IMG/VR virus record: IMGVR_UViG_3300048586_000894
Coordinates: 1-33,985 of that record
Origin: a virus
Strand: one strand, 5' to 3'
Length of the DNA: 33,985 bases
Each line of letters starts with the position of its first letter. The stretch's first letter is position 1. Shown here in pieces: positions 1-33,985 of the stretch. The position numbers and the translations under genes are program-made. The notes below the pieces were generated by a model, which worked only from the letters and a program-made list of their open reading frames with translations, had not been told where the DNA came from and searched no databases.

Positions 1-1164
1 GTGGCGAGCATCCAGGAGCGCCGAACGACCTCGAACGAGGTCTCGTGGCGCGTGCAGTACCGCGTCGATGGGCGCGCGCGCAGCGACACCGTCGCCACCC
101 TCACCGAGGCGATCCGCCATAAGGCAGCCGTCGAACGGCTCGGCGGCGAAGCAGCTCGCGCGATCCTCTACGCCCGCGAGGGAGTCAGCACCGCCGACCA
201 GGTCGTCACGGTCGCCAGCTACACCACGACCTACGTCGCGGGCATCCGCGGCATCACCGAGGGCACCCGACGCGACTACGCCTCCATGGTGCGCCGGCGC
301 ATCGACGGCACACCCCTGGGCGAGACACCTGTCGAGGTCGTCACCCGCGACGCGGTCGTCGCCTGGCTCGACGCGCTGCCCGGGTCCGCGAAGACCAAGC
401 GCAACCACCACGCCCTGCTCTCCGCCGCGCTCGACCACGCCGCCACAGCCGGCCTGCGCGCCGGCAACCCCGCCAAGGGCATCGAGATCGCCCGCGAGGT
501 CACCCGCACCGGTGAGTTCCTCACCCCCGGCGAGGTCGCGATCATCGCGTCAGCGATCGACGCGCACTACCTGCCGCTGTTCGCGTTCCTCGTCGGCACC
601 GGCGCACGTTGGGGCGAGGCGACCGCGCTCCTGGTCTCCGACGTCGACCTCGAGGCCCGCGTGCCCGTCGCCCGAGTCACCAAGGCGTGGAAGCGCACCG
701 GCACCCGGGCCTGGTCGCTCGGGCCCCCGAAGTCCGCGGCCGGCCAGCGCACCATCGCCCTGCCACCCGAGGTCGCCGAGCAGCTGCGCCCACTCGTCGA
801 CGGGCAACCCTCCTCCGCGCTGCTGTTCCGCGCGCCGCGAGGTGGGCAGATCCGCCACGACCGGTTCTTCTCCCGAGTCTGGAAGCCGACCCTCGATCGG
901 CTCAACGCCACCGAGGACGACAACGGCAACCCGATCACCCCGGCCCTGACGAAGCGCCCGCGCATCCACGACCTGCGCCACACCCACGCGTCGCAGCTGA
1001 TGGCCGCCGGCGTGCCGCTCAACGTCGTCCAGAAGCGCCTCGGCCACGAGAAGATCACCACCACCGCGGACACCTACGGCCACCTCGCACCCGACTACCT
1101 CGAGGTCGCCGCGGCCGCCGCGTCCCTCGGTCTCACCCAGGCGTTCCCCGCGATTGAGGCCTAG
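1..1164 (+). CDS. int: Tyrosine site-specific integrase (phage integrase)
   Basis: This 387-residue tyrosine recombinase would integrate and excise the prophage by recombining attP with attB. Residues 1-60 look like an arm-binding AP2-like domain, 70-165 a SAM-like core-binding domain, and 175-375 the catalytic domain. The catalytic set is visible: R203 in GARWGE, H323 and R326 in HDLRH, H349 in LGHE, and the nucleophile Y359 in DTYGHL. Length and order are normal for actinophage integrases. The GTG start is the first base of the window, so an upstream start, the promoter and any att site cannot be judged. Its TAG stop shares the palindrome CCTAGG with the stop of the convergent metallopeptidase gene. 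A second, unrelated integrase lies at the right end of the window. Confidence 0.95.
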   Translation: MASIQERRTTSNEVSWRVQYRVDGRARSDTVATLTEAIRHKAAVERLGGEAARAILYAREGVSTADQVVTVASYTTTYVAGIRGITEGTRRDYASMVRRRIDGTPLGETPVEVVTRDAVVAWLDALPGSAKTKRNHHALLSAALDHAATAGLRAGNPAKGIEIAREVTRTGEFLTPGEVAIIASAIDAHYLPLFAFLVGTGARWGEATALLVSDVDLEARVPVARVTKAWKRTGTRAWSLGPPKSAAGQRTIALPPEVAEQLRPLVDGQPSSALLFRAPRGGQIRHDRFFSRVWKPTLDRLNATEDDNGNPITPALTKRPRIHDLRHTHASQLMAAGVPLNVVQKRLGHEKITTTADTYGHLAPDYLEVAAAAASLGLTQAFPAIEA

Positions 1165-1610
1165 GCCGTCAGGAGCACATCGAGCGCGCGACGTTCGCGT
1201 GCCGTCAGCGAGGCGAGCCGCACCCGCACCGTGTGCACATCGACCCACAGTTCGTCGGCGAGCTCGCGCTCGTGCCCCGTCCAGCGCAGCGCCTGAGCGA
1301 GTAGCTCGACCGGGATCAGCCGGCGCGCGGCGACGGCGTCGGTGGCGCGCTCGCGGCGCGCGTGAAGGACGGCGTCGAGCAGCGGTCGGTCGTCGTTCGA
1401 CGCGTGCTCGACCTCGTGAGCGAGGACCGCACGACGCTGCCGCTGGGTGAGGCCTCGAGCGAGGTGGATCGTGCGCGTGTCGGCGTCCCAGTAGCCGAGG
1501 CAGTCGTCGAGCTCGTCGATCCGGACGTCGACGCCAAGCGCCTCCGCATGGCGCCACGGGTGGTAGTCAGCGGCCGTCGTCCCCCGGCTCGCGCTTCCTC
1601 TTGGCCGCAA
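1161..1610 (-). CDS. ImmA/IrrE-type zinc metallopeptidase
   Basis: This 149-residue protein carries the zinc-protease motif HEVEH (H65, E66, H69) in the context VLAHEVEHA, as in ImmA/IrrE peptidases (DUF955). In ICEBs1 and related phages such proteins cleave the partner XRE repressor and trigger induction. The gene follows the XRE repressor on the minus strand and overlaps it by 44 bases, so the pair is probably translationally coupled. The start must be TTG at 1610: an in-frame TGA lies two codons upstream and no ATG or GTG follows before the conserved region. Residues 85-100 (ERATDAVAARRLIP) resemble the usual position of the third metal ligand. Cleavage of this repressor is inference. Confidence 0.85.
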   Translation of the reverse strand: MRPRGSASRGTTAADYHPWRHAEALGVDVRIDELDDCLGYWDADTRTIHLARGLTQRQRRAVLAHEVEHASNDDRPLLDAVLHARRERATDAVAARRLIPVELLAQALRWTGHERELADELWVDVHTVRVRLASLTARERRALDVLLTA

Positions 1611-2004
1611 CCTTCAACCCCCTGGTCTCCGGGGAAGGTCTATCGGTCGCCGCCGACAACGACGTGACCGTGGCCGCCTGGCTGCCCTCGAGTAGGAGTC
1701 GCACGATCTCGACCACCGCGGCGCGCTGGCGCCTGTCGAGCCGGTTGGCCTCCGGAGGCAGGACGAAGGGTCGATCCTCCCCCGCAGGCAGTCCAGCGAG
1801 TCGCCGCACGCGAGTGACGCTCAGCCCCAGGGCGACAGCGACTGCGGCCACGGTGTCCTCGCCGGCGTCGCCGTCACCAAAGATCAGGCGGGTGATGGTG
1901 CTCGGCGCGACCCCGGCCTTCGTGGCTAGGTCACGGGCGGAGTCGAGCCCGCGCGGCTGCATGACAGCCAGCCACTGCTCTGGGACCTCGCGCCGTTGGG
2001 CCAT
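1567..2004 (-). CDS. XRE-family repressor (ImmR/CI-like)
   Basis: This is a 145-residue helix-turn-helix regulator. Residues 20-70 form the HTH, with the recognition part near GVAPSTITRLIFGD. The C-terminal half is basic and low in complexity and does not resemble a LexA/CI autopeptidase domain, so the coupled metallopeptidase is the likely route of inactivation. The ATG at 2004 was chosen over upstream starts because translation from there begins just ahead of the HTH and a GGAG lies close upstream. It is transcribed away from the Cro-like gene. A possible -10 (TAATCT, 2072 to 2067 on this strand) abuts the inverted repeat at 2049-2067, suggesting autoregulation. Confidence 0.8.
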   Translation of the reverse strand: MAQRREVPEQWLAVMQPRGLDSARDLATKAGVAPSTITRLIFGDGDAGEDTVAAVAVALGLSVTRVRRLAGLPAGEDRPFVLPPEANRLDRRQRAAVVEIVRLLLEGSQAATVTSLSAATDRPSPETRGLKVAAKRKREPGDDGR

Positions 2005-2048
2005 GTCTCCAACTCTCGTGCGCCACGCCGGGACGTGTCCACGAATCT

Positions 2049-2067
2049 TGTAGACAACGTGTCTGCA
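2049..2067. promoter_or_regulatory. Operator-like inverted repeat, leftward side
   Basis: TGTAGACA and TGTCTGCA are inverted around the spacer ACG with one mismatch. The repeat sits at the candidate leftward -10 and start site of the repressor gene, where bound repressor would autoregulate. Confidence 0.5.
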
Positions 2068-2127
2068 GATTACACGGCTGTAAGTCGCTGACCAGCAGGT
2101 CAGGCGGCCTAAGCGTGTGCGCGGTGT

Positions 2128-2145
2128 GTAGACAAAACCGTCTAC
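2128..2145. promoter_or_regulatory. Operator-like inverted repeat GTAGAC-N6-GTCTAC
   Basis: Perfect six-base arms GTAGAC and GTCTAC are separated by AAAACC. It shares its half-site with the repeat at 2049-2067 and with a single half-site at 2179-2184, so one regulator could bind all three. Confidence 0.55.
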
Positions 2146-2161
2146 GTCTGCGAACTTGTTG

Positions 2162-2179
2162 CGTGTTGCGCGCAACACG
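2162..2179. promoter_or_regulatory. 18-base perfect palindrome upstream of the Cro-like gene
   Basis: CGTGTTGCG is followed directly by its reverse complement CGCAACACG. It differs in sequence from the GTAGAC sites, so it may bind a different protein (the Cro-like or excisionase-like product). It lies in the spacer of the candidate rightward promoter. Confidence 0.5.
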
Positions 2180-2200
2180 TCTACGGTTCAGGAGTCCGAG

Positions 2201-2479
2201 ATGCACAGCACCGCGAACGACACCGGGAGGTTCTGGGTGAAGCTCATCAGTGCCCGCGTCCTGGCCGACTACATGCAGCACCGCGATGAGACCGTGCGCT
2301 CCCTCGCGACCAAGGTCGGGTGCTCCGCTTCCACGATCGGCCATCTGCGATCCGGGAAGCGCAACACCTGCAAGCCGGCCGTCGCTAAGGCGATCGAGAA
2401 GCACCTCAACGCCCCTCCCGGCTCGCTCTTCGTGCCCCAGGTGTCTCGCGTTGCGAGCGACGCCGGACGGGCGGCCTGA
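2201..2479 (+). CDS. Cro-like XRE helix-turn-helix protein
   Basis: A 92-residue DNA-binding protein, divergent from the repressor. Residues 31-55 form the HTH (TVRSLATKVGCSASTIGHLR); the remaining tail is short. As the first rightward gene next to a repressor it is probably the Cro counterpart, helping to commit to the lytic or excision pathway. The ATG at 2201 was chosen because AGGAG precedes it at 2190-2194; a longer in-frame ORF begins at 2156 inside the operator palindrome and is unlikely. The next gene starts immediately after its stop (TGA then ATG). Function is inferred from family and position. Confidence 0.75.
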   Translation: MHSTANDTGRFWVKLISARVLADYMQHRDETVRSLATKVGCSASTIGHLRSGKRNTCKPAVAKAIEKHLNAPPGSLFVPQVSRVASDAGRAA

Positions 2480-2695
2480 ATGGGCGTGACGGTCTACACG
2501 CCGGCAGAGGTTGGCGCGCTCCTGCGCCGCCCCGGCGACTGGGTCGTCGACCAGGCCCTCGCCGGCGTCATCCCCGGCCGCAAGGTCGGCCGCTTCTGGC
2601 GCTTCACCGAGGACGACATCCGCGCCTACCTCGACTCGGTCGCGACCACGACGCCGAAGCCCCGCCAGATCACCCGCCGACGCCGGGTCGCCTGA
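2480..2695 (+). CDS. Excisionase-like MerR/HTH_17 DNA-binding protein
   Basis: This 71-residue protein has the winged-helix excisionase pattern: YTPAEVGALLRRPGDWVVDQ, then a turn and IPGRKVGRFWRFTEDDIRAYL. HTH_17 proteins of this size are typically Xis-like directionality factors or small phage regulators. The ATG abuts the stop of the Cro-like gene, and a long hairpin follows the stop, so the two probably form a short transcript. Pairing with the tyrosine integrase at 1-1164 is likely from context; a purely regulatory role cannot be excluded. Confidence 0.75.
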   Translation: MGVTVYTPAEVGALLRRPGDWVVDQALAGVIPGRKVGRFWRFTEDDIRAYLDSVATTTPKPRQITRRRRVA

Positions 2696-2698
2696 ACC

Positions 2699-2738
2699 CC
2701 GGCCCGGGCGATGCATCCCCCGTCATCGCTCGGGCCGG
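2699..2738 (+). terminator. 15-bp hairpin after the excisionase-like gene
   Basis: Positions 2699-2713 pair with 2724-2738 through 15 pairs, one of them a G-U, around a 10-base loop. There is no T-run, common for GC-rich actinobacterial terminators. It begins three bases after the excisionase-like stop and separates the immunity transcript from the early operon. Confidence 0.6.
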
Positions 2739-2760
2739 CCTCTGCCCCCAGAACGCCCGA

Positions 2761-2797
2761 GAGCCGGGCCCCCGCCTCCACAGCAGACACCCGGCTC
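2761..2797 (+). other. Second hairpin in the early-operon leader
   Basis: GAGCCGGG (2761-2768) pairs perfectly with CCCGGCTC (2790-2797) around a 21-base loop, between the terminator-like hairpin and the ribosome site of the next gene. It could be a second terminator stem, a processing site or an antitermination element; the sequence does not decide. Confidence 0.4.
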
Positions 2798-2819
2798 ACG
2801 AACTGATCGGAGTCTACCG

Positions 2820-3074
2820 ATGCACCGTCTGACCTGGGTCGAACTTACGGCGCTGGGGATCCTCGCGTTCGCGGCCATCAACATCGCCGCGCGCTACGGC
2901 GCCATGGCCGGTCTCCTCGGGCTCCTCGTCCTGTTCCTCGCGCTGCGGTGCTTCATCGCCGACCACCGCACCGACGAGCAGCTCGACCGCCTCGAGGTCG
3001 AGCGGGACGCGGCCCGCGCCGACGCGGCGGCCGTGCGCATCCGCAAGCAGATCCGCGCGGGCCGGTGGACCTGA
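2820..3074 (+). CDS. Small two-helix membrane protein, first gene of the early operon
   Basis: An 84-residue protein of unknown function. Residues 8-24 and 28-46 are hydrophobic and could be two membrane helices. Residues 50-80 are charged and heptad-like (DEQLDRLEVERDAARADAA), a likely cytoplasmic coiled coil. The ATG at 2820 has GGAG eight bases upstream and falls after the intergenic hairpins; earlier in-frame starts would run through the terminator-like stem. Its TGA overlaps the next ATG by one base, opening the chain of coupled genes that continues to 9428. Confidence 0.7.
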   Translation: MHRLTWVELTALGILAFAAINIAARYGAMAGLLGLLVLFLALRCFIADHRTDEQLDRLEVERDAARADAAAVRIRKQIRAGRWT

Positions 3075-3352
3075 TGAGCCTCACCGCCACGCACCGCGTC
3101 CTCGCCCAGGTCGTGCACGCCCTCGGCAACGCCGGGGTGTCCGACGCCGCCACGGTCACGTTCGTCGACGACCTCATCGCCGTGAGCCCCCGGCCCGACG
3201 CGACCGCGGACGACGGCTGGACGATGCAGGCCGCCATCGTCGAGCTGCTCCCCAGCTACTCGATCGGAGACAGCGGCTCGGTGGCGTTCGGGTCGATCGA
3301 CGGCACGCACGTCCTGGTGTCGGCGACGGCGCCGGTGTGGGTGCTGTCATGA
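3074..3352 (+). CDS. Hypothetical early protein, 92 residues
   Basis: I do not recognise this family. The protein is soluble and mixed alpha/beta in appearance (VLAQVVHALGNAGVSDAAT near the start, then VAFGSIDGTHVLVSATAPVW near the end), without cysteines or a membrane segment. The start is fixed by the one-base TGATG overlap with the upstream membrane protein gene, and its own stop overlaps the next ATG. Coupling places it in the early operon, but no role can be assigned. Confidence 0.65.
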   Translation: MSLTATHRVLAQVVHALGNAGVSDAATVTFVDDLIAVSPRPDATADDGWTMQAAIVELLPSYSIGDSGSVAFGSIDGTHVLVSATAPVWVLS

Positions 3353-3552
3353 ACCGCGACCCCAGCGCCGACGCGCTGATCGCGATCGTGGTGATGGTGC
3401 TCCTCGGGGCGCTCGCGATCGTGCTGGCCAAGCCGCCCGCCGGCTCGAAGCCCGAGAAGCCTGCCGAGCCCGTCGCCGACGTCGACGCGATCGCCGACGG
3501 CCTCACCATCGAGAGCGACGACCCGCGCCTGCCCTACGGCGGTGGCTTCTGA
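3349..3552 (+). CDS. Small single-pass membrane protein, 67 residues
   Basis: Residues 9-27 (ADALIAIVVMVLLGALAIV) form one hydrophobic helix, followed by a Pro/Lys-rich linker and an acidic tail, so it is probably anchored in the inner membrane with a soluble C-terminus. A GTG start four codons earlier is possible, but the ATG at 3349 gives the ATGA overlap typical of this operon. Function unknown. Confidence 0.65.
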   Translation: MNRDPSADALIAIVVMVLLGALAIVLAKPPAGSKPEKPAEPVADVDAIADGLTIESDDPRLPYGGGF

Positions 3553-3668
3553 TGCCGCGCCTCGCCGCGATCTCGTTCGCCAAGAGCCTCGCCTGGGGCC
3601 TGCTCGTCGTCGGTGCCTACCTCGCCGGGGCCGTTCTGGCCGAGAAGGCCCGGCGGTGGTGGCTGTGA
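3552..3668 (+). CDS. 38-residue membrane microprotein
   Basis: This reading frame is short but fits its surroundings exactly: its ATG overlaps the preceding TGA by one base, and its TGA overlaps the following GTG. The product has one strongly hydrophobic stretch (residues 13-30, LAWGLLVVGAYLAGAVLA) between basic ends and finishes in KARRWWL. It reads as a single-helix membrane microprotein; no function can be given. Confidence 0.55.
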   Translation: MPRLAAISFAKSLAWGLLVVGAYLAGAVLAEKARRWWL

Positions 3669-3889
3669 GTCTCCCGCTGCACTACTACGCCCCCGCGGTG
3701 CTCCCGTGCGATCACCTTCCCGAGCTCCACGAGCTGCGGCAGCGCGTCACCGCCCTCACCGCGGAGAACCGGTCGCTGCTCGAGCGCCTCCACGCCCAGG
3801 AGGAGCGCCTCGCGCTCTACCGCGACATCGACGAGGCCGCCGACCGCGCTCGCGCCCTCACCCCCGCCACTGAGGAGTCCCCGTCATGA
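3665..3889 (+). CDS. Coiled-coil hypothetical protein, 74 residues
   Basis: From about residue 18 onward the protein has an almost continuous leucine heptad pattern (LPELHELRQRVTALTAENR, then LLERLHAQEERLALYRDI), predicting a coiled coil and self-association. The GTG start at 3665 shares the GTGA overlap with the previous stop. The stop overlaps the ATG of the Lsr2-domain gene downstream, so the two could be made in proportion; whether they interact is unknown. Confidence 0.65.
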   Translation: MSLPLHYYAPAVLPCDHLPELHELRQRVTALTAENRSLLERLHAQEERLALYRDIDEAADRARALTPATEESPS

Positions 3890-4638
3890 GCAAGGCACCC
3901 GGATCCACCGTCCTGCGGCAGATCGAGAACGGCCTCACCCTGCAGGTGATCGAGGTCGAGACCGACTGGGCGCGCGACGACATCGTCGCCCTGGCCGCGG
4001 AGGAGGGCTACCACCCCACCGCCGACGGCACCTTCGCCTACGCCACCACCGGCCCGCACTTGGCGATCGCGCCGGCGGCCACCGAGACCGACGACGGGGC
4101 GGGTCAGGCACCCGTGTCTGCGGATGGTGGTGATGACTCGACGTCGGTTCCGGCCTCCCCGACGACTGTCGAGCTCGCCGCGGCCGCCGCCCCGTCGTCG
4201 ACCGACCCGAACCCCGCTCCCGTGCAGCCGACCGTCGCGCACGGCGACCCGCGCACGCTGATCACCGTCGGGCTGCACCACGACGACGAGGCCGCGCAGG
4301 AAGCCGCACGCGAGGCACAGGCGTGGCTCGACATCCTCGCCGGCGCGATCGTCGCCGCCGAGGACCGAGCCGCGGCGGCCGCCGAGATCCCCGAAATCGA
4401 GCGGATCCTCGCTAACGCCCGCTCGCTGGTCGACGAGTACGAGCAGCAGCTCCACAGCGCGCAGGTCCGCGCCGGCCTCATCGACGCCGACCCGGAGCCC
4501 GACGACGACGTCGTCGTCGAGTGGGACGCGAGGACCGTGCGCGCGTGGGCGGCCGAGCACGGCGTCGACTGCCCCACCCGCGGCAAGGTCCCGCAGCGCG
4601 TCATCGACGCGTACCTCGCGGCGGGCGAGGCGGCATGA
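3886..4638 (+). CDS. Lsr2-type DNA-binding domain protein
   Basis: A 250-residue protein whose last 40 residues match the C-terminal DNA-binding domain of actinobacterial Lsr2: VRAWAAEHGVDCPTRGK followed by VPQRVIDAYLAAGEAA, where Lsr2 has IRxWAxxxGxxVxxRGRxP and VxxAY. The minor-groove loop reads RGK rather than RGR. Residues 1-60 form a separate unknown domain, 65-125 an Ala/Pro/Thr-rich linker, and 130-205 are helical and acidic. Lsr2 silences AT-rich foreign DNA by minor-groove binding and bridging; the N-terminal Lsr2 dimerisation domain is absent here. It may bind host or phage DNA, or interfere with host Lsr2. Role is inference; the domain match is good. Confidence 0.75.
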   Translation: MSKAPGSTVLRQIENGLTLQVIEVETDWARDDIVALAAEEGYHPTADGTFAYATTGPHLAIAPAATETDDGAGQAPVSADGGDDSTSVPASPTTVELAAAAAPSSTDPNPAPVQPTVAHGDPRTLITVGLHHDDEAAQEAAREAQAWLDILAGAIVAAEDRAAAAAEIPEIERILANARSLVDEYEQQLHSAQVRAGLIDADPEPDDDVVVEWDARTVRAWAAEHGVDCPTRGKVPQRVIDAYLAAGEAA

Positions 4639-5084
4639 GCGACGAGCTGTACCTGTTCGCCCACGGCACCGCGATCGCGCAGGGCTCCAAGCGGCACGTC
4701 GGCGGCGGCCGCATGGTCGAGTCCGCGAAGGGACTCAAGGACTGGCGGAACCTGATCACCCAGCTCGCCGCCCAGGAACGCGCCGCGCTCGACGGGCTGC
4801 GGTTCCACCACGACGTGCACGTGGTCCTCGCGTTCTACGTCGCCCGCCCCAAGGCGCACCACGTCGCCGGCGACCCCAGCCGCCCCCTCAAGGCCTCCGC
4901 CCCAGGACGGCCGATCACGAAGCCCGACCTCGACAAGACCAGCCGCGCCGTCCTCGACGCCCTCACCGCCGCGAACGTGTGGGACGACGACGCCCAGGTC
5001 GTAGACCTCCGCGCCTCGAAGCACTACGCCTACCCCGGCCAGGACCCCGGCGTCCGCATCAGCGTCCGTGAGGTGACCCTGTGA
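4635..5084 (+). CDS. RusA-family Holliday junction resolvase
   Basis: A 149-residue endonuclease of the RusA family, which cleaves four-way DNA junctions as a dimer and resolves branched replication and recombination intermediates. The family signature is clear: KPDLDKTSRAVLDALTAA (D98, D100) followed by VWDDDAQVVDLRASK (D117-D119), the acidic metal-binding residues. Length is usual for phage RusA. ATGA overlaps couple it on both sides. It probably clears branches before terminase packages the concatemer. Confidence 0.9.
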   Translation: MSDELYLFAHGTAIAQGSKRHVGGGRMVESAKGLKDWRNLITQLAAQERAALDGLRFHHDVHVVLAFYVARPKAHHVAGDPSRPLKASAPGRPITKPDLDKTSRAVLDALTAANVWDDDAQVVDLRASKHYAYPGQDPGVRISVREVTL

Positions 5085-5422
5085 CCGGGCAGCAGCTCAC
5101 CATCGAAGAGGCGATCGCGAACCGCGACGGCATCCTGCACCTCATCGCCGGCGACCCCATGAAGTCCGCCTCGGTCCGCGCGGTCGCCGAGACCATCGCC
5201 CGCGTCGCTACCGCCGGGGACCGGGTCTCCGCGAACAGCATCCGCCCGCACCTGCCGACGTGGGTGAACACCGCCGCCATCGGCCCCGCGTTCGGGCACC
5301 TGCAGCGCGCCGGCGCCCTGCACCGCCTCGGCGAGGTCATCTCCACCGACGAGGGCACCCACGGCAAGCGCGTCGCCCTGTACCTCGTCACCGACGACGC
5401 GCTTGAGGCGATCGCGTCATGA
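5081..5422 (+). CDS. Hypothetical protein, probable winged-helix fold
   Basis: A 113-residue protein of unrecognised family. The middle (SVRAVAETIARVA, then NSIRPHLPTWVNTAAIGPAF, then LQRAGALHRLGEVISTDE) reads like helix-helix-helix-wing, suggesting a winged helix that binds DNA or another protein. The GTG start is fixed by the GTGA overlap with the RusA gene. A replication or regulatory accessory role is plausible but unproven. Confidence 0.6.
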   Translation: MTGQQLTIEEAIANRDGILHLIAGDPMKSASVRAVAETIARVATAGDRVSANSIRPHLPTWVNTAAIGPAFGHLQRAGALHRLGEVISTDEGTHGKRVALYLVTDDALEAIAS

Positions 5423-5571
5423 GCAGCACCGCGTCGTTCCAGGACCGCGCCCTGGCCCGCGTGCATCGCGGGCCCTGCGGTGGCTGGCACTACGACGACT
5501 CCCGCGACCGGCGCCGCTTCTGCTCCGCGTGCGTAGCCCTCGGCGTGCCCCGCGAGGTGGGGCCGTCATGA
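5419..5571 (+). CDS. 50-residue candidate zinc-binding protein
   Basis: This short frame fits exactly between two ATGA overlaps. The product has C20 and H24 (GPCGGWHYD) and then C35 and C38 (RFCSAC), a C-x3-H / C-x2-C layout that could bind one zinc. It is basic in the centre. Function unknown, but it is one of several small Cys/His-rich proteins in this operon. Confidence 0.55.
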   Translation: MSSTASFQDRALARVHRGPCGGWHYDDSRDRRRFCSACVALGVPREVGPS

Positions 5572-5765
5572 GCCCGCCGCTGGGCGCCGCCGAGCGCAAC
5601 CTCTCACCGGCCCCGCCCGCGAAGCGGAACGCCTGGTACTGCCCGCACGGCTGCAAGCCCCGCAACAGCCCCATGGGGCACGGCCAGAACGCCGACGCGG
5701 CCCGCGCCGCCGGCATCCGCCACTTCCTCGACGTCCACGACCAGCCCGCACCGGAGACGACATGA
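5568..5765 (+). CDS. 65-residue candidate zinc-finger protein
   Basis: The product has C25 and C29 (WYCPHGCK) followed by H38, H52 and H57, a spacing compatible with a CCHH-type site, and a Pro-rich N-terminus. The start is set by ATGA overlap with the preceding gene, and the stop overlaps the next ATG. No family recognised. Small phage zinc-finger proteins often bind nucleic acids or host proteins; that remains inference here. Confidence 0.55.
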   Translation: MSPPLGAAERNLSPAPPAKRNAWYCPHGCKPRNSPMGHGQNADAARAAGIRHFLDVHDQPAPETT

Positions 5766-6139
5766 CCACCGACCTCGACGACGCCCTGTTCTACGACCTG
5801 CTCGCCTCCATCGCCCACGCGGGCGACAAGTTCGGGCCGCAATACGAGATCCCCGACGTCGACCAGGTCCTCATGACCAGGCCCGGCGGCTGCACGGCGC
5901 AGCGGATGGCGGAGGAGTACGGGATCCCCACCGCCGGGCGGGCCCGCTCGAGCACCGAACTCATGGCCCGCCGTGGTGGGCTCACATGGGGGCACATCCT
6001 CATCGAGGAGGTCGCCGAAGCGATCGAGGCCGCCACCGTGGAACCGCCGAACCGGCTGCGCGCCGAGCTGCTCCAGGTCGCCGCGGTCGCGCTGCGCTGG
6101 GCCGACGCGATCGACCACCGCCCGGCGGTGACGGCATGA
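5762..6139 (+). CDS. MazG-like nucleotide pyrophosphohydrolase family protein
   Basis: This 125-residue all-helical protein has the MazG-like acidic pattern: HILIEEVAEAIEAAT (E82, E83, E86) followed by RAELLQVAAVALRWADAI (E102, D115), the usual magnesium-binding helices. MazG-type enzymes hydrolyse NTPs or dNTPs to monophosphates and pyrophosphate. In phages they may clean nucleotide pools or lower host alarmone levels. The N-terminal 60 residues are less typical. ATGA overlaps couple it on both sides, directly before the ParB-like gene. Family assignment is fair; substrate unknown. Confidence 0.7.
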   Translation: MTTDLDDALFYDLLASIAHAGDKFGPQYEIPDVDQVLMTRPGGCTAQRMAEEYGIPTAGRARSSTELMARRGGLTWGHILIEEVAEAIEAATVEPPNRLRAELLQVAAVALRWADAIDHRPAVTA

Positions 6140-7422
6140 CGACCACCTACCTGCCCGAGGTCCCGCTGACCCGGCTCGTCCCCCACGGTGCGAACCCGCG
6201 CCACCAGCTGCGCGACCTCGACGACCTCACGGCCAGCATCAAGGCCAAGGGAGTACTCGAGCCCCTGGTCGTCGCGCCGCTGAACGGCACGCAGTACCGC
6301 ATCATCGCCGGGCACCGCCGCCACGCCGCCGCCAAGGCAGCCGGCCTCACCACCGTCGCCGCAGTACTGCGCGAGGACCTCGACACCCCCGCGAAGCAGC
6401 TCGAGGCGATGGTCATCGAGAACGGGCAGCGCGTCGACCTGACCCCGATCGAGGAGGCCGAGGCCTACCAGGCGCTCCTCGACTTCCCCGCCTACACGGT
6501 CGCGAAGGTCGCCAAGGCCACCGGGAAGTCGCCGAAGACCATCAAGGGCCGCCTCGCGCTCGCGAAGCTGCCCGACGGCACCCGCGACCGGATCCACGAC
6601 GGCCAGATCACCCTGGCCGAGGCGAACACCCTCACCGAGTTCGTCGGCACCAAGGAGTACTCCGGCCTCGTCAAGGCCGTCGGCACCTCCCAGTTCGCCT
6701 ACGCCGTCCAGCATGCGCGGAACGCCGCGAAGACCCGCGAGCAGCGCGCCGTCGTCGTCGCGTTCGCCGACGCCACTGACGACTGGACCATCACCGACGA
6801 CTACCAGGCCTGCGGCCGCACGGTCCTGCAGAGCTGGAACGCCCCGAAGTCGATCGCCCTGCTCGAGAAGGCCCTTAAGGCGCTCACCGGGCCGCACGTC
6901 GTGCGCCGCGACTACGGCGACGGCTGGTCCGTCTGCGAGCCGCCCGCCCCGGAGGACCAGGCCCACCGGCAGCCTGACTCGCCGGAGGCGATCGCCGCAC
7001 GCGCCGCACGCGAGGCCAAGGACGCCGACCTCGAGACCGCTCGCCAGGTCCGCGCCGACTGGCTCCGCGGCCGCCTCGGCACGCTGATCGTCTCGGACAG
7101 CACACGCCTCGAGCTGCTCCATCTCCTCGTCGCCGACCGCATCACCGGCGCGGACGACGAGGACTTCGAGCTCATCGGGGCGCCGGCCACGCCGGAGGGC
7201 AAGCGCGCGTGGGACAGCGACGTCGTCGCCGCGCGCAAGGCCTGGGTCCTGACCCTCAACGAGTACCAGGCATGGAAGGCCCTCCTCGTCCTCACGTTCA
7301 ACCTCACCCTCGACGGTGCACGCACCTGGGAGGGCGCGCATCGCGAGTCCATCACCGTCGCCCAGGCCCTCGGCTACACGCCTAGCGACGTCGAGCTCGA
7401 GCTCCTGGCCGGCACCGAGTGA
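6136..7422 (+). CDS. ParB/Spo0J-like DNA-binding protein
   Basis: A 428-residue protein with a clear ParB N-terminal domain: GANPR at 18-22, the nucleotide-pocket motif GHRRHAA at 59-65, and VIENGQRVDLTPIEEAEAY at 93-111. A helix-turn-helix follows at about 119-146 (YTVAKVAKATGKSPKTIKGR). The remaining 280 residues are not a typical short ParB dimerisation tail. No ParA lies nearby, so plasmid-style partitioning is unlikely. Phage ParB-like proteins may act in replication, regulation or as nucleases. The start is set by the ATGA overlap with the MazG-like gene. Confidence 0.85.
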   Translation: MTTTYLPEVPLTRLVPHGANPRHQLRDLDDLTASIKAKGVLEPLVVAPLNGTQYRIIAGHRRHAAAKAAGLTTVAAVLREDLDTPAKQLEAMVIENGQRVDLTPIEEAEAYQALLDFPAYTVAKVAKATGKSPKTIKGRLALAKLPDGTRDRIHDGQITLAEANTLTEFVGTKEYSGLVKAVGTSQFAYAVQHARNAAKTREQRAVVVAFADATDDWTITDDYQACGRTVLQSWNAPKSIALLEKALKALTGPHVVRRDYGDGWSVCEPPAPEDQAHRQPDSPEAIAARAAREAKDADLETARQVRADWLRGRLGTLIVSDSTRLELLHLLVADRITGADDEDFELIGAPATPEGKRAWDSDVVAARKAWVLTLNEYQAWKALLVLTFNLTLDGARTWEGAHRESITVAQALGYTPSDVELELLAGTE

Positions 7423-7751
7423 CCCCCGCCGAGCAGCTCGCGCACTGGCGGGCGATCACCGACGACGCGACCGAAGGGCCGTGGCCCATCGACCACATGA
7501 ACGTCATCGGCAACGCGGCCGGATCATGGGGACCGCTCCGGTACGAAGCCCGCCGCGTCGACCACGACGCCGACTTCATCGCTGAGGCCCGCACCGCCAT
7601 GCCCGCGCTGCTCGCCTTCGCCGAGGCGGTTCTGGCGCTGGCCGATCGGCAGGAGTACGGATCGCTTCGGTGGGAGCAGCCGCTGCCCGTGCCCGAGCAC
7701 GTCGGCGACATCCGCCGCATCGCCATCGAGCACCTGGGCGGTGGGTCGTGA
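7419..7751 (+). CDS. Hypothetical early protein with Ea22-like motif
   Basis: This 110-residue protein contains DADFIAEARTAMPALLAFAE, resembling the FIAxARxxxPALL segment of Ead/Ea22-like phage proteins, small accessory early proteins of unclear function. The rest shows no recognisable domain. The GTG start is set by the GTGA overlap with the ParB-like gene, and its stop overlaps the next GTG. Assignment rests on one motif. Confidence 0.6.
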   Translation: MTPAEQLAHWRAITDDATEGPWPIDHMNVIGNAAGSWGPLRYEARRVDHDADFIAEARTAMPALLAFAEAVLALADRQEYGSLRWEQPLPVPEHVGDIRRIAIEHLGGGS

Positions 7752-8083
7752 CCGAGCAGCCCACCGCCCAGGCGTGCCCGTCTTCGACGCACCTCACCGG
7801 CGGGTTCCGCCAGCACCTCCACGCCGTGACGTGCGAGGGCGACGTCGACGACCCCCGCCACCCGCACAAGGTGCACCTCGCGCGCTGCGTCCCCACCGGG
7901 CACGTGTGCCCGTCGTGCGCCCTGGACTGGCCGCAGGTCCGCTCGAAGTGGCCCCGGCCGGGGTGGAAGCGCGACAGCGAGTACCAGCCGCCCGAGGGTT
8001 CCGCGCAGCGCATCAAGGCCGCCCTCGACACCGCCAACCGGCGCCGCCGCGAGCGCGCCGCTCGAGCAGACAAGGACTCCTGA
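7748..8083 (+). CDS. Cys/His-rich early protein, 111 residues
   Basis: The first 60 residues hold many possible zinc ligands: C10, H15, H23, H25, C29, H38, H40, C47, C54 and C57, ending in GHVCPSCALDW. One or two zinc sites are likely. The C-terminus is strongly basic (RRRRERAARADK). The GTG start follows the GTGA pattern. It directly precedes the replication protein gene with a two-base gap, suggesting a nucleic-acid-related role. Family not recognised. Confidence 0.6.
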   Translation: MTEQPTAQACPSSTHLTGGFRQHLHAVTCEGDVDDPRHPHKVHLARCVPTGHVCPSCALDWPQVRSKWPRPGWKRDSEYQPPEGSAQRIKAALDTANRRRRERAARADKDS

Positions 8084-8085
8084 CC

Positions 8086-8733
8086 GTGCCGTGGTTCAAG
8101 GTCGACGACGAGCTCCACGACCACCGCAAGGCCCGCCTCGCCGGCGCCCACGCCATGGGCCTGTGGGTGCTGTCCGGGTCCTGGTGCGGAGCGAACCCGA
8201 ACGACGGCTTCATCCCCGAGAGCGTCGTCATCCGCTGGGAGCCCAAGGCCTACCGCAAGCTCGCCGCCCGCCTCGTCGACGCCGGCCTCTGGTCCGTCGA
8301 CACCCTCGACGGCGAAGCCGGATGGCGCTTCCACGACTGGGGCGACTTCCAGCCCACCAAGGCAGAGATCGACGCCGAGAAGGCCGCCGCCCGCGACCGG
8401 ATGCGCGCACGCCGCGCCAAGGCCAAAGGCGTGGACGGTTCGCCGGATGTTCGGGCGAACACCACCACGAACACCACCGGAACCACCGACGAAGGTACGC
8501 CCGCAGTTCCTGGATCCCGGCCCGTACCGGCCCGACCCGTCCCGATCCGAGGGGGGCGGGCTACCAGCGCCACCACCGACCGACCTGAACCCTGGTGCCC
8601 CCGCCACCCCGGAGGAACCGACGACCCCTGCGGACCCTGCGGCGTCGCCCGCAAAGCCGCCCTCGCCTGGCAGCCCCCCACCCCCATGCCCCCATCAGTC
8701 GCCGAACTCCGCGCCCAGGGCGTGATCCGTTGA
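8086..8733 (+). CDS. Actinophage replication initiation-like protein
   Basis: A 215-residue protein beginning PWFKVDDELHDHRKARLAG and continuing AHAMGLWVLSGSWCGANPND, an N-terminal winged-helix-like domain frequent in actinobacterial prophage replication proteins. Residues 88-115 are basic and helical, and the Pro/Thr-rich middle is probably disordered. The C-terminus carries WCPRHPGGTDDPCGPCG, a likely zinc knuckle. The GTG start leaves a two-base gap after the upstream stop, the only non-overlapping junction in this operon. A role as origin-binding protein or helicase loader is inferred from the N-terminal resemblance. Confidence 0.65.
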   Translation: MPWFKVDDELHDHRKARLAGAHAMGLWVLSGSWCGANPNDGFIPESVVIRWEPKAYRKLAARLVDAGLWSVDTLDGEAGWRFHDWGDFQPTKAEIDAEKAAARDRMRARRAKAKGVDGSPDVRANTTTNTTGTTDEGTPAVPGSRPVPARPVPIRGGRATSATTDRPEPWCPRHPGGTDDPCGPCGVARKAALAWQPPTPMPPSVAELRAQGVIR

Positions 8734-9428
8734 CTGCACCGGTCTGCGCGCTGCGCCACAGCACCCCGAAGCGAGCCCTCAGCTACGCGCTCGTCTGCGC
8801 CTCCCACGACCGCAGCATCCGCGAGGACCTCGTCGACATCGGCCTGCTGTACGCACTCCTCGACGACGTCAGTGAGCCCGGGTCGGTCGTCATGGACGAC
8901 CTCGTCCGCTACGCCAAGCGCCCCGACCCACCCGCCCCAGTCCGCCTCGAGGTCGCCACCCTCCGCGACACCCGCACCACCTGGGATGTCACAGACCCCG
9001 ACTCCCTCTCCGTCCTGGCCACCTTGGCTGGCTGGGCCGACATCGTCCGCGACGAGCTGCGACTCAGCGCACCCGGTCGTGCAACCGTCACCCGCGAGCT
9101 CGAGGTGCTCGTCACCCAGCACGACCTCGTCATCACTCAGGCCTGGGTCGACGAGTACGCCAAGGACATTCACCGAGCGGCCGCGGCCCTGCGGCACGCC
9201 TGCGGCGAGTTCGAGCGCACACCGTCCGTCGGCTCCTGCCCCGTGCCACCCACGCCGGCACAGATCCTCGACGCAGCTGTGCACCACCAGCCCGAACCCG
9301 GACCTTGCGGCGGCCCACTCTTCCCCGACCGTTACGGCCTCATGCGCGTCCGCTGCGCGCGCTGCGGCGAGGTGTGGGACGAGGACGACCTGCGGCGCCT
9401 CGGCCTGGTGCTCAGGTCATCCCGCTAG
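8730..9428 (+). CDS. Hypothetical protein with C-terminal zinc ribbon
   Basis: A 232-residue protein, last of the early operon. Most of it is helical and unrecognised. The end holds GPCGGPLF followed by MRVRCARCGEVW, a two-knuckle zinc ribbon, with a further cysteine in GSCPVP about 40 residues earlier. No ATG or GTG suits the start; TTG at 8730 gives the four-base TTGA overlap that the operon pattern predicts. A nucleic-acid-binding or replication accessory role is possible but not shown. Confidence 0.65.
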   Translation: MTAPVCALRHSTPKRALSYALVCASHDRSIREDLVDIGLLYALLDDVSEPGSVVMDDLVRYAKRPDPPAPVRLEVATLRDTRTTWDVTDPDSLSVLATLAGWADIVRDELRLSAPGRATVTRELEVLVTQHDLVITQAWVDEYAKDIHRAAAALRHACGEFERTPSVGSCPVPPTPAQILDAAVHHQPEPGPCGGPLFPDRYGLMRVRCARCGEVWDEDDLRRLGLVLRSSR

Positions 9429-9440
9429 CGTCTCCCCGTG
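9426..9440 (+). promoter_or_regulatory. Candidate leaderless promoter (TAGCGT-N6-GTG)
   Basis: TAGCGT at 9426-9431 fits the TAnnnT -10 box and ends six bases before the GTG of the next gene, the spacing expected when transcription starts at the start codon. No Shine-Dalgarno sequence precedes that GTG and no clear -35 is visible. Confidence 0.45.
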
Positions 9441-10091
9441 ACAGCCGACCAATGGACCCTTGTGATCGCACTCGTGAGCTTGCCGGCATCCCTAGCGACC
9501 CTCGCGATCGTGCTCCGAACTGAGCTTGAATCCAAGCGCCGATGGCCAGCGGTCATGTGGGACTTCCGCCGCTACGGAACGGCGGAGATCAACGGAACGG
9601 ACGTCCACGTGGCCGAATTGGTGCAGTTCGGGGGAGGCGCGACCCGAGTGTTCGGCTTCCACACGGTCGGGTTTCGCGTGCATCCCACGGAGGACCGGAG
9701 ACTCCGGGGCGACATCCGCGGCGAGGATAGGCTCCCTCTGTTCGTCGAGTCCGCAGACCCGGACAACGCCTGGATCGTTGTGTCTCACCTCCCACGCGAT
9801 GACTCCCGATGGATGACCGTCCAGTGGTTGCCGCTCGAACCTGCGGGCGAGGCACTCAGCGCCACCCTGGAAGCCGACTGGGAGCGCACGGCGCGAGAAG
9901 CACGCACCGTGCGCGGCCGATTCGGGCGCCTCTGGCGCAGGGTCGCTGCTCGCCCCTTGATCCGGCCCGTAGGCCCCGGCGGATACCCGATCGCCCGAAT
10001 CAAGATCGGCGCAGGAAGCCCCGACGATGTGAAGTCCGTCTACTCGATCGTCGAGTCCACCGATCCGGAGTCAGGTCTGCTGCGCGTGTAG
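9438..10091 (+). CDS. Membrane-anchored hypothetical protein (possible moron)
   Basis: A 217-residue protein of unknown function. Residues 6-26 (WTLVIALVSLPASLATLAIV) form one N-terminal membrane helix; the rest looks soluble and beta-rich (HVAELVQFGGGATRVFGFHT, then WIVVSHLPRDD). Base composition is less extreme than in the flanking operons. It sits alone between early and late regions, with a candidate leaderless promoter and no ribosome site, the profile of a lysogen-expressed accessory gene. Superinfection exclusion or envelope modification is possible but unsupported by homology. Confidence 0.65.
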   Translation: MTADQWTLVIALVSLPASLATLAIVLRTELESKRRWPAVMWDFRRYGTAEINGTDVHVAELVQFGGGATRVFGFHTVGFRVHPTEDRRLRGDIRGEDRLPLFVESADPDNAWIVVSHLPRDDSRWMTVQWLPLEPAGEALSATLEADWERTAREARTVRGRFGRLWRRVAARPLIRPVGPGGYPIARIKIGAGSPDDVKSVYSIVESTDPESGLLRV

Positions 10092-10122
10092 AACGGGCAC
10101 ACCCGCTGTTCCGCGCGCCGCC

Positions 10123-10151
10123 TTGACCTGTCGAGACGCTCGTGCGACTCT
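10123..10151 (+). promoter_or_regulatory. Candidate late promoter
   Basis: TTGACC (10123-10128), 17 bases, GACTCT (10146-10151). The -35 is good and the -10 weak. A start near 10158 would place the hairpin at 10160-10187 at the very 5' end of the packaging and structural transcript. It is the only TTGAC-type box I noted in the space before the HNH gene. Confidence 0.4.
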
Positions 10152-10159
10152 CCTCGTGC

Positions 10160-10187
10160 AGAGCCATGCCCGGAAGGGTGTGGCTCT
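10160..10187 (+). other. 12-pair hairpin with GNRA tetraloop in the late leader
   Basis: AGAGCCATGCCC (10160-10171) pairs with GGGTGTGGCTCT (10176-10187), ten Watson-Crick and two G-U pairs, capped by GGAA, a GNRA-class tetraloop. No T-run follows. It lies 21 bases before the HNH gene. It could stabilise the mRNA 5' end, be a protein-binding element, or be part of the packaging site. Confidence 0.55.
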
Positions 10188-10208
10188 TGGCTATTCCGGG
10201 GAGGTGCG

Positions 10209-10502
10209 ATGCCCCGGACCAACGGCACCACCACCCAGCGCGGCTACGACGCCAAGCACAAGGCCGAGCGCAAGCGCCTCGAGCCCATCGTCGCCAGAGG
10301 CGAGACACCGTGCGCGCGCTGCGGGGAGCTCATCGTCCCGCCCGAACCGTGGGACCTCGGCCACACAGACGATCGCACCGTCTGGACCGGGCCCGAGCAC
10401 CAGGACTGCAACCGCGCCGCCGGTGCACGCAAGCGCAACGCCAGAGCACGCCGCTCCCACCCGCCGGCACGGCCGCGCATCCGACCCGAGCGCGACTGGT
10501 GA
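10209..10502 (+). CDS. HNH endonuclease (packaging-associated)
   Basis: This 97-residue HNH nuclease has C35 and C38 (TPCARCGE), the catalytic H52 in DLGHTDD, and H64/C67 in GPEHQDCNRAAG, the order of the small phage HNH family next to terminase. In HK97-like phages such proteins work with the terminase large subunit to cut cos and are required for DNA maturation. It has a good ribosome site (GGGGAGG just upstream) and starts the late gene order HNH, TerS, TerL, portal. The basic tail probably contacts DNA. Confidence 0.9.
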   Translation: MPRTNGTTTQRGYDAKHKAERKRLEPIVARGETPCARCGELIVPPEPWDLGHTDDRTVWTGPEHQDCNRAAGARKRNARARRSHPPARPRIRPERDW

Positions 10503-10602
10503 CGCGGCTCGCGAGCTTTTGAAGCTCGACGGCGCGCGACCCCGCAGTCGAGAAGAAAGTTCTCTCCCCACACGACCAGGGCAGCGCTGCCAGGGAGGCG
10601 TC
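10503..10602 (+). other. HNH-TerS intergenic spacer with small hairpin
   Basis: CGAGCTT (10512-10518) pairs with AAGCTCG (10522-10528), and GAGAA (10550-10554) faces TTCTC (10560-10564). Part of the stretch is less GC-rich than its surroundings. Together with 10092-10208 it is the natural place to look for the cos site, but no cos sequence was recognised. Confidence 0.35.
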
Positions 10603-11025
10603 ATGGCCGACCGCCGATGCGCTGCCTGCGCCAAGATCCTGACCTCGAGCAACCCTCGTCAGCGGTTCTGCGACTCGACGTGCCGCGCGAACGGTGCGAA
10701 GCGCCGCGCGAAGGGCGTGCCGGAGGCGCTCGTCACTGTGCTGCCGACGCCGGATGCCCCGGAGGAGCCGGCGCAGCTGGGCGGCGACGTCTACACCGCC
10801 ACGCTCGCCGAGCTGGTGGACGCCGACCGGGCCGACACGGCTCGCGGTCGCGCGGCTCTCGCGCTGGCGCGGCGCATCGACCTGGGCCTGGACACCGGCT
10901 CGGCGCTCGCGTCAGCGGTGAAGACGCTCGGCGAGACCATCGACGCCGCGACCCGCGGCGCGCGCCGGCAGGAGACAGAGCTCGACCGAGTGAGGCGACA
11001 GCGTGACGAGAAGCGCCACGCTTGA
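10603..11025 (+). CDS. terS: Terminase small subunit, probable
   Basis: A 140-residue protein between the HNH nuclease and the large terminase. It opens with a zinc-knuckle motif (C6, C9, C23, C27: RRCAACAK, RFCDSTC), followed by basic residues. The rest is helical (TLAELVDADRADTARGRAAL onward), suiting oligomerisation. TerS recognises the packaging site and loads the motor. The ATG at 10603 has GGGAGG upstream. Its end overlaps the terL start by 23 bases. Assignment rests on position, size and a DNA-binding N-terminus. Confidence 0.75.
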   Translation: MADRRCAACAKILTSSNPRQRFCDSTCRANGAKRRAKGVPEALVTVLPTPDAPEEPAQLGGDVYTATLAELVDADRADTARGRAALALARRIDLGLDTGSALASAVKTLGETIDAATRGARRQETELDRVRRQRDEKRHA

Positions 11026-12460
11026 GCTGATCCCGCCCCTGTTCTCGTGGGTGCCCGAGCGGGACTACACCCTCGGCCCGGAGGTCGGCGAGGTCGCGGC
11101 GATGGCCGGCCTCCCGCCGGACCCCGAGCAGCAGCTGATCCTCGACGCGACCTTCGCGGTCCGCGACGGACGCTCCGCCTCTCGCGACATCGGGGTCTGC
11201 GCACCGCGGCAGAACCTCAAGACCGGTGCGCTGAAGATGATGGCGCTGGGGTGGCTGTACGTCACCGAGGAGCGGCTGATCGTCTGGTCGGCGCACGAGT
11301 TCGGGACGTCGCAGGAAGCGTTCCGCGACATGTGCGAGCTGATCGAGGGCACGCCCGACCTCGACCGTGAGGTCAAGCAGATCCACCGCGGCAACGGCGA
11401 CGAGGCGATCGAGCTCACCGGCGATCGGCGACTGAAGTTTAAGGCGCGCACGAAGGGCGGAGGCCGCGGCCTCACGGGGAACCGCATCGTCCTCGACGAG
11501 GCGATGTACCTCAAGGCCGCGCACATGGGTGCCCTGGTGCCCACGCTGCGCGCTGTCCGCGACCCGCAGCTCGTGTTCGCCGGGTCAGCGGGCATGGCGG
11601 ACTCGCATGTGTGGCGTGACGTCCGGGATCGCGGCCGCGCCGGCGGCGACGAGTCGCTGGCGTGGAACGAGTGGGCCAGCGACGCCGAGCCGGGTGGCTG
11701 CCTGCTCGAGGACTGCTCGCATCGCCGCGACGTCGAGGGCTGCGCCCTGGACGACGAGGAACGGCTGCGGCGCTCGAACACGGCGCTGGATCGCCGGATC
11801 ACGCTCGAGACGCTGCGCGACGACCGGCGCACGATGCCGCCGGAGGAGTACGCGCGGGAGACGCTCGGCTGGTGGGATCCGCCAGCCGTCGATGAGGACG
11901 CCTCGGTGTTCACCGAGGAGCAGTGGCTGGCCTGCGGCGACGTCGAGTCGGCCGCGGTCGGTCGAGTCGCGTTCGCCGTCGACGTCGCACCCGACGGGCA
12001 GCGGGCGTCGATCAGCGTCGCCGGCGTCCGCGCCGATGGCCTGCCGCACGTCGCGGTCGTCGACTCGAGGGACGGGACGGCGTGGGTGCCGGCCCGCGCC
12101 GCGCAGCTGCTCGCCGACCACGACGCCGTGGGTCTAGCGCTGGATCCCGGCGGCCCGGCCGGGGCGCTCCTCAAGGGACTCGAGAAGGCCGGCGTGGAGC
12201 CCCTGCAGATCAAGACGCGTGAGCTCGTCCAGTCGTGCGGTCGGTTCTACAACCTCGTCGAGGAGCGCGGCCTGCGCCACCGGGACGAGGGCGCGCTGCT
12301 TGATGCCGTGCTCGGTGTGAAGAAGCGGTTCGTCGGCGACGCATGGGCATGGGCGCGCAAGGAAGCGACCGTCGACATCACCCCCCTGTACGCGGCCACC
12401 GTGGCTCTCTGGGCCGCGAGCTCCGGACTCGACTACGACGTGCTCGACAGCATCTACTGA
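11003..12460 (+). CDS. terL: Terminase large subunit
   Basis: A 485-residue packaging motor and nuclease. The ATPase half has a Walker A-like loop CAPRQNLKTGALK (residues 66-78), Walker B IVLDEA (162-167), and GGGRGLTGNR before it. The nuclease half shows acidic metal ligands D327 (AFAVDVAPD), D381 (ALDPGG) and D434 (LLDAVLGV), an RNase H-like arrangement. Cysteines at C233, C238 and C247 lie between the domains. It resembles Terminase_1-type proteins of actinophages. The Walker A position that is usually Gly in RQNGKT is Leu here. The GTG start lies inside the end of terS. Confidence 0.93.
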   Translation: MTRSATLELIPPLFSWVPERDYTLGPEVGEVAAMAGLPPDPEQQLILDATFAVRDGRSASRDIGVCAPRQNLKTGALKMMALGWLYVTEERLIVWSAHEFGTSQEAFRDMCELIEGTPDLDREVKQIHRGNGDEAIELTGDRRLKFKARTKGGGRGLTGNRIVLDEAMYLKAAHMGALVPTLRAVRDPQLVFAGSAGMADSHVWRDVRDRGRAGGDESLAWNEWASDAEPGGCLLEDCSHRRDVEGCALDDEERLRRSNTALDRRITLETLRDDRRTMPPEEYARETLGWWDPPAVDEDASVFTEEQWLACGDVESAAVGRVAFAVDVAPDGQRASISVAGVRADGLPHVAVVDSRDGTAWVPARAAQLLADHDAVGLALDPGGPAGALLKGLEKAGVEPLQIKTRELVQSCGRFYNLVEERGLRHRDEGALLDAVLGVKKRFVGDAWAWARKEATVDITPLYAATVALWAASSGLDYDVLDSIY

Positions 12461-12469
12461 GGAGGCAGC

Positions 12470-12640
12470 GTGCGCGCCAAGGTCACGACCGTGCTCGACC
12501 TCCTGGGCACTGCGCTCCTCGTCTGCGGAGTCGCCGTGCTCGCCGGGCTCGGCTGGGGCTTGGTCGCCCTCGGCATCGGGTTGATCGCCGTCTCCTGGGG
12601 CCTGTCAGGTCGCCCGACGGTCAAGCGCGGTGAGCTGTGA
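12470..12640 (+). CDS. 56-residue two-helix membrane protein
   Basis: A short frame with a strong ribosome site (GAGGAGG ending at 12465), GTG start, and a four-base GTGA overlap with the portal gene. The product has two hydrophobic stretches, about residues 9-27 and 29-46, between basic ends (MRAKV and GRPTVKRGEL). Small membrane genes between terminase and portal occur in other actinophages. Function unknown. Confidence 0.65.
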   Translation: MRAKVTTVLDLLGTALLVCGVAVLAGLGWGLVALGIGLIAVSWGLSGRPTVKRGEL

Positions 12641-13782
12641 GCCTGTTCTTCGAGCGCCGCGACCTCAGCTACCAGGACGTCTGGGGCAGTGGGCGCGAGG
12701 CACCTCTCCTGGGGTCGAGCATCGAGTCGGCGCTGCGGCTGGTGCCCGTCTATGCGTCCACGTCGCTCATCGCCGACACGATCTCGACGCTGCCGCTGCG
12801 CGTCTACCGCGACCTCGGCGACGGGGTGCGGGATCGCGTGCGGACGCAGCCGAAGCTCGTCACGGCCCCCGGGCCGCATGGCGGGCGAATCGCGTGGGTG
12901 CACCAGGCGCTCACCTCGATGCTGCTGCGGGGGAACGCGACCGGCATCATCCTCGCGCGCGACTCCTCGGGAACGCCGAGCGTCGTCGCTTGGCAGCACC
13001 CGGACCAGGTGCAGATCGACGAGAGCGGTTACCTGCCGCGGTTCGTCGTCCGCGGGGTCGAGGTTCCGCTCACCGAGATCATCCACATCCCGGCCTACGT
13101 GCTTCCTGGGTCGATCGTGGGCCTCTCCCCGCTTCGGCTGTTCCGGATGCAGATCGAGGCCGGCCTGCAGGCGCAGCAGTTCGGGCTGAACTGGTACCGC
13201 AACGGTGTCGCCCCGGCCGGGAAGCTGCGCAACAACCGGAAGACCATCGACTCCAAGGACGCGGACAAGGTCAAGAAGCGGTTCAAGGAGGCCGTCGCCG
13301 ACGGGGACCTCTTCGTCACCGGTGAGGACTGGGACTACGAGGCCCTCACGGTGAACCCCGCCGACGCCCAGTTCCTGGCGCAGATCAAGGCGTCCGCCAC
13401 GCAGCTCGCCGCCGTGTATCGCATCGCGCCGGAGGACGTCGGCGGTGAGGCCGGCGGCAGCCTTACCTACTCCACCCTCGAGCAGAACGACCTGAAGTTC
13501 GCCAAGCGCGCGATCCTCCCCTGGACCGCGCGGTTCGAGGAAGCGCTCACCAACGTCCTGCCGCGCCCCCAGTACGCCCGGTTCAGCCTTGACGCCATCT
13601 CCCGCGCGGACCTCAAGACCCGCATGGAGGCGCACAAGATCGCGCTCGACACCGGCCTCGAGACCAACGACGAGGCCCGCGCGCTCGAGGAGCGCCCGCC
13701 GCTCACACCCGAGCAGATCGACCAGTGGCAGACCATGTACGGCCCTCGCAAGGGCACACCGACCAGCACGGCAACCGCGTGA
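12637..13782 (+). CDS. Portal protein, HK97 family
   Basis: A 381-residue portal protein, the dodecameric ring at the capsid vertex through which DNA passes. Family hallmarks include SALRLVPVYASTSLIADTIS near the start, the LLLRGNATGIILARD-type segment (here SMLLRGNATGIILARD), HIPAYVLPGSIVGLSPL, and AAVYRIAPEDVGG followed by SLTYSTLEQNDLKF. Length is close to other HK97-type portals. The GTG start overlaps the preceding stop. A 13-base gap follows before the protease gene. Confidence 0.93.
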   Translation: MSLFFERRDLSYQDVWGSGREAPLLGSSIESALRLVPVYASTSLIADTISTLPLRVYRDLGDGVRDRVRTQPKLVTAPGPHGGRIAWVHQALTSMLLRGNATGIILARDSSGTPSVVAWQHPDQVQIDESGYLPRFVVRGVEVPLTEIIHIPAYVLPGSIVGLSPLRLFRMQIEAGLQAQQFGLNWYRNGVAPAGKLRNNRKTIDSKDADKVKKRFKEAVADGDLFVTGEDWDYEALTVNPADAQFLAQIKASATQLAAVYRIAPEDVGGEAGGSLTYSTLEQNDLKFAKRAILPWTARFEEALTNVLPRPQYARFSLDAISRADLKTRMEAHKIALDTGLETNDEARALEERPPLTPEQIDQWQTMYGPRKGTPTSTATA

Positions 13783-13793
13783 GGAGCCCCGTC

Positions 13794-14480
13794 ATGACCA
13801 CAGACCTCGAGGTCCGCGTCCGCACGGACCTGGTGCAGTTCCGCGCGGCCGAGCATGGATCCGGATCAGCGGGAACCCTGGCCGGCCACGCCGCGGTCTA
13901 CAACCGCCTCAGCCAGAACCTCGGCGGGTTCGTCGAGCAGGTCGACCCCGGCGCGTTCACCCAGTCGCTGGCCGACGGCGGCCCGGTCCTGGCCCGCTAC
14001 AACCACGACGACAACTACCTGCTCGGCACGTCCGAGGCGGAGACGCTGCGCGTGTGGTCGGACAACGTCGGCCTGCCCTATGAGGTCGACCTGCCCGAGA
14101 CCGGCGCCGGCCGCGATGTCGCGGTGCTCGCCGACCGCGGCGACGTGCGCTACTCGTCGTTCGCGTTCCGCACCATCAGCGACGCGTGGAGCGTCACCGA
14201 GCAGGGCTTCCCGCTGCGGACGCTGCTGGCCGTGCAGCTCGTCGACGTCGCGCCGGTGAACAACCCGGCCTACCGCGACACCAGCGTCGGGATGCGCTCC
14301 CTCGCGGAGCGCACCGGCATCGACCCTGCCGACATCAGCTCGGTCGGGGTCGAGGAGATCCGAGCCCGGATCCTCAAGGACGCCGCCGAGAGGGCGGAGC
14401 AGGAGGCAGACGACCTGGGCGACACCCGGTCCCTGCTCGGCCTGCGCAGGCGCATCCTCGACCTCGAGGCGCAGCGCTGA
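13794..14480 (+). CDS. HK97-type prohead maturation protease
   Basis: A 228-residue serine protease that would trim the scaffolding region of the capsid protein during head maturation. The N-terminal 150 residues fit family U35/S78: GHAAVYNRLS, then VLARYNHDDNYLLGT (catalytic His candidate H71), then RYSSFAFRT (catalytic Ser candidate S121 or S122), and VDVAPVNNPAYRDT, the conserved end of the fold. The charged helical tail (AERAEQEADDLGD) may act in assembly. The ATG at 13794 follows GAGGAG. Position between portal and capsid is canonical. Confidence 0.92.
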   Translation: MTTDLEVRVRTDLVQFRAAEHGSGSAGTLAGHAAVYNRLSQNLGGFVEQVDPGAFTQSLADGGPVLARYNHDDNYLLGTSEAETLRVWSDNVGLPYEVDLPETGAGRDVAVLADRGDVRYSSFAFRTISDAWSVTEQGFPLRTLLAVQLVDVAPVNNPAYRDTSVGMRSLAERTGIDPADISSVGVEEIRARILKDAAERAEQEADDLGDTRSLLGLRRRILDLEAQR

Positions 14481-14562
14481 TCGACCCCGCGCGCTTGGGA
14501 GAAACCCGGCGCGCACGTCCCGCCCTCTTGGGCACACCCGATCGACAGAAGGGAGCCGTGCC

Positions 14563-15783
14563 ATGTCGCACGAGCTCGTGAAGACCCTGGCGGAGAAGCG
14601 CCAGAACATCTGGGCGGAGTCGCGTGCTCTGCTCGACAAGGCCGCGGAGGAGAAGCGCGACCTCACCGCCGAGGAGTCCGAGACCTTCGAGCGCCAGTCC
14701 GCCGACCTCACCGCGCTGCGCTCGCGCATCGACGGCATCGAGGAGACGATGCGCGAGAACGCCGAGGCCGAGGCCACCGAGAAGCGTCTCCTGGGCGACG
14801 CCCGCGAGGACAAGCGCACCAACGACGCCGGCGACACCGAGACGCAGCTGCGCTCGTTCCTCAAGGGCGAGACCCGCTCGTTCGGGTTCGGTGCCGACTC
14901 CAAGGTCTGGCACCGTGCCCTGTCCAAGGGCACCGCCACGGCCGGTGGCAACACGGTGCCGACGACGTTCTACGACCAGCTGGTCGAGCACCTCGTCGAC
15001 ACCACCAGCGTGCTGCAGGCCGGCGCGACCGTCCTCAACACCTCGTCCGGCGAGGTCATCGAGGTCCCGGTCACGACCAGCCACGGTGCGGCGGCCGCGG
15101 TCGCGGAGGCCGGCACCCTCGCCGGCACCGACCCGGCGTTCGCCAAGCGCACCCTCGGCGCGTTCAAGTTCGGTCAGCTGGTGAAGCTGTCCCGCGAGCT
15201 CGTCGACGACACCGCCGTCGACCTGCTCGGCTACGTCGCCCGCGCCACCGGCCGCAACGTCGGCCTGGCGCTCGGCGGCAAGCTGTGCACGGGCGCCGGC
15301 ACCACCGAGCCCTGGGGCATCATCACCCGCGCCACCACCGGTGTCACCGGCGGCGCGGGCGTCACCGGAGCGTTCACGGCGGACAACCTCATCGACCTGA
15401 TGTTCTCCGTCGTCAGCCCCTACCGGAAGAACGGGTCGTGGCTGACCAAGGACGCCTCCCTCGGCTCCATGCGCAAGCTCAAGGACGGCGCCGGCCGCTA
15501 CCTGTTCGACCCCGCGGCCACGTTCGGGCAGCCCGACACGCTGCTCGGTCGTCCGATCTACACCGACGCCAACATGGCGTCGGTGGGCCTCAGCGCCAAG
15601 TCGGTCGCGTTCGGCGACATCTCGACGTACTTCGTCCGCATCGCGGGCGGCGTGCGCTTCGAGCGGTCGGACGACTTCGCGTTCGACAGCGACCAAGTCA
15701 CCTTCCGCGCCATCATCCGCGCCGACGGTGAGCTCGCCGACCAGACGGGCAGCGTGAAGCTGTTCGTCGGCAACGCCGCCTGA
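14563..15783 (+). CDS. Major capsid protein, HK97 fold
   Basis: A 406-residue capsid precursor. Residues 1-85 are a charged coiled coil (scaffolding delta domain), and 85-110 (LRSFLKGETRSFGFG) a probable linker that the protease would remove. The mature domain includes VPTTFYDQLVEHLVDTTSVL, VSRELVDDT-like KLSRELVDDTAVDLLGYVAR, WLTKDASLGSMRKLKD and FGDISTYFVRIAGGVRFERS, all typical of the HK97-fold Phage_capsid family. AGAAGGGAG precedes the ATG. A UNCG-capped hairpin follows the stop by 17 bases. Confidence 0.95.
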   Translation: MSHELVKTLAEKRQNIWAESRALLDKAAEEKRDLTAEESETFERQSADLTALRSRIDGIEETMRENAEAEATEKRLLGDAREDKRTNDAGDTETQLRSFLKGETRSFGFGADSKVWHRALSKGTATAGGNTVPTTFYDQLVEHLVDTTSVLQAGATVLNTSSGEVIEVPVTTSHGAAAAVAEAGTLAGTDPAFAKRTLGAFKFGQLVKLSRELVDDTAVDLLGYVARATGRNVGLALGGKLCTGAGTTEPWGIITRATTGVTGGAGVTGAFTADNLIDLMFSVVSPYRKNGSWLTKDASLGSMRKLKDGAGRYLFDPAATFGQPDTLLGRPIYTDANMASVGLSAKSVAFGDISTYFVRIAGGVRFERSDDFAFDSDQVTFRAIIRADGELADQTGSVKLFVGNAA

Positions 15784-15800
15784 CCCAGGCGTCTTCTCCG

Positions 15801-15824
15801 GCGGGGCGGCTCCGGCCGCCCCGC
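15801..15824 (+). terminator. 10-bp GC hairpin with UNCG tetraloop after the capsid gene
   Basis: GCGGGGCGGC (15801-15810) pairs perfectly with GCCGCCCCGC (15815-15824) around TCCG, a UNCG-class tetraloop closed by C-G. There is no T-run. It may partly terminate transcription or protect the capsid mRNA 3' end, raising capsid output over the genes downstream. Confidence 0.6.
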
Positions 15825-15875
15825 TCGGGGTGGATGCCACGGCTCACCCGCCTGGCCCGACGCAAGGAGACCACC

Positions 15876-16115
15876 ATGCAGGTCAAGCTCATCGCCCAGA
15901 TCTCGGGCACCCGCAACGGCGAGGACTGGCCCGCCCCCGGCGAGCTCGTCGCTCTCCCCGACGACGAGGCCGCCAGCCTCATCCAGAACGGCTTCGCCAT
16001 CGACCCCGACGCCAGCGACGAGGAGACCTCCACGGCTCCCGACGGCGACGTCGAGACCGCGACTCCTCCGGCCAAGAAGAGCGCCGCCAAGAAGACCGCC
16101 GCCAACCCGGCCTGA
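15876..16115 (+). CDS. Small hypothetical structural-region protein, 79 residues
   Basis: The N-terminal half (KLIAQISGTRNGEDWPAPGE, then LVALPDDEAASLIQNGFAID) is a compact domain often seen next to phage capsid genes. The C-terminal half is an acidic Ser/Thr/Asp stretch ending in a Lys/Ala-rich tail (PPAKKSAAKKTAANPA), probably disordered. AAGGAG lies six bases before the ATG at 15876; a start 14 codons earlier overlaps the post-capsid hairpin region less plausibly. Possibly a head-associated protein; function unknown. Confidence 0.65.
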   Translation: MQVKLIAQISGTRNGEDWPAPGELVALPDDEAASLIQNGFAIDPDASDEETSTAPDGDVETATPPAKKSAAKKTAANPA

Positions 16116-16151
16116 ACGCACCTCCGCCACGACGAGAACACGGGAGCAGCG

Positions 16152-16448
16152 ATGGCTGTCACGAAGATCCGGCTGGGCACGAAGGACGACGGCACGCCGC
16201 TGTGGCACTACCACCAGGACGACCCGACGAAGGCCGTCGTCCTCACCGGTCCCATCACGGGCACCGTGGAGCTGCCCGACGGCACCGTCTACGACGTGAC
16301 CGAGGACCTGATCGAGGTCGAGCCCGGTCACGAGCTGCTCGTTTCCAACGCCATCGGTGAGCGTCATGTCGCCGAGGGTCACCCGCTGTTCGTCGGCGAC
16401 CCGGACGCCGACGATCACGGGTTCGTGCACGAGCCGACGGAGGTCTGA
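16152..16448 (+). CDS. Hypothetical head-region protein, 98 residues
   Basis: A small beta-rich protein (TGTVELPDGTVYDVTEDLIE, then VEPGHELLVSNAIGERHVAE) with many Asp and His residues and no membrane segment. GGGAG precedes the ATG. It lies two genes after the capsid and directly before the surface-protein block, so a capsid decoration or head accessory role is possible. I do not recognise the family with certainty. Confidence 0.65.
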   Translation: MAVTKIRLGTKDDGTPLWHYHQDDPTKAVVLTGPITGTVELPDGTVYDVTEDLIEVEPGHELLVSNAIGERHVAEGHPLFVGDPDADDHGFVHEPTEV

Positions 16449-16450
16449 CC

Positions 16451-16822
16451 ATGCCGCTCGCATCCGCCGCGGCCGCCAACGCCGCCCTCAACGGCCTGGA
16501 CGGCACTGGCGCGTCGAACACCATGACGCACGTGTCGCTGCACACGGCGTCGCCGTCGACGACCGGCGCCAACGAGAACGCCAACAGCGGCTCCTACGCC
16601 CGCCAGGCGTGCTCGTGGAACGCGGCCGCCTCGAGCGCGAAGACCAACTCGACCGCGCTGACGTTCTCCACGCTCGGCACGATCGCCGTGACGCACTTCG
16701 GGACGTGGAACAACGCGACCTACGGTGCTGGCACCTACTCCATCGGCGGTGCGCTGTCCGCGTCGGTGACCGCGGCGAGCATCACGATCGCCGCCGGCGC
16801 CATCACCCTGTCGGCCAGCTGA
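16451..16822 (+). CDS. Phage fibre-like protein, 123 residues
   Basis: The opening pattern SAAAANAALNGLDG, then THVSLHTASPSTTGANENAN and SGSYARQACSW, matches small actinophage proteins annotated as tail fibre proteins. The rest is Ser/Thr/Ala-rich beta repeats ending ITIAAGAITLSAS. It lies two bases after the preceding stop and four before the glycine-rich gene. Location between capsid and connector raises the possibility that it decorates the head or neck rather than the tail. Confidence 0.7.
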   Translation: MPLASAAAANAALNGLDGTGASNTMTHVSLHTASPSTTGANENANSGSYARQACSWNAAASSAKTNSTALTFSTLGTIAVTHFGTWNNATYGAGTYSIGGALSASVTAASITIAAGAITLSAS

Positions 16823-16825
16823 GCC

Positions 16826-17932
16826 ATGGCCGACGCGCTCGCCAACTTCGCTGTCTCCACGGTTGCGACCGCGCCGTCCCCGGCGACGTCCGGGACCAGC
16901 CTCGTCGTCGCCGCGGGCGAAGGAGCACGCTTCCCCGACCCGGCAACCGTCGGGCCGTACAACGTCACCCTCGTGCCCGTCTCGACCGCGCCGGAGCTCT
17001 ACTACACGACCGCTGAGATCGTCCGCGTCACGGCGAAGTCGACGGACACGCTGACGATCACCCGCGCGCAGGAGTCGACCACGGCCCGCAGCGTGGCAAC
17101 CGGCTGGCTGGTGGCGCTCGTCCTCACCACGGCGAGCGTCACATCGCGATCGCCCAAGGTCGAGGCGTTCACGTCGAACGGCACCTGGACCAAGGAGCCG
17201 GGAGCCGATGCCGTCGAGGTGACCTGCATCGGTCCTGGCGGCCCCGGCGGTGGTGGTCGGTGCGGGGTGACGTCCACGGCGCGCGGCGGTGGCGGTGGCG
17301 GAGCGGGCGGCGGCTGGTCGCGGGCGGTGTTCGCGGCTGCGTCTCTCGGCGCCACCGAGACCGTCACCGTCAACGGCACGGTCACCGGTGGCGTGGGCGC
17401 GTCAGCCACCGCCGACGGCACCACTGCCTCGGCCGGTGTCGCCACGACGTTCGGCTCGAAGCTGCGAGCCGGACCGGGCGGCGCCGGCGGTGGTGGAACG
17501 TCCGGTGCCGGTGCGGCCGGGTCCGCGTCCGGGGGGCTGATCTTCGGTGTCGCCGGCGCAGCTGGCTCGAGCGGTGCCGCAGCGGCCGGTAACGCAGGCA
17601 ACGGTGGCGGGCCGACGGGCGGCGGTGGCGGCGGTGGCCTGTCGACTGCGAACGCGCTGCTCGCTGCGGGCACGGGCGGCATCTCGAACATGATCTCCGG
17701 GTCGGCCACAGCCGTGAACACCGCCGGAGCGAGCGGCGCAGCGAACAGCGCCGTTTGTGGCCAGGGCGGCGGCGGTGGTTCGGCATCTGTCGCTGGGGCA
17801 GCCAACGACGGCGGTGCCGGCGGCACCTACGGCGGCGGCGGGGGCGGCGGTGGCGCATCCGTCAACGGTCAGAAGGCCGGCAACGGCGGCACCGGCGCCG
17901 GCGGCATCTGCCTGGTCATCACGTTCTTCTAG
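16826..17932 (+). CDS. Glycine-rich adhesin-like fibre protein
   Basis: A 368-residue protein. Residues 1-105 form a domain found at the start of actinophage fibre proteins (EIVRVTAKSTDTLTITRAQE, then TTARSVATGW). Residues 115-368 are extremely glycine-rich, with runs of six to eight Gly (for example near 148 and 260) separated by Ala/Ser/Thr segments, and end in GGICLVITFF. This resembles the polyglycine sandwich of receptor-binding adhesins such as T-even gp38, though homology cannot be claimed by eye. Two cysteines lie at the domain edges. Likely surface-exposed and variable. Confidence 0.7.
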   Translation: MADALANFAVSTVATAPSPATSGTSLVVAAGEGARFPDPATVGPYNVTLVPVSTAPELYYTTAEIVRVTAKSTDTLTITRAQESTTARSVATGWLVALVLTTASVTSRSPKVEAFTSNGTWTKEPGADAVEVTCIGPGGPGGGGRCGVTSTARGGGGGGAGGGWSRAVFAAASLGATETVTVNGTVTGGVGASATADGTTASAGVATTFGSKLRAGPGGAGGGGTSGAGAAGSASGGLIFGVAGAAGSSGAAAAGNAGNGGGPTGGGGGGGLSTANALLAAGTGGISNMISGSATAVNTAGASGAANSAVCGQGGGGGSASVAGAANDGGAGGTYGGGGGGGGASVNGQKAGNGGTGAGGICLVITFF

Positions 17933-17941
17933 GGAGGCAGC

Positions 17942-18904
17942 ATGCTCGGCGCCTCCCCCCTCGGCATCACGCCCCTCGGAGAAGTCCCCTACGTCGCCGC
18001 GTCCGGCGGAGCCGCTGCCGGAACCGGCTCGCTGGCCCTGTCTGGGTCAGGCACCGCTACCGCAAGCGCGTGGGCATCCGGCTCGCTGTCCATCTCCGCC
18101 GCGGCGACTGCGCGCGCCGCAGCCACCGCTTCGGGGTCGCTGTCGCTCTCGGGTTCCGGGACGGCTCAGGCCCCGGTCACCGCCAGCGGCTCCCTGACGA
18201 TCTCGGCCTCCGGCACGGCATCGGCGTCGCCGGCGGCGACGGCCGCGATCGCGATCTCCGCGACGGGCACGGCGCGGGGCGCCGCGACCGCGACCGGCTC
18301 GGTCACCCTGTCCGGGACGGCCGCGGCTCAGGCTCCCGTCACCGCGTCCGGGTTCATCGACCTGTCCGGGACCGCCACGGCGGGCGTAGGCGGCGGACTG
18401 TCCGCGTCGGCCTCCCTGGACCTCAGCGGGGCCGGGACGGCGCGAGCGGCCGCCACAGCGTCGGGCAGCGTCACGCTGACGGGCAGTGCGACCGCAGCAG
18501 CCTCCGCCACCGCTGCAGCGACGCTCTCGATCTCCGGCGTCGCGACCGCGCGAGCAGCTGCCACCAGCACCGCGACGCTCACCATCTCGGCCGCCGCCAC
18601 CGCGGCCGCCAGGGCCACCGCGACCGCCACGGTCACCCTCTCCGCGGGCGCCACCGCCCGGGCGCTCGTCACCGCCGGCACCGCGACGGTCACCCTCAGC
18701 GCCACGGGCACCGCCACGGGGACGGCGTCTGGTGCGCCACCGACGGGTCGCGCCAGGGGTGGCGGGGCCGTCTCTCGCCCCACGAGCGGGGTCCTCGGGC
18801 GCCGCACCGGTGGCGGTCCCGTTCCTGCCCGCCCGACCTCGGGCTCTGCCGCCGTCCCGCGCGTCCGCTCGGGCGCTGCCCGCACCCCGATCACAGGAGG
18901 CTGA
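17942..18904 (+). CDS. Tandem-repeat surface protein (13 copies of an 18-residue unit)
   Basis: A 320-residue protein made of an N-terminal 28-residue lead (MLGASPLGITPLGEVPYVAA), thirteen degenerate repeats and a Pro/Arg/Gly-rich basic tail. The unit is about GSLTLSGSGTARAAATAS: a beta strand of alternating hydrophobics, a small-residue turn and an Ala/Thr segment. Eleven or so units keep exactly 18 residues. The pattern suggests a beta-solenoid or extended fibre. GGGAGG lies just before the ATG, and the glycine-rich gene is nine bases upstream. Function unknown; a fibre or head-surface protein is the best guess. Confidence 0.7.
   Translation: MLGASPLGITPLGEVPYVAASGGAAAGTGSLALSGSGTATASAWASGSLSISAAATARAAATASGSLSLSGSGTAQAPVTASGSLTISASGTASASPAATAAIAISATGTARGAATATGSVTLSGTAAAQAPVTASGFIDLSGTATAGVGGGLSASASLDLSGAGTARAAATASGSVTLTGSATAAASATAAATLSISGVATARAAATSTATLTISAAATAAARATATATVTLSAGATARALVTAGTATVTLSATGTATGTASGAPPTGRARGGGAVSRPTSGVLGRRTGGGPVPARPTSGSAAVPRVRSGAARTPITGG
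18026..18733 (+). repeat. 54-base degenerate tandem repeats, 13 units
   Basis: The DNA encodes units of 18 residues except one of 20 (seventh), one of 19 and a last one of 17. Conservation is higher at protein level (xSLxLSGxGTAxAxxxAS) than at base level, so the array is old or under coding selection rather than freshly duplicated. It is not CRISPR: there are no conserved palindromic repeats and the frame stays open. Confidence 0.8.
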
Positions 18905-18906
18905 AG

Positions 18907-19749
18907 GTGCCGACCTACGAACTCGGGCAGACGCTCACCGTGCAGATCAAGGTCTACAACAGCGCGGACCCGCCGGCGCTCGCCGACCTCGGCGGCGGCG
19001 ACCCGACGTGCACGGTCACCAAGCCCGACGGCACGAACACGGGCGGCACCGTGACGCGGATCGGCGCCGGCACGTACAACGGCTCCCTCGCATCCACCCT
19101 GTACGGGCGTTACCGGTTCACCATGACCGGCACAGGCGCCAACAGCGGCGGACTGCCCTGGTCGAACGTCGTCGACGTGTGGCCGGCCGACCCCCGGTTC
19201 ATCTGCTCCCTCGAGGACGCCAAGGCCGAGCTCAACATCCCGGGCTCGGTCAACGTCGACGACGACGAGCTGCGCCGCTACATCGCCGCCGCCATGCCGA
19301 TCGTCGAGGACGTGGTCGGCCGCGTCGGACCCGGTGTCGTCGAGGTCGAGACGCTCGACGGCGGCAAGGCGGCGGTCCTGCTCTCGCAGCGCGTCCGGTC
19401 CGTGACGTCCGTCGTCGTGGACGGGGTGGCGCTCACCGCATCCGACTACGTCGTGGACGCCGCTGCCGGGATCATCTACGCCGGCAGCGAAGGCGCGGGC
19501 AGGTTCTCGTGGGGTCGGCAGAACGTCGTCGTGACCTACACCTCCGGCGACCAGGCGGTCCCGGCGAACGTCGTCACGGGTGGCGCGATCATCGCTGCGC
19601 ACCTGTACTCCGTCGGGCAGATGTCCCGCTCCGGGCGCGGCCGCACCGACGAGACGTTCGTGACCACCGGTTCCGGGTTCGCTGTCCCGTCCCGCGCCCT
19701 CGAGCTCCTCGGCCCGTCGGCGCACCGCTCCATGCCCGGGTTCGCGTGA
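18907..19749 (+). CDS. Head-tail connector protein, gp6-like, with N-terminal extra domain
   Basis: A 280-residue protein. From about residue 97 it reads as a phage connector: ICSLEDAKAELNIPGSVNVDDDELRRYI, then AMPIVEDVVGRVG, TSVVVDGVALTASDYVVDAA and VPANVVTGGAIIAAHLY. Such proteins extend the portal ring and receive the tail. Residues 1-96 form an additional beta domain (TLTVQIKVYNSADPPALADL, TVTKPDGTN) resembling an immunoglobulin-like decoration and ending in WSNVVDVWPADPRF. The GTG start has AGGAGG upstream. A fused extra domain could project from the neck. Confidence 0.8.
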   Translation: MPTYELGQTLTVQIKVYNSADPPALADLGGGDPTCTVTKPDGTNTGGTVTRIGAGTYNGSLASTLYGRYRFTMTGTGANSGGLPWSNVVDVWPADPRFICSLEDAKAELNIPGSVNVDDDELRRYIAAAMPIVEDVVGRVGPGVVEVETLDGGKAAVLLSQRVRSVTSVVVDGVALTASDYVVDAAAGIIYAGSEGAGRFSWGRQNVVVTYTSGDQAVPANVVTGGAIIAAHLYSVGQMSRSGRGRTDETFVTTGSGFAVPSRALELLGPSAHRSMPGFA

Positions 19750-20213
19750 GCACGCCAGGCGGGTCCGCGTTCAAGGGTGCGCTCTACGACGCGCTCGCCA
19801 CGCTGTGGGCCGCGACGGACCCGGACGTGCACCTGACCTACGGGCCCGCAGGCACGTACAACCCGGCCGAGGTCGTCGAGCTCCTCGACGTCGTCGACAC
19901 CGAGGCCGAAGGCCCCAACGGTGCGCCACGCCGCCGGAACCACGTCCTCGAGCTGACCGGCGTCGTGACCGTCTACCTCGGCGGCGGCGAGGAGGTCGCC
20001 CGTCTCGCCGCCGAGCGCGCGTTCGACCTCGTCGGCGACGTGCACACCTACCTGCAGGACTCCGGCGTCATCGCGACCGTGCAGGGCAACCTCGGGGGCC
20101 AGGTTCTGTGGGCCCGCGTCACCCGCACCGCCCTCACCGAGGACGACGAGTCCCTCGCCGACGGCCGCACCGTGGCCGTCGAGTTCACCGTGACCGCTCT
20201 CGCCCGCTACTGA
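19746..20213 (+). CDS. Neck or tail-terminator protein, probable
   Basis: A 155-residue protein coupled by GTGA overlap to the connector. The pattern AFKGALYDALATLWAATDPD, then VHLTYGPAGTYNPAEVVELL, RRRNHVLELTGVVTVYLGGG and TAVEFTVTALARY-like end (VAVEFTVTALARY) fits small alpha/beta tail-completion proteins that cap the tail tube. Position after the connector and before the tube protein supports this. It could instead be the head-closure protein. Confidence 0.65.
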   Translation: MSTPGGSAFKGALYDALATLWAATDPDVHLTYGPAGTYNPAEVVELLDVVDTEAEGPNGAPRRRNHVLELTGVVTVYLGGGEEVARLAAERAFDLVGDVHTYLQDSGVIATVQGNLGGQVLWARVTRTALTEDDESLADGRTVAVEFTVTALARY

Positions 20214-20228
20214 TCAGGAGACCGCCCC

Positions 20229-20630
20229 ATGTCCACCGTGCTGCTCCGCAACATCAACCCCCTCGGCGCCGTCGATCTCCCGCTGATCGGTCGCGAGGAG
20301 GGCCCGGACCTCGAGCACTACGGCACCCCGGGCGTCGGCTGCCTCGAGCCCGGTGAGGTGTTCGAGGTCGACGCCGACGTCGCCGGCCACGCACCGCACT
20401 GGCGCCCCGTCACCGAGGCCGACTCCGCCGAGTGGCTGCGCTGCCTCGAGGTCCGCGAGGTCCCCGCCGCGACCGAGGACGAGCCCGCCGTCCTCGAGGT
20501 GTTCGACCCGGGTTCCGGGCTGCTCGCGCAGGTCGGCAACTACGAGCTGGTCACCAGCAAGCGCCCGAAGAAGGACCAGGCCGCCGGCGCGTCCGCCGCC
20601 AGCGACACCACGACCGCCCAGGAGGGCTGA
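20229..20630 (+). CDS. Hypothetical tail-region protein, 133 residues
   Basis: An acidic protein with no recognised family. The N-terminal 95 residues are probably folded (VLLRNINPLGAVDLPLIGRE, then GEVFEVDADVAGHAPHW and VLEVFDPGSGLLAQVGNYEL), with a Lys/Ala/Ser/Thr tail. AGGAG precedes the ATG. It lies between the neck protein and the tail tube gene and is probably a structural or assembly component. Confidence 0.6.
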   Translation: MSTVLLRNINPLGAVDLPLIGREEGPDLEHYGTPGVGCLEPGEVFEVDADVAGHAPHWRPVTEADSAEWLRCLEVREVPAATEDEPAVLEVFDPGSGLLAQVGNYELVTSKRPKKDQAAGASAASDTTTAQEG

Positions 20631-20633
20631 TCG

Positions 20634-21653
20634 ATGGCACTGCTTTCCGACTCCTCATGGGGGCTCGCCAACGAGTCGACCCCGGGCACCTACGTCGCCC
20701 CGACCCGCTGGTTCGAGGTCATGTCGCCCGACTTCGACGCTCGCAAGAACGTGAAGCAGGGCAAGGGCATGCGCGTCGGTGCCCGCGTCGCCCGCTCTGC
20801 CCGGCGCGTCGTCACGTCCGCGGACGCCGGAGGCTCCGTCGGCATCGAGGCCGTCTCCAAGGGGCTCGGGCTGCTCCTCGAGTCGATGTTCGGCGTGGGC
20901 GCGTCGACGCTCGTGTCCGGCGCGACCTACCAGCAGCTGTTCACCCCCGCGACCGGCACCGTGGTCCCGTCGAGGACCCTGCAGACCGGCACCGTCCGCG
21001 CCGACGCGTCCGGCACCGTCGACGCGGTGTCGTACCTCGGTGCCGCGGTCGAGTCGTGGGAGCTGGAGATCCCGAACGACGACATCGTGACCCTCAAGGC
21101 CGTGTGGGACGCGATCAACTGGACCACCGCGCAGTCCTACGTCGCCCCGTCCTACCCGGCGGCGCCGTCGCTGTTCCACTGGTCGCACCTGGCCGTCACC
21201 CTCGGTGGCGCCGTCACCGTGCCGACGACGACCGCGCTCGCATCCGGCGGCACCGCAGCGACGAACGTGCGCTCGGTGAAGTTCTCCGGCGACAACCACC
21301 TCAAGAAGGACCGTTTCAACGCCGGCGGCGCCGGCCGCAAGTCCCGCCAGCTCATCGGCGACCTGGACCTGTCCGGCGAGCTCGAGGTCGAGTACATCGA
21401 CACCGTGATCCGCGACGCCTACCTCAACGACACCGCGCTCGCGCTCACCGCGACCCTGACCGGCACCGAGGCGCTGTCGACGGGCACCGCGACCCTGCAG
21501 GTCACCTGCCCGGAGATCAAACTGAACGGCGAGATGCCGAAGGGCAACGACGACGACCTGCCGATCCTCAAGGTGCCGTTCGACATCCTCGACGGCCAGG
21601 TCGCCGGTTCGCCGATCTACGTCGCGCTCCGCACCGCCGACACCGCGCTCTGA
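20634..21653 (+). CDS. Major tail tube protein
   Basis: A 339-residue tube protein whose hexamers stack into the tail. The opening SDSSWGLANESTPGTYVAPT and WFEVMSPDFDARKN is typical of actinophage tail tube proteins, as are AGGSVGIEAVSKGLGLLLES, SYLGAAVESWELEIPNDDI, DVRSVKFSG-like (NVRSVKFSGDN) and the late segment CPEIKLNGEMPKGNDDDLPI. AGGAGG precedes the start. It is longer than minimal tube proteins, leaving room for an inserted surface loop or Ig-like domain near residues 220-270. Confidence 0.87.
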   Translation: MALLSDSSWGLANESTPGTYVAPTRWFEVMSPDFDARKNVKQGKGMRVGARVARSARRVVTSADAGGSVGIEAVSKGLGLLLESMFGVGASTLVSGATYQQLFTPATGTVVPSRTLQTGTVRADASGTVDAVSYLGAAVESWELEIPNDDIVTLKAVWDAINWTTAQSYVAPSYPAAPSLFHWSHLAVTLGGAVTVPTTTALASGGTAATNVRSVKFSGDNHLKKDRFNAGGAGRKSRQLIGDLDLSGELEVEYIDTVIRDAYLNDTALALTATLTGTEALSTGTATLQVTCPEIKLNGEMPKGNDDDLPILKVPFDILDGQVAGSPIYVALRTADTAL

Positions 21654-21659
21654 GCCCTC

Positions 21660-22259
21660 GTGGCCAGCCCGAAGCCCCCGGTCGAGATCTCCGCGGACGT
21701 CCGCCAGTTCATCGACCTGTCCGGGAAGACCTCGGCCGTGGAGCCGAAGCTGCGTCGTGCGCTGCGGCGACGCATGAAGGCCGCGGCGGAGAAGGCCGCG
21801 GTCGATGTGCGTGCGGAGGTGCTGAAGTCGCCGCCGTCCGGTGGCGTGTCGGGACGATCGCGCGGCATGCGTCGCGGGATCGCGTCCGGCGTCCGCGTGA
21901 CCCTCACGTCGACGACGGGCGCGTCCCGCGTCGGCGTGGTGGTGAAGTCCACCGGCTCCGGCCTCGACCCGCAGGACCGGTCCCTGGCCCGCGCCTACAA
22001 CAAGCCCACCTTCCGGCACCCCGTGTTCGGCGGCAAGAGCCGAGCGCGGGGCTTCGCCTCCGCCCTGTCCGGCGTGTCCTCCGGTGCCCGATCCCTCGAC
22101 CGTGCCCTCGCGTCGCGTGCCGCGACGAAGTGGGTCGAGCAGAAGGGCAACCCGTACTTCGAGGACGTGATCGTCAAGCACGCCGGCGACGTCGAGCGTG
22201 CCGTGTTCGCCGCGATGGACGAGGCCGCCGCTTCCCTCAGCTCCGGCCCCACCCACTAG
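21660..22259 (+). CDS. HK97 gp10-like neck/tail assembly protein, probable
   Basis: A 199-residue basic protein. The helical N-terminus (EPKLRRALRRRMKAAAEKAA, then VDVRAEVLKSPPSGG), a central beta segment, and the end WVEQKGNPYFEDVIVKHAGD with a terminal helix (VERAVFAAMDEAAASL) fit the HK97 gp10 family of tail-joining proteins. Usually this gene precedes the tube gene; here it follows. The GTG start is six bases after the tube stop. Assignment is by pattern and context. Confidence 0.65.
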   Translation: MASPKPPVEISADVRQFIDLSGKTSAVEPKLRRALRRRMKAAAEKAAVDVRAEVLKSPPSGGVSGRSRGMRRGIASGVRVTLTSTTGASRVGVVVKSTGSGLDPQDRSLARAYNKPTFRHPVFGGKSRARGFASALSGVSSGARSLDRALASRAATKWVEQKGNPYFEDVIVKHAGDVERAVFAAMDEAAASLSSGPTH

Positions 22260-22293
22260 ACCATCCCACCCACCCCACCCCGAAGGCCACACC

Positions 22294-22740
22294 ATGCTGA
22301 TCCGCATCGGAACCCGCACGTTCCCCGCCGTGTCCGTCGACTCCGCGACGCTCGCCGACCTCCTCGCGATCCGGTCCCAGACCGGGTTCTCGAAGAAGGA
22401 TCTCCGCGAGATGGCCGAGCGCACCGAGAAGCTCACCGAGGAGGAGGTCGAGGACTCCGACGAGGCCCTGACCATGATCGGGATCCTCGTGTGGCTCTCG
22501 CGCCGCCACGCCGGCGAAGACCTCACCCTCGAGGAGGCGTGCGCGTTCCCCCTCGCCGAGCTCGAGTTCATCCTCGAGAAGGACGACCCGGTGCCGGCGG
22601 GTGCGGGTGGAGGTGAGGACGTCCCCCCTCGCGCCCGCCGGGAGGGTTCCGACCGTCCCGGCACACCGTCGGAGCCTCGACCCGTCCCGACCGATCGTTC
22701 GAGGAAGAAGACCTCGAGCAAGGCGTCGCGAAGCGCCTGA
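22294..22740 (+). CDS. Tail assembly chaperone (G product)
   Basis: This 148-residue protein is the unshifted product of a G/GT-type chaperone pair that binds the tape measure during tail assembly. It is acidic and helical (ATLADLLAIRSQTGFSKKDL, then LTEEEVEDSDEALTMIGILV, then DLTLEEACAFPLAELEFILE) with a disordered Arg/Pro/Ser tail. It lies between the neck gene and the tape measure gene, the canonical place. A slippery C CCC CCT in its frame at 22623 allows a -1 shift into the T frame. The ATG at 22294 follows GAAGG at modest spacing. Confidence 0.85.
   Translation: MLIRIGTRTFPAVSVDSATLADLLAIRSQTGFSKKDLREMAERTEKLTEEEVEDSDEALTMIGILVWLSRRHAGEDLTLEEACAFPLAELEFILEKDDPVPAGAGGGEDVPPRARREGSDRPGTPSEPRPVPTDRSRKKTSSKASRSA
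22623..22662 (+). promoter_or_regulatory. Programmed -1 frameshift cassette
   Basis: The slippery heptamer C CCC CCT (22623-22629) is exactly in phase with the G frame (GTC CCC CCT). Seven bases later a perfect 7-bp stem begins, GCCGGGA (22637-22643) with TCCCGGC (22656-22662). The -1 frame is closed by TGA at 22614-22616, just upstream of the heptamer, and open from there to 22887. Heptamer, spacer and stem have textbook spacing. Confidence 0.85.
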
Positions 22741-22889
22741 CGGTCGTGTGCCACCTGTGGCCGTCGATCTCCCCGTTCCCGTCCGGTCGCGTCGGATCCG
22801 TGTGGGACCTGCCCTGGTACGTGTGGGTCGGTTTCGCGCGGGCCGCTGACCAGCACGTCGCCGAACTGTCGAAGGAGGCTTCCCCGTGA
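22629..22889 (+). CDS. T extension of the tail chaperone (reached by -1 frameshift)
   Basis: After slippage the ribosome reads 86 more residues in the -1 frame, giving a GT protein of about 198 residues. The extension is protein-like near its end (VWDLPWYVWVGFARAADQ, HVAELSKEASP), a pattern seen in other actinophage GT proteins. It has no good start of its own and no ribosome site. The TGA at 22887-22889 overlaps the GTG of the tape measure gene in the usual GTGA manner, a further sign that this frame is translated. Confidence 0.82.
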   Translation, partial: SRPPGGFRPSRHTVGASTRPDRSFEEEDLEQGVAKRLTVVCHLWPSISPFPSGRVGSVWDLPWYVWVGFARAADQHVAELSKEASP

Positions 22890-24664
22890 GCGGTCGCACG
22901 TCGAGCCTCTCGTTCAAGCTGTTCGGGCAGGACGTCTCCGCGACCCGCACGCTCAAGGGCGTCGGGACCGAGGCCCGCTCCACCGGCAAGCACTTCCGCG
23001 ACATGGGGAAGATCGCCGGCGGAGCGATGGCCGGCATCGGGCTCGCCGCTGCGGGGCAGCAGCTCCTGCAGTTCGGCAAGGACTCGATGGACGCCTTCCA
23101 GAACACCGGCGGTGTCGCGCTGAAGCTGCAGCGCTACATGGGCGGCACCGCTGAGGACGCATCCCGGCTCGGGCTCGCGCTGAAGCTCACCGGCGTCGAC
23201 TCCGAGGCCGCGGCGAAGTCGTTCGGGATCTTCTCGAAGTTCTCCAGCGCCGCCGGGGACCAGCTCGACTCCTACGACTCGAAGGTCGCCGCGGCCGCGC
23301 TCAAGGGGAAGGCGTTCACCGGGCAGCTCGGCGGGTCGGCGTCGGCGTTCGCGAAGCTCGGCGTGCAGCTGCGCGGCGCGGACGGCGAGGCCCGTCCGAT
23401 GAAGGACCTCCTCATCGACATGGCCGATCAGATCTCCAAGATGCCCCCGGGCGTCGACAAGACCACGCTCGTGCTGAAGGCGTTCGGCAAGCAGGGAATG
23501 GCGATGCTGCCGTTCCTGAACAAGGGCGCCGCCGGCATCGAGGAGATGATGGCGAAGTCCGACGAGCTCGGCACCACCCTGTCGGGCGCGGACCTCGAGG
23601 CCGTGAAGGCGAACACCAAGGCGAAGCGGGAGTTCGCCGCGACCGTCGAGGGCGTGCAGATCTCCCTCGGCCGCGGCCTGTACCCCGTCCTCACGACGAT
23701 GATGAACTACTTCAAGTCGACGCTCCTGCCAGTCCTGAAGACGGCGACGGACTTCTTCCTCGAGCACTCCGACGTGATCCTCAAGGTCGCGACCGTGATC
23801 GGTGTCGTGCTCGCGGCCGTGAAGGGCTTCAACATCGCGATGGGCGTGTTCTCGACCATCGTGCGGGTCGCCACAGGGCTGCAGGCCGCGTGGAACCTCG
23901 TCATGATGATGAACCCGATCGGGCTGATCGTCCTCGCGATCATCGCCTTCATCGGGATCCTCGTCCTGGCCTACAACAAGGTCGGCTGGTTCCGCGACCT
24001 CGTGGACAAGGCGTGGGCCGGCATCAAGGTCGCCATCTCCGCGGTCGTGAAGTGGTTCCAGCAGACCGCCTGGCCGATCCTGAAGACCGTCATCGGCTAC
24101 ATCGTCGGCTACTACCGCACCCTCTGGACCGTGTTCACGACCGTGGTCGGCTGGATCATCGGTCGCGGCGTCGCGCTCGTGACGTGGTTCCGTGAGCTCC
24201 CCGGGCGAGTGACCTCCGCGGTGTCGGGGCTCTGGGACGGCATCAAGAACTCGTTTCGCAACGCACTGAACTGGGTCATCCGCGCGTGGAACAGCTTCAG
24301 GCTGCAGTTCCCCAGCTTCGACTTCGACTGGAACGGGCCCCTCCCCGGCGGCGAGGTCACCGTCGGTGGGTGGACCGTCGACACCCCCAACCTGCCGATG
24401 CTCGCCCGCGGCGGCACCGCGCTGCGCTCCGGGCTCGCGATCGTCGGCGAGCGGGGCCCCGAGATCGTGTCCCTCAACCGCGGCGCGACCGTCATGCCCC
24501 TCGGCCGCGCCGGCGGCACGGTCCTCGAGCTGCACCTCGACGGGATCGTCATCGGCGGGTCACGCCGCTCGGTCGGCCGTGAGCTGCTCGGTCTCATCGA
24601 CGACGCGATCGCGTCCGGCGGGGCCCGCCCGAACCGGCTCATGGTCCGCGGCGGTGGTCGCTGA
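22886..24664 (+). CDS. Tape measure protein
   Basis: A 592-residue tape measure protein, which sets tail length and helps DNA cross the membrane. It opens SLSFKLFGQDVSATRTLKGV and contains MGGTAEDASRLGLALKLTG, typical of the family. Two or three hydrophobic stretches lie in the middle (near 300-325 and 345-372: NPIGLIVLAIIAFIGILVLA), then Trp-rich helices and a C-terminal motif IVGERGPEIVSLNRGATVMP, shared by many siphovirus tape measures. At about 1.5 angstroms per residue the tail would be near 90 nm. GTG start overlaps the T-frame stop. Confidence 0.92.
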   Translation: MSGRTSSLSFKLFGQDVSATRTLKGVGTEARSTGKHFRDMGKIAGGAMAGIGLAAAGQQLLQFGKDSMDAFQNTGGVALKLQRYMGGTAEDASRLGLALKLTGVDSEAAAKSFGIFSKFSSAAGDQLDSYDSKVAAAALKGKAFTGQLGGSASAFAKLGVQLRGADGEARPMKDLLIDMADQISKMPPGVDKTTLVLKAFGKQGMAMLPFLNKGAAGIEEMMAKSDELGTTLSGADLEAVKANTKAKREFAATVEGVQISLGRGLYPVLTTMMNYFKSTLLPVLKTATDFFLEHSDVILKVATVIGVVLAAVKGFNIAMGVFSTIVRVATGLQAAWNLVMMMNPIGLIVLAIIAFIGILVLAYNKVGWFRDLVDKAWAGIKVAISAVVKWFQQTAWPILKTVIGYIVGYYRTLWTVFTTVVGWIIGRGVALVTWFRELPGRVTSAVSGLWDGIKNSFRNALNWVIRAWNSFRLQFPSFDFDWNGPLPGGEVTVGGWTVDTPNLPMLARGGTALRSGLAIVGERGPEIVSLNRGATVMPLGRAGGTVLELHLDGIVIGGSRRSVGRELLGLIDDAIASGGARPNRLMVRGGGR

Positions 24665-26754
24665 TGGCCGCGGGGCTGCCCACGGCCATCCTCTGCGAGA
24701 TCGAGTTCACCGCCGGCGTGTGGACCGACGTCTCGTCGCGCTGGACCGAGCCCGTCGACATCGTCAGGGGCCGCACCGACTCCGCCTCGGACGTGCAGCC
24801 GACCGTGATCACCGTCGAGCTCGAGAACAACGACGGCGCCCTCACCCCCGACAACCCGCTCTCGCAGTACTTCCCGAACGTTGTCGAGGGGAAGCGGCTC
24901 CGAATCCGAGTCACGAAGGGCGCCACCTCGACGCGGTTCCTCGGGCGGATCACCGCGCTGGACCCCGAGCTCACCCCCGACCTCGTGTCCTCGATCGTGA
25001 AGGTGACCGCGACCGACAAGCTCGGCGACCTGCAGAAGATCCCGATGGAGTCCGCGCTGCGGCACATGATCCGCGGGGAGATCCCGCAGGACTGGTTCCC
25101 GCTCGACGGCGGCCGCGGCGCCGGCCGGATCCAGACGGCGCTCCGCGACGGGACCGGCGTGTTCGACCAGCTCGTGTGGTCGGGCACCCCCGGGTTCGGT
25201 GAGAGCGACGGCCCGGACGGGTCGGCGTGCACGTCGCTGGTGTCCGGGTCGACGCTGTACGCGACCAATTCGTCCAACCCGCAGACCACCGGTCAGGTCG
25301 GCGTGTGGGTCAAGCTCGAGCCCGAGAGCCCGGAGTCGATGTTCCTCCTGGCGTACCTCGACGACACGATCTCCTCGGTCGACTACTTCGGGCAGCTCAT
25401 CCTGTTCACGTCGTCGACCGGGAAGCTGCGCGCGATCCGGTCCTACAACAACACTCCCTTCGACACGATCTACGACGGGTCGACGGACCTGTCGCCGGTG
25501 TCGATCGCCGACGGCGCGTGGCACTTCATCCTCTGGGACGAGATGAACTCGCCATCGAAGCGCCCGCTGCTGTTCCTCGACGGGGTCAAGATCGCGGAGC
25601 CGGGCCTGTCGATCGGCTCATATGCGTCGGGCATCCGGAAGGTCCGGCTCGGCGCCGGAGCGACGGGCAAGACGACGCTCGCGCACGTGTTCTTCACCAC
25701 GGCGCCCTACAACGCTGGTCTGGCGCGCGACGTGTGGGCCGCCGGTGCCCCAGGCGCCGGCGGGATCACCCTCTCGGCGTGGGCGGACTGGCTCGACTAC
25801 TGGTCCGGTCAGACGATCGCGTTCGACGGCACGAGCACCAAGGACGGCACCGCCCCCGACTCCGCGGGGAAGTCAGCCCTCGAGGTCGCTCTCGCGATCG
25901 CCCGCGGCGAGTCCGGGATCCTGTACCACGACTACGCGTCCGACTCGATCAAGATGCGGCTGCGGTCGACGACCCGTTCCGCGACCGTGGCGATGACGAT
26001 CGACGCGACCGGCGACCTCGACGGCGCCCCACAGCTGGCCCGGGAGAACACCCTCCGAGTGGCCCAGGCGACCGCGAAGAACGGCGGGCTGGACATCAGC
26101 GCGGAGGACTCGACCCTCCTCGCCGAGTTGGGCCCGGTGTCCGCCGACGTCGAGGCGCCCCTGTCGAGCGAGGTCGAGCTCTACTCCGTCGCGTCCAACC
26201 GGATCAGCATCGGCCGCGATCAGAAGGTCCGGTTCTCGAAGCTGACTGTGGACCTCGTGACCGCGCAGACCGACCTCTACGCTGCGCTGTTCGCGCTCCT
26301 GCCCGGCGACCGCATTCGGGTCTCCGGATCCGCGCTGCAGACCCACTTGGGTGTCACGTACCTCGACGGCTACGCCGAGGGATGGACCGAGACGATCGGG
26401 CCCGAGACCTTCGAGTTCAAGCCGGACCTGTCGTCGGCGGCTGTGATCGAGGGCGTGTTCGACACGGCCCGGTTCGCGTTCGGCGACGGCGTGTGCACGG
26501 GCTCCGCTGTCACGTCGTCGGGCACGTCCCTGACCCTCACGTGGACCGGCGGCGTCGCACTGTCGACGTCGGCCGGCGACTACCCGGTGGACCTCGACCT
26601 CAACGGCGAGCGGGTCACCATCTCGTCGCCGCCTGCGGGCTCGAGCTCACCGCAGACCGTGACCATCGTCCGCGGCGTCGCGCCGACCGTCGCCCGCGCG
26701 CACGCGGCCGGCGAGCCGGTGGAGATCTGGAACGCCGGCCGATGGGCGTACTGA
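24664..26754 (+). CDS. Tail-tip minor tail protein with internal LamG-like domain
   Basis: A 696-residue protein right after the tape measure, coupled by a TGATG overlap. The N-terminal 150 residues resemble tail-tip hub domains (IEFTAGVWTDVSSRWTEPVD, PTVITVELENNDGALTPDNP). About residues 195-360 read as a concanavalin-like LamG insertion (GQVGVWVKLEPESPESMFLL, DGAWHFILWDEMNSPSKRPL, LFLDGVKIAEPGLSI). The hub-like fold resumes after about 370, and the last 80 residues form a small beta domain ending TVTIVRGVAPTVARAH. The LamG part may bind cell-surface sugars. Confidence 0.8.
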   Translation: MAAGLPTAILCEIEFTAGVWTDVSSRWTEPVDIVRGRTDSASDVQPTVITVELENNDGALTPDNPLSQYFPNVVEGKRLRIRVTKGATSTRFLGRITALDPELTPDLVSSIVKVTATDKLGDLQKIPMESALRHMIRGEIPQDWFPLDGGRGAGRIQTALRDGTGVFDQLVWSGTPGFGESDGPDGSACTSLVSGSTLYATNSSNPQTTGQVGVWVKLEPESPESMFLLAYLDDTISSVDYFGQLILFTSSTGKLRAIRSYNNTPFDTIYDGSTDLSPVSIADGAWHFILWDEMNSPSKRPLLFLDGVKIAEPGLSIGSYASGIRKVRLGAGATGKTTLAHVFFTTAPYNAGLARDVWAAGAPGAGGITLSAWADWLDYWSGQTIAFDGTSTKDGTAPDSAGKSALEVALAIARGESGILYHDYASDSIKMRLRSTTRSATVAMTIDATGDLDGAPQLARENTLRVAQATAKNGGLDISAEDSTLLAELGPVSADVEAPLSSEVELYSVASNRISIGRDQKVRFSKLTVDLVTAQTDLYAALFALLPGDRIRVSGSALQTHLGVTYLDGYAEGWTETIGPETFEFKPDLSSAAVIEGVFDTARFAFGDGVCTGSAVTSSGTSLTLTWTGGVALSTSAGDYPVDLDLNGERVTISSPPAGSSSPQTVTIVRGVAPTVARAHAAGEPVEIWNAGRWAY

Positions 26755-26782
26755 CCGTGACCCCAAGCAGGAGGAGTTCCTC

Positions 26783-27328
26783 GTGATCGTGCCCTCGGAA
26801 GACACCCTCGTCGTCGCTGGCAAGATCACCGCCGCTTGGGCGAACGCTGACGTCCGGGACGCGATCAACTTCCTGCTCGACCCTCCGGGTGCGTTCCCCT
26901 ACCAGTCGACGGGTGTCGTGATCCCGACCGGGACCGCGACCGAGACGCTGATGACGTTCGACACGGAGTCGTGGGACAACGACGCCATGCACGACAACGC
27001 CACCAACCCGTCGAGGGTGATCGCGAAGACCGCGGGCAAGTTCGCGGTCAACTTCCAGGTCGCGTTCCCCGCCAACGCGACGGGCGTGCGCTACGCGATC
27101 CTGCGGAAGAACGCTGCCGGCGTTTCTGGTGGCGGCACCGCGATCGCGTTCGCCCGTGACCAGTCCGCGTCGGCGACCGGCGCGTCCTACGTGTCGAAGT
27201 CCCTCGACGTGCAGATGGCGCTCAACGACTACCTCGAGCTCTTCGCCATCCAGACCTCCGGCGGCAACCTGACCTCGGTCACCGGCATATCCGGCACCTA
27301 CCTGCAGATGCGGAGGGTCGGCGCGTGA
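26783..27328 (+). CDS. C1q/TNF-like tail fibre protein
   Basis: A 181-residue protein. Residues 1-55 (LVVAGKITAAWANADVRDAI, NFLLDPPGAF) are a common phage-fibre attachment segment. From about 60 to the end the beta pattern (FDTESWDNDAMHDNATNPSR, AGKFAVNFQVAFPAN, NDYLELFAIQTSGGNLTSV, YLQMRRVGA) matches the trimeric C1q-like jelly-roll head used for receptor binding. The GTG has AGGAGGAG upstream. It follows the tail-tip gene and is the best receptor-binding candidate on the tail. Confidence 0.75.
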   Translation: MIVPSEDTLVVAGKITAAWANADVRDAINFLLDPPGAFPYQSTGVVIPTGTATETLMTFDTESWDNDAMHDNATNPSRVIAKTAGKFAVNFQVAFPANATGVRYAILRKNAAGVSGGGTAIAFARDQSASATGASYVSKSLDVQMALNDYLELFAIQTSGGNLTSVTGISGTYLQMRRVGA

Positions 27329-27621
27329 GCGAGACCGAAGTCGTGGCTCTCATGGCCCTGGTGGGCACCCTGTTCGCTGCGGTCGTGGTCGTCATCGCCG
27401 CCGTGTTGTCCTCGCGGCAGAAGGCCACCGAGCTCATCATCGCCGACCTGCGCGGCGAGCTCGCCGACACCCGCGCCGAGGTCCTCGCCAACGACCGCCG
27501 CATCCAGGCACTCGAGCGCCGCGACCGCGCGTGGGCGAACTACGTGCACCGCCTCCGCGCGCACATCGTGAACGAACAGCCCCCGCCGCCCCCCGAGTGG
27601 CCGGCCGAGCTCGACCGCTGA
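27325..27621 (+). CDS. Membrane plus coiled-coil protein, lysis region
   Basis: A 98-residue protein with one N-terminal membrane helix (residues 6-29, VVALMALVGTLFAAVVVVIA), then a charged coiled coil (ELIIADLRGELADTRAEVLA, NDRRIQALERRDRAW) and a Pro-rich tail. GTGA overlap couples it to the fibre gene. The layout (single helix, periplasm- or wall-facing coil) could suit a lysis accessory protein or a second holin-like protein, but no family is certain. Confidence 0.65.
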   Translation: MSETEVVALMALVGTLFAAVVVVIAAVLSSRQKATELIIADLRGELADTRAEVLANDRRIQALERRDRAWANYVHRLRAHIVNEQPPPPPEWPAELDR

Positions 27622-27635
27622 CCCCGCTCAACCAC

Positions 27636-27663
27636 GCCCCGCCCGGACCCTCCGGCGCGGGGC
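27636..27663 (+). terminator. 11-bp bulged hairpin before the holin candidate
   Basis: GCCCCGC (27636-27642) pairs with GCGGGGC (27657-27663); inside, CCGG (27643-27646) pairs with CCGG (27652-27655) with C27656 bulged and loop ACCCT. It separates structural genes from the holin-endolysin-GH16 set and may partly terminate or process the late transcript. Confidence 0.5.
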
Positions 27664-27684
27664 TTCGCCATGAGGAGTCCACCC

Positions 27685-28044
27685 ATGCTCATCCCCCTGC
27701 TGCTCGCCGCGCTGATCCTGCTCATCGCAGCGATCGCCTACGCCGTGCTCGGCCGCGACCGCCTCGCCGCCGCGTGGGACACCGTCCCCGGCCCGGTGCG
27801 CACCGTGGTGAACGTCTTCGTCGCCGGCGCCGTCCTCGTCGTCTGCGCCGCGGTCGCCCGCGCCCAGGGCGTCACCGGCGTCGACTGGTCCGCCACCGGT
27901 GAGGCCGCTCTGAACGCCGGCGCCCTCGGCGTCGCGACGGCGATCTTCCGCGCGGTGAACCCCCTCGACGACGCCTACGGCCTCGGCAAGGGCCGGGTCG
28001 TCGAGGGCGTCGACGCCGACACCGTCCCGCCCGTGGTCGACTGA
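27685..28044 (+). CDS. Holin candidate
   Basis: A 119-residue protein with two hydrophobic segments: residues 2-24 (LIPLLLAALILLIAAIAYAV) and about 42-61 (VVNVFVAGAVLVVCAAVARA), and a third weaker one near 80-93, then a charged tail. Size, membrane pattern and position directly before the endolysin (TGATG overlap) support a holin, which would permeabilise the membrane at lysis time. AGGAG precedes the ATG at 27685; an upstream start at 27670 overlaps that site. Confidence 0.7.
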   Translation: MLIPLLLAALILLIAAIAYAVLGRDRLAAAWDTVPGPVRTVVNVFVAGAVLVVCAAVARAQGVTGVDWSATGEAALNAGALGVATAIFRAVNPLDDAYGLGKGRVVEGVDADTVPPVVD

Positions 28045-28760
28045 TGCCCCGCTCGATCAACCGGTGGCCCGTCCTCGGGGAGCGCTCGAGCGACCTGGCT
28101 ATCGGCACCGTGCCCGGCACCACCATCCGCCTGCGCATGCGCGCCGACGTCCTCCCGTTGTTCCTCGCCCTGGCCGCGGAGTACCACCGCACGGTCGCGC
28201 CGCTGCGCAAGGGTGAGTGCGGGGCGTACAGCCACCGTGAGGCCCGCGCGGCGGCCGCCTGGTCCGACCACGCCTCTGGCACCGCCATGGACCTCAACTG
28301 GCGGCACGAGGGCGCCCAGGGCCCCCGTGGTGGCATGGCCACCATGAGCAAGGCGCAGATCAAGGCGTGCGCCGCGCTGAAGAAGCGGTTCAAGGTCGTC
28401 ATCTGGGGCGGCGACAAGGCCCGCGGCGGCGACTACTCCCAGCCGCGCTACTGGGACCCGATGCACTACGCGCTCAAGCCGGGCACCTCTGTCGCGGAGG
28501 TCCGCGCGGTGATCAAGGCGCTGCGCATCCGCCCCGACGGGACCATCGCCCCACCCCCGAAGCCCACCCGGGGACGCGCCAAGGTCACCGACCCGGACGG
28601 CGCCTGGTCCCGCCGCGAGCCCGCCGGCCGCAAGGTCCGCCTGCGCAAGCGCGGCGAGACCGTCACCTACGTCGGCGTGCGCCGCGTCGACGACGTCGAC
28701 TGGCTGCACCTGGTCTCCGGCAACTGGCTGCGCAGCTCGCTCACCTCGAGGGGGGCCTGA
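28044..28760 (+). CDS. Endolysin, M15-type peptidase with C-terminal SH3-like domain
   Basis: A 238-residue peptidoglycan hydrolase. The catalytic domain is an M15 (VanY/D-Ala carboxypeptidase or L-Ala-D-Glu endopeptidase-like) fold: SDHASGTAMDLNW gives metal ligands H76 and D83 (SxHxxGxAxD), and YWDPMHYAL gives H141. A Pro/Lys linker at about 170-180 leads to a C-terminal beta domain (PAGRKVRLRKRGETVTYVGV, WLHLVSGNWLRSS) resembling a bacterial SH3 wall-binding module. No signal peptide, so release depends on the holin. The GH16 gene overlaps its stop. Confidence 0.88.
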   Translation: MPRSINRWPVLGERSSDLAIGTVPGTTIRLRMRADVLPLFLALAAEYHRTVAPLRKGECGAYSHREARAAAAWSDHASGTAMDLNWRHEGAQGPRGGMATMSKAQIKACAALKKRFKVVIWGGDKARGGDYSQPRYWDPMHYALKPGTSVAEVRAVIKALRIRPDGTIAPPPKPTRGRAKVTDPDGAWSRREPAGRKVRLRKRGETVTYVGVRRVDDVDWLHLVSGNWLRSSLTSRGA

Positions 28761-29752
28761 TGACCTACGAGACCGCGCTGGCCGCAGCCGGCCGCGAAGC
28801 CGACGAGCGGATCGCCGCCCTCGACCTCGAGCTGCACAACGCGCAGACCGAGCGGGACATCGCCCAGCGGGAGGCCGCCGACGCCTCGGCCGAGGTCACC
28901 CGCCTCGAGTCCGCGCTCGGCGCCGAGCAGGTCGCACGCCGCGCTGCGGACGCCCGGGTCGCCCTGCTCGAGCAGCAGCTGCGGAACCTGCTCAGCCAGC
29001 AGGAGGCGGCGCTGTCCGTCGCCCCGGCCGGGTCGCGGGTCGCGTTCCTGGACACGTTCTCCGGCGCCTCGGTCGACCAGGCGAAGTGGACCATCCGCAA
29101 CGACTCAGGCCAGAGCAACAATTACGGCGCCAACCGTCCGGCCAACGCCGTCGTCGACGCCGGGCTCCTGTCGCTGTGGATGCGCCGCGAGGCCGCCGGC
29201 ACCGACCCCTACACGGTCGCGTACCTCGACACCAACGTGAAGCCCGGGAACGTCGCTGTGGGGCTCTGGGAGTTCCGCATGGCGATGTCGCGGGCGCGCG
29301 GCTCGTGGCCGGCCGGGTGGCTCCGCCCCGTCGGCGCCCCGGGCGAGATCGACGCCGTCGAGTGGGTCGGCGACGGGAAGGGCGGCGGCCGGTTCGTGTT
29401 CACGGTGCACGAGAACACCAACGGCGTCGACGCCGCCGGCAACAAGACCCGCAAGCGCGGCTTCGAGTGGACCCCGCCCGTCGGGTTCGACCCCTTCGTG
29501 CAGCACACCTACGCCGTGCGCTGGGACGGCACGACCCTCGCGTGGCTCGTCGACGGCACGGTCATGACGAAGGTGACGACCGCCGAGCTGTCGTGGCTCG
29601 CCGGGTGCCTGGCCGGGAAGCCCCTCGCGCTCCGGCTCTGCATGCAGGCCGGCGGTTCGATGCCGAAGTACTACGGCCTCGACGCCGACGCCACCACGGT
29701 CCTGCCCGACCGCGCGTTCGTCGACTACGTGCGCGTGCTCACACCTGCCTGA
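28760..29752 (+). CDS. Coiled-coil plus glycoside hydrolase family 16 protein
   Basis: A 330-residue two-part protein. Residues 1-85 are an alpha-helical coiled coil (LDLELHNAQTERDIAQREAA, ALLEQQLRNLLSQQEAAL). Residues 93-330 are a GH16 domain: WTIRNDSGQSNNYGANRP, GSWPAGWLRPVGAPGEIDAV continuing EW, which holds the catalytic motif ExDxxE (E196 nucleophile, D198, E201 acid/base), and HTYAVRWDGTTLAWLVDGTV. GH16 enzymes cut beta-1,3/1,4-glucans, agar, carrageenan or related galactans. No signal peptide is present. TGATG overlap ties it to the endolysin gene. It may be a virion depolymerase or be released at lysis; the substrate is unknown. Confidence 0.88.
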   Translation: MTYETALAAAGREADERIAALDLELHNAQTERDIAQREAADASAEVTRLESALGAEQVARRAADARVALLEQQLRNLLSQQEAALSVAPAGSRVAFLDTFSGASVDQAKWTIRNDSGQSNNYGANRPANAVVDAGLLSLWMRREAAGTDPYTVAYLDTNVKPGNVAVGLWEFRMAMSRARGSWPAGWLRPVGAPGEIDAVEWVGDGKGGGRFVFTVHENTNGVDAAGNKTRKRGFEWTPPVGFDPFVQHTYAVRWDGTTLAWLVDGTVMTKVTTAELSWLAGCLAGKPLALRLCMQAGGSMPKYYGLDADATTVLPDRAFVDYVRVLTPA

Positions 29753-29755
29753 CCT

Positions 29756-29786
29756 GCTCGGCCGTCACCGGACCCTCCGGCCGAGC
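29756..29786 (+). terminator. 9-bp hairpin after the GH16 gene
   Basis: GCTCGGCCG (29756-29764) pairs perfectly with CGGCCGAGC (29778-29786). It begins four bases after the GH16 stop and is followed directly by a second, larger hairpin. Confidence 0.7.
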
Positions 29787-29840
29787 GACGACGCCCCCCG
29801 ACCCAGCCCCAAGGGCTGCTGGTCGGGGGGCGCTTCGTCG
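29786..29840. terminator. 24-pair bidirectional terminator hairpin
   Basis: CGACGA pairs with TCGTCG (29786-29791 / 29835-29840). Inside, 29792-29803 pairs with 29821-29832 (12 bp), and at the top CAGCCC (29804-29809) pairs with GGGCTG (29813-29818) around CAA. Two CT bulges interrupt the right arm. It lies between the late operon and the convergent minus-strand gene ending at 29846, so it probably stops transcription from both sides. Confidence 0.8.
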
Positions 29841-29845
29841 TTCGG

Positions 29846-30184
29846 TCAGTCGAGGTCGGCCCAGACCCACGGGAGCTCCGGGTCCCCGATGTACAGCACC
29901 TCGAAGTAGGACGGGTACTCGTAGCGGTGCCGCACGGCCACGATCAGAGTCTCAGCGACGAAGATCACGCGCACGTCCCCTGGGCGGAGTACCGCGAGCT
30001 GCCAGTCGAAGAGATCGAGCCATGAGTCGTCGACCAGGCGCGGCCAGAGACGCATCATCGCGGCCACGTCAGCGGCCGGCGCGAAGTTCAACCAGTCGTT
30101 GAGGACACGGTCGGAGCCTGACGACGGTCGCCGTCCATCTTCGGGGAGCGCTGGGAGGGGAGGCTCGTCCTCAGGTGCCGGCAT
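29846..30184 (-). CDS. Hypothetical protein, second gene of a two-gene pair
   Basis: A 112-residue protein. The N-terminal third is Pro/Glu-rich; the remainder (WLDLFDWQLAVLRPGDVRVI, FVAETLIVAVRHRYEYPSYF) is beta-rich, weakly recalling small RelE/ParE-type folds, but no motif proves it. The ATG at 30184 gives a 14-base overlap with the upstream gene; a TTG at 30214 is possible. The pair is on the minus strand, opposite to the late operon, and less GC-rich than the phage core. Confidence 0.55.
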   Translation of the reverse strand: MPAPEDEPPLPALPEDGRRPSSGSDRVLNDWLNFAPAADVAAMMRLWPRLVDDSWLDLFDWQLAVLRPGDVRVIFVAETLIVAVRHRYEYPSYFEVLYIGDPELPWVWADLD

Positions 30185-30455
30185 GTGCGGCCATGCGGTC
30201 CATCCACCCCTCAACGCCGACGCGCGAGTCCTTCGGTGCCGAGATGTCCTCGTACTCCTTGACGAAGTCGGGGCTGCTCAGCAGGTGCATCGTGGCGTGC
30301 AGGTTGCCCATGAACCGGTCGAGGATTGCAGGGTCCTGCGTCCGCTCGTAAGCCGTGATCGCAGTCTGGATGGCTTCAAGGATGTCGCCTCGGTAGGCGG
30401 CGGGCACTGCGGCGAGATCCTCGAAGAACTGCCGCGCTCCGTCGTCGCTCGTCAT
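30171..30455 (-). CDS. Hypothetical helical protein, first gene of a two-gene pair
   Basis: A 94-residue acidic, mostly helical protein (RQFFEDLAAVPAAYRGDILE, AIQTAITAYERTQDPAILDR, HATMHLLSSPDFVKEYEDIS). No family recognised. A GTG immediately precedes the ATG at 30455 and either could be used. The stop lies 14 bases inside the following gene, so both are probably translated together. A small helical first product with a beta-rich second one recalls antitoxin-toxin operons; that is a guess from layout only. Confidence 0.55.
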   Translation of the reverse strand: MTSDDGARQFFEDLAAVPAAYRGDILEAIQTAITAYERTQDPAILDRFMGNLHATMHLLSSPDFVKEYEDISAPKDSRVGVEGWMDRMAAHAGT

Positions 30456-30600
30456 CACACCACCCCGGGCCTCTCGCGTGCTGGACTGCCTAACGCCTCT
30501 CCACGGTAGGGCATCGGCAGGCATCTGGCGCGACCGTAGCCCCTCAACGGACCCGATCGGGCGGATTCTCACGCGCTCCACAGGATCGGGCTCTGGGTCG
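30456..30600. other. Intergenic stretch without a gene
   Basis: No convincing reading frame. CCCGATC (30552-30558) faces GATCGGG (30584-30590) with a 25-base loop, a weak terminator candidate for the minus-strand gene ending at 30601. On the minus strand, TACCGT in the part before 30455 could be a -10 for the two-gene pair. Confidence 0.35.
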
Positions 30601-30834
30601 TCACCGGTTCGTGATCGGCGACAGCCTCGACGCCGGCAGCCACGTGCGCTCGCGGCCGCGGCCGGCGTCCCAGGCGACGAGGCCCCACCAGGTGCCGGCG
30701 CGCTGCTCCCAAGCGAGCAGGACGCCGGGGACGTTGCGGCCGACGTCGGTCACCCACACGGGCGTGAGCAGCTGCTCGGGCTCGGCTCCGGTGACGCGCT
30801 GCGCGAGGGTGCGGTCACCTCGGTGCGTGGTCAT
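30601..30834 (-). CDS. Conserved-looking small hypothetical protein, 77 residues
   Basis: The product is Trp/Arg-rich and probably a small beta-barrel: PVWVTDVGRNVPGVLLAWEQ, then GTWWGLVAWDAGRGRERTWL. I recall similar short proteins among actinobacterial hypotheticals, but no function. The ATG at 30834 was chosen over an in-frame ATG four codons upstream (30846) because GGCTCC-type sequence offers no better ribosome site for either; both are possible. It is read in the same direction as the neighbouring zinc-ribbon gene. Confidence 0.5.
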   Translation of the reverse strand: MTTHRGDRTLAQRVTGAEPEQLLTPVWVTDVGRNVPGVLLAWEQRAGTWWGLVAWDAGRGRERTWLPASRLSPITNR

Positions 30835-30907
30835 GCCGGAGCCCATCTCGATCGGGTGCTCGCGGCTCGAGCAGCCTACTTCCCGGCGGTGCGAGCCTGG
30901 CCCTGAG

Positions 30908-31111
30908 CTACTCGCCGGGCGTCGCCCACGCGCCGCAACTGACGCACTCGAGCACGGCCATGCCCGCGGTCGCGACCGCGAGGACCCGGTACTCGTGATC
31001 CCCAGGCTGGCAGTTGGGACGAGACGTGGGCGCGCACTCGAGGTCACCGGAGCGGTGGTACCCGCTGGGGTGCACCCGTTCCCCGCAGGAACTGCAGCGC
31101 AGGTACTCCAC
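30908..31111 (-). CDS. Zinc-ribbon hypothetical protein, 67 residues
   Basis: Two cysteine knuckles frame the protein: YLRCSSCGERVH at the start and LECVSCGAWATPGE at the end, with C26 and C34 between. It shares the layout YLRCxxCG ... V ... L-x-C-x2-C-x-x-W with the 103-residue protein at 31659-31970, so the two are probably paralogues. The GTG at 31111 is preceded on this strand by TAACCT and six bases, a leaderless promoter pattern, and has no ribosome site. Confidence 0.65.
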   Translation of the reverse strand: MEYLRCSSCGERVHPSGYHRSGDLECAPTSRPNCQPGDHEYRVLAVATAGMAVLECVSCGAWATPGE

Positions 31112-31123
31112 CGGCCCAGGTTA
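31109..31123 (-). promoter_or_regulatory. Candidate leaderless promoter (TAACCT-N6-GTG)
   Basis: On the minus strand TAACCT occupies 31123-31118 and is followed by six bases and the GTG at 31111. The -10 fits TAnnnT; no clear -35. Confidence 0.45.
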
Positions 31124-31199
31124 GCCAACCCTCATCACCGAATCGGCGGAATCTGGACGTCCAAGCTGGGAACGCTCCCACGTTCGCCCGCGGGAGCTC

Positions 31200-31214
31200 T
31201 ACGGTGCGGTCATG
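31200..31214 (+). promoter_or_regulatory. Candidate leaderless promoter (TACGGT-N6-ATG)
   Basis: TACGGT at 31200-31205 ends six bases before the ATG at 31212. It is divergent from the similar element at 31109-31123, within about 100 bases. Confidence 0.45.
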
Positions 31215-31343
31215 TCCGAGTCCATCGAGCCGCGCAGGCGCGCGCGGGTGCTCGGCTGCGTGGCAGCCGGCGCGCTGTATCTGGTGGTCATGCTGGCCGC
31301 GCTGGTCGGGCTCTTCGTGTGGCTGCTCTCCCGATTCAACTAG
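31212..31343 (+). CDS. 43-residue single-pass membrane microprotein
   Basis: A short frame: an N-terminal charged stretch (SESIEPRRRARV) followed by one long hydrophobic helix (residues 13-40, VAAGALYLVVMLAALVGLF continuing VWLL) and SRFN at the end. Positive charges before the helix predict an inside N-terminus. The leaderless-type promoter supports it as a real gene. Its last eight bases overlap the end of the convergent csrA gene. Function unknown. Confidence 0.55.
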   Translation: MSESIEPRRRARVLGCVAAGALYLVVMLAALVGLFVWLLSRFN

Positions 31344-31530
31344 GCGAGGGCCGCACCGGCCCCGCCGCCGCCGCGTCGAGATCCGCGAGGAGCTCAGCTC
31401 GGTTCACGGCAACCTCACGAGGCGCCTGTATGCCCAGACGGATGTTGTCGCCTCGGACCTCGAGCACGGTCACCGTGATGTTGTCGCCGATGACGATGCT
31501 CTCTCCGACGTGGCGACTGAGCACAAGCAT
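31336..31530 (-). CDS. csrA: Carbon storage regulator CsrA
   Basis: A 64-residue CsrA, the dimeric RNA-binding protein that blocks translation or alters stability of mRNAs with GGA motifs. The match is near full length: MLVLSRHVGESIVIGDNITV, then TVLEVRGDNIRLGIQAPREV and AVNRAELL. The key RNA-contact residues L4 and R44 are present; residue 43 is Asn where many have His. The tail is Ala/Pro-rich. The start has AGGGAG six bases upstream. It lies without flagellar neighbours in the accessory segment right of the prophage, and overlaps the end of a convergent microprotein gene. Confidence 0.92.
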   Translation of the reverse strand: MLVLSRHVGESIVIGDNITVTVLEVRGDNIRLGIQAPREVAVNRAELLADLDAAAAGPVRPSPS

Positions 31531-31572
31531 CCGTCTGCTCCCTGGCGCTAGGTGGCGGTGGGGGCCGCGTAA

Positions 31573-31598
31573 CGGTCCACGGAAGGGTCCGTGGACCG
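31573..31598. terminator. 11-bp perfect hairpin upstream of csrA
   Basis: CGGTCCACGGA (31573-31583) pairs perfectly with TCCGTGGACCG (31588-31598) around AGGG (CCCT on the minus strand). It lies after the zinc-ribbon gene and 43 bases before the csrA start on that strand. It may end the recombinase/zinc-ribbon transcript or sit in the csrA leader. Confidence 0.6.
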
Positions 31599-31658
31599 CC
31601 GGGCGCCCGCCCGCCGACCCCCACCAGCTGTGAGCCTGGCAGAGCCGAAGGGCGGTTG

Positions 31659-31970
31659 CTACCCGAGCGCGTCGATCGTGACGGTGCTCCAGCTGGCGCA
31701 GTGCTGGCACTGCAGGATGAGCATCGCGTCGTCGATCTCCACCACGCTCCACACGTGGCCGTCGCAGTCGACAGAGTCCGTGGGGTGCAAGAACTCCTCG
31801 AGCTCGTCGATGTAGCCCTGGAGACGAGCCGCTTCCCACTCGTGCGCCGGCGTTGTGCGAGCGTGACCGCGCGGGCAATCGCAACCGCGGCTATGCGGAA
31901 CCTCGCGCGCCAGCCCAGGCTGTCGATGCAGCGGAAGCCCGCAGATAGGGCAGCGCAGGTACCCAGTCAC
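31659..31970 (-). CDS. Zinc-ribbon protein coupled to the serine recombinase
   Basis: A 103-residue protein with two knuckles, YLRCPICGLPLH at the start and LILQCQHCASWSTV near the end, plus C30/C32 and several His residues between and a helical middle (EAARLQGYIDELEEFLH). The GTG start shares GTGA with the recombinase stop, so the two are translationally coupled. It resembles the 67-residue zinc-ribbon protein at 30908-31111. A directionality factor for the recombinase is possible by position, but accessory factors of serine integrases vary too widely to recognise by sequence. Confidence 0.65.
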   Translation of the reverse strand: MTGYLRCPICGLPLHRQPGLAREVPHSRGCDCPRGHARTTPAHEWEAARLQGYIDELEEFLHPTDSVDCDGHVWSVVEIDDAMLILQCQHCASWSTVTIDALG

Positions 31971-33400
31971 GGCCTCACGCTAGCCACGGCCCGCGGCGGT
32001 GTCCCACCCAGCGGTTGCCCCACCCGCCAAGCAAGGTCCAGCTGCTCCGGAGTGAAACGGCGCCCGGGACCCACCCGTGACACAGAGACCACGACGAGGG
32101 TGTCAATGACCAAGCGCTGCTCGTCGAGGGATAGACGCTCCCATCCGGCTCGCAGGTGCCGGCGGGGCCTCGCGTGCGCAGTGGTAAGCAGCAGCTTGGC
32201 CAGCGCCGCCGGCCGCGCCTGCCCCGCCCAGGTGCGTTCGAGGTCGCGCTCTCGTGCGCGCAGCCGAGTGGACATCGAAGCGAGCTGCGCACGCGTGATC
32301 ACCCCATCGGTGAACAGCACCGCCGCCTGCGCCAGGTCCGCGCGACATCTCAGCAATGCACGGCGGGCCGCGCGAGAGTCAGATCCCGCGGTGCCGACCA
32401 GCAGATCGAGAGCATCGGGCTCGGCCAGACGCGCGAGCACCGCGCGAACGACGGCGACGTCGACCTGGTCGACGGCGCGGTAGACATGGAACCGCGGACA
32501 CCGGTAGGAGGGACCGCCACCGGCGCGCGTCGGCATCCCCGAGCTCCCGACCCGCTCACCGCACACGCCGCAGCGGGCGAGCCCGGACAGGAGGTGCTTG
32601 CGGCCAGGGACAGCGAATCGAGCCAGGCGGACAGGGTCGTTCAACCTCTCCTGCAGCGCTTCATGCGTGGCTGGGCTCAGCAGCGGCGTCCACCGCCCGA
32701 CACCCACGGGTTCGCCGTGGTAGGTCGCGATGCCGGCGTAGCGGGGATTGCGCAGCACCCGGATCAAGCTCGTCGGCGTCCACCGCGCACCCGTCGACGT
32801 TGCCACGCCGCGGTCGTTGAGCCGGCGCACGGCCTGGGTGACGCTGAGGTCCTCGTCGAGGAACTCCCCCACGATGCGACGCAACGCCGCCGCCTCCGAC
32901 CTGTTCACCCGTCCATCGAGGTCGTACCCGAACGGGCGACGCAGCAACTTCACCTGCCCGGCCTGCGCGCGCTGCCGGTGGGCGCGGCGTTGCCGCACGC
33001 TCTTCCGCTCGATCTCTGCTTGCGCCACCGACCCCAAGATCCGCGCCACCAACCTGCCCGAGTCCGTGCCCAGATCGAGATCACCCGTCACCGTCGCGAT
33101 ACGCACCCCAGCCGCCTCGCAGCGGGTCAGGAGCGGCTCGAGGTCCGCCAGACGCCGAACCAGCCGATCGACATGCCACGCGACCACGACGTCGACCGCG
33201 CCCCGGTCCACCAGTCCCACCAGCGCGTCGAACCCTGGGCGGTGACGAGCCAACGCCGACGTGTCGTTGTCGACGAGCTCCGCGACGACGTCCCATCCCC
33301 GCGCGGCCGCCAACGCCACACAATCCTCACGCTGGCGCCCAACAGCTGCGGCCAACCCGGTCCGATCCTGCGACTGCCGCAGGTACAGCACAGCCCGCAC
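31967..33400 (-). CDS. Large serine recombinase (integrase)
   Basis: A 477-residue serine integrase. The resolvase domain opens VRAVLYLRQSQDRTG with the nucleophile S10, followed by RQREDCVALAAARGW, HVDRLVRRLADLEPLL (active-site Arg region) and GSVAQAEIERKSVRQ. Then come the recombinase domain (RRIVGEFLDEDLSVTQAVRR, RVLRNPRYAGIATYHGEP), a zinc ribbon (LARCGVCGERVG, YRCPRFHV) and a coiled-coil end. GTG at 33400 is preferred: GGGAGG lies six bases upstream; starts at 33403 and 33427 are alternatives. Such enzymes integrate phages and mobile elements unidirectionally. It is a second integrase in the same window. Confidence 0.93.
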   Translation of the reverse strand: MRAVLYLRQSQDRTGLAAAVGRQREDCVALAAARGWDVVAELVDNDTSALARHRPGFDALVGLVDRGAVDVVVAWHVDRLVRRLADLEPLLTRCEAAGVRIATVTGDLDLGTDSGRLVARILGSVAQAEIERKSVRQRRAHRQRAQAGQVKLLRRPFGYDLDGRVNRSEAAALRRIVGEFLDEDLSVTQAVRRLNDRGVATSTGARWTPTSLIRVLRNPRYAGIATYHGEPVGVGRWTPLLSPATHEALQERLNDPVRLARFAVPGRKHLLSGLARCGVCGERVGSSGMPTRAGGGPSYRCPRFHVYRAVDQVDVAVVRAVLARLAEPDALDLLVGTAGSDSRAARRALLRCRADLAQAAVLFTDGVITRAQLASMSTRLRARERDLERTWAGQARPAALAKLLLTTAHARPRRHLRAGWERLSLDEQRLVIDTLVVVSVSRVGPGRRFTPEQLDLAWRVGQPLGGTPPRAVASVRP

Positions 33401-33445
33401 CACACACCTCCCGGATTCACCGCGCATCCCCCGACAGGATCGTCC

Positions 33446-33461
33446 TACCGTGTGCGCCGTG
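33446..33461 (+). promoter_or_regulatory. Candidate leaderless promoter (TACCGT-N7-GTG)
   Basis: TACCGT at 33446-33451 is followed by seven bases and the GTG at 33459. It lies in the short divergent space beside the serine recombinase start. No ribosome site is visible for that GTG. Confidence 0.4.
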
Positions 33462-33713
33462 AGCCTCGAGTTGTGGGACTGGTGGGAGAACCGCCTCACC
33501 GACGCCCAACGCAGCGAACTCCTCGTCGAAGCCGACGTCGTCCTACCACCCGACCTCGCACTCGAGCTGTGGCGCAGCTCCGGACGCCTGCGCATCGTCG
33601 AGCCCGAGACCTGGAGCGTCGATGCAGACCCCCTTCGATGGCGCCTCAGCGCGGACGCGGCGGACTTCGTCCACCAGCGGCGCTACGAGCAGACACACCC
33701 AGACGAGGACTGA
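33459..33713 (+). CDS. Hypothetical protein divergent from the serine recombinase
   Basis: An 84-residue acidic protein rich in Trp and Leu: LELWDWWENRLTDAQRSELL, then VLPPDLALELWRSSGRLRIV. No family recognised. The GTG at 33459 was chosen because conserved-looking sequence starts there and a TAnnnT box lies at leaderless spacing; an upstream in-frame start would run antisense through the recombinase gene. It could belong to the recombinase-bearing element or to the host. It ends just before the convergent DUF3263 gene. Confidence 0.55.
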   Translation: MSLELWDWWENRLTDAQRSELLVEADVVLPPDLALELWRSSGRLRIVEPETWSVDADPLRWRLSADAADFVHQRRYEQTHPDED

Positions 33714-33718
33714 TCGAG

Positions 33719-33985
33719 TCAGCGAGCCCCGGCCGGTGAACCGACGGATGCGGCAGACCGCTCGGACGCCCGCCGGTCCCGCAGCCGCTGCAGCCGGCGC
33801 ACCGTCGTCGGAGCGAACGCCAGAGCCTCCGGGCGGTCGAGCAGGCCGTGCACCAGCTGGTGGTATCGCGTCGCCGACATGTCGAACAGATCCCGGATCG
33901 CCTGCTCCTGCAGGCCACGCGAGCGCCACGTCTGGCTGGCGAAGTCGAGCAGGGAGCGCTCGAGGTCGGTCAGCGGACGGTGCAT
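33719..33985 (-). CDS. DUF3263-family protein (probable host gene)
   Basis: An 88-residue small helical protein: PLTDLERSLLDFASQTWRSR, then QEQAIRDLFDMSATRYHQLV, LLDRPEALAFAPTTVRRLQR. This is the DUF3263 pattern, a small DNA-binding-like family widespread on actinobacterial chromosomes. It suggests that chromosomal DNA resumes here. The ATG is the last codon-sized unit of the window, so upstream signals or an earlier start cannot be seen. The last residues (ASERSAASVGSPAGAR) are low in complexity. Confidence 0.85.
   Translation of the reverse strand: MHRPLTDLERSLLDFASQTWRSRGLQEQAIRDLFDMSATRYHQLVHGLLDRPEALAFAPTTVRRLQRLRDRRASERSAASVGSPAGAR

Follow-up and report, generated by a model that had tools for sequence, protein, structure and literature searches.

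A proline-codon slip site for putative -1 frameshifting at the tail-chaperone G/T junction of a metagenomic siphophage

The virus record studied here (IMGVR_UViG_3300048586_000894, 33,985 bases in IMG/VR; this whole stretch is referred to as the window) contains a pair of overlapping tail genes, G and T, and we propose that -1 ribosomal frameshifting at a C CCC CCT heptamer would yield G together with a little of a G-T fusion, a reading to which we assign a probability of roughly 0.87. Most ribosomes would translate G through to its stop codon at 22740, and a minority positioned on GTC CCC CCT would encounter a GC hairpin located 7 nt ahead. In these ribosomes both proline tRNAs would slip back by one base (P site, CCC to CCC; A site, CCU to CCC), and the all-C form of the site would let the P-site tRNA re-pair perfectly. 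The slipped ribosomes would go on in the T frame to produce G-T (..EDVPP-SRPPGGFRP..), terminating at 22889, where the stop overlaps the start codon of the tape measure gene. G plus a small amount of G-T would help to load tube subunits onto the tape measure, in the manner of lambda. Comparison with relatives strongly supports the frameshift reading, and we infer the slippage itself, its rate and the tRNAs involved. Frameshifting in phage tail chaperones has long been known; the slip site of the window is an unusual proline version of this well-known -1 signal.

On the + strand, the genes are ordered tail tube, small tail gene, G, T and tape measure, such that two overlapping ORFs sit between the tail tube and tape measure genes, as in lambda-type G/G-T systems (Table 1). 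By this gene order G presumably acts as a tail assembly chaperone. The frame of T is -1 relative to G and is closed by a TGA just upstream of the heptamer, and G can be joined to T by a -1 shift alone within a 121-nt region. C CCC CCT, read as GTC CCC CCT in the G frame, is the sole in-phase XXXYYYZ heptamer within this permissive overlap. Downstream, the T-frame TGA and the tape-measure GTG share bases in the sequence GTGA (22886-22889), and the earliest start codon in the T frame is a GTG at 22746, just past the G stop. A preliminary description made from the window alone had listed the in-phase heptamer, the upstream TGA, a seven-base spacer followed by a perfect 7-bp GC stem, and the GTGA overlap; all of these were located again, with GCCGGGA pairing perfectly with TCCCGGC. 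Judged on the window sequence alone, the site is barely beyond chance. Few in-phase XXXYYYZ heptamers (at 6 of 2715 codon positions) are present in eight ORFs, not all of which are verified genes, and the chance of at least one within the overlap is 0.087. CCCCCCT by itself is uninformative, because its count in the window (5) is no higher than the 6.3 expected from shuffles. With C as Y, this heptamer departs from the usual eukaryotic rule that Y is A or U, as given in PMC7618472.

Table 1. Features of the tail-gene region of the window (positions are those of the 33,985-base record).
Feature	Position	Strand	Remarks
Tail tube protein	20634..21653	+	Phage_tube_2, 2.1e-19; phiC31-like major tail proteins
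Small tail gene between tube and G	21660..22259	+	Order same as phiC31
G, tail assembly chaperone (by position), 148 aa	22294..22740	+	
GGAGGTGA, Shine-Dalgarno-like	22609..22616	+	dG -13.6 kcal/mol
TGA closing the -1 frame upstream of the heptamer	22614..22616	+	
T frame, -1 relative to G	22617..22889	+	Open stretch; putatively used from the heptamer on
Candidate slippery heptamer C CCC CCT	22623..22629	+	P site CCC; A site CCU to CCC
Spacer, 7 nt	22630..22636	+	
Stem 5' arm GCCGGGA	22637..22643	+	
Stem 3' arm TCCCGGC	22656..22662	+	
Tape measure protein, GTG start	22886..24664	+	PHROG tape measure, 1.6e-42

Eight IMG/VR relatives with homologous G and T genes (L004, L005, L008, L014, L016, L017, L117 and L120; L004 and L005 are from one metagenome) were found via the tape measure and the next gene, then via T, and repeats under other identifiers were removed. 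Below E 0.3, a T profile HMM run against 14 + 80 loci retrieved L008, L014, L016 and L017 together with repeats of L004 (L006 and L020) and of L005 (L007 and L021), and no others. Loci L009-L013, L015, L018 and L019, which have other G/T-like genes or none readable, were left out of the counts. The T proteins of the relatives are 25-54% identical to that of the window, and pN/pS of T is <1 in 6/7 pairs, but these values are near saturation. In all nine divergent phages (window included), the order G, T, tape measure is kept and T is always in the -1 frame; in the phages compared, about 20 nt at most separate the end of T from the start of the tape measure gene. A slip site occupies the homologous spot, in G phase, in every one of them: GGACCCT in seven, CCCCCCT in the window and GGGAAAA in L016. 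The heptamer of the preliminary description thus has a counterpart in each relative, but its all-C form recurs in none. Likewise, the -1 stop close upstream of the site holds for the window but not as a family trait, as the T frame opens 21-576 nt upstream in the eight relatives. The shift site lies just 5' of T's conserved GFRSGR block, which follows within about 30 nt. Within the permissive region a single XXXYYYZ heptamer is present in the window and in L016, and none in the seven GGACCCT phages; L005 carries two further in-phase NNNCCCT sequences. Around the site, the alignment of the window with its relatives contains a gap of at least 6 bases between the heptamer and the GGNTTCCG stretch.

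This comparison also bears on whether G and T are truly one fused gene split by an assembly or sequencing indel, as might be suspected for a homopolymer of six in a metagenome contig. We regard this as the least probable alternative, since the two-frame layout is found in all eight relatives, where there is no C6 run, and the Lys-rich zero-frame tail of G resembles that of L005. The in-phase homopolymer run could also invite transcriptional slippage on C6, giving mRNAs of altered length that encode G-T; however, seven relatives have only CCC at the site, and bacterial transcriptional slippage is described as needing longer runs or context (9 A/T, or T5C5 with an upstream hairpin; PMC5009743), which makes this account highly improbable. 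Just as improbable is use of CCC CCU as a +1 site into the frame ending at 22849. An 82-aa ORF is open in that frame and CCC/U-C encourages E. coli ribosomes to slip to +1 (PMC8129111), but the conserved T is -1 in 9/9 phages and no conserved +1 product is seen in the translations. Codon pairs of the CCC CCU type are reported to be decoded slowly and to slip readily to +1 (PMC8129111), so some +1 by-product may arise. The +1 frame is open at 22601-22849 of the window, beside the CCC CCU pair, and is not seen conserved in the relatives.

Independent (coupled) initiation of T at GTG 22746, with no fusion, would fit the location of this codon just past the G stop and the annotation of 6/11 phiC31-like pairs as two genes. 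It would, however, lose T's conserved GFRP..EEEDLEQGVAKRL part, and the first possible start varies in place and kind among the relatives; we consider it very unlikely. The earliest ATG, GTG or TTG in the T frame is located 105-195 nt past the site in 9/9 phages, beyond T's conserved first block. A start codon of T's own, which the preliminary description had named as an outcome that would speak against the frameshift, is thus absent near the junction in all nine.

Similar junctions are found in phiC31-like Streptomyces phages. The tail tube of the window matches their major tail proteins (tblastn, E down to 2e-9, 25-28% identity), and one of them, RemusLoopin, has GGACCCT at its G/T boundary; in a scan of the collected loci, GGACCCT or CCCCCCT combined with a G/T architecture was found in the window family and RemusLoopin alone. 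The G protein of RemusLoopin matches 16 records representing 11 distinct phages, of which one record per phage was examined. In all 11, which are closely related and count as one or few events, CGGACCCTACCG is in G phase and T is open in the -1 frame. These phages (RemusLoopin, Heather, Vash, TG1, BT1 and others, with gp41/gp42 as the pair in phiC31) share with the window the order tube, small tail gene, G, T and tape measure, a T in the -1 frame and an A-site CCU. They differ in that GGACCCT is positioned 24 nt upstream of where the G stop ends (11/11), whereas the window has CCCCCCT at 117 nt; the window site lacks GGACCCT and has only CCCT in common with the phiC31-type junction. The T profile of one group matches that of the other weakly (probability 10.7%, E 0.0029). 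In-phase GGACCCT is absent from the actinophages PFR1, Eden, Schmidt, Chymera and pMLP1. The reading of G and T in the window as tail chaperones joined by a -1 shift, put forward in the preliminary description, is thus backed by nine divergent phages and by the phiC31-like group.

Annotation of these junctions is uneven. The phiC31 gp42 gene is annotated 'ribosomal slippage', and a joined G-T is annotated in phiC31, Vash, Lilbooboo and Samora, whereas 6/11 phages (L104, L106, L107, L108, L110 and L111) are annotated with two genes despite an in-phase GGACCCT at the junction. In BT1 (L115) the T gene is unannotated, though GGACCCT is again in phase at the junction. As 18/18 GGACCCT junctions are without any XXXYYYZ heptamer, searches for the textbook motif miss them, and the type of site may explain both the two-gene annotations and the missing T gene of BT1.

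Among all 20 junctions (8/9 window-type and 11/11 phiC31-like), 19 have CCU in the A site at the shift point. This codon is rare, as CCT accounts for 1/79 Pro codons in four tail genes of the window. The product of the locus CCT frequencies over the eight window-type CCT loci is 10^-10, a value that relatedness and the overlapping T frame make less extreme in truth; it replaces a first estimate (0.167 of Pro codons in the window, product 10^-7.4) that was discarded because it used greedy ORFs, including false ones. The T-frame residue begun by the T of CCT varies (Tyr 5/8, Ser 2/8, Phe 1/8). The constancy of CCU, found with either GAC or CCC as the P-site codon, would also fit slippage in the A site only, in which the tetramer C_CCU would suffice, the CCU tRNA would re-pair to CCC, P-site pairing would be minor and the all-C run incidental. 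Reporter experiments in E. coli list C_CC.U among six tetramers active with a strong stimulator and report that all-pyrimidine motifs shift better, but the tetramers achieve about a tenth of the shifting of the best heptamers (PMC4066793). In addition, GGA precedes CCCT in 18/19 CCCT-type junctions, so the first triplet seems to be constrained. A-site-only slippage therefore seems rather unlikely, and slippage of both proline tRNAs is the reading we retain for the window.

We lean slightly towards a broader interpretation, in which the junctions from phiC31 to metagenomic siphophages would form a proline class of tail-chaperone signals. The core of such signals would be the A-site change from CCU to CCC, which with a GGG anticodon would turn a wobble G-U pair into G-C; the P-site codon would normally be Asp (G GAC CCU), and the canonical forms C CCC CCU and G GGA AAA (L016) would arise from it by few base changes. 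CCU is kept in 19/20 junctions while the site varies among one non-canonical and two canonical forms, which offers a set of natural variants for finding out which tRNA re-pairing counts in high-GC bacteria. In a tree of G-T proteins, the window groups with L005 (87/87) and then with L120 (93/94), although the support for these forks falls short of the tool's 95/80 threshold. As both neighbors carry GGACCCT, the all-C heptamer of the window looks like a derived, 'canonicalised' variant of that site. C-type sites are not unknown, as the authors of PRFect report from SEA-PHAGES data that all four bases occur at each XYZ position (PMC10885494); among viral -1 sites, CCZ is described as rare in the A site (PMC7618472). 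CCCCCCT was absent from the papers listed in a literature search, and queries with GGACCCT, GGACCCU, CGGACCCT and GGACCC returned no phage slip site by title; the GGACCCT of phiC31 may be published already.

The hairpin 3' of the heptamer is predicted to act as a helper element. Its outer stem is extended by inner GGU/ACC pairs (22645-22647 with 22652-22654), its spacer of 7 nt lies within the 5-9 nt range and its predicted energy (-19.6 kcal/mol) is that of a stable stem, although the significance is modest. The 26-nt hairpin ranks at 0.0007 among 4007 like-sized windows, for a stretch that was picked post hoc, and the 39 nt 3' of the heptamer have a z of -2.02, with 10/200 shuffles as good. 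A 61-nt fold around the stem is not significant (z -0.09), and single-sequence fold statistics were accordingly not accepted as proving the stem. The other contrary outcome named in the preliminary description, relatives devoid of heptamer and stem alike, was not encountered among the nine phages: the slip site is present in 9/9, and the 39 nt past it have a better fold than the mean of the shuffles in 9/9 (z -0.80 to -3.25). Compared with like-placed 45-nt windows of the same genes, the hairpin region has a combined p of 9.5e-10 over nine loci (window rank 0.039), and compared with synonymous recodings of the G frame the combined p is 0.012 (window alone, P 0.067); both combined values ignore relatedness. 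A stem at one common position is found in L004, L014 and L117, the last with two double changes and one mismatch. Covariation is weak (2/8 pairs, 63/500 shuffles as good), in a test of four sequences that is too small for a claim and in which the L008 row is misaligned by a loop insert. An Rfam search of 22400-22900 gave no match.

Upstream of the heptamer, the full-length Shine-Dalgarno-like stretch GGAGGTGA, a feature absent from the preliminary description, includes the -1-frame TGA, and its GGAGG core ends 9 nt upstream of the slip site. It occurs once on the + strand of the window and is among the strongest such stretches (rank P 0.001 of 1750 positions); after a synonymous-codon control, the P value for the window alone is 0.022. 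Across the nine loci, the signal is strong against the gene background (p 2.7e-9) but is explained by acidic amino acids, as it disappears in a comparison with recodings that keep the amino-acid sequence (combined p 0.79). A stimulator of this kind was therefore rejected as a family trait, and the stretch is a weak lead, confined to the window, for a possible helper of slippage.

Comparison with known systems places the window near the lambda G/G-T pair (G GGA AAG), with which it agrees in position, in the -1 direction and in the logic of G plus G-T (PMC5009743, PMC7618472). The slip codons of lambda are Gly-Lys, whereas those of the window would be Pro-Pro, and the window G and T have no match in PHROG or Pfam. 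In E. coli dnaX the spacing is 10 nt. Its cassette presents a Shine-Dalgarno-like element, a heptamer and a hairpin in the order seen in the window (PMC3711429), but it uses A_AAA_AAG rather than C_CCC_CCU, and the Shine-Dalgarno-like part is unsupported in the relatives of the window. The GGACCCT of those relatives has CCC as its second triplet, whereas viruses with a G_GA first triplet, such as insect flaviviruses, have UUU. Imperfect first triplets are known (G_GU in T7 gene 10; G_GA in insect flaviviruses and others), and GGACCCT is of the G_GA form (PMC5009743).

An AlphaFold2 model of G predicts a confident fold for residues 1 to about 90-95, followed by a low-confidence or disordered tail, such that the shift (residues 111-112) would fall in a flexible tail; the model of T consists mainly of two helices. 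Fold searches with these models gave no match at E 0.001, and nothing significant in the PDB; among the best fold matches of the G model is one named tail assembly chaperone (E 0.33, probability 0.66). The G proteins of six relatives and the T proteins of two had no PHROG or Pfam match below 0.001. No match was obtained when the window G or T was searched in phages, G in IMG/VR, or L017 T, L120 T and L016 G in phages, and scans of genome contigs found no relative. Two candidates were rejected: the T match in L002/L003 is in the wrong frame, upstream of a portal-like gene, and the single phage match of L008 T is in an integrase (E 0.2).

Further observations concern the neighborhood of this junction. 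L015 has a weak G profile match (2.5e-6) and no T match; in this more distant phage, G and a -1 T-like frame are joined near C ACC CCT at 5200-5560, perhaps an A-site CCU site. At 382 aa, the tape measure of L005 (3986-5134) is shorter than those of the window and L004 (518-592 aa) but retains its C-terminal part, which points to a large deletion and to a tail of reduced length. The tail protein encoded at 24664-26754 of the window has two weak partial matches, and no more, in isolated phages, and relatives in 14 IMG/VR loci, with a conserved start (MAAGxPT..EFTAGVWTD) and end (..TVTIVRGVAPTxARAHxAG..).

Follow-up and report, generated by a model that had tools for sequence, protein, structure and literature searches.

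What does a glycoside hydrolase do at the end of a phage lysis cassette? The question is raised by the window, that is, the whole stretch of 33,985 bases analysed here (IMG/VR record IMGVR_UViG_3300048586_000894; G+C 71%). The nearest annotated relatives of its terminase belong to phages of actinobacteria (Mycobacterium, Gordonia, Propionibacterium/Cutibacterium, Arthrobacter, Microbacterium). An actinobacterial host is therefore assumed. From 22.9 kb, the plus strand encodes in order a tape measure protein, a tail protein, a structural protein, a membrane-anchored coiled-coil protein of 98 residues that is weakly spanin-like (27325–27621), a small hydrophobic holin-like protein (27670–28044), an M15-like endolysin with an SH3-like C-terminal part (28044–28760) and a 330-residue protein in which a GH16 domain follows a helical stalk (28760–29752). 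The holin-like protein, named from its position and hydrophobicity, had no family match in Pfam or PHROGs profile searches. The endolysin matches phrog_1512 (endolysin, 4e-13), and its match to Peptidase_M15_4 (2.8e-4) lies under the family cut-off. Its stop codon (28758–28760) shares one base with the start codon of the GH16 gene in a TGATG overlap, in agreement with the coupling to the endolysin proposed in the first-pass annotation. This start codon is backed by a conserved N-terminus, M-(T)-Y...L...G...D, in three relatives. The stalked GH16 gene is the final plus-strand gene of the series and is followed by minus-strand genes; a consensus scan of the plus strand found no terminator 3' of it.

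Elsewhere, the record encodes two integrases: a tyrosine integrase at the left end (1–1164, plus strand; PF00589, 2e-19) and, close to the right end, a large serine recombinase (31967–33595, minus strand; phrog_95, 1e-91). Perhaps two elements lie side by side, or one integrase is replacing another. A CsrA-like global regulator (PF02599, 1.1e-22; 31339–31530, minus strand, within ORF 31336–31884) adjoins the serine recombinase and is, to our knowledge, unusual in an actinophage.

The first-pass annotation had described the product of ORF 28760–29752 as a GH16 glycosidase with E196, D198 and E201 intact, and this description stood. The protein matches PF00722 with E = 1.3e-11 and 44.7 bits, for a curated cut-off of 22, and two homologues reach 47.7 and 58.2 bits. 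GH16 alone passed the Pfam cut-off, and no peptidoglycan-active domain was matched in the window protein. With phmmer, the best PDB match is 3atg (2.6e-13), and a profile of three homologues reaches 2.9e-26; the matches are solved laminarinases. AlphaFold2 (mean pLDDT 84) predicts a helix at residues 3–86, then a jelly roll; Pfam, PDB matches, AlphaFold2 and Foldseek together place the domain at residues 92–329 (29033–29746, plus strand). The best PDB folds found by Foldseek with the predicted model are GH16 laminarinases (ZgLamC, TM 0.82). In the alignment with laminarinases, the catalytic motif E196-I-D198-A-V-E201 (E-x-D-x-x-E; 29345–29362, plus strand) is complete and accompanied by H217; neither motif nor histidine has been lost in any of the three diverged homologues. 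By its family profile, catalytic motif and predicted beta-sandwich jelly roll, the window protein belongs to GH16. GH16 enzymes are retaining endo-glycanases; with all motif residues in place, the protein likely cleaves a beta-linked polysaccharide. As previously noted for this gene, a signal peptide is lacking, and so is a membrane segment (maximum 19-residue hydropathy of 0.23 in the N-terminal part). The enzyme would therefore meet its polysaccharide substrate on the virion or once the cell has lysed.

The same two-part gene was found in two other virus contigs, G001/L031 (IMGVR 3300048586_000440; gene at 17440–18420; terminase 86% identical to that of the window) and L043 (IMGVR 3300048586_000124; gene at 6004–6957). 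In G001, it comes immediately after the endolysin, as in the window. In L043, it also follows the endolysin, with an HNH-endonuclease-like ORF (5489–6004) inserted between them. This recurrence of architecture and position argues that the association of stalk and GH16 domain is not due to chance. Both contigs come from one metagenome, and the whole-gene comparison covers three sequences, the two relatives being 38–57% identical to the window protein (41% and 57% in the heads). Relatives were reached through searches with the terminase, the 98-residue membrane protein and the tail protein. With the window protein as query, no match was found in 50,697 phage records, nor in IMG/VR as a single query. 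A scan of GTDB genomes with the alignment of full-length proteins as query revealed no prophage copy, and a pattern scan of IMG/VR for the stalk peptide returned the same two contigs and no further ones. No GH16 match was present in 13 other, more distant terminase relatives, several of which are fragments, and inspection of L033–L035 revealed no stalked GH16 gene. Two further observations concern the neighboring genes. The 98-residue protein shows about 90% conservation in the two closest relatives, in which the identity of the tail proteins is only about 40%. Modularity extends to the endolysin: its catalytic halves are unlike between the window, L031 (16784–17440) and L043 (4833–5489), and its C-terminal part is 54–59% identical among the three.

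The coiled-coil stalk, already proposed in the first pass, corresponds to residues 3–86 (28766–29017, plus strand). A single heptad register runs along its whole length, with ILVMFA residues filling 76% of the a/d positions versus 37% elsewhere, and its best 28-residue segment beats shuffled sequences (p = 0.012). Between two conserved anchors, the stalk counts 29 residues in the window, 15 in L043 and 36 in G001, so that the lengths differ by 14, 7 and 21 residues, whole heptads in every case. Heptads are thus preserved, as a continuous coiled coil requires; were lengths free, two independent differences of this kind would have a chance of about 1 in 49. The stalk is most likely oligomeric, probably a trimer. 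Within it, residues 27–40 (NAQTERDIAQREAA; 28838–28879, plus strand; consensus NAxTERDIAQREAA) are 93–100% identical in the three homologues, for 28–77% in the flanks and 41–57% in the head. An ordinary coiled coil would not call for this degree of conservation, and this segment therefore likely binds a partner, possibly as a docking site.

Among known enzymes, the GH16_3 laminarinases (ZgLamC 4crq, Thermotoga maritima 3azx, Cellulosimicrobium 3atg and Nocardiopsis 2hyk) give the best matches in sequence and in fold. The window protein shares with them the jelly roll, the E-x-D-x-x-E motif, WPA-x-W and the conserved histidine. It differs in that it is only 22–29% identical, has a loop without WPX, lacks a signal peptide and carries a coiled-coil stalk. 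GH16_3 is defined by the E-x-D-x-x-E beta-bulge motif, a nearby conserved histidine and a largely conserved WPA...WXX...WPX pattern (PMC6827312). The three phage heads have the beta-bulge motif, the nearby histidine, WPA and W-L, and WPX is absent from them. Their loop between WPA-x-W and GEID (7–8 residues) is the shortest of 84 aligned sequences, 69 of which contain WP. Since they depart from the published pattern, the heads are not assigned to GH16_3, although they resemble it most. In a tree of 97 GH16 domains, in which long branches are present, they group together (SH-aLRT 96) at the end of a long branch, with no near cellular neighbors in a cellular sample restricted by the search patterns. 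Recent acquisition from a host, which the first-pass annotation had considered, is not supported by this tree. The loop without WPX and the distance from sampled cellular sequences also mean that laminarin is not to be assumed as substrate, and that the beta-glucan or galactan specificity initially put forward cannot be deduced. Another candidate phage GH16, in L040 (MT838766.1, 'Bacteriophage sp.' in GenBank), was set aside: the record reads as a Bacteroides polysaccharide-utilisation fragment with GH16 and GH3-like genes, and is probably misassigned as bacteriophage.

Further relatives suggest that the head can be exchanged. In L150 (IMGVR 3300017766_001184), found via the 98-residue protein, an ATGA overlap joins the endolysin to the next protein (MTYTESLSAIGAAADAEV...), in which a short helix is followed by a proline linker. 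When 15,931 ORFs were searched with the stalk profile, this ORF ranked first outside the trio (E = 0.045). The N-terminal match is short and modest (p 0.0005–0.006 against shuffles), occurs at the syntenic place and does not include the 27–40 peptide. The L150 head falls outside GH16: its alignments are with extracellular-type Skermanella proteins, by weak homology (E 1e-4 at best), and it matched no named family in any profile library searched. Its repeats, read by eye, together with this weak homology tentatively point to a right-handed beta-helix; the single-sequence AlphaFold2 model of the protein has a pLDDT of 37. In L164 (IMGVR 3300033180_000003), found via the tail protein, an amidase endolysin precedes a protein made of helix and head, itself followed by a Gp80-family fibre protein (PF23140, 2e-16). 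The helix is alanine-rich and unrelated to the window stalk; after a linker comes a head containing WPALW...ELDVIE, which can tentatively be called GH16-like (hhalign E 1e-3, probability 21%; no PF00722 match). L047 encodes a tail-fibre-like protein (phrog_523, phrog_2282) that terminates in a GH16 domain; one of its neighbors has a tail-fibre-assembly match (phrog_863) and another is GH26-like. It is possible, though we hold it with some doubt, that a group of actinobacterial siphoviruses reserves a slot adjoining the endolysin, or in translational overlap with it, where a helical stalk carries interchangeable glycan-active heads (GH16, divergent GH16, beta-helix).

Other large proteins were seen at comparable places. 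L149 encodes inside its lysis cassette a 640-residue protein (5361–7283) with no family match, which was read as a beta-helical tailspike, and a large protein without family match lies in or near the lysis cassette of a related phage (L158, 9664–10944). In L047 (48–7304), the GH16-bearing tail-fibre-like protein, a protein reading as a tailspike and the GH26-like protein stand in a row.

Taken together, these comparisons tip the balance slightly towards a virion-attached polysaccharide depolymerase borne on a coiled-coil stalk. The protein would be made late, together with the endolysin. Its oligomeric N-terminal stalk, most likely a trimer, would carry retaining GH16 endo-glycanase heads, and residues 27–40 would most likely anchor this stalk to the tail or to a further fibre; each virion would then carry the enzyme. 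During adsorption, it would clear the capsule, exopolysaccharide or biofilm matrix of the actinobacterial host. This reading is favoured because the combination of a conserved N-terminal peptide with an exchangeable head is what characterises branched receptor-binding depolymerases, in which a conserved N-terminal peptide and an exchanged enzyme domain have been described (PMC6872550). Branched Klebsiella phage depolymerases have a short conserved N-terminal peptide and exchange the head between relatives (PMC6872550), as the window group may also do. However, most of them are trimers of the beta-helix type that attach to T4gp10-like domains, whereas in the window protein GH16 is borne by a helical stalk, for which no T4gp10-like partner was found. 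Attachment to the virion is also supported by the GH16 domain on the tail-fibre-like protein of L047, by the fibre gene adjoining the L164 protein and by the jelly-roll minor tail proteins of actinophages. Minor tail proteins from phages of Arthrobacter, Gordonia and Rhodococcus are among its fold-level neighbors in BFVD. Several points count against it: no particle-binding or adaptor domain was recognised in the window protein; the gene lies within the lysis cassette, translationally overlapping the endolysin, and not in the tail module; the N-terminal resemblance behind the head exchange in L150 is short and weak and leaves out the 27–40 peptide; the GH16 call in L164 is weak; and G001 and L043 share a metagenome.

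The main alternative is a depolymerase released at lysis. The oligomer would remain cytoplasmic, escape through the action of the endolysin and dissolve the matrix or capsule around neighboring cells, so that progeny spread. The place of the gene after those of the holin-like protein and the endolysin, the TGATG overlap and the lack of a signal peptide all fit such a release. The depolymerase of Bacillus phage phiNIT1 is a gamma-PGA hydrolase, and differs from the window protein in being another enzyme and having no stalk. It exemplifies the soluble phage depolymerases described as freed at lysis (PMC9863714; PMC11058221), and degrades the host coat without needing a tail (PMC9863714). A free enzyme, however, would have no use for a stalk of 85 residues bearing a near-invariant peptide, and fibre- or tailspike-like genes lie in or beside the same cassette in L164 and, by reading, in L149. 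The first-pass annotation had left attachment and release side by side. The comparative evidence favours the virion-attached depolymerase, to which we give a little more than even weight, over release, which is less probable; no sequence test separates the two.

Less probable still is a catalytically weak or dead GH16-like lectin head, in which case the protein would be a receptor-binding fibre that merely binds glucan or another glycan. The loop between WPA-x-W and GEID, devoid of the Trp-Pro element of the negative subsites, and the frequency of jelly-roll domains of the same fold in actinophage minor tail proteins are compatible with mere binding. Yet E-x-D-x-x-E and H217 are retained despite the divergence of the three homologues, and catalytic residues are lost in only about 1% of GH16 outside GH16_4 (PMC6827312). 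The first pass had said that its reading would fall if only lectin-like relatives were found; on the contrary, the best ones are active laminarinases. Finally, a glucanase helping the infected host to use environmental beta-glucans, in line with the auxiliary metabolic label given to viral GH16 in marine and rumen viromes (PMC11019789, PMC10465536), is very improbable for a protein with no secretion signal, a late position by the endolysin, a fused stalk and no metabolic neighbors.

GH16 is already known in phages, both from viromes, where it was called metabolic (PMC11019789, PMC10465536), and from tailed phages, namely Sinorhizobium phages phiM12, phiM7, phiM9 and phiN3, Rhizobium phage RHph_X2_24 and Siphoviridae sp. 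ctLfk13. The phiM12 and RHph_X2_24 domains differ from those described here: they branch in another clade of the tree, have no endolysin as neighbor and follow another type of N-terminal part. The open-licence literature yielded no account of a GH16 protein that is both stalked and coupled to an endolysin.

That relatives keep the position of the stalk and change the cutting end suggests a tool, probably carried on the virus particle, that opens the host coat. Depolymerases have been characterised mainly in phages of Gram-negative bacteria (PMC9863714), and reports on halo-forming actinophages identify no depolymerase gene in them (PMC10927635, PMC12723522). If our proposal is true, the stalk slot would represent an unrecognised depolymerase class, which might explain actinophage halos lacking such a gene, for instance those of Garey24 and Byron23. 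A stalked GH16 gene beside the endolysin gives a concrete place to seek actinophage depolymerases, and the default 'metabolic' label for viral GH16 may mislead when the domain is stalked and encoded in a late operon. In addition, because heads are exchanged, one can test whether the chemistry of the host coat drives their exchange.
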